A DNA stretch of 44,568 bases from an uncultured Alphaproteobacteria bacterium (GTDB taxonomy: Bacteria; Pseudomonadota; Alphaproteobacteria; CADEGL01), in contig CADEGL010000003.1 of assembly GCA_902826885.1 (NCBI GenBank), positions 6,660 to 51,227 of the forward strand, in the 5' to 3' direction. Under the pieces are notes generated by a model. It did not search any database, was not told where the DNA came from, and worked only from the letters and a program-made list of their open reading frames with translations. Positions 1 through 44,568 of the stretch are shown piece after piece. Every line of letters starts with the position of its first letter. Position 1 is the first letter of the stretch. Made by a program: the position numbers and the translations under genes.

Positions 1-68
1 CCTTCGTCCGGGGTGATGAAGCCATAACGCTTGGCAGGATTGTACCATTTGACCGTTCCGGTCGCCAT
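1..68 (-). CDS. Cold-shock protein, 5' part only (CspA family)
   Basis: Reading leftwards from an ATG at 68 the first residues are MATGTVKWYNPAKRYGFITP, the N-terminus of a CspA-family cold-shock domain. The RNP-1-like segment (KRYGFI) is visible; the family usually has K-G-F-G-F-I there, so YGFI is a mild variant. These proteins are about 70 residues long, bind single-stranded RNA and DNA and act as RNA chaperones. Only 22 codons are inside the window; the rest lies to the left. An AAGGGAG ribosome-binding site sits about 8 bases before the ATG. Confidence 0.93.
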   Translation of the reverse strand, partial: MATGTVKWYNPAKRYGFITPDE

Positions 69-168
69 TTACCGTCTCCCTTGTCTTTCGGGGGTTGCAG
101 ACCCCGATCCCTGTTTCCATGGCGTCGCGGGCCTCTCGATCGGGCCCGTCGTCCGTCATGGTTCAAAA

Positions 169-197
169 AGCGTATGTCCGTCGGGGGTTTCTGACAA
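169..197 (-). promoter_or_regulatory. Possible sigma70 promoter for the cold-shock gene
   Basis: On the minus strand TTGTCA (192-197) is followed after 17 bases by TACGCT (169-174). The -35 is good (5/6) and the -10 poor (3/6). It would give a leader of roughly 95 bases before the cold-shock ATG; long leaders are common in this family. The 69-319 interval otherwise holds only the divergent upstream sequences of the cold-shock gene and the isomerase gene. Confidence 0.3.
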
Positions 198-319
198 TAG
201 AGAGTGTGCGCCGGGCGGCCTGGAAACGTTGGGATAAGTTTCTCTTGTCTGGCCTCGGAAGCTGCCGTACCCCTTTCGCCGCCCATATTCGGGCATCTTC
301 CCCCGAGAAAGGACCTTCC

Positions 320-1162
320 ATGACCGCGTCGATGCTCCGCCTGGCGGTGATCGCACTTATCCTGTCGGCGCCTGTCGCCGCGTCGGCCCAATCGCCCGCG
401 CCCAAGTCCGATGATCCGGTCGTGGCCAAGGTCAACGGCGAAACGATCCGGCGCTCGGAGGTGTTGGAAACGCAGAAGCTGTTGCCGCCGCAGTATCGCA
501 ACTTGCCGCTCGAGCAGATCTATCCGTTGTTGCTGGATGAAATGATCGACGGCCGCCTGGCCACCGCCGAGGCCCGCCGCATGAAGTTGCAGAACGATCC
601 GCAGGTGAAGCGCCGCATCGCGAACGCAGAAGACCAGATCCTGCGCGAGGCCTATTTCGACCGTGAAGTGACCAAAATTCTAACCGATCAGGAATTGCGC
701 AAACGTTATGACGAGATCGTCGCGGCGATGCCCAAGCAGGAAGAGATTCGCGCGCGTCACATCGTGGTGAAGACCAAGGAAGAAGCCGAAGCCATCATCA
801 AACAGCTCGAGGCAGGCGGCGACTTCGCGGCGATCGCGAAGGAGAAGTCGGCTGATGGCTCCAAGGACGAAGGCGGCGATCTGGGTTACTTCACCAAGGG
901 CGACGTGGTTCCGGCCTTCTGGGCCGCGGCCGACGCGCTCAAGCCCGGTGAGATCACCAAGACGCCGGTGGAAACCGAGTTCGGCTGGCACGTCATCCAG
1001 GTCGAAGATCGCCGCACGGCCCAGCCGCCGCCGTTCGACAGTGTGCGTGAGCAGCTTTACAACCAGTTGTCCCGGCAGATTATCGCCGACCAGTTGGCGA
1101 AGCTGCGCGGGAAGGCCAAGGTCGAGCGCTTCAATCTCGATGGTACGCCGCGTAAGGAATAG
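320..1162 (+). CDS. Secreted PpiC/SurA-type peptidyl-prolyl cis-trans isomerase
   Basis: A 280-residue periplasmic parvulin-type isomerase. Residues 1-23 form a signal peptide (hydrophobic core about 6-19, cleavage after A-S-A). Residues 32-140 form an alpha-helical SurA-like chaperone segment. Residues about 142-232 are the rotamase domain, with the family hallmarks RARHIVV at the start, GGDLGYF in the middle and FGWHVIQV near the end. It should assist folding of exported and outer-membrane proteins. The ATG at 320 is chosen because it directly precedes the signal peptide and has a GAAAGGA site 6 bases upstream; the frame is open back to 95, but that extension lacks protein character. The three GYD genes follow after a 65-base gap. 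Confidence 0.9.
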   Translation: MTASMLRLAVIALILSAPVAASAQSPAPKSDDPVVAKVNGETIRRSEVLETQKLLPPQYRNLPLEQIYPLLLDEMIDGRLATAEARRMKLQNDPQVKRRIANAEDQILREAYFDREVTKILTDQELRKRYDEIVAAMPKQEEIRARHIVVKTKEEAEAIIKQLEAGGDFAAIAKEKSADGSKDEGGDLGYFTKGDVVPAFWAAADALKPGEITKTPVETEFGWHVIQVEDRRTAQPPPFDSVREQLYNQLSRQIIADQLAKLRGKAKVERFNLDGTPRKE

Positions 1163-1174
1163 CTAGTCACGATT

Positions 1175-1203
1175 TTGACTTTCTCTGGAAATCCCGGAAC
1201 GAT
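1175..1203 (+). promoter_or_regulatory. Weak candidate promoter before the GYD genes
   Basis: TTGACT (1175-1180), a 17-base spacer and AACGAT (1198-1203). The -35 is good but the -10 matches only 3 of 6. It lies in the 65-base gap between the isomerase gene and the first GYD gene and could start a three-gene GYD transcript. Read-through from the isomerase gene is an alternative. Confidence 0.22.
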
Positions 1204-1227
1204 GATGGCCTCGCAAGGAGGATGCGG

Positions 1228-1521
1228 ATGAAATTCGTTTTGCTCGTCAAGGTGACCGAATACGGCGCCAAGAAATTCAAGGAACGTGGCCCAGCCGCGC
1301 TGAAGAAGATCAAATCGCTGGGCTTCGACGTTAACAAGATCAAGATGGTCTACACCCAAGGCCAATATAATTTGGTCGAAGTCGTGGAAGCACCCAGCGC
1401 CGAAGCCATGCTGGCCCATACCACGTGGTATGCGAAGCAAGGCTACGGGAAGATGATCGCCATGCCTGCCCACGATCCGGACGTGATGAAGCGCGCCGAC
1501 GCGCTGGCCGGCAAAAAGTAA
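1228..1521 (+). CDS. GYD-domain protein, copy 1 of 3
   Basis: A 97-residue protein of the GYD domain family, small alpha/beta proteins of unknown biochemical role. The signature stretch reads TQGQYNLVEVVEAPSAEA, the same position where copies 2 and 3 read QGPYD and QGEYE. It ends with the block GYGKMIAMPAHDPDVMKRAD, shared by all three copies. There is no signal peptide or membrane segment, so it is probably cytoplasmic. The ATG at 1228 is preferred over the ATG at 1222, because AAGGAGG (1215-1221) abuts 1222 but lies 6 bases before 1228. It is the first gene of a tight three-gene set; the next starts 18 bases after its stop. Confidence 0.85.
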   Translation: MKFVLLVKVTEYGAKKFKERGPAALKKIKSLGFDVNKIKMVYTQGQYNLVEVVEAPSAEAMLAHTTWYAKQGYGKMIAMPAHDPDVMKRADALAGKK

Positions 1522-1539
1522 GCGCGGGGAGACACGGAT

Positions 1540-1824
1540 ATGCGATTTGCTCTTTTAGGGACCATCACCTCTTACGGCGCGCAGAATTATAAGAAGCGTG
1601 GTCCGGAAGCGAAGGCCATGGCGGCCAAACTCGGCATCAAGGTGGAGTGGATTTACTACACGCAGGGTCCCTACGACTTCGTCGAGGTCGTGGACGCGCC
1701 TAGCGCCGAAGCGGTGCTGGCGTTGACCACGTGGTTCGCCAAGGCGGGCTACGGCAAGCTCGAGGCCATGCCCGGCCACGACGTGCCCGCGATGAAGCGG
1801 GCCGACGTCAAGGCCGGCCGCTAG
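1540..1824 (+). CDS. GYD-domain protein, copy 2 of 3
   Basis: A 94-residue GYD-family protein, paralogous to its two neighbours over its whole length. It carries the GYD-type signature TQGPYDFVEVVDAPSAEAVL and the C-terminal block GYGKLEAMPGHDVPAMKRAD. It is closer to copy 3 (shared LGIKVE, IYYTQG and DVPAMKRAD) than to copy 1, which suggests that copies 2 and 3 come from the more recent duplication. A GGGGAGA site lies before the ATG. Copy 3 follows 13 bases after the stop, so the three are probably one transcript. No enzyme activity can be read from the sequence. Confidence 0.87.
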   Translation: MRFALLGTITSYGAQNYKKRGPEAKAMAAKLGIKVEWIYYTQGPYDFVEVVDAPSAEAVLALTTWFAKAGYGKLEAMPGHDVPAMKRADVKAGR

Positions 1825-1837
1825 GGGGAGGATGGCA

Positions 1838-2122
1838 ATGCGTTACATGTTGCTGGCGACGATCTCGCCCTACGGCGCGAAGAAGTATCAGGAGCGGCTG
1901 CGGCGCTCGAAGGAGACCACCAAGCGGCTCGGCATCAAGGTCGAGGCCATCTACTACACCCAGGGCGAGTACGAGCTGATCGAAGCGATCGACGCGCCCA
2001 ACGCGGAAGCGGTGCTGGCGCTCAGCACGTGGTTCAACAAAGCCGGCTACGGCAAGATTTCCGCCATGCCGTGTTTCGACGTTCCGGCCATGAAGCGGGC
2101 CGACAAGAAAGCGGGACGCTAG
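1838..2122 (+). CDS. GYD-domain protein, copy 3 of 3
   Basis: A 94-residue GYD-family protein with signature TQGEYELIEAIDAPNAEA and C-terminal block GYGKISAMPCFDVPAMKRAD. It departs from copies 1 and 2 in residues 20-30, where the RGPEA-type segment is replaced by a basic RLRRSKETTKR stretch. The ATG at 1838 is chosen over the ATG at 1832 because the strong GGGGGAGG site (1824-1831) touches 1832 and is 6 bases before 1838; it also makes this copy exactly as long as copy 2. The function is unknown, as for the family. Confidence 0.85.
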   Translation: MRYMLLATISPYGAKKYQERLRRSKETTKRLGIKVEAIYYTQGEYELIEAIDAPNAEAVLALSTWFNKAGYGKISAMPCFDVPAMKRADKKAGR

Positions 2123-2127
2123 GTTTT

Positions 2128-2155
2128 CGCCGGGCGCGATTCTGCGCGCCCGGCG
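2128..2155. terminator. GC-rich hairpin between convergent genes
   Basis: A perfect 11-bp stem, CGCCGGGCGCG (2128-2138) and CGCGCCCGGCG (2145-2155), with a 6-base loop, sits between the stop of the third GYD gene and the stop of bcp. There is no clear run of T on the plus side; read on the minus strand, four A follow the stem. It may act as a two-way transcript end or 3' stabiliser rather than a classic intrinsic terminator. Confidence 0.55.
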
Positions 2156-2170
2156 TTCCACCGCGTTGGT

Positions 2171-2641
2171 TCAAAGTGCTTTGATCGCTTCCGTCACGGC
2201 CTCGACATGGCCATTGACCTTCACCCCGCGCCAGATCTCCCGGATGACGCCCTTCCCGTCGATCAGGAAGGTCGTGCGTTCCATTCCCATGTACTCGCGG
2301 CCGTAGTTCTTCTTCTTCACCCACACGCCATAGGCCTTGGCGGTCTCGATCTCGGCGTCGGAGCCCAGCGCGAAGGGCAGCTTGTACTTGGCCTTGAACT
2401 TGTCGTGGCTGGCGGCGCTGTCCTTTGATACGCCCAAGACGGCGGCGCCCAGCTTCTTGAGCGAGGTGTAAGAGTCGCGGAAGCCGCAGGCTTCCTTGGT
2501 GCAACCCGGCGTGTCGTCCTTGGGATAGAAATACAGGACGAGCGTCTTGCCCTTGAAGTCGGATAGCTTGACCTTGCCGCCGCCATCGCTGTCCATCGTG
2601 AAGGCCGGTGCCTTGTCGCCCACTTTCAGTGCCATGGTCAT
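2171..2641 (-). CDS. bcp: Thiol peroxidase of the Bcp/PrxQ family
   Basis: A 156-residue peroxiredoxin that reduces hydrogen peroxide and organic peroxides in the cytoplasm. The active site reads DDTPGCTKEACGFRD: the peroxidatic Cys is C47 and the resolving Cys C52, the C-x4-C spacing of E. coli Bcp. The length fits the family. The start at 2641 overlaps the glnE stop in an ATGA tetrad (2638-2641), which points to translational coupling with glnE; a second in-frame ATG lies at 2635. It ends the minus-strand glnE-bcp pair and faces the GYD genes. Confidence 0.95.
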   Translation of the reverse strand: MTMALKVGDKAPAFTMDSDGGGKVKLSDFKGKTLVLYFYPKDDTPGCTKEACGFRDSYTSLKKLGAAVLGVSKDSAASHDKFKAKYKLPFALGSDAEIETAKAYGVWVKKKNYGREYMGMERTTFLIDGKGVIREIWRGVKVNGHVEAVTEAIKAL

Positions 2642-5580
2642 TTCTCTCCCTTGCTGCCACCCGCGGCCGCGCGCGCCGCGGGTTCTTCGATGATCTCGCG
2701 AAAGCAGGTCCAGGCCCGTTCCGCCGCCCGCCGCATATGCGCCTTCAGGTCGTCAAAGTCGCGCGCGCCGGCCGCGGTTGCGAGCAGGTTCTTCAGGCCT
2801 GGCGGCGCTTTACGCTCATCCAACCGCCCTTCGACGGTCAAGCGCAGCAGGCTATGCACCTGGCGCCACAGGGTCAGCGCGTCGGATAAGGCCTCGGCGG
2901 CCTCGCCGCGCAGGACTCCCGCCGCCTTGAGGTTGTCGAGGGCGCGGCCCGTGTTCGCGGCTAGGATGTTCGGATGTTCGGCCGCGTGGCGCAGAAGCAG
3001 GTATTGGACGATGAACTCGATGTCGACCAGACCGCCGCGCAGATACTTGATGTCCCATTCGCCTTGACCACGCCGCTCGCGCTCGATGCGCGCGCGCATA
3101 TCGGCGATGTCGGCGGCCAGCTTCGCCGAATCCCGCGGACGGACGAGTACGTCGCGGATCGCACGCTCGATCCGGGCCGGAAGATCGCCCGATCCGCAGA
3201 TCACGCGCGCGCGCGTCAAGGCCATATGCTCCCACGTCCAAGATGCTTCGCGGTGGTATTTCTCGAAACTGGCCAGGCTGGAGGCGATGGGCCCCGATTG
3301 CCCCGAGGGACGCAGGCGCATGTCGACTTCGTATAGCGAGCCCTCCGCGGTGAGCGCGGTGACGGCATTGAGGAAGGCCAGGCTCAGCCGGGTGTAGTAG
3401 TGGCTCGGCGCGATCGGCCGCGGTCCGTCCGACATGGAATCGTCGGACGCGTCGTAGATGAACAGCAGGTCCAGATCCGACTTCATGGTCATCTCACGCC
3501 CGCCCGTCTTGCCGAGCGCGACGACAGCCATCCCGTTGCCCGTAATGCGTCCGTGGCGGCGGGCGAAATCGCTCTCGACGGCGGGCAGAAGCGCCGACAG
3601 CGCCGTGTCGGCGATATCGGCCAACGCCTCGCCGGCACGCGCCGCATCGATCCGGTTGCGCAGCATTTGGACGCCGACCTGGAATTTGCGGTCGTTGGTC
3701 CAGCGGCGGATCAGGTCGAGCTGGTCCTGATAATCGCGCGCCTGGATCAGCACGCGCGTCAGATCGCTGCTTAGGACGGACGCCGGCGGCGGGGCGTTGA
3801 AAAAATCCTTCTGCAGGACCGCCTCCAGGCTCGAAGGGCGGCGGCTTAGATGGTCGGCAAGGCGTGGCGCCTCGCCCATGATCTCGGCAACCAATCCCAA
3901 CAGGTCGGGATTGGAATAGAACAGCGAAAAGAGCTGCACACCCGCGGGCAGACGGCTCAGGAATTCGTCGAACTTCACGAAGGCCGCGGTCGGGTTCGAC
4001 GTCTTGGCCAGCGCGTCCAGAAGCGCCGGAGTCAACTCCGTCAGAAGCTCCCGCGCGCGCGTGCTCCGCATGGCACGGTAGCGCCCATGGTGCCACCCAC
4101 GGATCAGGGATGAGACGGTCGCCGCGTCCTCGAATCCGTAAGCCGCGATCGTCTTGAGGGTTTCGGGATCGTGATCGGTGCCGGTGAAGACAAGATTGCC
4201 TGGCCCGCTGAGCGCCGGCGCTTCCTCGAACAGTTCGGCATAGATCTCTTCGACCGCGCGCAATTTCCCCAGCAGAGCCGCGGAAAACGACTCGGCGCCG
4301 TCGTAACCCATGAAGCGCGCGAAGCGCTCCAGCCCTTTGGCATCCTCCGGCAAGGTCTGGGTTTGCTCGTCGGCCACCATTTGGAGGCGATGTTCGGTCT
4401 CGCGCAAGAAACGATAGGCGTCGATCAGCCGCTCGGCTTCCGTGGCTTCGACCCGCCCCAGTTCGGCCAGGGCGCGCAGCGTGTCGCAGGTGCCGGCCGT
4501 GCGCAGGCGCGGCTCGCGTCCACCCCAGATCAGTTGCTGGGTTTGGGCGAACAGCTCGATCTCGCGGATGCCGCCGCGCCCCAGCTTCACGTCATGGCCC
4601 GCCACGGCGATGTCGCCGCCGCCATGATGGGCATTGATCTGCCGCTTGATGGAATGGATGTCCTGGATGGCCGCGAAATCCAGATGACGGCGCCAGATGA
4701 ACGGCGTCAGTTGGGACAGAAACTTGGCGCCCGCGCCCAGGTCGCCCGCGACGGCGCGGGCCTTGATGAAGGCCGCGCGTTCCCAGTTCTGGCCCAGGCT
4801 TTCGTAATACATCTCCGCCGCCGCGATCGTGAGCGCGGGCGGGGTGGAGCCGGGATCGGGCCGCAAGCGCAGGTCGGTGCGAAAGACGTAGCCGTCGGCC
4901 GTGCGCTCCGCCATGTAACGGACAAGATTATGCGTCAGACGGACAAACTGGCGTTGCAGGCCCGGCCGCGCATCGGGCGGAACCGCATCGCCGTCGTAAA
5001 GGACGATGAGATCGATGTCGCTTGAGTAGTTGAGCTCTCGTGCCCCCAATTTGCCCATGCCGAGAACGATGAGCCTTGAGTGCCGGACCGGATCTCCTTC
5101 CGGAACGGCACTCAAAAGGCGGCGGCAGGTAAACTGCAAGGCCGTCTCGGCGAAGGTCGACAGGGCGCCTGTGACTTTTTCGAGATTCCACACTCCGCCG
5201 ATATCGGCCAGGGCAACCAGGAGTGCTAGCCGCCGCTTCGCAATCCGCAACGCTTGCATGGCGTCGGCATCGGAGCCGGCCGCGGGATCGGCTTGCAGGC
5301 CGGTCAGAAGATTCTCGACCGTGCGGTCAGGTCCATCGTTCAAAAGTCCATGCACGAAGGCGATTTCATGCAGCAGGCTTTGGCTGAGATATGGGCTATT
5401 GCCGAAGACGCCGTCCAGCCACGCGCGGCCGGTCGCGTCGTTGGCGACGTCCTCGGTGAAGCGGCGCATCTCGGGGGCGCCCACGGCCGCTTCGCGCCAT
5501 CGTTCCAGCCCTACCGCGGCGCGTTCCGCATCTCCGGCTTTCGGAATTCGTGCGGGGTCGGCTATAAGTCGATCGAACAT
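2638..5580 (-). CDS. glnE: Glutamine synthetase adenylyltransferase/deadenylase
   Basis: A 980-residue bifunctional enzyme that attaches AMP to, and phosphorolytically removes it from, a tyrosine of glutamine synthetase, under PII control. It has two nucleotidyltransferase domains: the N-terminal deadenylase carries the G-M-G-K-L-G...SDIDLIVLYD motif (about 173-196), and the C-terminal adenylylase carries ALGKTGGREMTMKSDLDLLF (about 685-705). Length and order are normal for alphaproteobacterial GlnE. The ATG at 5580 (MFDRL) is preferred; an upstream in-frame ATG at 5607 would add nine residues without an evident ribosome-binding site. It is divergent from the YhdP-like gene, with about 120 bases between starts, and overlaps bcp by 4 bases. 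Confidence 0.96.
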   Translation of the reverse strand: MFDRLIADPARIPKAGDAERAAVGLERWREAAVGAPEMRRFTEDVANDATGRAWLDGVFGNSPYLSQSLLHEIAFVHGLLNDGPDRTVENLLTGLQADPAAGSDADAMQALRIAKRRLALLVALADIGGVWNLEKVTGALSTFAETALQFTCRRLLSAVPEGDPVRHSRLIVLGMGKLGARELNYSSDIDLIVLYDGDAVPPDARPGLQRQFVRLTHNLVRYMAERTADGYVFRTDLRLRPDPGSTPPALTIAAAEMYYESLGQNWERAAFIKARAVAGDLGAGAKFLSQLTPFIWRRHLDFAAIQDIHSIKRQINAHHGGGDIAVAGHDVKLGRGGIREIELFAQTQQLIWGGREPRLRTAGTCDTLRALAELGRVEATEAERLIDAYRFLRETEHRLQMVADEQTQTLPEDAKGLERFARFMGYDGAESFSAALLGKLRAVEEIYAELFEEAPALSGPGNLVFTGTDHDPETLKTIAAYGFEDAATVSSLIRGWHHGRYRAMRSTRARELLTELTPALLDALAKTSNPTAAFVKFDEFLSRLPAGVQLFSLFYSNPDLLGLVAEIMGEAPRLADHLSRRPSSLEAVLQKDFFNAPPPASVLSSDLTRVLIQARDYQDQLDLIRRWTNDRKFQVGVQMLRNRIDAARAGEALADIADTALSALLPAVESDFARRHGRITGNGMAVVALGKTGGREMTMKSDLDLLFIYDASDDSMSDGPRPIAPSHYYTRLSLAFLNAVTALTAEGSLYEVDMRLRPSGQSGPIASSLASFEKYHREASWTWEHMALTRARVICGSGDLPARIERAIRDVLVRPRDSAKLAADIADMRARIERERRGQGEWDIKYLRGGLVDIEFIVQYLLLRHAAEHPNILAANTGRALDNLKAAGVLRGEAAEALSDALTLWRQVHSLLRLTVEGRLDERKAPPGLKNLLATAAGARDFDDLKAHMRRAAERAWTCFREIIEEPAARAAAGGSKGEK

Positions 5581-5703
5581 GCTCGCTCGAGACGGTTTCC
5601 TGCACATTGGTCGAAGGCCCCTGGGGGATCAAGGGGCCGCCCCGCCGCTGATCCCGGGCGTGCGGGAGGATGGCGGCTGCGCATCACGAACCGGGCTTGA
5701 GGC

Positions 5704-8700
5704 GTGATCCGCCGCACCACGCGTATTGTCATTGAAGTCGTTGCCGCGATTGTCGGCGTCATTCTGCTGACCGCGGGCTTTGCCGCCTGGCGGCTCACCT
5801 CCGGACCCATCCCTCTCGATTTTCTGACGCCGTACGTCACGCAGGCGTTGTCCAGCGAATCGGTCCGCATCGAGTTCCACAACACGGTGCTGGCCTGGCA
5901 GGGCTGGCGGCGCGCGGTCGAAGTTGAGGTGCGCGATGTGCGTGTGCGCGGTTCGGACGGCGCTATCCTGGCCTCGGCGCCCGAGCTTGCCGTGCGCTTC
6001 AGCCTGCGCGCCCTAGCATCGGGCCGCATCGAACCCACCGCGTTGGACCTGCAGGGCGCCAAGGTCGTGGTCCAGCGCGACGCCGACGGCAACCTGATCT
6101 TTGGCGTCGGTGAAGGCCAGGGCGCGGCCGGCGGCCAGCTGCCCAATCTGATATCCGGCGTCCTGGGGCCGCCCGATCCCGACAAGCGCTTCGGCTATCT
6201 GCGTCGAATCCAGATCAGCGAAGCGACCGTCACCGTGGAGGATGCCGGCAGCAATAAGTCGTGGCATGCCGAGATCACCGAGGCCGCCGTTACCCGAACA
6301 CGTTCGTCGGGGCTCGATTTCAATCTCATCTTGGCGCTGGTGGCCGAGGGCAAGACGGCACGGTTCACCTTGGAGGGTACGCAGGACGAGGCCACCGGCA
6401 TGCTGCCTGTGACCCTCAGGTTCAACGATGTCGACTTCGTCGCGCTGGGCGCGGCCGTGCCGGAGTTGGCCGCTCTACGCGAAGTCGCCGTGCCGCTGCG
6501 CGGCCATGTCAATTTCAGCCTCGATCGCGAATGGACCGTCCATGACGCCGCATTCGAGATTAACGGCGGCCAAGGCAAGATCGCCATGGCCGGCATGGAA
6601 GGAGGCGGCATCGCGGTTAAGAGCTTGGGCGCGCGCGGCAGTGCGTCCGACGGCCTCACCCGCCTCAACATCGCCGACGTGAGCGTCCAATTGGACGGAC
6701 CGACTGTGTCGGCGTCCGCCATCGTGAACGATCCCTTGGGCGTGGGCGCCTTTGACCTCAAGGCGAGCATACGCGACGTAGCCTTCGGTAGGCTGAAGCA
6801 CTATTGGCCACCACACGTGGCCGAGGGCGGCCGCAAATGGATGCTGGCCAACATGACCGAAGGCGTCGGACACGAGGTCCAACTGGCGGCGTCCGGGCAA
6901 CTCAGCCCGGCCGACGGCAAGGAAACCGCCATCGGCTCGGTCAACGGTACGATCAAGGCCGACGGGCTGAGCGTCCGCTACATGCCGGAGATGCCGATCG
7001 TGCGCGGCATCGCGGCGACCGCGACGTTCAACCTCGGCGGCATGGATATCGTCACGACGGGTGGTTCGGTCGATGGGTTGGCGCTAACCGTCCCCGAAGG
7101 CGTGATCAAACTGTCGGGCTTCGACAAGAAAGTTCAGTACGCCGACATCCGTATCAAGGTGGCCGGACCTGTCCCCGATGCCCTGAATCTGATCGATCAT
7201 CCGCCGCTCAATTACGCGAGGAAGATGAACATCAACCCGTCGGATGTGCGTGGCGACTCGTCCGTTAAGCTGTCCATCAACCTGCCGCTGATCGATGCGC
7301 TGCCGGTCGACAAGCTCAAAATCTCGGCCGATGCGACATTGAGGGATGTCCATTGGCAAAAGATCATCATGGACAAGACGCTCAGCAATGCCGACCTGAC
7401 GCTCCGCGTCAGCGAGACGGACATGGATGCGGCGGGCACGGGTCAGTTGGGCGGCGTGCCCATCAAGTTTCATTGGCGCGAAAACTTCACGGTCACGTCG
7501 GGCGATACGGGCAGCGTCGAGTTCTCGGGCGCGCTCGACGACAAGGCGCGGAAGGAGTTTGGGCTGGATCTGGGATCGGACATCAGCGGGCCGTTGGGCA
7601 TCGATGCGACCGTGACTTTCCAGCGGCCAACGTCTCGCATCAAAGCGAATCTCGACCTCACGGCAATGAAAGTCGACCTCGACGACATCGGCTGGCGCAA
7701 GATGCCCGGTCAGCCGGCCAAGGTGACGGTTGTGGGCCTGATGGGCGTGGACCGCCGGCTGAGCGATGTGACCTTCGATGGCTCCGGCAGCGGGCTTTCC
7801 ACGCGCGGGCGTTTGCGGATGGAGGGCGGCAAGTTCCAGCGCGTGGATTTCGAGCGCTTGGTCGCGGGACGCAACGATCTTCAAGGCTTCGCCGAGGTTA
7901 AGGACGGCGGCTACGTCGTCCGCGCGAAGGGCGCCGCCATCGATGTCTCGGGCATGTTCAGCTCCGACGATGATACGCCGCCGCCTACGGAACGAAAGCC
8001 CAAGACCGAGCGTCCCAAGCCAACGCCGCTCGACATCAAAATAACCACCGACCGGATCTGGCTGGGGGAAAACCGCTGGTTCGACACGGTCTCGGCGACC
8101 CTCCTGCGCGAGCCCGAAGGCTGGCGCACCATCGAGGTCGAAGCCAAGGTCGGGCCGAATTTGAAGCATTTCGGCATCAGTTACGGGCAAAAGAAGACGT
8201 ATCGTGATTTGACCGTCTATTCGGACGATGCCGGCGAGACATTGCGCATGTTGGGCACCATCGACAGCGCGATGGACGGCACGCTCCAGATCACGGGATC
8301 GGAAGCAACCCCCGACGCGCCGCTGAAAGGCGAAATCCTGATCGAGAATTTCCGTGTCACCAATGCACCCGTCTTGGCTCGCATCCTTTCAGCCGCGTCG
8401 CTCACCGGTATCGTGAATAGCATGACCGGCAAGGGCCTGATGTTCGACAAGTTCCGGGCCGATTACAGCGTGCAAGATGAATTGATCACACTGCACGATG
8501 GGCGCGCGCGCAGCGCGGACCTGGGCCTGACGATCGAGGGCAAGATCGACCTTCTTCTGGAGACGCTGGAACTCAAGGGCCTGATCGTGCCGGCCTATAC
8601 GATCAATAGTCTTCTTGCCAACATTCCAATCTTGGGCGAGTTGTTCGGCGGGCCTGGCGGCGGGCTTTTCGCCGCCACCTACAGCGTACGCGGCTCACTG

Positions 8701-8844
8701 AATAATCCGAGCGTGGGCGTCAATCCGCTGTCGGTCCTGACGCCGGGCTTCCTGCGCTACATCTTCGCGATCTTCGACGGGCCCAGCGGCGTCAGCGATG
8801 CGCCGGTGGCGGAGCCTTCCGACCTGCCGCCCAACAGACGCTAG
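5704..8844 (+). CDS. YhdP/AsmA-like envelope protein (DUF3971 type)
   Basis: A 1046-residue inner-membrane-anchored protein. One transmembrane segment lies near residues 9-31, followed by a very long periplasmic beta-rich region. The last 150 residues match the AsmA-like C-terminal domain (the stretch from LTGIVNSMTGKGLMFDKF to SLNNPSVGVNPLSVL). Such proteins belong to the repeating-beta-groove lipid-transport group with YhdP and TamB and are linked to phospholipid movement to the outer membrane. The start is a GTG at 5704; an in-frame TGA at 5698-5700 rules out anything longer. Residues about 755-780 are a Pro/Lys-rich linker. Its stop and the tyrS stop are only 4 bases apart. Confidence 0.85.
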   Translation: MIRRTTRIVIEVVAAIVGVILLTAGFAAWRLTSGPIPLDFLTPYVTQALSSESVRIEFHNTVLAWQGWRRAVEVEVRDVRVRGSDGAILASAPELAVRFSLRALASGRIEPTALDLQGAKVVVQRDADGNLIFGVGEGQGAAGGQLPNLISGVLGPPDPDKRFGYLRRIQISEATVTVEDAGSNKSWHAEITEAAVTRTRSSGLDFNLILALVAEGKTARFTLEGTQDEATGMLPVTLRFNDVDFVALGAAVPELAALREVAVPLRGHVNFSLDREWTVHDAAFEINGGQGKIAMAGMEGGGIAVKSLGARGSASDGLTRLNIADVSVQLDGPTVSASAIVNDPLGVGAFDLKASIRDVAFGRLKHYWPPHVAEGGRKWMLANMTEGVGHEVQLAASGQLSPADGKETAIGSVNGTIKADGLSVRYMPEMPIVRGIAATATFNLGGMDIVTTGGSVDGLALTVPEGVIKLSGFDKKVQYADIRIKVAGPVPDALNLIDHPPLNYARKMNINPSDVRGDSSVKLSINLPLIDALPVDKLKISADATLRDVHWQKIIMDKTLSNADLTLRVSETDMDAAGTGQLGGVPIKFHWRENFTVTSGDTGSVEFSGALDDKARKEFGLDLGSDISGPLGIDATVTFQRPTSRIKANLDLTAMKVDLDDIGWRKMPGQPAKVTVVGLMGVDRRLSDVTFDGSGSGLSTRGRLRMEGGKFQRVDFERLVAGRNDLQGFAEVKDGGYVVRAKGAAIDVSGMFSSDDDTPPPTERKPKTERPKPTPLDIKITTDRIWLGENRWFDTVSATLLREPEGWRTIEVEAKVGPNLKHFGISYGQKKTYRDLTVYSDDAGETLRMLGTIDSAMDGTLQITGSEATPDAPLKGEILIENFRVTNAPVLARILSAASLTGIVNSMTGKGLMFDKFRADYSVQDELITLHDGRARSADLGLTIEGKIDLLLETLELKGLIVPAYTINSLLANIPILGELFGGPGGGLFAATYSVRGSLNNPSVGVNPLSVLTPGFLRYIFAIFDGPSGVSDAPVAEPSDLPPNRR

Positions 8845-8848
8845 GCGC

Positions 8849-10099
8849 CTAGACGGGCCGCACCAGGGCGTGGCGCTTCTTTCCGGCCGACAGCTTGATC
8901 GTGCCGTTGGCCAGATCGCCGCTCGTCACCGCGCGCGCCTCGTCCGTGATGGGCGCGTCGTTCAAGCGCGCGCCGCCACTGCGGATCAGCCGCCGTGCCT
9001 CACCTTTGCTGGCCGCGAGGCCAGCGCGAGCCAGCAGATCGAACACCGGGATTCCGGCGTCCAGCTCTCCGCGTGTGACCTCGATGGCCGGCAACGCGTC
9101 GCCCGTGCCACCTTCCTCGAAGGTGCGGCGCGCGGTCTCGGCGGCTGCCTGGGCGGCGACCTCGCCATGCACCAAGGTGGTGGCTTCGTGGGCCAGGCGC
9201 TTCTTGGCCTCGTTCACGTCCGCGCCTTTGAGCGCCTCGAGCTTCTCGATCTCGGCCATCGGCAGGTCGGTGAACAGGCGCAGGAAGCGGCCGACGTCGC
9301 CATCCTCGGTGTTGCGCCAGAACTGCCAATAGTCGTAGGCCGGGAGAAGATCGTCGTTCAACCAAATCGCGCCTTGAGCGGTCTTACCCATTTTGGCGCC
9401 TGACGCGGTGGTGATGAGTGGCGAGGTTAGGCCGTAGAGCTGGCGATCGTCCACGCGCCGTCCCAGGTCGATGCCGCTGATGATGTTGCCCCACTGATCG
9501 GAGCCGCCCATCTGGAGCACGCAAGCGTGCCGCCGGGCCAGCTCGACGAAGTCGTAGGCTTGCAGGACCATGTAGTTGAATTCAAGGAAGGTCAGCGGCT
9601 GCTCGCGCTCGAGACGCAGACGCACGCTGTCTTGCGTTAGCATGCGGTTGACCGAGAAGTGGCGGCCAAAATCTCGCAGGAACGCGATATAGCCGAGACG
9701 GTCCAGCCAATCGGCATTGTTGACCATGACCGCATCGGTCGGGCCGTCGCCAAAGACCAAGAACTTATCGAACACGCGCCGGATGCCGGCCATGTTGCGC
9801 GCGATATCCTCGTCGGTCAGGAGCTTGCGCGCTTCGTCCTTGCCGGTCGGATCGCCTATCTTGGTCGTGCCGCCGCCCAAAAGGACGATCGGTTTGTGGC
9901 CCGCGCGCTGTAGGCGGCGCAACAGCATGATCTGGATCAGCGAACCCACATGCAGGCTGGTGGCCGTGCAGTCGAAGCCGATATAGGCGACGATCCGGCC
10001 GTCGGCCATGGCTGAATCCAGGCCGGCTGCGTCGGTGCTTTGATGGATGAAGCCGCGGGCTTCAACCTCGCGCATAAAGCTCGAACGAAACTCGGTCAT
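8849..10099 (-). CDS. tyrS: Tyrosyl-tRNA synthetase
   Basis: A 416-residue class I aminoacyl-tRNA synthetase that charges tRNA-Tyr. The HIGH-type motif is H50-V-G (in SLHVGSL), the KMSKS-type motif is KMGKT at 236-240, and a C-terminal S4 RNA-binding domain (from about residue 350) closes the protein. The tyrosine-pocket segment GGSDQWGNI is at 198-206. The start at 10099 gives the usual TyrRS N-terminus; the frame is open to 10174, but the extra 25 residues look non-coding. Divergent from anmK. Confidence 0.97.
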
Positions 10100-10207
10100 G
10101 GCGGCTGGCGTGCTAGGGTGGCTGTGGAAGCGGTGCGGATTTTCGCGCGCGCAGGCCTGACTTAACATAGGCACTGGGCGCGGTCACGCATCAGTAGGAA
10201 AGCCAAT

Positions 10208-11281
10208 ATGGCGGATGCATTGTGGGCTTTGGGCTTGATGAGCGGCACCTCGCTCGATGGTGTCGACGCCGCCCTGGTCCGCACGGATGGCGTCCGCGTG
10301 CTGGAATTCGGTCCCTTCCGCACCGAGCCCTATGAGCCGGCTTTCCGTGCGCGGCTGCGCGCCGTCCTGGGCGGCAAGGGCGATGTGACCGGCGTCGAGC
10401 GTGACTTGACCGGAATCCATGTGGCGGCGGTGAAGGCGCTCCTGCGCGAGGCGGGCCGGGACAAGGCCGACCTCATCGGATTCCATGGCCACACCATTCT
10501 TCATGCGCCCGAGGCGCGCCGCACCTGGCAAATCGGCGATGGCGCATTGTTGGCGCGCCTGACAGGGATCGACGTGATCCATGATTTCCGCTCGGCCGAT
10601 ATGGCGGCGGGCGGCGAGGGCGCGCCCTTGGCGCCGGTCTATCACGCCGCGCTGGCCGGTGCGCTGGAGCGCCCGCTGGCCGTTCTCAATGTTGGCGGCG
10701 TCGCCAACGTCACCTGGATCGATGGTCCACCTTCCGAGCCTAACTTGATCGCCTTCGACACGGGACCCGGCAATGCGCTGGTCGACGATTGGGTCCATCG
10801 CCACGACGGCCGTCTCTATGACGCGGACGGTGCCCTGGCCGCGGCGGGGCGCGTCGACGCGGACGCGCTGGCGCGGCTGCTCGACCATGACTATTTCGGC
10901 CGGCGTCCGCCCAAGTCGCTCGACCGTGATGCCTTCTCCACGGTACCGGTGGAAAAATTGTCCGCTTCCGACGGAGCCGCGACGCTGACGGCATTCACGG
11001 CGCATGCGGTTGCGCGCGCCGTTTCGCATTTCCCCGCGCCGCCGCGGCGTTGGCTGGTCACGGGCGGCGGACGGCATAACAAGACGCTGATGACGGTACT
11101 GGCGCGTGTTCTGCCCGGCGCGGTGGAGCCGGCGGAAGCTGCGCGCTGGAACGGCGATGGGTTGGAGGCGCAGGCCTTCGCTTACCTGGCCGTGCGCAGC
11201 CTGCGCGGCTTGCCGCTCAGCTTTCCGGGAACGACAGGGGTCGACCGTCCGACGGCGGGCGGCGTGTTGCGCCGCGCGTAG
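10208..11281 (+). CDS. anmK: Anhydro-N-acetylmuramic acid kinase
   Basis: A 357-residue enzyme that hydrolyses and phosphorylates 1,6-anhydro-MurNAc to MurNAc-6-phosphate, a step of peptidoglycan recycling in the cytoplasm. The N-terminal GLMSGTSLDGVDAALV is the family's phosphate-binding signature; IGFHGHTI and FDTGPGNALVDDW are further conserved blocks. Length is normal. AGGAAA lies about 8 bases before the ATG. The gene stands alone, divergent from tyrS. No other recycling gene is next to it. Its stop is 3 bases from the stop of the opposing hydrolase gene. Confidence 0.96.
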   Translation: MADALWALGLMSGTSLDGVDAALVRTDGVRVLEFGPFRTEPYEPAFRARLRAVLGGKGDVTGVERDLTGIHVAAVKALLREAGRDKADLIGFHGHTILHAPEARRTWQIGDGALLARLTGIDVIHDFRSADMAAGGEGAPLAPVYHAALAGALERPLAVLNVGGVANVTWIDGPPSEPNLIAFDTGPGNALVDDWVHRHDGRLYDADGALAAAGRVDADALARLLDHDYFGRRPPKSLDRDAFSTVPVEKLSASDGAATLTAFTAHAVARAVSHFPAPPRRWLVTGGGRHNKTLMTVLARVLPGAVEPAEAARWNGDGLEAQAFAYLAVRSLRGLPLSFPGTTGVDRPTAGGVLRRA

Positions 11282-11284
11282 GCG

Positions 11285-11947
11285 TTACGAGGACGCGATG
11301 GCCAGCGGCTTTCCGATGGCCTTATCCAGGTAGTTGTCCACCTGTTCGACCAAATCGTCGATCCGGCCGGTGAAGAAATGGTCGGCTTTCTTCAGCAAGC
11401 GGTGGTCGATGGTGATGCCGCGCTGATTGGACAGGCGGTCGACCAGCTTCTTGATCGACTCCTGGGGCACGACCTGATCCTGGTCGCCGTTGATGATGAG
11501 GCCGGACGTCGGGCAGGGCGCTAGGAAGCCGAAATCGTACAGATTCGCGGGCGGCGCCACTGAAATGAAGCCGTTGATCTCCGGCCGCCGCATCAAGAGC
11601 TGCATGCCGATCCAGGCACCGAAGGAAAAGCCCGCGATCCAGCAGGCCGACGCGTTGGGGTTGTAGGTTTGCAGCCAGTCCAGCGCCGATGCGGCATCCG
11701 ACAGTTCCCCTTCGCCGCGGGCGAAGCTGCCTTGGGATCGGCCGACGCCGCGGAAATTGAAGCGCAGGACGGCGAAGCCGCGTCGCGCGAAGGCCTGATA
11801 GAGGGCGTAGACCACCTTATTGTTCATGGTTCCGCCGTGCTCCGGGTGGGGGTGGAGCAGAAGGGCGATGGGGGCCGTGGCGCTCTTTCCGATGTGGTAG
11901 CGGCCTTCGATACGTCCTTCGGGGCCGGGGATGATCACTTCGGGCAT
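11285..11947 (-). CDS. Alpha/beta hydrolase (small serine-hydrolase type)
   Basis: A 220-residue cytoplasmic alpha/beta hydrolase. The nucleophile elbow is GFSFG with S108; the acid is probably D157 (NGDQDQVVP) and the base H190 (ADHFF). The oxyanion segment is HPHPEHGG (32-39). The substrate is unknown. Homologues with this HPHP...GGTMNN start are, as I recall, often found beside suf/isc genes in alphaproteobacteria, and here the gene lies just upstream of the iron-sulfur operon but on the other strand. The ATG at 11947 is chosen from the protein start; the open frame to 12037 adds arginine-rich sequence. Confidence 0.88.
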   Translation of the reverse strand: MPEVIIPGPEGRIEGRYHIGKSATAPIALLLHPHPEHGGTMNNKVVYALYQAFARRGFAVLRFNFRGVGRSQGSFARGEGELSDAASALDWLQTYNPNASACWIAGFSFGAWIGMQLLMRRPEINGFISVAPPANLYDFGFLAPCPTSGLIINGDQDQVVPQESIKKLVDRLSNQRGITIDHRLLKKADHFFTGRIDDLVEQVDNYLDKAIGKPLAIASS

Positions 11948-12070
11948 TCCGTTGCGAGCCTTTCGATTGATGGGCGATCGCCGCCAGAGGGGGCGCCCGC
12001 TCGATATCCGACCTGGCCGCTGAGGCAATCCCCTCAAAAACTAGGGATTTCTGCGAAAATCGGCAGCGTA

Positions 12071-12095
12071 TTACTTGACCAGACTAGTCGGGAAA
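12071..12095 (+). promoter_or_regulatory. Predicted IscR type 1 operator
   Basis: The 25 bases match 19 of 25 positions of the E. coli IscR [2Fe-2S] (type 1) consensus. The core is TTGAC (12075-12079), six central bases, then AGTC (12086-12089) and GG: both half-sites have the correct 17-base core spacing. It sits on the -35 element of the promoter that would drive cysE-iscR-suf, so cluster-loaded IscR would block transcription. Assignment is by consensus only. Confidence 0.72.
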
Positions 12096-12103
12096 ATTAT
12101 ATC
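12075..12103 (+). promoter_or_regulatory. Sigma70-like promoter of the cysE-iscR-suf operon
   Basis: TTGACC (12075-12080), a 17-base spacer and TATATC (12098-12103). Both hexamers are close to consensus and the spacer is ideal. Transcription would begin near 12110, giving a 60-base leader before cysE. The predicted IscR site covers the -35 and the first part of the spacer. Confidence 0.7.
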
Positions 12104-12170
12104 CCGAGCGCCAGTCGAGCATGTTTGGGCCGAGGGTCCAGGGCGCGGCGTTAATATCATTCGCAAGGCC

Positions 12171-12923
12171 ATGATGTTCAAGGGGATTTTGGCGGATATC
12201 GACTCGATCAAGGCGCGCGATCCCGCGGTCCGCTCGCGCCTCGAGGTCGTCCTTTGCTATCCCGGCTATCACGCCGTGCTGATTCACCGGTTGGCCCACG
12301 CTTTGTGGACCCGACATTGGCGCTTGGGCGCGCGTTTTATATCCCACTTGGGCCGTTGGTTGACCGGGATCGAGATTCACCCCGGCGCCAAGGTCGGCCA
12401 GCGTCTTTTCATCGACCATGGTATGGGAACCGTGATCGGCGAGACCGCCGAGATCGGCGACGACGTCACTCTCTATCACGACGTGACCTTGGGCGGCACG
12501 GCGCCCTCGATCAATTCCGGCGCACAGGTCGATCACAAGCGCCATCCGACCCTGGCCGACAACGTGATCATCGGGTCCGGCGCCCAGATCCTGGGGCCCA
12601 TCACGGTCGGGCGGTGTGCGCGTGTCGGCGCCAACGCCGTGGTGGTCAAGGATGTGCCGCCGAACGTGACGGTCACCGGCATTCCGGCCCGCATTTTGGA
12701 ATCGCAACACCGGCGCGCCGAGACGGATTTCGTGGCCTACGGCACGCCGGGTGCGGACGTGCCTGATCCGTTGGTCGCCGCCATCGAGGCATTGCGCGCC
12801 GAAGTGGACGCGCTGAAGGGCCGGCTGGCGCAGGTTGAGAACAGTGATGGGCGGAGCGAGGAAAGCGGCTCCGCGGTGGTGCGCCCTCTCGCGGTGGGCG
12901 AGCGCGCCGGACGGCAGGCATGA
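12171..12923 (+). CDS. cysE: Serine O-acetyltransferase
   Basis: A 250-residue serine acetyltransferase: acetyl-CoA plus L-serine gives O-acetylserine, the acceptor for sulfide in cysteine synthesis. The N-terminal helical part (1-60) is followed by left-handed beta-helix hexapeptide repeats, with [20 protein letters not shown] and the loop containing [19 protein letters not shown] holding the catalytic D-H pair. The C-terminal tail from about residue 200 contains a short coiled-coil stretch. The start is the ATG at 12171 (or the adjacent one at 12174); the longer open frame from 12075 would begin inside the promoter. As first gene of the iron-sulfur operon it supplies precursor for the cysteine used by the desulfurases. 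Confidence 0.93.
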
Positions 12924-13008
12924 CAATCGAGACGGCGGCCTTCGGACGAGGCCGTGGCGACCAACAGGACGACGGGACGGCCGAACGCAGAGAGACGGAG
13001 ACAGGCCG

Positions 13009-13497
13009 ATGAAACTCAGCACCAAAGGGCGCTATGCCGTGATGGCCATGGTGGAACTGGCCAGCCGCGGCGATGCCAAGCCGACCACGCTGGCGGAAAT
13101 CGCCGAACGTCAGGATATTTCGCTGTCGTACCTGGAACAGCTTTTCGCCAAGCTGCGCCGGGCGGGCATCGTGCGCAGCGTGCGCGGTCCGGGCGGCGGC
13201 TATGTGCTGGCGTTCCCGCCGCGCGACACGCGCATTTCCGACATCATCATCGCGGTCGACGAGCCGGTGCAGGTCACGCGCTGCAAGCCGGGGTCGCCAA
13301 AGGGTTGTACGACCGACGGCAGCCGTTGCTTGACCCATGATCTGTGGGAAGAGCTGGGCCAGCAGATCCGCCTGTTCCTGGCCTCGGTCTCGCTCGATGA
13401 CGTCTGTCAGCGCCGCGTGCTTGGGCGCAGCGGCCAGATTCACCGCGACGCGCTCGCGGCCAACGTCAACGGCGCGGCGGCGAACGCGGCGGAATGA
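13009..13497 (+). CDS. iscR: IscR, Rrf2-family iron-sulfur regulator
   Basis: A 162-residue transcription factor with an N-terminal winged helix (MKLSTKGRYAVMAMVELA, recognition helix near SLSYLEQLF, wing VRGPGGGY) and a cluster-binding loop with C92, C100 and C107 followed by LTHD (H110). E. coli IscR has C92, C98, C104 and H107, so the cluster ligands are present but the loop is three residues longer. It should repress its own operon when carrying [2Fe-2S]; a fitting operator precedes cysE. The ATG at 13009 has GGAG 9 bases upstream; the open frame reaches back to 12835 only because of high GC. It overlaps the next gene by 4 bases. Confidence 0.94.
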   Translation: MKLSTKGRYAVMAMVELASRGDAKPTTLAEIAERQDISLSYLEQLFAKLRRAGIVRSVRGPGGGYVLAFPPRDTRISDIIIAVDEPVQVTRCKPGSPKGCTTDGSRCLTHDLWEELGQQIRLFLASVSLDDVCQRRVLGRSGQIHRDALAANVNGAAANAAE

Positions 13498-14612
13498 AGA
13501 CCATGGCCTATTTCGACCATAACGCGACCGCGCCGGTGAAGCCGGCCGTGGCCGAGGCGGTCCGCGCGGCCCTCGGCGCGTGCGGCAATCCTTCGTCGGT
13601 GCACGGCGCCGGCCGGGTAGCGCGGCGCATGGTCGAGGATGGCCGCGATGCGGTCGCCGCCCTGGTGGGCGCGCGGCCGGAGCGCGTGGTCTTCACCGCG
13701 GGCGGCACGGAGGCCAACAACCTGGCCCTACGCGGCGCGGGCCGGGCGCGCATCCTGGCGGGCGCCACGGAGCACCCTTCCGTGCTGAAGGGCGCAGATG
13801 TGGTCGAGACGGTGCCGGTCCTCCGCAACGGCCGCCTCGATCTTGAAGCCCTCGATATCATGCTTACGCAGGGCGGCGTGCCGGCCCTCGTTTCCGTCAT
13901 GCTGGCCAACAATGAAACCGGCGTGATCCATCCGGTGGCCGAAGCCGCCGCCATCGCCAAGCGCCGCGGCGCGCTGATCCACTGCGACGCTTCGCAGGCA
14001 CCGGGGCGGATCGCGTTCGACATGGCATCCCTCGGTGCGGATTTGTTGACCCTGTCGGCGCACAAGCTGGGCGGCCCCATGGGCGCGGGCGCGCTCGTGC
14101 TGGGTCCGGGTGCCGAGATCGAATCGGTTCTGCGCGGCGGCGGCCAGGAGCGGCGTCGGCGCGCGGGCACCGAGAACGTGCCCGCCATCGCCGGCTTTGG
14201 CGCCGCGGCATCGCTGGCCAAGGACGATCTGCATGACGCGCCGCGCCTCGCGCGTCTGCGCGATCTGTTGGAAACACGCTTGGTCGCTAAGGGTGCCATT
14301 GTGTTTGGTGCGGACGCGCCGCGCTTGCCCAACACGAGCAGCGTGTCCATGCCGGGCGTGGCCAGCGACACCCAGGTGATGGGCCTGGACTTGGCGGGCT
14401 TCGCGGTTTCAGCGGGGGCCGCCTGTTCGTCGGGCAAGGTCGAGCCGTCGCACGTATTGGCCGCCATGGGCGTGCCCGAGGCCGAAGCGCGCACGACGAT
14501 CCGCATCAGCTTGGGTTGGCCCACGACGGATGTCGAGGTCGAAGCATTCATCGGAGCGTGGTTCGCGCTCCGTCGCAAGGTGGGCGCGCGCGCGTCCGCC
14601 GTAGCGGCTTAA
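13494..14612 (+). CDS. Cysteine desulfurase, group I (IscS/NifS-like)
   Basis: A 372-residue PLP enzyme releasing sulfur from cysteine as an enzyme persulfide. The PLP lysine is K191 (SAHKLGGP), the aldimine-contact region has TEHPSV, and the persulfide cysteine is C311 in the flexible loop GAACSSGK, typical of group I. It is shorter than E. coli IscS (404) and nearer the NifS-like enzymes found in alphaproteobacterial suf operons. The start overlaps the iscR stop by 4 bases (ATGA); an alternative ATG is at 13503. It is one of two desulfurases in this operon; the other is SufS. Confidence 0.93.
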   Translation: MKTMAYFDHNATAPVKPAVAEAVRAALGACGNPSSVHGAGRVARRMVEDGRDAVAALVGARPERVVFTAGGTEANNLALRGAGRARILAGATEHPSVLKGADVVETVPVLRNGRLDLEALDIMLTQGGVPALVSVMLANNETGVIHPVAEAAAIAKRRGALIHCDASQAPGRIAFDMASLGADLLTLSAHKLGGPMGAGALVLGPGAEIESVLRGGGQERRRRAGTENVPAIAGFGAAASLAKDDLHDAPRLARLRDLLETRLVAKGAIVFGADAPRLPNTSSVSMPGVASDTQVMGLDLAGFAVSAGAACSSGKVEPSHVLAAMGVPEAEARTTIRISLGWPTTDVEVEAFIGAWFALRRKVGARASAVAA

Positions 14613-14633
14613 GGTCAGCAAGGACTCGGAAAC

Positions 14634-16091
<1,458 letters not shown>

Positions 16092-16123
16092 CGGCCCGAG
16101 AACGAATTCGGAAGGAAGTGCCC

Positions 16124-16869
<746 letters not shown>

Positions 16870-16873
<4 letters not shown>

Positions 16874-18156
16874 GCGCCACCACCCACGCGCTGCATTTGG
16901 ATCGCTTCGAGGCCGCCAAGGCCGGCCTGCCGGGCGATGCGCGCGCGCGCGCCGATGCGCTGGCCCGTTACGCCAAGTTGGGCGTGCCGACGCCCAAGCT
17001 GGAAGCCTGGCATTTCACCAGCCTAAAGCCGCTGGACGAAGCCGCGCTCGCGCCGTCGGATGCCAAGGTTGCCGTCACGGCCGCGACCGTGGCCGGCCAT
17101 GCCTTGTCCACCAGCCACGCCCATCATCAGCTCGTCTTCGTCGACGGTCACTTCCGCGCCGATCTCTCGCGCATCGGCACGCTGCCGAAGGGCGTCGTCC
17201 TGACGGGCTGGTCGGCGGCGAAATCGCTGCCGAAGGATTTCCTGGCCGAGGCCGCCGACGCCGGCGCCATGCGCGTGTTGAACGCGGCCTACGCCGCCGA
17301 CGGCGCGATTCTTGAGGTGCCTGCCGGCGTTGCGCTGGCGGCACCCGTCCATCTGATGTTTCTCGGCGCGTCCGGCGCCGCGCACGCGCGCAACCGGATC
17401 ACGATGGGCGAGGGCGCCTCGGCCACGGTCTTGGAGACGTACGTCGGCACAGGGCGCTATTGGACCAACGCGGTGACCGATATTTCCATCGCCGCCGGTG
17501 CCATGCTCAAGCACCTGAAGCTGCAGACCGAAGGCGGCGAGGCGTTCCACACCGCCGCCACCGCCGCCCATGTCGCGGCCAAGGGCGTCTACGACAGTTT
17601 CGTGCTTTCGATCGGCGGCAAGCTGGCCCGCAATGAAATCGACGCCGTACTGAAGGGCGAGGGCGGGCGGGTGAAGCTGGAGGGCGCCTATTTGGCTCGG
17701 GCGCGCCAGCACATCGACAACACGACCATCATCGACCATGCGGCCGCGCATTGCGACAGCGAGGAGCGTTATCGCGGCGTGCTGGACGATCATGCTTACG
17801 CGGCGTTCCAGGGCCGCATCGTGGTGCGTCCCGATGCACAGAAGACCAACGCGCACCAGCTCAACGAGAACCTGCTTCTCTCCGACCGCGCCGAGATCGG
17901 CTCGAAGCCGGAGCTGGAAATCCATGCCGACGACGTGAAGTGCGGCCATGGTGCCACGGCCGGCGAGATCGACGAGCAGGCGCTGTTCTATCTGCGCGCA
18001 CGGGGCATTGGCCTGGAGCAGGCGCGCGGCATGCTGATCGAGGCCTTTGTCTCCGAGCTTATCGACGCTATCGCGGACGAGGCCATCCGCGACCGCTTCA
18101 CGGCTTCCGTCGGCGGCTGGCTCTACGATGCCCAGGGCGCGCGGAGGGCGGCATGA
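16870..18156 (+). CDS. sufD: SufD, second scaffold subunit of the SufBC2D complex
   Basis: A 428-residue paralogue of SufB that pairs with it and with SufC. The conserved C-terminal stretch VKCGHGATAGEIDEQALFYL contains the histidine thought to help hold the nascent cluster (E. coli H360 region). The N-terminus includes the LEAWHFTSLKPL segment seen in SufD proteins. It starts inside the sufC stop (ATGA) and its own stop overlaps the sufS start in the same way, so sufC-D-S are translationally coupled. Confidence 0.95.
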
Positions 18157-19406
18157 ACGCGGTGGCGGCGGCGTCCAAGATCAAACGTCCGTTCGACGTT
18201 GCGCGCATCCGCGCCGATTTCCCGATCCTGTCGCGCACGATCTATGACAAGCCGCTGGTCTTCTTGGACAGCGCCGCCAGCGCCCAGAAGCCGCGCACGG
18301 TGATCGACGTGCTGTCGCGCACCTACGAGAACGAATATGCCAACATTCACCGCGGCGTGTACTACCTGTCGCAGAAGACGACCGACGCCTTCGAGGCGGC
18401 GCGCGAGACCGCGCGCCGCCTGTTGAACGCCCGCGAGACGCGCGAAATCGTTTTCGTGCGCGGCGGCACCGAGGCCATCAACCTGGTAGCGCAAAGCTGG
18501 GGGCCGACCAATCTCAAGGCCGGTGATGAAGTGGTGCTGACCGAATTGGAGCACCACTCCAACATCGTCCCCTGGCAGTTGCTTCGTGACCGCACGGGCA
18601 TCGTCATCCGGGCGATTCCGGTGGACGAGACCGGGGCCTTGGATCTTGGCGCCTATGCCAAGATTTTGAATCCGCGCACCAAGCTGGTCGCGGTCACCCA
18701 TTGCTCCAACGTCACGGGCACGGTGCCGCCGGTCAAGGAAATCACCCGCATGGCGCATGCCCAGGGTGCGTTGGTGCTGGTCGACGGCTGCCAGTCCGCG
18801 CCGCGCCTGACGGTGGACGTGCAGGACCTGGACTGCGACTTCTACGTCGTCACCGGTCACAAGCTGTATGGCCCATCGGGCACCGGCTTCCTTTACGGCA
18901 AGGGGGAGCTTTTGGACGCGATGCCGCCCTATCAGGGCGGTGGCGGCATGATCCGCCGGGTCAGTTTCGAGAAGACCGAGTATGCCGAGGTGCCCCATCG
19001 GTTCGAGGCCGGCACGCCCAACATCGCGGGCACCATTGGCCTCGCGGCCGCCATGGACTACGTCATGGATCTGGGTCTCGACGCCATCGAGCGCCATGAG
19101 GCAAAGGTCCTGGACTACGCCCACAAGCGCCTGTCCGAGATCAACAGCGTGCGCATCGTCGGCACGGCCAAGGAGAAGGCCAGCATCCTGTCCTTCAATA
19201 TTGGCGAGGTGCATCCCCACGACGTCGGCACCATCCTCGACCGCGAAGGCGTGGCGGTGCGCGTCGGCCATCATTGCGCCCAGCCGCTAATGGACAAGCT
19301 GGGCTTGGTCGCGACCGTGCGCGCGTCCTTCGGCGTCTACAACACGATGGAAGACGTGGATGCCCTGTGCGCCGCGGTCCAGAAGGTGCAGAGGTTCTTC
19401 GGCTGA
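18153..19406 (+). CDS. sufS: SufS, group II cysteine desulfurase
   Basis: A 417-residue PLP-dependent desulfurase that passes persulfide sulfur to SufU or SufE. The PLP lysine is K237 (VTGHKLYGPSG), and the persulfide cysteine is C375 in VGHHCAQPLM, a short ordered loop typical of group II. ELEHHSNIVPW is another hallmark. The start at 18153 overlaps the sufD stop by 4 bases and has GGAGG (18143-18147) upstream; the open frame from 17751 is not coding. The stop and the sufU start share one base. Confidence 0.97.
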   Translation: MNAVAAASKIKRPFDVARIRADFPILSRTIYDKPLVFLDSAASAQKPRTVIDVLSRTYENEYANIHRGVYYLSQKTTDAFEAARETARRLLNARETREIVFVRGGTEAINLVAQSWGPTNLKAGDEVVLTELEHHSNIVPWQLLRDRTGIVIRAIPVDETGALDLGAYAKILNPRTKLVAVTHCSNVTGTVPPVKEITRMAHAQGALVLVDGCQSAPRLTVDVQDLDCDFYVVTGHKLYGPSGTGFLYGKGELLDAMPPYQGGGGMIRRVSFEKTEYAEVPHRFEAGTPNIAGTIGLAAAMDYVMDLGLDAIERHEAKVLDYAHKRLSEINSVRIVGTAKEKASILSFNIGEVHPHDVGTILDREGVAVRVGHHCAQPLMDKLGLVATVRASFGVYNTMEDVDALCAAVQKVQRFFG

Positions 19407-19852
19407 TGTCTGATCTGCGCGACCTCTATCAGGAAGTGATCGTCGACCACAGCAAGCGGCCGCGGAATTTCGGCAAGCCCGCGGACGTGCACCAGCACGC
19501 CGATGGCCACAACCCGCTGTGCGGCGACACGGTCACGGTCTATCTGACCGTCGAGGGCGGCAAGGTGGCCGACGTGTCGTTCGAGGGGCGCGGCTGCGCG
19601 ATCTCGATGGCGTCGGCCTCGTTGATGACCGAGGCCGTCAAGGGCAAGACTGTGGCCGAGGCGCGTGCGATGTTCGAGCATTTCCATCGCCTGGTTACCG
19701 GCAAGGACGAGTTTCCCGACGACGCGCTGGACAAGCTGGCCGTGTTCGAGGGCGTGCGCGACTATCCCGTGCGGGTCAAATGCGCGACCTTGCCGTGGCA
19801 CACGCTGGTGGCTGCGCTCGAATCCCGCGCAGAAGCCGTTTCGACCGAATAG
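19406..19852 (+). CDS. sufU: SufU, zinc-dependent sulfur-transfer partner of SufS
   Basis: A 148-residue IscU-fold protein. The ligand set is C39, D41 (NPLCGD), C64 (GRGCAISMAS) and C126 (RVKCATLPWHTL). The insert before C126 and the CATLPW motif, instead of the LPPVK-HC motif for HscA binding, mark it as SufU rather than IscU. In the Bacillus system SufU binds zinc and accepts the persulfide from SufS by ligand swapping. The absence of hscA and hscB in the operon agrees. Start at 19406 overlaps the sufS stop by one base. Confidence 0.93.
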   Translation: MSDLRDLYQEVIVDHSKRPRNFGKPADVHQHADGHNPLCGDTVTVYLTVEGGKVADVSFEGRGCAISMASASLMTEAVKGKTVAEARAMFEHFHRLVTGKDEFPDDALDKLAVFEGVRDYPVRVKCATLPWHTLVAALESRAEAVSTE

Positions 19853-19858
19853 GAAGCC

Positions 19859-20269
19859 ATGGACGCCAACGAACAGCCGACCGGAACGCCCAAGTCCGAT
19901 ACGACACCCGCCGCGGTAGATGATGCGGAATGGGCCGAGGCGCGCCAGGGCGTGGCCGAGGGGCAGGAACATTTGGCCGAGGGCGTGAAGGAAGTCATCC
20001 GCACCTGTTACGACCCCGAGATCCCGGTGAATATCTACGACCTGGGGCTGATCTACAGTGTGGGCGTGGATGCCAAGGGCAAGGTATGGATCGACATGAC
20101 CTTGACCGCGCCGGGCTGCCCCGTGGCGGGCACGCTGCCGGGTGAGGTCGAGGAGCGGGTTAAGATGACCCCGGGGGTCATGGACGCCAAGGTGAACCTG
20201 GTCTGGGACCCGCCTTGGGACCAAGGCCGGATGAGCGAGGCGGCCAAGCTCGAGCTTGGATTGATCTGA
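19859..20269 (+). CDS. sufT: SufT, MIP18/DUF59-type Fe-S maturation factor
   Basis: A 136-residue protein with a variable acidic N-terminus (1-40) and a DUF59/MIP18 domain (about 42-125). Conserved blocks are CYDPEIPVNIYDLGLIY and LTAPGCPVAG, with the reactive cysteine in APGCP, and VWDPPW near the end. It assists Fe-S cluster maturation or transfer. AGGAAG lies just before the ATG. It follows sufU after 6 bases. A candidate internal promoter lies at its 3' end. Confidence 0.92.
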   Translation: MDANEQPTGTPKSDTTPAAVDDAEWAEARQGVAEGQEHLAEGVKEVIRTCYDPEIPVNIYDLGLIYSVGVDAKGKVWIDMTLTAPGCPVAGTLPGEVEERVKMTPGVMDAKVNLVWDPPWDQGRMSEAAKLELGLI

Positions 20270-20288
20270 GACTTCAAACGCTTATATT
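20261..20288 (+). promoter_or_regulatory. Candidate internal promoter for iscA-fdx
   Basis: TTGATC (20261-20266), a 16-base spacer and TATATT (20283-20288), at the sufT stop and in the following AT-rich gap. A small dyad CTTCAA (20272-20277) with TTGAAG (20287-20292) overlaps the -10. This could give iscA and fdx extra, IscR-independent expression. Confidence 0.42.
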
Positions 20289-20309
20289 GAAGACCGAAGG
20301 AGCCCTCTA

Positions 20310-20651
20310 TTGGCCGAACGACCCAAAGCGATCTCGTTGACGGATGCGGCGGCGGAACGCGTGCGCTATCTCATGGCGCAGCACAGCCAGCCGGCCTCGG
20401 GCCTGCGCCTCTCGGTCGAGAGCAAGGGCTGCTCGGGCCTCTCCTATAAACTCGAATATGTCGACCAGAAGGCGCCCCACGACGAGACCGTCGAGGACAA
20501 AGGCGTCACCATCTTCATCGACCCCAAGGCGATCCTGTTCGTGCTGGGAACGGAGATGGACTATGCCGAGGACAAATTCCATTCCGGGTTCGTGTTCAAG
20601 AATCCGATGGAAAAAGGCCGTTGCGGCTGCGGCGAGTCGTTCCACGTTTGA
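20310..20651 (+). CDS. iscA: A-type Fe-S carrier (IscA/HesB family)
   Basis: A 113-residue carrier with the three cluster ligands C41 (SKGCSGLSY), C105 and C107 (GRCGCGESF). It is close in pattern to the IscA/ISCA1 branch (LGTEMDYAEDKF, FVFKNP). It accepts clusters from the Suf scaffold and hands them to apo-proteins. The start is a TTG at 20310: GAAGGAG (20295-20301) stands 8 bases before it and no ATG gives a full-length protein. The 40 bases upstream contain the candidate internal promoter. Confidence 0.93.
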   Translation: MAERPKAISLTDAAAERVRYLMAQHSQPASGLRLSVESKGCSGLSYKLEYVDQKAPHDETVEDKGVTIFIDPKAILFVLGTEMDYAEDKFHSGFVFKNPMEKGRCGCGESFHV

Positions 20652-20701
20652 TGCCGCCCGCGTTTGATATCGAAGGGCGCTCCGCGCGCCCGGTGTAGCC
20701 C

Positions 20702-21034
20702 ATGCCCAAGATCATCGTCATCGAACCCGATGGAACCCGGCGCGAACTGGACGCGCCCGTGGGCAAGTCGCTGATGCAGATCGGCCGAGACGCGGGTCTC
20801 GACATCGAAGGCGCGTGCGATGGCGCCATGGCGTGTTCCACTTGCCACGTCTATGTCGAACCGGCTTGGGTGGCGAAGTTGCCCAAGATGGGCGAGGACG
20901 AGTCCGACATGCTGGACTTGGCCTTCGGCGTCACCGACCGTTCGCGCCTGGGCTGCCAGATCGTGATGACCGAAGAGTTGGACGGCTTGACCGTCGCTCT
21001 GCCCAAAAACACGCGCAACGCGCTGCTGGGCTAA
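20702..21034 (+). CDS. fdx: [2Fe-2S] ferredoxin, adrenodoxin type
   Basis: A 110-residue ferredoxin with ligands C39, C45, C48 and C85 (C-x5-C-x2-C-x36-C), the pattern of ISC-type and adrenodoxin-like ferredoxins. It supplies electrons for cluster assembly. It closes the operon, as fdx closes the isc operon in gammaproteobacteria. No strong ribosome-binding site is visible. Its stop is separated by one base from the stop of the opposing lipoprotein gene, with no clear terminator; a 7-bp dyad CCCGATC/GATCGGG (21042-21063) lies just beyond, inside the opposing gene. Confidence 0.95.
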   Translation: MPKIIVIEPDGTRRELDAPVGKSLMQIGRDAGLDIEGACDGAMACSTCHVYVEPAWVAKLPKMGEDESDMLDLAFGVTDRSRLGCQIVMTEELDGLTVALPKNTRNALLG

Positions 21035-21035
21035 T

Positions 21036-21353
21036 TTACCGCCCGATCGTTCCCATGATCGGGTGATCGCGCTCATCGGCGTAGCATTGCACGTACGCCT
21101 CCTGCCAACCGCTTTTGTAGTCGGCGCTCGTCTCGAAGAGGGATTCGTCGCGGACCCAGGTCGTTTGGGTCGTGGGCGCCTGCGCGTCGAAGCGGCCGTC
21201 ATAGCAGCCGGCCGTGTAGCCGTTCTGGTATTCGGATGAACCCGGCGGAACGCGGGAGCAGCTTGCCAGGATCAGCGCGATCGCCAGCCAAGCGCCGTGG
21301 CGCTGCGCCGCCGCTAAGTGCCGGTGTTGGACATCGAAGGATGGTCGAGCCAT
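21036..21353 (-). CDS. Small lipoprotein, array member 7 (most distal)
   Basis: A 105-residue predicted lipoprotein; I do not recognise the family. The hydrophobic signal segment ends in the lipobox L-A-S-C (C32). The mature part has the array consensus: PPG, then EYQNGYTAGC, a central VRDE, then DYKSGWQEAYVQCY and a terminal HPIMG. The two cysteines of GYxxGC and xxxxCY are conserved in all seven members and may form a disulfide. It is the last of seven tandem paralogues and overlaps member 6 by 40 bases. Closest to members 5 and 6, which share the x-RDE block. No enzyme motif is visible. Confidence 0.75.
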   Translation of the reverse strand: MARPSFDVQHRHLAAAQRHGAWLAIALILASCSRVPPGSSEYQNGYTAGCYDGRFDAQAPTTQTTWVRDESLFETSADYKSGWQEAYVQCYADERDHPIMGTIGR

Positions 21354-21640
21354 TTGCGATAGCAGGCGACGTATCCCTGCTGCCAGCCGTCCTTGTAGTC
21401 GGGCTGCCCCGCGATGCGGCCTTCGTCGCGCATCCATGTCGTCTGCCCGGTCTGCGCGCCGGGCGCGTCGACGGCCGCGTCGTCGCAACCGGCATGGTAG
21501 CCGTCTTGAAAGTTGGGTGTGCCGGCCGGTGGCTGGTGGCATCCTGCCATCGCAAGGCTGATCGAGAGCCATAGGAGCGAACCGAGGCGTCTTAACCCCG
21601 GTTGTCCATCTCCGGATACTCGGTCGCGTCGCGGTAGCAC
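21314..21640 (-). CDS. Small lipoprotein, array member 6
   Basis: Mature part typical of the array: lipobox-like M-A-G-C, PPAGTPNFQDGYHAGC, MRDE, DYKDGWQQGYVACY, HPSM. Function unknown. The start is uncertain: there is no ATG before the signal segment in frame, and the GTG at 21640 (inside member 5) gives 108 residues with the same position relative to the upstream gene's last cysteine codon as the TTG proposed for member 3. This makes a 49-base overlap with member 5, so translation is probably coupled to it. The coding sequence from about 21590 down to 21314 is secure. Confidence 0.68.
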   Translation of the reverse strand: MLPRRDRVSGDGQPGLRRLGSLLWLSISLAMAGCHQPPAGTPNFQDGYHAGCDDAAVDAPGAQTGQTTWMRDEGRIAGQPDYKDGWQQGYVACYRKWLDHPSMSNTGT

Positions 21641-21888
21641 TTGGCGTAACCCTGCTGCCAGCCGTTCTTGTAGTCGGGCTTCGTGCGGTACAGCGTATCG
21701 TCCCGCATGTATTCGACCTGATCGGACGGCCCGCCCGCGTCGAACGTTCCGTCGCTGCAGCCCGCTGTGTAGCCTTCCTCGAATAGCGGCGAGCCCGGCG
21801 GCTGGTGGGAGCATCCCGCGATCAACACGATCGCCGCGATGCAAGCCGCGCGTGCCAGCATTTCAATTCCGATCCCTTGAGCCCGCAT
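21592..21888 (-). CDS. Small lipoprotein, array member 5
   Basis: A 98-residue predicted lipoprotein (71 mature residues). Signal segment LARAACIAAIVLIAGC with lipobox I-A-G-C; then QPPGSPLFEEGYTAGC, YMRDD, PDYKNGWQQGYAKCY, YPEM. An alternative start ATG at 21861 would give a 16-residue signal peptide and also looks natural. Members 5, 6 and 7 form a subgroup sharing the central [MV]RD[ED] block. A GC-rich hairpin lies in the 64-base gap between member 4 and this gene. Confidence 0.75.
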   Translation of the reverse strand: MRAQGIGIEMLARAACIAAIVLIAGCSHQPPGSPLFEEGYTAGCSDGTFDAGGPSDQVEYMRDDTLYRTKPDYKNGWQQGYAKCYRDATEYPEMDNRG

Positions 21889-21893
21889 CGGTT

Positions 21894-21917
21894 CCCGCCC
21901 CCTTTTGAAGGGGCGGG
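21894..21917 (-). promoter_or_regulatory. GC-rich hairpin between lipoprotein genes 4 and 5
   Basis: CCCGCCCC (21894-21901) and GGGGCGGG (21910-21917) form an 8-bp GC stem around an 8-base loop, a few bases upstream of the longer start of member 5. There is no U tract. It may slow ribosomes or polymerase, protect an mRNA end or limit initiation at 21888; the last would favour the start at 21861. Confidence 0.45.
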
Positions 21918-21952
21918 AGTGTCGGTGCCGAATGTTACCGAATTGCGACGGC

Positions 21953-22297
21953 TCAGCGCTGGCCCATCATCGGCTGGTTTTCTTCGGACTGATAACAGGC
22001 GGCATAACCCTGTAGCCAACCCTCGTGATACTGCTGGTTGTTGTTGAACTTGACCTTGTCCTTCACGAACACGTCTTCCATGCCGCGCCGGCCGGCGTCG
22101 CCGTAGCCGGAGTCGCAACCGTCGGAATAGCCGGCCTGAAAGTCGGGCGTGCCGGGCGGAACGTCGCCCGCGCCGGTGGTCTTGCACGATGCGGTCGCAG
22201 CCACGAGAACCAGGAGGCCGCATGCGGTGACGGCCTTCTGGAAGCGGATCTTGATGGAGTCGGTCACGTTAGGGTGCCCCATGTTGGGAAGGTTCAT
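21953..22297 (-). CDS. Small lipoprotein, array member 4
   Basis: A predicted lipoprotein of up to 114 residues. The signal segment is AVTACGLLVLVAATASC; the lipobox T-A-S-C is less typical than in its paralogues, so a periplasmic soluble form is possible. Mature consensus: VPPGTPDFQAGYSDGC, VKDKVKF, QYHEGWLQGYAACY, QPMMG. The ATG at 22297 lacks a clear ribosome-binding site; a GTG at 22264 is an alternative. It is, with member 1, the most divergent in the central region (GRRGMEDVFVKDK compared with [12 protein letters not shown]). Confidence 0.73.
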   Translation of the reverse strand: MNLPNMGHPNVTDSIKIRFQKAVTACGLLVLVAATASCKTTGAGDVPPGTPDFQAGYSDGCDSGYGDAGRRGMEDVFVKDKVKFNNNQQYHEGWLQGYAACYQSEENQPMMGQR

Positions 22298-22339
22298 AGG
22301 ACGGTTGTAGCAATTGGCAGGCCCTCTAAGCCAGCCGCG

Positions 22340-22666
22340 TCATTTCGCCGCCCCCATGGTCGGAAAGTTCATCTGTTCATTGAAGCATTCGATTTCGCCC
22401 TGGACCCAACCGCGATGATACTCCTCGTCCGAAGTGAAGCGCGATTCGTTGCGGTAGAACAATGCCTCGAATCCCGGCTTGGCCGCCAAGCCCCAGCCGG
22501 ACCAGCAACCGTCGATATAGCCGCGTTGGAAGGCCTCCGAGCCGGGCGGGGGAATCGAGCCGACGGCCTCGCAGGCGGAGAGGAGCGCGGCCAAGGCGAA
22601 GATGCCAAGGCGCCGCGCCGGGCGGCCTAACCCATCTGGGGTGAGCTCATCTGCTGCTGGTAGCAA
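22340..22666 (-). CDS. Small lipoprotein, array member 3
   Basis: Predicted lipoprotein with lipobox L-S-A-C, PPPGSEAFQRGYIDGC, then WSGWGLAAKPGFEALFYRNE, EYHRGWVQGEIECF and FPTMG. It pairs closely with member 2 (both read DGCW[ST]GWG-x-A-x-KP-x-FE). The start is uncertain: a TTG at 22666 lies inside member 2 (40-base overlap) and gives 108 residues; there is no in-frame ATG near the signal segment. Translation is probably coupled to member 2. The final aromatic after the second cysteine is Phe instead of Tyr. Confidence 0.68.
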   Translation of the reverse strand: MLPAADELTPDGLGRPARRLGIFALAALLSACEAVGSIPPPGSEAFQRGYIDGCWSGWGLAAKPGFEALFYRNESRFTSDEEYHRGWVQGEIECFNEQMNFPTMGAAK

Positions 22667-22911
22667 TCGGCCTGCCCTTCGTCCCAACCGCGCTTGTAGT
22701 CCGGATCGGACAAATACCGACCATCGTCCTTGTAGTAGGCGTTCTCGAAGCTGGGCTTGCCCGCGACGCCCCAGCCGGTCCAGCAGCCGTCGATATAGCC
22801 GGTCTTGAACGACGGCGAGCCCGGGGGCGCCCAGGACGGCGCGCCGCGGCCGGTATCGCACGCGGCCAGTGCCAGAAGGCATGCGAATGCGAACCCTGCG
22901 CGCTTGCTCAT
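22627..22911 (-). CDS. Small lipoprotein, array member 2
   Basis: A 94-residue predicted lipoprotein. Signal [18 protein letters not shown] with lipobox L-A-A-C; mature part APPGSPSFKTGYIDGC, WTGWGVAGKPSFENAYYKDD, DYKRGWDEGQADCY, SPQMG. The ATG at 22911 overlaps the stop of member 1 (ATGA, 22908-22911) and begins a normal n-region, so it is preferred over the open-frame ATG at 22962. Member 3 begins inside its 3' end. Function not recognised. Confidence 0.78.
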   Translation of the reverse strand: MSKRAGFAFACLLALAACDTGRGAPSWAPPGSPSFKTGYIDGCWTGWGVAGKPSFENAYYKDDGRYLSDPDYKRGWDEGQADCYQQQMSSPQMG

Positions 22912-23189
22912 CCAGAACCCATATCGCGGTTGCGGGTCGTGCGCTGGTCGACCGAGAAGCACTCGCCGTAACCCCGGCCCCAGCCCGCCTGGTACTCGGG
23001 GTTGGCCTTCATCTTCTCGTCCTCGACCCGGTCATTATAGCCGCGCACGCCCACATCCGCCCAGGCGGAGCGGCAGCCATCCTTGTAGCCCGTCTGGAAG
23101 ATGGGCGTACCTGGCGGCACGCTCATGTTGGTGCAGGCGGCAAGCGCTGCCGCCAGGCCAAATGCCGCCAAGTGGCGTGAAAATCCCAT
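22908..23189 (-). CDS. Small lipoprotein, array member 1 (first gene)
   Basis: A 93-residue predicted lipoprotein and probably the founding end of the operon. Signal [19 protein letters not shown] with lipobox L-A-A-C, then [51 protein letters not shown]. The C-terminus ([10 protein letters not shown]) keeps the terminal MG but lacks the proline. A good GGAGGGGG site precedes the ATG, and a sigma70-like promoter lies about 45 bases upstream. Divergent from mnmA. Confidence 0.8.
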
Positions 23190-23231
23190 TGTCTGCCCCC
23201 TCCGGAACCCAGGCTGGCCCAGGCGCGGCGC

Positions 23232-23259
23232 ATCTTACGCGCTTTCCCGATGCCGCCAA
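23232..23259 (-). promoter_or_regulatory. Promoter of the lipoprotein array
   Basis: On the minus strand TTGGCG (23254-23259), a 16-base spacer and TAAGAT (23232-23237). Each hexamer matches 4 of 6. It would start RNA near 23225, with a leader of about 36 bases containing the GGAGGGGG ribosome-binding site of member 1. No other promoter-like sequence stands out in the rest of the array. Confidence 0.45.
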
Positions 23260-23271
23260 CGCCCCGCTCGC

Positions 23272-23299
23272 TTGTCCTGGCGCGGCTTGCGTCTATAGT
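23272..23299 (+). promoter_or_regulatory. Promoter of mnmA, placed for a leaderless transcript
   Basis: TTGTCC (23272-23277), a 16-base spacer and TATAGT (23294-23299). The -10 ends 7 bases before the mnmA ATG (23307), so transcription would begin at or next to the start codon. No ribosome-binding site exists between the -10 and the ATG. Confidence 0.55.
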
Positions 23300-23306
23300 C
23301 CCCGCC

Positions 23307-24428
23307 ATGAACGGCTTGGGCATCGACAAAGCGCCGGCCGCCACGCGGGTCGTGGTGGCCATGTCGGGCGGCGTGGACAGCGCCACCACGGCCGCGCTGC
23401 TCGTGGAGCAGGGTTATGAGGTGGTCGGCATCACCTTGCAGCTCTACGACCATGGGCAGGCGGTCGCGAAGTCGCGCGCCTGCTGCGCGGGCCAGGACAT
23501 TCACGATGCGCGGCGGGTGGCCGACGCGCTGGGCATTCCCCACTACGTGCTGGATTACGAGCGGCGCTTTCACGACGAGGTGATCGCGCCCTTCGCCGAC
23601 GGCTATATCGCCGGCGAAACGCCGATTCCCTGCGTGTTGTGCAATCAGACGGTCAAATTCCGCGACCTCCTGGCAGCGGCGCGTGATCTGAATGCCGACG
23701 CGCTGGCCACCGGTCATTATGTCCGTCGCGCGGATGGGCCGGAGGGCGCCGAGCTGCACCGCGCGGCCGACGAGACGCGCGACCAGAGTTATTTCTTGTT
23801 TCGCACTACGCGCGAGCAGCTCGCATTCCTGAGGTTTCCCCTGGGTGACCTATCCAAGAATGAGACACGCGCGCTGGCGCATCGTTTCGCTTTGCCGGTG
23901 GCGTCCAAGCCCGACAGCCAGGACATCTGCTTCGTGCCGGACGGCGACTATGCGCGGCTGGTGACGAAGTTGCGGCCGGGCGCCGCCGAACCCGGCGAGA
24001 TCGTCGATCTTTCGGGTCACGTACTAGGCCGTCATGAGGGCATCATCCACTACACGATCGGCCAGCGGCGCGGGATCGGGCTGGCCTCGCCCGAGCCCTT
24101 GTTCGTGGTGCGGCTTGAGCCCACGCGCCGGCGGGTGGTCGTGGGGCCGCGCGCGGCACTGGGCCGTGATCGCGTGCGCCTGGGCGAGGTGAATTGGCTT
24201 GGCGTGCGATCTGGACCGCCCGAGGGTGCGCGCATGCGAGTGAAACTGCGGGCCACGGCGCCGGCGGCGGACGCGACGCTTTATCGCTTGGCCGGCGGTG
24301 GCGTCGAGATTGCGCTGGACACGCCGCAGCAGGGCATCGCGCCGGGCCAGGCGTGCGTCTTCTATGATGGCGCGCGGGTGCTGGGCGGGGGCTGGATTCT
24401 ACGCGAGGCGGCGGTACAGGCCGCCTGA
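23307..24428 (+). CDS. mnmA: tRNA 2-thiouridylase
   Basis: A 373-residue enzyme that puts sulfur on U34 of tRNA-Lys, -Glu and -Gln, using ATP and persulfide sulfur. The PP-loop SGGVDS is at 20-25; the catalytic cysteines are C112 ([11 protein letters not shown]) and C208 ([12 protein letters not shown]). ATGHYVR and HYTIGQRRG are further hallmarks. The ATG at 23307 gives the expected N-terminus; the open frame back to 23250 crosses the promoter. The sulfur is supplied by a cysteine desulfurase, of which two are encoded 4-10 kb upstream. Confidence 0.96.
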
Positions 24429-24502
24429 TGGCGCCCGCGGCGTCTATCGATTAGCATTTTCTCCACGGCCTGTTTGGCGGCCGGTCGGGCAAGGGGGGCG
24501 CG

Positions 24503-25552
24503 ATGACCGATGATTCGGCGGCCATGTCACTTCTTGTGCGGCGCATCTTCGCGCTGCTGATCATCCTAGCCTTGGCGGGCGTCAGCCTATGGCTGGTTAA
24601 GCCATTTCTGAGTGCGATGGTGTGGGGCGCGATTATCGCGATCTCGCTTTATCCGCTGCAGCGGCGTCTCTCCGCGTGGATGGGCGATCGGCGTGTCATC
24701 CCGGCGATTTTGATCGCACTTTTCATGGCGGGCGTGCTGCTGGTCCCCCTGGTGATGCTGATGATCACGCTGGGCGAACAAGCGTCTCATCTTCTTCAAA
24801 GTTCGCCTAAGATCGACCAGCTTGTGCTGCCTATCCCGCCCGCTTGGCTGGCCGATATTCCGCTGGTTGGCCGGCGGGTAGCTCAGGTTTGGCAGGAAGC
24901 CGCCGCTGATGTACCCGGTACGATCGAATCGGTGCGGCCAAAGTTGCGCGCCGCGCTTCTCTGGCTTCTGTCCGGCACGGTCTCCTCCACCCTGATTGTG
25001 CTGGAAGCGCTGGTCGCCATCGTGCTTGCGGCCACGTTCCTGATCACGGCGCGGCAACTCGACGCGTTCTTCGACAAGCTGCTTAGAACCTTGGGTGCGC
25101 CCGACGACATCCAGCCGCTGGTGGTGCGCACCGTGCGCGGCGTGGCGCAAGGCATCATCGGCACCGCGATCATTCAGGCGGCTGTCGCCTGGATCGGCTT
25201 CGAGATCGCGCCCGCGCCGTTTCCGGTTCTGCTGACCCTTTTGGTCTTCATTGGCTGTACGGCCCAAGTCGGCGCCTTGATCGTGGGCTTACCCGCCGCG
25301 GGTTGGATCTACTATCAGGGCGAGACGGGCTGGGCGGTGTTCCTGCTGGGCTGGATCATATTCGTCAACGTCATCGACAATTTCATAAAGCCGCTTCTCA
25401 TAGGGCGTGGCCTTCCGGTGCCGATCTGGATCGTCTTCATCGGCGTCATCGGCGGCTTGCTGGGCATGGGGTTGGTTGGGCTATTCATCGGCCCAGTCGT
25501 GCTCTCGGTGTCCTATCTCCTGATGATTCGCTGGATCGGGCATACGGCCTAA
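24503..25552 (+). CDS. AI-2E family (PerM-type) membrane protein
   Basis: A 349-residue polytopic inner-membrane protein. Paired hydrophobic segments lie near residues 14-60 and 72-95, and a group from about 165 to 345 includes LLTLLVFIGCTAQVGALIVGLPAA and the conserved NVIDNFIKPLLIGRG, a hallmark of this family. Members are called AI-2 exporters or permeases, but several transport other solutes or sodium/protons; the substrate cannot be read here. An AAGGGGGG site precedes the ATG. It is 74 bases after mnmA and 24 bases before the DUF4239-like gene. Confidence 0.88.
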   Translation: MTDDSAAMSLLVRRIFALLIILALAGVSLWLVKPFLSAMVWGAIIAISLYPLQRRLSAWMGDRRVIPAILIALFMAGVLLVPLVMLMITLGEQASHLLQSSPKIDQLVLPIPPAWLADIPLVGRRVAQVWQEAAADVPGTIESVRPKLRAALLWLLSGTVSSTLIVLEALVAIVLAATFLITARQLDAFFDKLLRTLGAPDDIQPLVVRTVRGVAQGIIGTAIIQAAVAWIGFEIAPAPFPVLLTLLVFIGCTAQVGALIVGLPAAGWIYYQGETGWAVFLLGWIIFVNVIDNFIKPLLIGRGLPVPIWIVFIGVIGGLLGMGLVGLFIGPVVLSVSYLLMIRWIGHTA

Positions 25553-25576
25553 CATTTCCTCGGCAGGGGTCCGCGC

Positions 25577-26350
25577 ATGACGCTCTTCAATCTGCCGCTA
25601 TCTGTCATCTTCCTGAGCAGTCTCTTGTTTATTCTCGGCGTGGGCGAGCTGGGTTACTGGACCGGCCTGCGGGCGCAGAAGAAGGGGCACGGCAATGTTT
25701 CCGTGATGGAGAGCGCGGCGCTCGGCCTTCTTGCGTTGATGATCGGTTTCACCTTCGCCATGTCGTTAGCGCGGTTCGAGGCGCGCCGAGACGCCGTTCT
25801 CGAGGAAGCCAATACCATTGGCACCACGGCTCTGAGGGCGCGCCTCTTGCCCGCGCCGACCAGCACGGAGGCGCTCGACCTTCTTCGCACGTATGTGAAG
25901 ATCAGGCTGGACCTCCTGAAGAGTGCCCTGCCCCCGGCCGAATGGGATGATGCGATTAACCGTTCTAACGACGCGCAGGAGCGCTTGTGGCAACAGGCCC
26001 GCGCGCTCGCCGCCCGGGATACCGGCATGGTCCCGGTCGGGCTTTACATCCAATCTCTGAACGAGATGATCGATGCCCAGGAGAAGCGCATCGCGGCCGC
26101 CGTCAACCGCGTGCCGTTGGTCGTTCTGCTGGCCTTGTATGGGATTGCCGCTATCTCCAGTGGCTTTACGGGGTATGGCAGCGGACTGGCCCGCGAACGT
26201 TCGCGGTTGCCCCGTTATCTGATGGGGATCATGGTGGCCGCTGTGATCTTGCTGATCCAGGATCTCGATCGGCCAGGCAGCGGTTTCATCAAGGTCAGCC
26301 AGCGCCCCATGCTGGACGTTGCGAAGAGCCTGGAAAGCTACCGGGATTAG
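25577..26350 (+). CDS. DUF4239 (bestrophin-like) membrane protein
   Basis: A 257-residue protein with four predicted membrane segments (about 8-25, 47-66, 176-194, 213-229). The stretch SAALGLLALMIGFTFAMSLA followed by RFEARRDAVLEEANTIGTT is typical of the DUF4239 family, which is distantly related to bestrophin-like channels. A long soluble helical region lies between segments 2 and 3. The function is not established. It probably shares a transcript with the PerM-like gene 24 bases upstream. Confidence 0.82.
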   Translation: MTLFNLPLSVIFLSSLLFILGVGELGYWTGLRAQKKGHGNVSVMESAALGLLALMIGFTFAMSLARFEARRDAVLEEANTIGTTALRARLLPAPTSTEALDLLRTYVKIRLDLLKSALPPAEWDDAINRSNDAQERLWQQARALAARDTGMVPVGLYIQSLNEMIDAQEKRIAAAVNRVPLVVLLALYGIAAISSGFTGYGSGLARERSRLPRYLMGIMVAAVILLIQDLDRPGSGFIKVSQRPMLDVAKSLESYRD

Positions 26351-26364
26351 GCAGCCGCCCGGCG

Positions 26365-26393
26365 TTGACAGGGCGGAACCGGGGCCCTATATG
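26365..26393 (+). promoter_or_regulatory. Sigma70 promoter of tRNA-Met
   Basis: TTGACA (26365-26370, perfect), a 17-base spacer and TATATG (26388-26393). The spacer and following bases are GC rich, as expected for a stable-RNA promoter under stringent control. The start would be near 26400, 26 bases before the mature tRNA. It is the best promoter match in the window. Confidence 0.8.
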
Positions 26394-26425
26394 CGGGGCG
26401 CTTTCCGCACAAGTTGTGGGATTCT

Positions 26426-26501
26426 GGCGGCGTAGCTCAGCTGGTAGAGCAGAGGAATCATAATCCTTTGGTCGGGGGTTCGAGTCCCTCCGCCGCTACC
26501 A
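26426..26501 (+). tRNA. tRNA-Met (CAT), elongator type
   Basis: A complete 76-base cloverleaf with encoded CCA. Acceptor GGCGGCG pairs with CGCCGCT (one G-U at 1-72); D stem GCTC/GAGC; anticodon stem GAGGA/TCCTT around the loop ATCATAA (anticodon CAT, 26458-26460); 5-base variable loop; T stem GGGGG/CCCTC with loop TTCGAGT. The first acceptor pair is G-U, not the mismatched C-A of initiator tRNA, so it is not fMet. The anticodon arm matches alphaproteobacterial elongator tRNA-Met; a lysidine-modified tRNA-Ile2 is the less likely alternative. Confidence 0.95.
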
Positions 26502-26536
26502 TTTTCCAGGCCGATCCGATTTTCGAGCGGGTTTCG

Positions 26537-27292
26537 ATGGACGGCACTCCCAAGATCAAGATTCGCGGCCTGAAGAAGAGCTTCGGTGGACGCACCGTGC
26601 TCGCCGGCGTCGACCTCGACGTGCCGGCAGGGCGCAGCCTCGTTCTGCTCGGCCCGTCGGCCGCGGGCAAGACCGTGCTGCTGAAATGCGTCTGCGGCCT
26701 GATCGCGCCCGATGAGGGGTCCATCGAAGTCGACGGAGCGGAGACGGTTGGATTGGGCGCGAATGCGCGCGATGCGCTGATGCGGAAAGTTGGCGTGGTG
26801 TTCCAGAGCAACGCGCTGTTCGATTCTCTGCCGACCTGGCGCAACGTTGCGTTCGGTCTTCTGAGCCGCGGCACGGTTGGCCGGAACGACGCTAAGCGGA
26901 TCGCGGTCGAGAAGCTGGCCGCGGTCGGGTTGAGCGCGGATGCGGCCGACCTTCTGCCGATCGCACTGTCGGGCGGTATGCAGAAACGTGTGGCGCTGGC
27001 GCGTGCCATCGCTACCGATCCCGAAATTCTTCTGCTCGACGATCCGACCGCGGGGCTGGACCCCATCGTCGCGCGGATGATCGATCTTTTGATCGCGGAT
27101 TCGCTGCGCGCGCTTAAGGCGGGCGCGCTCATCATTACCCAGAATCTGGATACGGCCCGCCGCGTGGCCGACCATGTCGCAGTTCTGTCCGCGGGCCGGG
27201 TCGTGTGGGAGGGCGCGCCGGACGCACCGTTCCCGAGCGATGATCCAGTCGTCCGCCGGTATGTCGGCGGTTTGCGGGAGGCGGCGGCCTAG
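26537..27292 (+). CDS. MlaF-like ABC transporter ATP-binding protein
   Basis: A 251-residue ABC ATPase. Walker A is GPSAAGKTV (39-47), signature LSGGMQKRVALARA (from 144), Walker B ILLLDDPTAGLDP (from 164). The SGGMQKR signature and FQSNALFDSLPTWRNVAF place it with MlaF/Ttg2A, the ATPase of the phospholipid transport system that keeps outer-membrane asymmetry. No mlaE or mlaD gene is adjacent, so its permease must be elsewhere. The ATG at 26537 lies 35 bases after the tRNA; no terminator is visible between them, so read-through from the tRNA promoter is likely. Its stop overlaps that of the facing GMC gene by 4 bases. Confidence 0.87.
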   Translation: MDGTPKIKIRGLKKSFGGRTVLAGVDLDVPAGRSLVLLGPSAAGKTVLLKCVCGLIAPDEGSIEVDGAETVGLGANARDALMRKVGVVFQSNALFDSLPTWRNVAFGLLSRGTVGRNDAKRIAVEKLAAVGLSADAADLLPIALSGGMQKRVALARAIATDPEILLLDDPTAGLDPIVARMIDLLIADSLRALKAGALIITQNLDTARRVADHVAVLSAGRVVWEGAPDAPFPSDDPVVRRYVGGLREAAA

Positions 27293-28932
27293 GCGGCCCT
27301 CGTTACCTTTCGCGCCGGATTCTCGGCGGGCAGCGATCGGCCGAGCACGGCATCGGACATCTTGTCGCCGATCATGATTGCCGTGCCGTTCATGTTGCCG
27401 GTCACCATCTTGGGGCAAATGGACGCATCGGCCACGCGCAAGCCCTCGACGCCGTAGACTTTACCGTCTTGGCCCACGACATCGCCCCGGTCCGGATCGG
27501 GCCCCATGCGGCAGGTAGAGCAACCGTGAAAGTCCGTCGTGGCCTCCGCGCGGGCGTAAGCGTCCAATTCCGCGTCGGTCTCCGCCCCTGCGCCAGCGTC
27601 GATCTGGGCGCCACGATATGGATCGAACGGCTTCTGGTTGAACACTTCGCGCAGCGCGCGCACGCCATCACGCAGTTCTCGCCGGTCGCGCTCGGTCGCC
27701 AGGTAGTTGAAGACGACACGCGGCTTGGCCCTCGGATCGTTCGAGGACAGGAAGACACGGCCGCGGCTTTCGGGGCGCTGAATCGTGACTTTGGATTGGA
27801 AGCCATGCGCGCGAGTTTCGCAGGCCTCCTTGTAGGTTCCGCCGAAGGGGCCGAACTGGAACTGGATATTGGCGTAATCGGTTTCACCCGCGCTTAGGAA
27901 AGCGCCGGTCTCGAAATGCATGGATGCGCCGACGCCGGTCTTGGTCAGGACCCACTGGGCGCCGAGCCAGGCGCGCGCAAGCGGATGGGTCCAGCGCGCT
28001 AGCGTGATCGGTTGGGTGCAGGCATAGCGGCAATAGAGCCCGACATGTTCCTGCAGATCCTGGCCGACGCCCTTAAGGTGAACCTTGGAGTCGATACCGT
28101 AGGTCTTAAGCTCGTTGGCGTTACCGATACCCGAGAGCATCAGAAGTTGCGGTGAGCCCAATACACCTGCCGACAGGATCACTTCGCGAGACGCACGAAT
28201 GGTGTGGACCTGGCCGTTCCGCTCGACCTCAATGCCGACCGCACGATTGCCTTCGAGGATGATCCGGCGCACCAGATGGCCGGTTTCGACATGCAAGTTG
28301 GGCCGGCCGCGCGCGGGGTCGATATAGGCCCGCGCCGTGCTCCAGCGCACGCCGCGGTGGATCGTCCAATCGATACGGTGAAAGCCCTCCTGCTCCGCGC
28401 CATTCACGTCCTTGTTGATGTGATAGCCCGCCAGTTCGCCCGAACGCAGAAACGCATCATGCAAGACATGCTTGGCGGGCGCGGAATTGACATAGACCGG
28501 CCCCTCCGAGCCGCGGTAAGCGCTGGGCCCCTTGTCGCTGGTCTCGAGCCGTTTGAAGTAGGGCAAACAGTGACTGTAGGACCATTCCTGGAATCCGGTC
28601 TGTGCCGCCCATCCGTCGAAGTCGCGCGGGTTGCCGCGCATGAAGATCATGCCGTTGATCGAGGACGAGCCGCCCATCACCTTGCCGCGGTGGTAGACCT
28701 CGGTGCGGCCATTCAAATGCGGTTCCGGGTCGGTCGGGATCTGCCAGTTGAAACGCTCGTGCTCCTTGATCACCACCATGCAGATCGGCATGTCGATGAT
28801 GATGGAACGGTTCCAGGGGCCCGCTTCGACGAGCAGCACTGAACGGCTGCCGTCCTCGCTCAGGCGTCCGGCCATGGCACAGCCGGATGAGCCGGCACCA
28901 ACGACGATATAGTCGTATTCCCGCTTTTTCAT
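27289..28932 (-). CDS. GMC-family FAD oxidoreductase (choline dehydrogenase-like)
   Basis: A 547-residue flavoprotein of the glucose-methanol-choline family, oxidising an alcohol. The N-terminal FAD-binding fold is VVGAGSSGCAMAGRLSEDG (10-28) with E36 for the ribose. The GMC signature region is HRGKVMGGSSSINGMIFMRG. The catalytic histidine is in TTDFHGCSTCRMG and the partner Asn in GNMNGTAIMIGDK near the C-terminus. No signal peptide, so cytoplasmic. It resembles choline and polyethylene-glycol dehydrogenases; the substrate is uncertain. GGAGG precedes the ATG. No betB or transporter adjoins it. Confidence 0.88.
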   Translation of the reverse strand: MKKREYDYIVVGAGSSGCAMAGRLSEDGSRSVLLVEAGPWNRSIIIDMPICMVVIKEHERFNWQIPTDPEPHLNGRTEVYHRGKVMGGSSSINGMIFMRGNPRDFDGWAAQTGFQEWSYSHCLPYFKRLETSDKGPSAYRGSEGPVYVNSAPAKHVLHDAFLRSGELAGYHINKDVNGAEQEGFHRIDWTIHRGVRWSTARAYIDPARGRPNLHVETGHLVRRIILEGNRAVGIEVERNGQVHTIRASREVILSAGVLGSPQLLMLSGIGNANELKTYGIDSKVHLKGVGQDLQEHVGLYCRYACTQPITLARWTHPLARAWLGAQWVLTKTGVGASMHFETGAFLSAGETDYANIQFQFGPFGGTYKEACETRAHGFQSKVTIQRPESRGRVFLSSNDPRAKPRVVFNYLATERDRRELRDGVRALREVFNQKPFDPYRGAQIDAGAGAETDAELDAYARAEATTDFHGCSTCRMGPDPDRGDVVGQDGKVYGVEGLRVADASICPKMVTGNMNGTAIMIGDKMSDAVLGRSLPAENPARKVTRAA

Positions 28933-29021
28933 GACGACCTCCGGTACCGCATTCCAGTCCCGCGGTGTGGCGCGGGGGCAGGCTGTTTAGCACGCGGCGG
29001 CGGTGGTGCCCAAGGCCAGCC

Positions 29022-30263
29022 TCACGCGAAGGCGTGGCTGCGGCGCTGGGCCCAGCGCAGCCACGCGCCGGTGAACAGCGAGGTGACGATCGAGGCCAGC
29101 ACGAGGGTGACGAAGAAGGCCTCGGTGATCAGCCCAAAGCCCAACGCGACCGAAGCCAGCACGATGCCCGGCCCGCCGCGCGTGTTCATGGCCACGCCGT
29201 AATCGATGCAGAGGGCCAACGGGCGTCCCGCCAGCTTGAGGCCGAGCGCCACCGAGCCGAACTTGAGCAGTGATGAAGTCACGATGAACACCACGGTCAA
29301 TTCCAGATCGAACTGATGCACAAGATCCAGCTTCAACCCGACGATGGCGAAATAGATGGGCACGAAGAACCACAGCGCCACGTCCGATATGCGCTGTTTC
29401 ACCTCGGCAAAACTGTCGTGGGGTAGGGAGCCGATGACGATGCCGGCGACCAGCGCGCCGAAGATCACGTTGATGTGAAGCAGGCTCGCGGCGGTCGCCA
29501 GCGCGAAGCAGACAAGAAGCGCGTAACCGACCAAGGCCGGTGTCTCGCGCGGAACGGGCAACCGGCGGCCGATGCGCGCGAGAAGGGGGGGGCCAACGAT
29601 GACGGACAGGCCGATGAAGACAAGGGTGGTGGCCACCACGCTCATCAACGTGCCGGTATCGGCCGCCTTGCCCGAGCCGATGCCGGTCGCGATGGCCAGC
29701 GCCGTCCACAGGATCAGATCCTGCAGCGTGGCCGCCATCAGAACCACCTTGGCGAAGCGCGTCGCCATCAGCTTCAGGTCGATGAAGATGCGCGAGATGA
29801 CGGGAATCGAGGTCACCGCCGCCGCGATGGCGAGAAGAAGATGAAACGCGGTCGTATCGGCGCCGGATCCGATCATGCGCTCGGCCGGGATCAGTTCCGT
29901 GAAATACCATCCCCCCAGCATGGGCAGTGCCAGGCTCGAGATCAGCAGGACGGCCACGATATGCCGGTCGTCGCGCGTCAGCTCGCGCTGGACGCGGAAG
30001 CCGGCCACGAACATGAGGAGGATCAGCCCCATCCAGTAGAAGGCGGCGAGGAGAGCGCCCTGGGCGGGAAAAGCGCCGAACAGCCAAGCGCGCACATCAG
30101 GCAGCACAAGGCCCAGCACGCTTGGCCCCAGGACCAGGCCGCCCAGGATCTCGCCGATCACCGGCGGCATGGCCAGGCGCTCGAACAGGCGGCCGAATAG
30201 AAGCGCGAAGGTCAGGAGGCTGACGAGCGACAGCAGAAGCCGCCCCAGTTCCGCATCTGTCAT
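29022..30263 (-). CDS. Cation/proton antiporter, CPA2-like
   Basis: A 413-residue integral membrane protein with about 12-13 helices of the Na+/H+ exchanger fold. PPVIGEILGGLVLGPSVLG near residues 33-51 and the central AAAVTSIPVISRIFIDLK are typical of the Kef/CPA2 group. There is no C-terminal RCK or TrkA-N domain, so it is not a full KefB/C. It exchanges monovalent cations for protons across the inner membrane; the ion is unknown. A GGGGGAG site lies before the ATG, and a strong dyad (30284-30308) stands 20 bases upstream of the start. Confidence 0.87.
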   Translation of the reverse strand: MTDAELGRLLLSLVSLLTFALLFGRLFERLAMPPVIGEILGGLVLGPSVLGLVLPDVRAWLFGAFPAQGALLAAFYWMGLILLMFVAGFRVQRELTRDDRHIVAVLLISSLALPMLGGWYFTELIPAERMIGSGADTTAFHLLLAIAAAVTSIPVISRIFIDLKLMATRFAKVVLMAATLQDLILWTALAIATGIGSGKAADTGTLMSVVATTLVFIGLSVIVGPPLLARIGRRLPVPRETPALVGYALLVCFALATAASLLHINVIFGALVAGIVIGSLPHDSFAEVKQRISDVALWFFVPIYFAIVGLKLDLVHQFDLELTVVFIVTSSLLKFGSVALGLKLAGRPLALCIDYGVAMNTRGGPGIVLASVALGFGLITEAFFVTLVLASIVTSLFTGAWLRWAQRRSHAFA

Positions 30264-30283
30264 CCGAAACTCCCCCGGTCCGC

Positions 30284-30308
30284 GTCATGTTCACAACATG
30301 AACATGAC
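30284..30308. promoter_or_regulatory. 25-bp perfect dyad in a divergent gene spacer
   Basis: GTCATGTTC (30284-30292), a 7-base centre, GAACATGAC (30300-30308): a perfect 9-bp inverted repeat. Inside it AACATG occurs twice in tandem (30295-30306) and CATGTT once inverted (30286-30291). It lies between the divergent antiporter and cupin genes. It looks like the operator of a dimeric regulator, or a hairpin in the antiporter leader just before its ribosome-binding site. No regulator gene is adjacent. Confidence 0.55.
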
Positions 30309-30397
30309 TGAATTTACGCCGATCGGCGCCCGAGGCAAGGGCTATTTCCCGCCGCTACCGTACGGCCGCTATGATGACGGCAACGCCGGAGGACATC

Positions 30398-30727
30398 ATG
30401 CGCATCGAGAACGTACCGTTCTGCACCATGGACTGGAGCACGGTGAAGCCGACCGTACATCCTGGCGAAACCGGGCAGGCGCTGTGGCGCACGCTGGAGC
30501 TGGGCAACATCCGTGTCCGGATGGTCGAGTATTCGCCCGGCTACCTGGCGGACCATTGGTGCGAACGCGGCCATGTGCTGCTCGTGCTTGAAGGCGAACT
30601 GGTGACCGAACTGTCAGACGGACGCTCTTTCGTGATGGCGCCGGGTGTCAGCTATCAGGTCGCGGACGGCGCCAACCCGCATCGTTCGCGCACAGAGAAG
30701 GGCGCCAAGCTGTTCATCGTGGATTGA
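30398..30727 (+). CDS. Small cupin, DHCW-motif family
   Basis: A 109-residue single-domain cupin. ADHWCERGHVLLVLEGEL (51-68) carries the D52-H53-W54-C55 block used to name the family and a second metal-ligand-like H59; the family's activity is not established. The ATG at 30398 is chosen because GGAGGA (30388-30393) precedes it; an upstream in-frame ATG at 30371 has no ribosome-binding site. It faces the DAO-type gene and their 3' ends overlap by 14 bases. It shares the spacer with the antiporter gene. Confidence 0.85.
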   Translation: MRIENVPFCTMDWSTVKPTVHPGETGQALWRTLELGNIRVRMVEYSPGYLADHWCERGHVLLVLEGELVTELSDGRSFVMAPGVSYQVADGANPHRSRTEKGAKLFIVD

Positions 30728-31844
30728 AGCGCGCGGGCGTCGCCGGCGCGAGCGTCTCGGCCGCTTTGCCCGCCACGATCAAGGAGGCCATCAGCCGCCC
30801 CATCAGCGGCGCCGCGGTCCAGCCGCCCGCGGTCGGTAAGACCACGAACAACTTGTCATGACCGGGCAGCGCGCCGAAGACGGGCAAACCGTCTGGCGTC
30901 TGCGCTTCGAAATTCGCCCAGCTTCGCGCGAGGCGCAGCCGCGCCAAGCCGGGCACCACGGCCACGGCCAACCGCAGATTGTGATGCAGCATGAGCGGAT
31001 CGATGCCGAGGCGCTCGGTATCGAAATCGCCCGCGCCCGGCCAGCCGCCGCCAATCAGGGAGCTTCCGTTCCTCACCTGCTTGACGGTCAGGTTGCCCGC
31101 GACATGAGTGACGATGCGGTCCATGAAACGCGGCGCGGGCTCGGTCACGCTCAGCATGATCAGGCTGGGGTGAACGGGTAGCTTCGCGCCGAACAGGGCG
31201 GCGACGCGGCCGGTCCATGGTCCCGCGGCCATCACGACCGTTTCGGCGCGCAGGGCTCCCGCGCCGGTTTCCAGCCGCCAGACAGTACCCTCGCGCGATG
31301 CGCTGTTCAGTTCGGTGCCGGTCAGGATCGCGGCGCCCGATGCCTGCGCCGCCGCCGCCATGGCCGAACCCGCGCGCAAAGGATCGGCGTGGGCATCCAT
31401 CGGCGAGTACGTGGCGGCCACGATACCGTCGCCAAGCCAGGGCGCTTCCTTGCGCAGCGCGGCGGCGTCGCGCCATTCGCCGGCCAGGCCAAACACGCCG
31501 TGACTTTCGAAATTCTTCCGCAACCGCGCGGCGTCTTCGTCGGAGCGCGCGATGTGGAAGCCGCCCGGTGCGCCGTAGCCGATCTCGGCGTCTAGCTCCC
31601 TTGCCACGCGCGCCCATTCGGCCAGCGCGTCGCGAAAGAAAGGCAGGAGCGGTGGACGCTTGTTCTGGATCGCCAGCGTTCCGGCATTGGCCGAGGAGGC
31701 CGCGCCCGCGGGCAGGCGGCGTTCGAGCAGGACGACGCGCCGTCTTGCTTGCGCCAGCCGCCACGCCGTGGCCAAGCCGGCCAGCCCGCCGCCCACGATG
31801 CAGACATCACATTCCGTGGGCAACGCGCTGTCCGCGCGCATCAT
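30714..31844 (-). CDS. DAO-type FAD-dependent oxidoreductase
   Basis: A 376-residue flavoprotein of the D-amino-acid oxidase/glycine oxidase superfamily. The ADP-binding motif is CIVGGGLAGLATAWRLAQ with LLERR closing the Rossmann start (15-44). The C-terminal block QTPDGLPVFGALPGHDKLF and GGWTAAPLMGRLMA matches amino-acid or sarcosine-type oxidases. It oxidises a C-N bond in an amino or imino acid; the substrate is unknown. It is third in a minus-strand operon after the GNAT-peptidase and ATP-grasp genes, only 20 bases from the latter, so it may process their product. Confidence 0.87.
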   Translation of the reverse strand: MMRADSALPTECDVCIVGGGLAGLATAWRLAQARRRVVLLERRLPAGAASSANAGTLAIQNKRPPLLPFFRDALAEWARVARELDAEIGYGAPGGFHIARSDEDAARLRKNFESHGVFGLAGEWRDAAALRKEAPWLGDGIVAATYSPMDAHADPLRAGSAMAAAAQASGAAILTGTELNSASREGTVWRLETGAGALRAETVVMAAGPWTGRVAALFGAKLPVHPSLIMLSVTEPAPRFMDRIVTHVAGNLTVKQVRNGSSLIGGGWPGAGDFDTERLGIDPLMLHHNLRLAVAVVPGLARLRLARSWANFEAQTPDGLPVFGALPGHDKLFVVLPTAGGWTAAPLMGRLMASLIVAGKAAETLAPATPARFNPR

Positions 31845-31864
31845 GTTTCCGGCCGGACGGCGCG

Positions 31865-33463
31865 TCAGGTCGCCGTATCGCGCAGGCGCGTGACGTTGCT
31901 GGGGACGGTCTGGTGGCCGTTGGTGCCGTTGCCGTTCGAGGCCGCGTTGCTCGCGGTCGGTAGCGGCACCACGGTATCGCTCGCGCTGGGTGTGGCGGTG
32001 GCGGGCACGGGACGTTCCTCGAGCCGGCGCACGAACTCGCCCAGGATACGGCGGTACAACTCGTCGCCAAGCACGGCATCTTCGTCGCCGATCTCGACGT
32101 TGGGATTATCGTTCACTTCCATGACGTAGATGCCGTCCGGCGTCTGCTTCAGATCGACGCCGTAGAATCCATCGCCGATCAAGCCCGCGGCCTTGACCGC
32201 GAGCTGCACGATCTCGGCCGGCGCCTTCTCGATAGCGAAGGTTTCGGCGTTGCCTTCGTAATAGGCGCCGCTCGAATCGTGCTTCACGATCTGCCAATGG
32301 CCGTCCGCCATCAAATAATGGCAGGCGAACAGGGCCTCGCCACGGAGCACGCCGATACGCCAGTCGAACTGGGTATAGATGTATTGCTGAGCCAGGATCA
32401 GGTCCGATTCCTTGAACAGCCGCGCGGCCTCGTCGATCAGCTCGCTGCGTTTGTTCACCTTGACCACGCCGCGCGAGAACGAGCCGTCGGGGATCTTGAG
32501 AACGATGGGGTAGGAAATCTCTTGTTCGACGGCTTGGACGCGGCCCTTGTCCAAAATGACGGTCTTGGGCGTCGGGATGCGGTTGGCCTTCAGAAGCTCG
32601 GCCAGATAGACCTTGTTGGTGCAGCGCAGGATCGAGGTCGGGTCGTCCAATACCGGCATGCCCTCCTTCTCCGCCTTGCGGGCGAAGCGGTAGGTGTGAT
32701 TGTCGATCGTCGTCGTTTCGCGGATGAACAGCGCGTCGAACTCGGCCAAGGAAGCATAATCCTTGCGCTCGATCAGCTCGGCGTCGATGCCCATCGATTC
32801 GCCGACCTTAATGAATTTCTGCAAGGTCTTCTGGCCCGAAGGGGGCAGTTTTTCGCTCGGATTATGCAAGATGGCCAGGCTGTACTTGCTGGGCGTCTTG
32901 GTGCGCGGGCTACGCCAAGACGCGCGGGTATAGGCGGCCAGCGCGGCGTGGAAGTCGCGCATTTGCTCGGGCGTCAGATCGTCCATGGCGGCGGGGCGGA
33001 CGGCGGCCACGCGCCAATTGTCTTCCGGAGAAATGGTCAGTTTGAGGATCGGGCAGCTGAAATCGTTGAAAGCGCGGCGCGCGAGCTCCTTGAAGCGTTC
33101 GTCGGTCGAGCGGCCGAGGAAGACATAAAGCGTGAACGGCGTGGCCGGCAGGTCGGGCGACTTCTTCACCGCTTGGCGCAGAAGATCGTCCATCTCCGGC
33201 AACGCATAGCGGTAGATCGAAGGATCGCGCAGCTCGAGGATCGTCTTGACCGAGGGAATCACCTTCTGCTTCCGCGCCTCGGCCAACAGCGAGCAGTAAT
33301 AGCCGTAGCCGAGATAGGAGTAGTCGCGCGACAGGTTGATGATCTTCATCCGGCGCTGCTTCACCAGGTCGGGGCGGGCGATGAACTCGCGGGTCTCGAA
33401 GACCTGGCAGCCGGATATCTCGAAGGGGAACAGCGCTTTTCGTTCGACGACGATGGCGTACAT
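31865..33463 (-). CDS. ATP-grasp ligase with RLAN-type N-terminal domain (RimK-like)
   Basis: A 532-residue predicted carboxylate-amine ligase. Residues about 1-170 resemble the RimK-like ATP-grasp N-terminal (RLAN) domain (INLSRDYSYLGYGYYCSLLAEAR). Residues about 250-480 are an ATP-grasp fold, with the nucleotide-binding IVLKIPDGSFSRGVVKV and the metal-binding E449-V-N-D-N-P-N. The tail after about 486 is low in complexity (Pro, Thr, Asn, Ser). RimK relatives add amino acids to peptide or small-molecule carboxylates. The gene starts 9 bases after the GNAT-C39 peptidase gene, which suggests a shared pathway. Confidence 0.88.
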   Translation of the reverse strand: MYAIVVERKALFPFEISGCQVFETREFIARPDLVKQRRMKIINLSRDYSYLGYGYYCSLLAEARKQKVIPSVKTILELRDPSIYRYALPEMDDLLRQAVKKSPDLPATPFTLYVFLGRSTDERFKELARRAFNDFSCPILKLTISPEDNWRVAAVRPAAMDDLTPEQMRDFHAALAAYTRASWRSPRTKTPSKYSLAILHNPSEKLPPSGQKTLQKFIKVGESMGIDAELIERKDYASLAEFDALFIRETTTIDNHTYRFARKAEKEGMPVLDDPTSILRCTNKVYLAELLKANRIPTPKTVILDKGRVQAVEQEISYPIVLKIPDGSFSRGVVKVNKRSELIDEAARLFKESDLILAQQYIYTQFDWRIGVLRGEALFACHYLMADGHWQIVKHDSSGAYYEGNAETFAIEKAPAEIVQLAVKAAGLIGDGFYGVDLKQTPDGIYVMEVNDNPNVEIGDEDAVLGDELYRRILGEFVRRLEERPVPATATPSASDTVVPLPTASNAASNGNGTNGHQTVPSNVTRLRDTAT

Positions 33464-33472
33464 GGGAGGTCT

Positions 33473-34600
33473 CTATCGCTTCCTTTTGCGGCTCGCGGGC
33501 GCGGACAGGATCAGCGCGGCCTGCAGCTTGGCCTTGCCATAGCGCGTCATCCGCTCGAAGTCGCGGCGCGGCACGGCGATGTCCATGCTGTTGGCGGCGG
33601 TCATGCCCGCGCGGCGGCGGACGTAGGGGTCGTGGATGTAGACGTAGCTGGCGTCGCATCCCGTCATCACGACCCAATGGGGCGCTTTCTGGCGGAAGAA
33701 GCGATAGCCGCTGACCAACACGATGGGCACGGAACCACGCGCGACCAGGTCGGTCAGCTCCTTGAGCTTGATCGGGCGGGTGTGGATTTCGACCTTCCGT
33801 TCGGCCAGAGCGTCGCGGAAGTCGCGCTGAACCAGCCGCATCACCTCGCGCTTCTGCGGGCTGCGCACCGAATCCAGAAACAGGTCGTCGGGAATATTGA
33901 CGTAGACGCGCGCGCCGAAGCCGCGCTTGTGCGCGGCAAGCGCCAGGCCGAACGGATCGCACCCGCCATGGCCCGAGGTCATGAAGATCAGGGTCGACTC
34001 GCGCCAGAGCGTGAGCTCCTCCCGCCGAGAGACGTCGCGGTCGGACTTGATGGCCGCCATGGCCATCAGCAACGCGGCCGGGCCGCAGGTAAACTCCAGC
34101 GTTTGCTCGTAATAGGGCACGCGCCGCTTGGGGCGGCTGGGTTGCGCCACGGTCTTTTCCATGCGCATGGCATGGGCACCGTCCTCGTAATAGCCTTTGA
34201 TGCGGCCGAGCGAGGTATAGCCGGCGTTCTGGTAAAGCCGGATCGCCGTTTCGTTGTCGTCGCGCACCTCGAGGCGCATCAGTGCGCGGCCGCCTTCGCG
34301 CGCTTCCGCTTCTGCGGCCGCCAGCAGGCGCTTGCCGATACCCCGCCCCTGGCCGGACGGGTCGACGGCGAAGGAGTAGAGGCGCGCATGGGCGGCACCG
34401 GGCGGAAACAGCACCAGGGCATAGGCCAGGACGCGCTTGCTCTCCACGGCCACGACGCAACGTGCCTTGGTCTGGGTTAGGAAGCGGCGCAGGCTTTTCG
34501 GTGACAGCCGGTCGCTCGTGAAGCTGCGCTTTTCGATATCCAGCAGATGGGCGACGTCCGACGCACGCGCTGGCCGGATGACGGGCGGGCGGTGTTTCAT
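33473..34600 (-). CDS. GNAT acetyltransferase fused to C39-like peptidase
   Basis: A 375-residue two-domain protein. Residues 7-150 form a GNAT N-acetyltransferase with the acetyl-CoA loop GQGRGIGKRLL (83-93) and NAGYTSLGRIKGYYEDG. Residues about 160-365 form a C39/papain-like domain (DUF3335 type) with likely catalytic C172 (EFTCGPAAL), H308 (APHWVVMTG) and D324 (YIHDPY). There is no transport domain and no signal peptide, so it acts in the cytoplasm. The C-terminus is basic. The ATG at 34600 gives the GNAT start; the open frame to 34855 encodes arginine-rich sequence. It heads the operon with the ATP-grasp and DAO genes. Confidence 0.87.
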   Translation of the reverse strand: MKHRPPVIRPARASDVAHLLDIEKRSFTSDRLSPKSLRRFLTQTKARCVVAVESKRVLAYALVLFPPGAAHARLYSFAVDPSGQGRGIGKRLLAAAEAEAREGGRALMRLEVRDDNETAIRLYQNAGYTSLGRIKGYYEDGAHAMRMEKTVAQPSRPKRRVPYYEQTLEFTCGPAALLMAMAAIKSDRDVSRREELTLWRESTLIFMTSGHGGCDPFGLALAAHKRGFGARVYVNIPDDLFLDSVRSPQKREVMRLVQRDFRDALAERKVEIHTRPIKLKELTDLVARGSVPIVLVSGYRFFRQKAPHWVVMTGCDASYVYIHDPYVRRRAGMTAANSMDIAVPRRDFERMTRYGKAKLQAALILSAPASRKRKR

Positions 34601-34986
34601 GGACGATGGACTGGCACGGAGACGGAACAGGGCATCGCGGGTGGCGGCTTCCTTGAAGGCGCGTGGAACGAAGGCACGAAAAGCCCGGCTTCTGTTCGAG
34701 CGATCATGCGCTGTGGAACGGTTCACGTCAGGGCACGCGCTCCGTCCCGCGGGGGCAGCGCCCTCGCAGCGGCGAAACCTCGGTCTATCCGCCTGATCGC
34801 ACGGACCGGCGACTGGGTCACGCGTGCCTCGATATTCCAGGCTACCTTTTCCCACCCTCAGCCCATTTTCCGGCCCGGCGGAGAGGCGCCATTGCGGACG
34901 CTAGATTGCCACATCGGCCGACCGGATCAAATGCCGACGGCCGACGCGGTTGTTCCGTTTCGCGCGGGTTGCCATGATGGTTTCAC
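34601..34986. other. Non-coding spacer of 386 bases
   Basis: The region lies between the divergent GNAT-peptidase gene and the hypothetical gene at 34987. Frames are open on both strands, but the translations are arginine- and proline-rich and look like no protein. No RNA gene, repeat or clear promoter stands out; a TTGCCA at 34906-34911 has no good -10 partner. Two promoters are expected here but cannot be placed. Confidence 0.5.
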
Positions 34987-35616
34987 ATGGTTGACGCGCT
35001 CCAGCAGATCAATATCCGCCACGAGGCCATCGAGGACAGGCTGCTTCTGCGCCTGCGCACTTCGGCGGAGGGCGAGACCAGCCTCTATTTGACGCGCCGG
35101 TTCGTCGCCCGGCTGTGGCCGGCCCTGCTGAAGACCTTGGGCGCCGACCCGGCCGTGGCTTCCCAGACCGACCCCGTGGCACGCAGCGCGGTCATGGCCT
35201 TCCGCCACGAGCACGCGGTCTCGCGCAGTGATTTTTCCCGCCCCTACCAGGCGCCGGCCGCGAAGTTCGCCACGCCGCCGCCCGCCGAACAGAAGGACGA
35301 GACGGACGAGACGCCCGTGGAGATCGGGGAGAAGACCGAGACGGCCGACCCCGATGCGCCGCTGCCGATCGAGGTCAAGGGCGAGCTGGTCGAGCTCTGC
35401 CACATCCAGACGCCGGGACAGGAGCGGGTGGTGCTGATCTTCAAGACCGTGGCGAAGAAGGCCGTCACGGTGAACCTGTCGATCGACATGCTGCATGGCT
35501 TCTGCAAGCTCTTGCAGCAGGCCGCGGACAAGGCGGAATGGGGCCTGGCGCTGGCGCTTCCCAGCATTGGACCCGCGCTCCATCCGATACCGGGCGGTGG
35601 CCGCGTGGTGAATTAG
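34987..35616 (+). CDS. Hypothetical protein, no family recognised
   Basis: A 209-residue cytoplasmic protein without signal peptide or membrane segment. Two ordered regions (1-80, with EDRLLLRLRTSAEGETSLYLTRR, and 115-200, with VELCHIQTPGQERVVLIFKT) flank an acidic, Pro/Thr/Glu-rich linker (about 92-120). The codon pattern is that of a real gene. The next gene starts 13 bases later, so the two probably share a transcript. I know of no function. Confidence 0.78.
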   Translation: MVDALQQINIRHEAIEDRLLLRLRTSAEGETSLYLTRRFVARLWPALLKTLGADPAVASQTDPVARSAVMAFRHEHAVSRSDFSRPYQAPAAKFATPPPAEQKDETDETPVEIGEKTETADPDAPLPIEVKGELVELCHIQTPGQERVVLIFKTVAKKAVTVNLSIDMLHGFCKLLQQAADKAEWGLALALPSIGPALHPIPGGGRVVN

Positions 35617-35629
35617 AGGAGGCGGCTCT

Positions 35630-36430
35630 TTGTTCGACGACTATCTCGCCCGCTGGAATCTGGTTCCGGACGGCACGCCGATCGCGACACACAGCAGCCG
35701 GCTGTTGCCGGTGCGCCGCGCGGGCATGCCCGCGATGATCAAGGTCGCAATGGAGGCGGAAGAAAAGCGGGGCGCCGACTTAATGAAGTGGTGGGACGGC
35801 GACGGCGCCGCGCGCGTCTTGGCCCACGATGGAGACGCCTTGCTGCTGGAGCGCGCCACCGGGGCCGCCTCGCTGCTCGAAATGGCACGCAACGGCCGCG
35901 ACGACGAGGCCAGTCGGATCATTTGCGCGGTCGCGGCAAAGCTGCATGCCGTCGCGCATCGTCCGCCGCCGCCACCACTGTTGCCTTTGCCGCAGTGGTT
36001 CGAGGCGCTCGAACCCGCAGCCGAGAAGCATGGCGGCATCCTGCGCCGCGCCGCCGTGACGGCGCGCATGCTTCTCGATTCGCCACGGGAGATCGTGCCG
36101 CTCCACGGCGACCTTCACCACAGCAATGTCTTGGACGCGGGCTCGCGCGGCTGGCTGGCGATCGATCCGAAGCGCCTCGTAGGTGAACGGAGCTTCGACT
36201 TCGCGAATATCTTCTGCAATCCCGACCTGGAGACCGCCACGTCACCCGGGCGCTTGGCGCGGCAGGCGGGCGTGGTGGCGGAGGCCGCGGGCCTGGAGCG
36301 CAAGCGATTATTGCAGTGGATTCTGGCCTATGCCGGGCTTTCGGCGGCGTGGATTCTCGGCGACGGCGACGTGCCGTCAGTCGACTTCGCCGTGGCCGAA
36401 CTCGCCGCCGCGGCACTCGCCAATCCTTAA
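35630..36430 (+). CDS. APH(6)-like aminoglycoside/hydroxyurea kinase
   Basis: A 266-residue small-molecule kinase of the APH(6) (streptomycin 6-kinase, hydroxyurea kinase) family. The catalytic loop is H159-G-D161-LHHSNV with N166, followed by LAIDPKRLVGERSFDFANI, which supplies the metal-binding Asp; both blocks are typical. The start is a TTG at 35630 with GAGGAGG (35616-35622) 7 bases upstream. Chromosomal members often have no proven resistance role, so resistance should not be assumed. It ends 5 bases from the stop of the facing triple-RidA gene. Confidence 0.85.
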   Translation: MFDDYLARWNLVPDGTPIATHSSRLLPVRRAGMPAMIKVAMEAEEKRGADLMKWWDGDGAARVLAHDGDALLLERATGAASLLEMARNGRDDEASRIICAVAAKLHAVAHRPPPPPLLPLPQWFEALEPAAEKHGGILRRAAVTARMLLDSPREIVPLHGDLHHSNVLDAGSRGWLAIDPKRLVGERSFDFANIFCNPDLETATSPGRLARQAGVVAEAAGLERKRLLQWILAYAGLSAAWILGDGDVPSVDFAVAELAAAALANP

Positions 36431-36435
36431 ACCCG

Positions 36436-37671
36436 CTAATCGACGATCGCGTAGGCCTCGACCTCGATCTCGATATCTTCCATGCCCAAGGCCTCCAAGG
36501 GGATGCCCGTGGTGGTCGGGCCCGGGTCCTTGAAGCTGGCCGAGCGGATCGACAGATTCTTGTGCAGTTGGTCGTAGCTGGCACCACCTTTGTAGAAGGT
36601 GTTCACCTTCACGATGTCGTCCAGCTTGGCGCCATAGCTGGCCAGGACGTCGCGGATCAGCTGCATGCAGACCCGTGTCTGCTTGGCCATATCGCCGCCA
36701 TGGACGGGTTCGCCCACGCCGGTGGCCGCGATCTGGCCGCCGACGAAGATGATGTTGCCGCACTTCACGCCCTGCTGGAAATTGACTGGGATCGGCCAAT
36801 CCCAGTGCTCCGGCGGGCGCACCGACTGGCGCGGCAGATGGGTGCCGTCGATGCCTAGCATGGCGCAGGCTTCCTGCCGCAGGGTCAGCCCGTCGGGGAA
36901 CAGGCGCGGCACCGGCACGCCAGTACCGCCCGGTCCCGGCCACTTGAAGGCATTACCGCGCACGCGCGCGGCGCGCGCCCAGTCCTCGGCCGTGCCATGG
37001 CCGACATAGAAGGTGTTGAGGCGGCAGACGTCGTCCAAGGTCGCACCGAACCCGGCCAGCACCTTGCGGACGTTCTCGATATTGGCCTCGGCCTGTTCGG
37101 CCGGTTTGCCCGGCGTTAGCACCTTGCCCGCCGCGTCCAGCGGCATTTGCCCCGCGACCCAGATCATCTCGCCGCAGCGCACGCCGTGGCTGAACGGCCA
37201 GTCCCAATGTCCCTTGGGGTTCGACGGCGTGCGCGGCAGGCGCTCGCCGTTCTCGCCGCGCATGGCGATGACCTCGATCTCGACACGCATGCCGGGATAG
37301 GCCAGCGTCGGCAGCGGCACGGGCATCATCGCCGGTGGCACAGCACTCTTGAAATGACCGCGCACCCGCATCAGCGCGTCGCGCTCATTCACCTCGCCAT
37401 TGTTCACATAGAACATGACGATCTTGCAGACGTCGTCCAGATCGGCGCCCAGCTGGCCCAGTACGGTCTGGATATGGCCCATGACCGCATCGATCTGGGC
37501 GTGGAGATCGTTGGGGTGGAGTGTCTTGCCCTTGGGGTCCAGGTCGACCTGACCGCCCACGAAGCAGAACTGGCCGTGGCGCAGGCCGTGCTTGTGGGTG
37601 ACCTTGATGGGCCAGTTCCAATGGCCCTTGGGCCACACATAGGTCCGCTTGGTCTTCGCCTTCGTCGCCAT
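36436..37671 (-). CDS. Protein of three fused RidA (YjgF/YER057c) domains
   Basis: A 411-residue protein made of three consecutive RidA-fold domains, where the family is normally one domain of about 130 residues. Each unit begins with an HW[ND]WP motif (17-21, 155-159, 289-293), followed by a [VA]GGQ or VAGQ strand, a GA-x-LDDV/I helix and a terminal acidic strand (EIEVIAM, RQEACAM, EIEVEAY). The arginine that RidA uses to hydrolyse enamine/imine intermediates (E. coli R105) has no counterpart at the expected place in any unit. The ATG at 37671 is preferred over 37686, because GGGGGAG lies 6 bases before it. Divergent from the SDR gene. Confidence 0.88.
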   Translation of the reverse strand: MATKAKTKRTYVWPKGHWNWPIKVTHKHGLRHGQFCFVGGQVDLDPKGKTLHPNDLHAQIDAVMGHIQTVLGQLGADLDDVCKIVMFYVNNGEVNERDALMRVRGHFKSAVPPAMMPVPLPTLAYPGMRVEIEVIAMRGENGERLPRTPSNPKGHWDWPFSHGVRCGEMIWVAGQMPLDAAGKVLTPGKPAEQAEANIENVRKVLAGFGATLDDVCRLNTFYVGHGTAEDWARAARVRGNAFKWPGPGGTGVPVPRLFPDGLTLRQEACAMLGIDGTHLPRQSVRPPEHWDWPIPVNFQQGVKCGNIIFVGGQIAATGVGEPVHGGDMAKQTRVCMQLIRDVLASYGAKLDDIVKVNTFYKGGASYDQLHKNLSIRSASFKDPGPTTTGIPLEALGMEDIEIEVEAYAIVD

Positions 37672-37788
37672 TCTGATCTCCCCCATAGGCCGCGCGGCCT
37701 ACTTTCGCGGCGGCCCTCCGCCCCGTCAACCTGTGGCGGGCGCGGGGCCCTCTGCTAGGATCGCGCGAACACACGGAAAGGTTACGCC

Positions 37789-38556
37789 ATGCCGCACGCA
37801 CGCGTCCTCGAAGGCCGCAACGTCCTTTTGACTGGCGCCTCGGCCGGTCTTGGCCTCCACTTCGCCAACACGCTGGCACAGGCCGGCGCCAAGCTCGCGC
37901 TCGGCGCGCGGCGGGTGGAGCGGTTGGATGCGTTGTCGGCCGAGCTGCGCAAGGGTGGCGCGCAAGTCGAGCCTGTGGCGCTCGACGTGACCGACGCCAA
38001 ATCCGTGGTCGCCGCCATCGACAAGGCGGAGACGGCGTTGGGGCCGCTCGACGTGCTGGTCAACAACGCGGGCGTGGCCTCGCCCAAATGGATCGTCGAC
38101 ACGACCGAAGCCGATTACGACATGATCATGGACACCAACGCCAAGGGCGCGTGGCTGGTGGCCCAGGAGGTCGGCCGCCGCATGATCGCGCGCAAGAAGG
38201 GCGGCCAGATCGTCAACATCGCCTCGATGGGCGGATTGATCCCGTCGCGTCATCTAGGCGCTTACGGCATGTCCAAGGCGGCCGCGATCCACATGACCAA
38301 GGCCATGGCGCTGGAATGGGCGCGGCATGGCATCAACGTGAATGCGATCTGTCCCGGCTATGTCTCGACTGAGATGAACGGCGAATTCTTTGCATCCGAC
38401 GAGGGCAAGAAATTCGTCGCCACCTTCCTGCGCCGCCGTCTGATGGACCCCAAGGACCTGGACGGGCCGTTGCTGATGTTGGCATCGGCCGCATCGCGCG
38501 CGCTGACGGGCAGCGTCATCGCCTGCGATGACGCGCAGGGCTTCACGCTGTACTGA
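37789..38556 (+). CDS. Short-chain dehydrogenase/reductase (SDR)
   Basis: A 255-residue classical SDR. The cofactor motif is TGASAGLG (15-22); the NNAG motif is at about 90-93; catalytic Ser and Y-x3-K lie in NIASMGGL and YGMSK; PGYVSTEM follows. It reduces or oxidises a carbonyl/alcohol with NAD(P)H. The substrate is unknown. GGAAAGG lies before the ATG. It is divergent from the triple-RidA gene (117 bases between starts), so the two may share regulation. Confidence 0.9.
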   Translation: MPHARVLEGRNVLLTGASAGLGLHFANTLAQAGAKLALGARRVERLDALSAELRKGGAQVEPVALDVTDAKSVVAAIDKAETALGPLDVLVNNAGVASPKWIVDTTEADYDMIMDTNAKGAWLVAQEVGRRMIARKKGGQIVNIASMGGLIPSRHLGAYGMSKAAAIHMTKAMALEWARHGINVNAICPGYVSTEMNGEFFASDEGKKFVATFLRRRLMDPKDLDGPLLMLASAASRALTGSVIACDDAQGFTLY

Positions 38557-38606
38557 CGGTCACGTCCTTATCACATCGGAATTTCGGCCTTCGGGTTGAT
38601 CTCTTG

Positions 38607-38629
38607 CCGTCTCGCCGTAGCTGAGACGG
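38607..38629. repeat. Inverted repeat downstream of the SDR gene
   Basis: CCGTCTC (38607-38613), 9 bases, GAGACGG (38623-38629). It lies in the 103 bases between the SDR stop and the methyltransferase start. No T run follows. It may be a weak terminator, a regulator site for the methyltransferase gene, or chance. Confidence 0.35.
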
Positions 38630-38659
38630 ATGGCATCGGCTGTTTGGGCAAGAAATCGA

Positions 38660-39442
38660 ATGGCACGCGTCCCCGTCCGAGGCGCGCTGCGCGCATTGGT
38701 TCCGCCCCGTGCGCGGCGGGTGCTCGGCGAACGCGTCACGCGCGCACGGGTGAAGGCGGATTCCGTACTGGCTGACCCGTTACAGCTTCGCCGGCCAGCG
38801 CTACGCCGAAACTGTCCCATCTGCGATTACAGGGGGCGATTCTGGAGCTTTGGTGCGGCGCCGCGGCCCGAGGCGCTTTGCCCGTCCTGCTTCAGCCTGG
38901 AGCGGCACCGGCTGTTTCACCTCTTGCTTCTACGTCATGGGCGTCGATGGCTGGCCGGCAAGCGCGTGCTCCATTTCGCACCGGAAGGGGCGGCGCAGCC
39001 GGCGTTGAATGAAATGGCCACCTGCGTCACGGCCGACATCACCGGGAACGGCGTCGATTGCCAATGCGGCATGGAAGAGATGCCATTTCCCGACCGTTCC
39101 TTCGATGCGGTGATCGCCAACCACGTGCTGGAGCATGTCGAAGACGATCTGCGGGCCATGCGCGAGATTCGGCGGGTGATCAAAACGGGTGGCGTCGCCA
39201 TCCTATCCGTGCCGGTTATTCAGGGCTGGGAACGAACCTATGAAAACGCGCGGATCGAAAGCCCGGCTCAGCGGCGCGTACATTTCGGCCAAGCCGATCA
39301 CCGGCGTTTTTACGGCCGCGATTTCCCGTCCCGGCTGGAACACGCGGGCTTGGCGGTGGACAGGTTTCAGGTCGATCCGTCCAGCGAAGTCGCGTTCGGC
39401 CTGCGGCGGGGCGACTGCCTGTTCGTGGCGAGTCCGCGCTAG
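38660..39442 (+). CDS. Class I SAM methyltransferase with zinc-ribbon N-terminus
   Basis: A 260-residue protein. Residues 51-80 hold a C-P-I-C...C-P-S-C pair (C52, C55, C74, C77), which probably binds zinc. Residues about 100-200 form a Methyltransf_11-type SAM-binding fold: MPFPDRSFDAVIANHVLEHV, then an acidic loop and IKTGGVAILSVP. The start at 38660 is preferred, though an ATG at 38630 is in frame. Related proteins often occur near sugar or lipid biosynthesis genes, but nothing here identifies the substrate. Its stop overlaps that of the facing gene by 4 bases. Confidence 0.83.
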   Translation: MARVPVRGALRALVPPRARRVLGERVTRARVKADSVLADPLQLRRPALRRNCPICDYRGRFWSFGAAPRPEALCPSCFSLERHRLFHLLLLRHGRRWLAGKRVLHFAPEGAAQPALNEMATCVTADITGNGVDCQCGMEEMPFPDRSFDAVIANHVLEHVEDDLRAMREIRRVIKTGGVAILSVPVIQGWERTYENARIESPAQRRVHFGQADHRRFYGRDFPSRLEHAGLAVDRFQVDPSSEVAFGLRRGDCLFVASPR

Positions 39443-40227
39443 CGGCCGAAACTGGTCGTCGTGCGGAATTGCAGGTCGAGTGCGACCGGTTGATCGTTCA
39501 TCAGCCCTTCGACGCGCGCGGCGCCCACACAGGCGCTCCAGAGGCCCGTGGGCAAATCGATCAGGCATTGAGACGGCAGACGCAGTTTCCACGGCATGCC
39601 GTCGTCGACCGACAACTCGACGCCACCGCCGCCGTCGACCACCAGTTGCTCGCGGCCCTGGATGGTCGTCTTGCCGGCGGCCTTGAAGGTCGAGTTGTTC
39701 CGCTTGACCGTAGCGGTGGGGAACAGGGGTTGCAGCTGCATCAACAGGCTGTCCAACCGCCAAACCTCTTGGCCCAGCCGCACGGGATTTTGCGGCCGCA
39801 TGGCGACCAGCAGCAGGCGGCTGAAATCCATCGACTTGTTCTTGGCGTCCGAGCCGGCTTGTTTGATCTCGCCGTTGGGCGCCATGACGATCCGGTTGGT
39901 CGTGGTGCCCGTTTTGCCTTCGTCGCCGAAGCGGAACGTGCTCCGGCTCGTGCTTTCCCACAACAAGTCTTTGCCCATCGGCTTGATGCTGCCGCGCTCG
40001 ACGGCTTCGCCGCTGACCGGGAAGCTGATTTTTCCGATCGTCAGCATGCCCTGGTAGCGCGTCGCGCGCGTGAAGGCGTCGACCGGCTTTTGCAGGATGT
40101 TCAGGTCGTTGGAGAACGGCCGGACCTGGTCCGCGGGTAGAGGTCCGGAAAGCCCGACCTCCACGGCCTGGGCGTCGTTGATGATGAAAAAAATCGCCGT
40201 GACGGCAACGAGGGCAGACCGGATCAC
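39439..40227 (-). CDS. Secreted protein of unknown function
   Basis: A 262-residue protein with signal peptide (hydrophobic stretch SALVAVTAIFFIINDAQA, cleavage after AQA). The mature part is predicted to be beta-rich with no recognised domain. A Cys pair (SQCLIDL and WSACVG) near the C-terminus could form a disulfide in the periplasm. The start is a GTG at 40227 that overlaps the pyk stop (GTGA, 40224-40227), with GGAAAA just upstream; the open frame to 40377 is shadow sequence. It is the last gene of the cysC-sat-pyk run. Confidence 0.78.
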   Translation of the reverse strand: MIRSALVAVTAIFFIINDAQAVEVGLSGPLPADQVRPFSNDLNILQKPVDAFTRATRYQGMLTIGKISFPVSGEAVERGSIKPMGKDLLWESTSRSTFRFGDEGKTGTTTNRIVMAPNGEIKQAGSDAKNKSMDFSRLLLVAMRPQNPVRLGQEVWRLDSLLMQLQPLFPTATVKRNNSTFKAAGKTTIQGREQLVVDGGGGVELSVDDGMPWKLRLPSQCLIDLPTGLWSACVGAARVEGLMNDQPVALDLQFRTTTSFGR

Positions 40228-41642
40228 TTTTTCCAACCGAGCGTCTCGATCAGGTCCGCCACGGCGTGGGTCTGGATCAGGTTCATCCGGTTGCCGCTTT
40301 TCGGATAACCGACCGCGGTGATGAGGACCAGATCGTCGATCGAGAGCAGTCCGCGACGCCATAACGTTTCCAAGCATGTCACGATGTGGTCGGTGCTGGT
40401 GCGCGGAAACTCGATATCGACATACTCGCCCGTGACGCCGGGGAAGATGTTGAAGCTGCGCGCGGCCTGAGCGTCGTTGCTGACCGCGATGATGGGCTGG
40501 CGCACCTGGCGTGCGGCAACCGACCGGGCTGCGAAGCCGCTGCGCGTCACGGCCACGATCTTGGTAATCGGCAGCGTGCGGCAGATCAGCGCGATGGCAT
40601 CTTCCATGGCCCGGGGCACGCTGCTCTTCTGGCCCGCGTCGTCCAGGCGGCTCTGCAAATAGCGCTCGGCCTCGTTGGCCACTTGACGCATGAGGGTGAC
40701 GGCCGAGACCGGGTGTTTCCCCACCGCAGTCTCACCCGACAGCATCAAGGCCGTGGTGCCGTCCAGAACCGCGTTGGTGATGTCCGAGACCTCGGCCTTT
40801 GTGGGGAAGTCGTTCTCGATCATCGTATGCAGCATCTCGGTCGCCACGATGACGGGTTTTCCCGCCACGCGCGCCGCGTCGATGATGCGTTTCTGGAACA
40901 GTGTCAGGGATTGCAGATTGGTTTCGACCGACAAGTCACCACGATCGATCATGGCGGCGTCGGTCGCGGCCAGGATCTCTTCCATATGGTCCAGGCCGCC
41001 CTGGTTTTCGACTTTGGAGACGATGCGCGGCCCGTCCTTGCCGGCAAGTTCGCGAATGGCCTCCACATGGGCGGCCGATTCCACGAAGCTGATGCCGATG
41101 AAATCCACGCCTGTCTCGCGCGCGAAGCCGACCATCTTGTGGTCGCGTTCGGTGACCAGCGCCGTGTTCAGCTTCACATAGGGCACGTTGATGCCCTTGC
41201 GGCTGCGCAGCGTACCCGGTGTCTCGGCGCGGCACACAATGTCACGGCCGCGTACTTCGGTCACCGTGAAACGCAGCGTGCCGTCGTCGGCCAGGATCGT
41301 GTGGCCGGCCTTCAGATCCTCGTGCAGCCGGTCGTAATTGACCGGCACTTTCTTGCGGCCGTCATGATCGGGCTCGGTCGTCAGCGTGATCGTATCGCCC
41401 GCGGCAAAACTGGGCTCGTGCTTGAGGCCGATGGTGCGGATCTTGCGGCCTGGAATGTCCAACAAGATGGGCACATCGGGTAGGGTCTTGCGCAGAAGCT
41501 CGATGGTCGCGCGATGCCAGTCCAAATCGCCGTGCGAGCCGTTCAGGCGCGCCACGTTCATGCCGGCCTGGGCCAGCGCGCGCAACGCATCCGCGTTGTT
41601 AGTCGCGGGGCCGATGGTGGCGACGATCCTCACCCGGCTCAT
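40224..41642 (-). CDS. pyk: Divergent pyruvate kinase
   Basis: A 472-residue pyruvate kinase fold protein: PEP plus ADP to pyruvate plus ATP. Catalytic residues are retained: R32, N34, S36, H37, K210 and E212 (VSKVEN), D236 (RGDL) and T268. Several normally fixed neighbours differ: RLNFSHG is RLNGSHG, LLDxKGPxIR is LLDIPGRKIR, MVARGDLG is MIDRGDLS, ATQML is ATEML. A C-terminal PKSGN segment remains from the allosteric domain. The ATG at 41642 overlaps the sat stop (ATGA). Its coupling to sat and cysC suggests it serves ATP or PEP balance there, or acts on another substrate. Confidence 0.85.
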   Translation of the reverse strand: MSRVRIVATIGPATNNADALRALAQAGMNVARLNGSHGDLDWHRATIELLRKTLPDVPILLDIPGRKIRTIGLKHEPSFAAGDTITLTTEPDHDGRKKVPVNYDRLHEDLKAGHTILADDGTLRFTVTEVRGRDIVCRAETPGTLRSRKGINVPYVKLNTALVTERDHKMVGFARETGVDFIGISFVESAAHVEAIRELAGKDGPRIVSKVENQGGLDHMEEILAATDAAMIDRGDLSVETNLQSLTLFQKRIIDAARVAGKPVIVATEMLHTMIENDFPTKAEVSDITNAVLDGTTALMLSGETAVGKHPVSAVTLMRQVANEAERYLQSRLDDAGQKSSVPRAMEDAIALICRTLPITKIVAVTRSGFAARSVAARQVRQPIIAVSNDAQAARSFNIFPGVTGEYVDIEFPRTSTDHIVTCLETLWRRGLLSIDDLVLITAVGYPKSGNRMNLIQTHAVADLIETLGWKK

Positions 41643-42715
41643 GGGTCGTCCTCCGTGACGAACAGTGGCACGCCCTTGAGGGCCTTGATCACCTCGGGCC
41701 GCATCAAGTGCGGGTCGGGCGCTCTGCCGCCCAACAGCATGGCGCGCATGTCGGTGCCAGCGATCTCGGTGGCGGTCTCGGTCCCCGCGTGCGGGCAGGT
41801 ATGCTCGGTCACGATGCCATCGCATTTCCGGCAATGATAGGGCCCGTGCAATCGCAGAATCGTGATGCCAAGCTCGCCGTCGAAGCGGCGCGTCATCGCG
41901 TGGGCCTCGTACTTGCCGTAAAAGGAGCCTACGCCCGCGTGGTCGCGCCCGACGATGAAATGGGTGCAACCATAGTTGCGCCGGATGATGGCATGGAACA
42001 CGGCTTCGCGCGGCCCGGCATAGCGCATGGCCGTGGACAGGATGCCCAGCAGCACGCGGTCCTTGGGATAGAAGCCGGAGACCAATGCCCGGTAGCCGGT
42101 CATGACGGCCTGGGGCGAGTAGTCGCCCGCTTTTTTGCGCCCGACCAACGGCTGGATGAACAGCCCGTCGGCCTGCTCCAGCGCCGTGCGTTGGAGATAC
42201 TCATGAGCGCGATGCGGCACATTGCGCGTCTGGAATCCGACGATCGTGCGCCAGCCACGCTCGGCGAAGATGCGGCGCGTCTCATCGGGCGTCAGTTCGT
42301 CGGCCGAGATGTCGAGCGTCATACGGCGGTGCAGCTTGACCGGCCCGCCGACGAACCAGTCGCCACCTTGCAACAGGTTGCGCACGCCGGGATGCTTCGG
42401 ATCGTCCGTGCCGAAGACGCGGCGGGCGGTGTCGGCCTTGTCGGCGGTGAAGAGGCTGCGCGGTTCGATCTCGCCCACTTCGGCGCCGTCATAGGACAGT
42501 GCGACCTTCGGCCTGCCGCGAAAACGGTCGGCATCTTCGCGCGAGACGTCCAGCACGACGGGCAAAGGGAAGACCGCGCCGTCCGGCAGGCGCATCTCCG
42601 CGACCACGCGTTTGAACTGGTCTTCGGTCATAAAGCCGTTCAACGGCAGGAACGCGCCGAGCGCCAGCTTCTCCAGCTCCAGATACTGATCGCGCTTGAG
42701 GGCGAGGTCGCTCAT
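41639..42715 (-). CDS. sat: ATP sulfurylase (homo-oligomeric Sat type)
   Basis: A 358-residue sulfate adenylyltransferase: ATP plus sulfate gives APS plus pyrophosphate. The catalytic motif QTRNVPHRAHE is at 162-172 and GRDHAG at 256-261. A zinc site C295-x2-C298...C307-x-H309 is kept, as in Sat of sulfur oxidisers and sulfate reducers. The family is usually near 390 residues; this one lacks about 30 at the N-terminus and starts directly at the LALGAFLPLNGFM block. The start overlaps the cysC stop by 4 bases (ATGA), and no upstream continuation in frame is possible without overlapping cysC. Confidence 0.93.
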   Translation of the reverse strand: MSDLALKRDQYLELEKLALGAFLPLNGFMTEDQFKRVVAEMRLPDGAVFPLPVVLDVSREDADRFRGRPKVALSYDGAEVGEIEPRSLFTADKADTARRVFGTDDPKHPGVRNLLQGGDWFVGGPVKLHRRMTLDISADELTPDETRRIFAERGWRTIVGFQTRNVPHRAHEYLQRTALEQADGLFIQPLVGRKKAGDYSPQAVMTGYRALVSGFYPKDRVLLGILSTAMRYAGPREAVFHAIIRRNYGCTHFIVGRDHAGVGSFYGKYEAHAMTRRFDGELGITILRLHGPYHCRKCDGIVTEHTCPHAGTETATEIAGTDMRAMLLGGRAPDPHLMRPEVIKALKGVPLFVTEDDP

Positions 42716-43236
42716 CGGGGCAGCGCCGCGGCCAGGCGTGGCACCGCACGCGCGACGCGCAGAGCGGAGGTTTCCGGCGTCTCGCTTCCGCGCGCGTCGA
42801 TCACCAGGTCGGCGTTCTTCGGCGCGTGCCAGGGAACGTCGAGCCCCACCACATGCTTCATCTCGCCGCGCGCGGCCTTGGCGTATAGGCCCTTCACGTC
42901 GCGCGCACGCACGGTGTCGAGTGGCGCATCGATATAGACCTCGAAATAATCGGAGAAGTTGGCCCGGTTCCAGGCCAGGAGGTCTGGATGGGCGTAGAGC
43001 GCGGCAACCGCGACCACCATGTTCTGGCGCGACAGATAGTCGGCCAGCGCCTGCAGGCGCTTGATCTGCTGGACCCGCGCGGCCTCGCTGTAATCCTGCT
43101 CCTGGCCGACCATGGCGCGCACCACGTCGCCGTCCACCTGGACGAACTCGGGCAAGCGGGGCTTCACCAGCACCGCGATCGCATCGCTCAATGTTGTCTT
43201 GCCGGCGCCGGAAAGGCCGGTGATCCAGATAACCAC
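42712..43236 (-). CDS. cysC: APS kinase
   Basis: A 174-residue adenylylsulfate kinase: APS plus ATP gives PAPS. The P-loop GLSGAGKTT is at 7-15; VDGDVVR and the lid region GLYAKAARGEMKHVVGLDVPW are recognisable. The usual DGDxVR is kept, but the FTREDR segment is replaced by YSEAARVQQIKR, so this is a divergent member. It is coupled to sat. PAPS may serve sulfate reduction or sulfation; no PAPS reductase or sulfotransferase is in the window. Confidence 0.9.
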   Translation of the reverse strand: MVIWITGLSGAGKTTLSDAIAVLVKPRLPEFVQVDGDVVRAMVGQEQDYSEAARVQQIKRLQALADYLSRQNMVVAVAALYAHPDLLAWNRANFSDYFEVYIDAPLDTVRARDVKGLYAKAARGEMKHVVGLDVPWHAPKNADLVIDARGSETPETSALRVARAVPRLAAALPR

Positions 43237-43275
43237 GGCGTCAAAATACCGGCGGCATGGCCAAGGGGCAAACGC

Positions 43276-44568
43276 TCAAACCTTGAGCCCCGCCTGTAGG
43301 CCTTCCAGCACGGCCTCTTCCGCCGTGCGGGGCGAGGCGCAGTCGCCCACGAGGTGCAGCTCGATGCCCGAGCCGGACAGGGCGTCTTCGAGCGCGTGGT
43401 CCGAATCGTGACCGAGAGAGGTCACCAGGGTTTCGACCTCGGGCACCTCGAAGGGCGCGTCGGTCGAGACATGCTCCAGATAGACTGTGTTGGCATCCAC
43501 GCCCGCCAGCCGCGCCATGGGGATGATCTGGACCCCGAGTCCGTGCAGGATGCCCAGCCAATGGTCGCGTACATAGGCCTGGATGTTCTGCCCGGCCATG
43601 TAGCCGTTGACGGCGAGCCGCACCCGCCGCCCGTCGCGCGCCAGCTTCTCGGCGATGCCGAGGCCGATCCAATCGCAGCGCCAGTCGGCCACCAAGACCG
43701 AGCCGCCGACATTGGCCTCGCCGCGCAGCACCTGCCAGGTATTCACCACATGCGCGTCCTCGGCGCCCAGGATCTCGGGCATGCGCGGGGTGGCACCGGT
43801 CGCCAGGATCACGGCGTCCGGCTTCTGGGCCTTGATGAAATCGGCGGTTACGTCGGTGTTGGTCACGATCTTGGCGTCCAGACGCTTGGCTTCGTGGGTC
43901 AGGTTGGTGATCAGGCCGCCGAACTCCGTCCGACCCGGAAGAAGCTGGGCCAAGAGGACTTGCCCGCCCACCTGCTTGCCGCGCTCGTACAGCGTCACGT
44001 CATGGCCGCGTTCGGCCGCGACGGCGGCGGCCTTCAGCCCGCCCGGCCCGCCGCCCACGACCATGATCTTGCGCGGCGTCTCGGCCTTGGGTTTGTCGGG
44101 ATAGCGCAGCTCGCGCCCGGTCTCGGGATGCTGGATGCAGGAGATGGGATAGCCCAGGTGCATATGGCCGATGCAGGCCTGGTTGCAGGCGATGCAGGCG
44201 CGAATGTCCTCGGCGCGCCCCTCGCGCGCCTTGGTTGGCATCTTGGGGTCGGCGATCATCGCGCGCGTCATGCCGACGATGTCGGCCTGGCCCGAGGCCA
44301 GCACGTCCTCCGCGATCTGCGGCTGGTTGATGCGGCCCGCGACCAGCACCGGCTTGGTGATCTTCGCGCGCACGGCGGCGGCGAAGGGGGCGACATAGCC
44401 GTTCTTGATCGCCATCGGCGGCACGATGTGAATGGCCGCGCCCAGCGTCGTCGAGGAGCCCGCGATGATGTTGTAGTAGTCGAAGCAGTTCTTGGCATCG
44501 AGCGCCGCGCAGATGGCCACCACGTCGGGCAGCTTCATGCCCATGGGGTTCATCTCGTCGCCCGAGAT
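43276..44568 (-). CDS. TMADH/dienoyl-CoA reductase-like Fe-S flavoprotein, partial
   Basis: The C-terminal 430 residues of an old-yellow-enzyme-type protein; the start lies beyond the right edge. Visible parts are the end of the FMN-binding TIM barrel (PVLVAGRINQPQIAEDVLAS), the [4Fe-4S] ligands CIACNQACIGHMHL...SC, then the FAD/NAD(P) region with VVGGGPGGLKAAAVAAERGH and ILATGATPR. This architecture is shared by trimethylamine dehydrogenase, 2,4-dienoyl-CoA reductase and N-methylproline demethylases; the substrate cannot be decided. cysC follows 39 bases later on the same strand. Confidence 0.9.
   Translation of the reverse strand: MSGDEMNPMGMKLPDVVAICAALDAKNCFDYYNIIAGSSTTLGAAIHIVPPMAIKNGYVAPFAAAVRAKITKPVLVAGRINQPQIAEDVLASGQADIVGMTRAMIADPKMPTKAREGRAEDIRACIACNQACIGHMHLGYPISCIQHPETGRELRYPDKPKAETPRKIMVVGGGPGGLKAAAVAAERGHDVTLYERGKQVGGQVLLAQLLPGRTEFGGLITNLTHEAKRLDAKIVTNTDVTADFIKAQKPDAVILATGATPRMPEILGAEDAHVVNTWQVLRGEANVGGSVLVADWRCDWIGLGIAEKLARDGRRVRLAVNGYMAGQNIQAYVRDHWLGILHGLGVQIIPMARLAGVDANTVYLEHVSTDAPFEVPEVETLVTSLGHDSDHALEDALSGSGIELHLVGDCASPRTAEEAVLEGLQAGLKV

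Follow-up and report, generated by a model that had tools for sequence, protein, structure and literature searches.

A tandem array of seven small lipoprotein genes of an undescribed family in an uncultured alphaproteobacterial genus

Introduction

Why would a bacterium carry seven different versions of one small lipoprotein gene side by side, and what might their products do? The question is raised by a 44,568-nucleotide stretch of DNA (hereafter the window) from an uncultured Alphaproteobacteria bacterium (assembly GCA_902826885.1, contig CADEGL010000003.1, positions 6,660 to 51,227). An original prediction made from the sequence had described seven consecutive minus-strand lipoprotein genes of no named family, which would have arisen by nested duplication and been kept by selection for diversity or dosage.

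Results and discussion

Seven minus-strand open reading frames, spanning exactly positions 21036-23189, were confirmed as tandem lipoprotein paralogs, each coding for a protein of about 90-110 amino acids with a lipobox and the common consensus. They were named in the order of transcription, from M1 (22908-23189) to M7 (21036-21353). A profile built from the seven sequences matched each member at E-values of 3e-38 to 9e-33 in a search of the genome, so the likeness within the array is unlikely to be due to chance. The original count of seven genes stood, but the same profile revealed what had been missed: three further copies beyond the window, on contigs C54, C35 and C96 of the same genome, and a relic of an eighth copy within the array (22274-22339, minus strand), consisting of the C-terminal 22 codons of a lost copy and matching profile positions 70-91 (E 0.02).

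The members were compared with those of a sister genome (G001), the sole other genome of the genus among those searched. Gene ends overlap at M1/M2, M2/M3, M5/M6 and M6/M7, and not all of the starts listed originally could be retained, several lying elsewhere than at the first ATG. M1 (93 amino acids) begins with ATG and overlaps M2 (22627-22911, 94 amino acids) by ATGA. M3 (22340-22666) lacks an ATG close to its signal peptide and would probably start at a TTG (22666) that is present in both species, 40 nt inside M2. For M4 (21953-22267), a GTG at 22267, which the sister genome replaces by TTG, is a likelier start than a longer ATG start at 22297, which would read through the relic. M5 (21592-21888) codes for 98 amino acids. 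M6 (21314-21640) lacks an ATG and has at best a GTG at 21640, 49 nt within M5. Lastly, M7 (105 amino acids) has an ATG 40 nt inside M6; the sister genome instead has another ATG, past the M6 stop. Three members, M3, M6 and M7, seem to begin within the gene before them, an arrangement consistent with translational coupling.

A perfect, G+C-rich 11-bp hairpin (21893-21919, minus strand) ends 4 nt before the ATG of M5, where the M1-M4 block gives way to the M5-M7 clade described below. Its folding energy was -31.1 kcal/mol for 68 nt (z -3.1 against shuffled sequences), and its pattern has no other exact match in the genome. The sister genome has the same stem with an altered loop. The purine-rich, presumed ribosome-binding stretch sits in the 3' arm; the hairpin could hide this site or divide the operon, and it may control the translation of M5. 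No Rfam RNA family was found within positions 20500-24000.

The mature domains of the array paralogs share 25-49% identity. In a phylogenetic tree, M5-M7 formed one clade (98/98), and M2 and M3 formed a second group together with two dispersed, non-array copies (99/95), while M1 sat on a long branch without placement. Both closer groups proposed originally were recovered, except that the M2-M3 group also takes in the two copies from elsewhere. M2 is nearest to the dispersed copy on contig C54, with 73% identity over the mature part. This clade structure supports growth of the array by nested duplication, as had been proposed, with traffic between the array and other loci. The C54 copy (19612-19857) follows a KdpD/KdpE-like gene pair and adjoins an assembly run of N; this copy and the one in G002, a genome from another genus of the same family, both have an EmrB-like transporter gene nearby (gene names read from sequence rather than from profiles).

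The columns invariant among the seven proteins are the lipobox cysteine, P, G, G-Y, G-C, Y, G-W, C and M. In all seven, the lipobox cysteine is preceded by [LASVI]-x-[AGS], which places them in the class of bacterial lipoproteins and predicts their lipidation. The two invariant cysteines noted originally hold for the mature domain, but the count becomes three with the lipobox cysteine included. We extended the comparison to 63 full-length homologs from Alphaproteobacteria and a gamma-type family. Both mature-domain cysteines were present in 63 of 63, as was the GC dipeptide of helix 1; YxxGWxxG occurred in about 60 of 63, [FY]xxG and YxxGWxxG were both nearly invariant, and a linker [RK][DN] pair was common (52 and 53 of 63). 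No invariant His, Ser, Asp, Glu or other polar residue was found in the 63 homologs. Variation was seen in the loop, in the residues that follow the lipobox and in the C-terminal tail. A role as metal-binding subunit, one of those suggested originally, is unlikely, since the invariant positions are the cysteine pair and glycine and aromatic residues, with no further metal ligand.

Structures were predicted with AlphaFold2 for M1 and M5, using alignments headed by M1 (30 rows) and M5 (28 rows). The mean pLDDT was 83 for M1 and 85 for M5, with helix blocks at 88-98. Helices were predicted at residues 29-45 and 64-91 of M1 and at residues 34-50 and 71-90 of M5. Both models showed the same architecture: a signal helix is followed by helix 1, which bears the GC motif, then by a short helix and by helix 2, which bears the GW motif and the second cysteine. 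M1 and M5 are thus confidently predicted to be the same two-helix hairpin. Foldseek searches with both models and a search of a viral fold library returned nothing significant, and no relative was found by sequence among solved structures (best E 0.44).

Not every copy may sit in the same membrane. M2 carries Asp at position +2 after the lipobox cysteine, a residue that in E. coli would hold a lipoprotein in the inner membrane, so the array copies may differ in location. Lipidation is moreover not universal in the family, because one branch, found in both array-bearing genomes (G000, the genome of the window, contig C96, 2575-2793; G001, contig C21, 91514-91726), has a signal peptide and lacks a lipobox; it appears to be a soluble periplasmic version.

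The original prediction knew of no named family with this consensus, and the profile search that it called for gave no strong match to a described domain family: no model of Pfam, NCBIfam, PHROGs or PADLOC reached its curated cut-off. Pfam gave no match for the seven window members or for 30 family members at E-values up to 0.5 or 1. Three weaker likenesses were followed up. DUF2799 (PF10973) also comprises small lipoproteins and has a W/G-x-D-G motif followed by Yxx[GR]xxGLxxYC, but its first mature cysteine lies in the loop and it has further cysteines. The 95% hhalign probability against this family stems from the common signal peptide, falling to 2% without it, and 4 of 100 column shuffles reached the score; with the Pfam gathering score not reached, membership was rejected. 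The Alvin_2107 family of globule sulfur oxidation (NCBIfam NF049856) shares a 19-residue YxxGWxxGY helix motif, and 16 of 30 members matched it weakly (best E 2.5e-5; profile probability 76% over 19 columns). The best window member scored 19.9 bits over 22 residues against a cut-off of 60 bits, and every match fell well short of that threshold. In the 59-residue model, whose span includes no signal peptide, the GW motif comes first and GYxDG second; the order is reversed in the array proteins, which add the lipobox and the cysteine pair, whereas the NF049856 copies read here mostly lack cysteines. A link to sulfur globules, based on this one helix motif, was therefore rejected, and a published mention of an Alvin_2107 homolog had no bearing on the array lipoproteins.

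Lastly, the ribosome modulation factor RMF (PF04957) is also a two-helix hairpin with GYxxG and GWxxG motifs, but it is cytoplasmic and has neither a lipobox nor a cysteine pair of the array type. The RMF structure 2jrm topped the PDB fold matches of both models by probability (0.15 and 0.21), with Foldseek E-values of 7.4 and 4.5 that are not significant. The hhalign probability against RMF was 4%, from two RMF rows only; 0 of 100 shuffles reached the score, and there was no Pfam hit. It is conceivable, if improbable, that an RMF-related hairpin was moved to the periplasm, stapled by a disulfide, and turned into a combinatorial array in one genus. Chained copies would then meet different envelope partners with different loops, and each start would lie in the 3' end of the preceding copy, so that a lost copy leaves its end behind. 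The likenesses to DUF2799, Alvin_2107 and RMF may equally be convergent uses of a glycine/aromatic helix-packing motif.

The array of the sister genome is syntenic, lying between the ferredoxin gene and mnmA; a contig scan with a narrower alignment matched this genome only. M3-M7 are intact there. M1 is a pseudogene, with an in-frame TAA at codon 36 in place of the Tyr codon that the M1 of the window shows in FQ(x)GY. M2 has lost its middle to an internal deletion, which spares the signal peptide and the last codons; the latter stretch holds the proposed M3 start. The relic between M3 and M4 is common to both genomes, and a stop interrupts the same stretch in the sister genome. For codons outside the overlaps with neighbouring members, dN/dS between the two genomes was 0.14 for M3, 0.36 for M4, 0.14 for M5, 0.05 for M6 and 0.33 for M7, with a pooled value of 0.18; for comparison, the same genome pair gave 0.23 for M1, 0.086 for mnmA and 0.072 for ferredoxin. 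M3-M7 are under purifying selection, which supports the original view of selection on the array for most of its copies. M6 has the lowest value in the array, though the least clear start, and as the most constrained member it is, judging by its codons, surely translated.

The view that all seven copies had been kept did not survive this comparison. Decay of copies in related genomes, which had been named in advance as grounds against the proposal, was found for two of the seven and not for the other five. Given the stop in M1, the largely deleted M2 and the persisting relic, the array evolves by birth and death. The tandem lpl lipoprotein clusters of Staphylococcus, a Gram-positive genus, likewise consist of head-to-tail paralogs with copy-number turnover; the proteins themselves are unrelated.

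These results bear on dosage, the second selective force suggested originally. The copies could be redundant, together supplying a single structural envelope lipoprotein in abundance, an Lpp/OprI-like effect of quantity with little functional difference between them, as the presumed single operon of coupled genes, the shared predicted fold of M1 and M5 and the loss of two copies in the sister genome would allow. Pure dosage would, however, favour near-identical copies. The paralogs, at 25-49% identity, are much less alike than the orthologs of any one copy, which argues that the copies were kept distinct, and C-terminal residues for Lpp-type linkage to peptidoglycan are not conserved. We consider this explanation unlikely.

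A survey of copy number in relatives, also proposed originally, was carried out at two scales, scoring the best 12-17 candidates per genome, so that absences are lower bounds on presence. With a 21-row profile and a threshold of E 0.001 or better, at least 28 of 289 sampled Alphaproteobacteria, the query genome included, had a match; on this lower-bound reading, the family was absent from about 90% of those sampled. Matching genomes had one copy each, except in the array genus (10 each) and in G083, a genome from a different family of the class, whose five copies are dispersed (contigs C25, C28, C42, C52 and C119) and constitute a second, independent expansion. In the phylum-wide survey, the gamma-type, Pseudomonas-like family f182 had one copy in most matches. 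Homologs are thus normally single-copy. In locus L141 the gamma homolog is flanked by rtcA and ccpA-like genes and may be PA4586, on which a literature search found no paper.

Among the genomes searched, only those of this genus have the array itself. In G003, from another genus of the same family, a tenA-like gene occupies the gap between the ferredoxin gene and mnmA, where no family member is present; in G002, a tenA-like gene lies upstream of mnmA and no ferredoxin match was found within the fetched flank. The tenA-like label was in both cases read from sequence rather than from a profile.

Around the array lie Suf-type Fe-S assembly genes, the ferredoxin gene (convergent, 1 nt from the M7 stop), mnmA and an AI-2E-type transporter gene. 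Farther along the window, a tRNA-Met (CAT) gene was observed at 26426-26501 (plus strand); the ABC transporter reading frame listed from 26414 runs through it, so the true start of that gene lies downstream. The Fe-S neighbours invite a reading in which the cysteine pair is redox-active and reports or relays the oxidative state of the periplasm rather than stapling the fold. Exported proteins in which both cysteines are absolutely conserved would suit such a thiol module. The two cysteines nevertheless sit on separate helices and form no CxxC, and the Fe-S neighbourhood is probably incidental, since homologs of other lineages do not adjoin Fe-S genes and the corresponding G003 locus has no array. 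We regard a redox role as very unlikely.

Could the array instead defend the cell? Each lipoprotein might provide immunity against, or inhibit, a different periplasm-acting toxin or lytic enzyme of competitors, the diversity of copies being the point. Tandem, diversified small periplasmic lipoproteins with turnover, built on a constant scaffold with a variable loop and tail, would fit such an arms race. The array flanks, however, contain no adjoining toxin or secretion gene, leaving the inhibitor role put forward originally with no toxin partner at the locus. The neighbours of single-copy homologs vary by lineage with no recurring toxin, PADLOC (anti-phage defence) gave no match for 30 members, and dN/dS between orthologs of the two species stays below 0.4, a sign of conservation and not of diversification. 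Searches of plasmid, phage and viral collections likewise gave no match with the queries used, for which reason an origin from mobile elements was also rejected. An immunity function is accordingly improbable.

Some neighbours of the single-copy homologs do recur. A DUF2336 gene is divergent from the homolog at 13 alphaproteobacterial loci (L043, L075, L079-L082, L084, L086, L088-L091 and L147; Pfam confirmed one representative), and a ParA-like gene often lies on its far side. Lnb_N/DUF4105, Lnb_N/DUF7840 and DUF3015-like genes lie near several gamma copies. In Bacteroides, Lnb acts as a lipoprotein N-acyltransferase (PMC12994826). A literature search on DUF2336 found no paper. Neither the DUF2336 nor the Lnb_N and DUF3015-like genes occur near the array, and assignment of a function from neighbourhood was abandoned. 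No function for the array was rested on the Lnb neighbour, and no partner is nameable from neighbours that differ between lineages.

Overall, we favour, by a little better than an even chance, the explanation that the array proteins are non-enzymatic, probably disulfide-stapled, lipid-anchored periplasmic hairpins, serving as binding or scaffold modules that diversify by local duplication. A binding or scaffold role is the most likely because only fold-type residues are conserved, with nothing resembling a catalytic or metal site, and the other parts vary. A scaffold, an adhesin or a sensor, the latter two suggested originally, would be equally compatible with the findings. Each protein would leave the cytoplasm through the Sec pathway, receive its lipid on the lipobox cysteine and stay anchored to a membrane on the periplasmic side. 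Its mature domain would fold as a two-helix hairpin, with [FY]xxGYxDGC in helix 1 and YxxGWxxGYxxC in helix 2; aromatic residues and glycines at a spacing of four residues would pack the helices, and a single disulfide would most likely join the two invariant cysteines. The variable loop, post-lipobox flank and C-terminal tail may set the choice of partner. In one genus, local duplication between the ferredoxin gene and mnmA would have produced the array, presumably one transcription unit with coupled translation, whose copies turn over by birth and death.

Conclusions

The array belongs to a family of compact lipoproteins that had not been described and is marked by a cysteine signature without exceptions, found in Alphaproteobacteria and in a gamma family that looks well studied, where the single-copy homolog is open to knockout. 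Its diverged copies, two inactivated copies and relic form a natural series for learning which copies matter and by what steps coupled lipoprotein arrays grow and shrink. A family that is mostly present in one copy or absent in bacteria has been multiplied by one uncultured genus, which is still gaining and losing copies.
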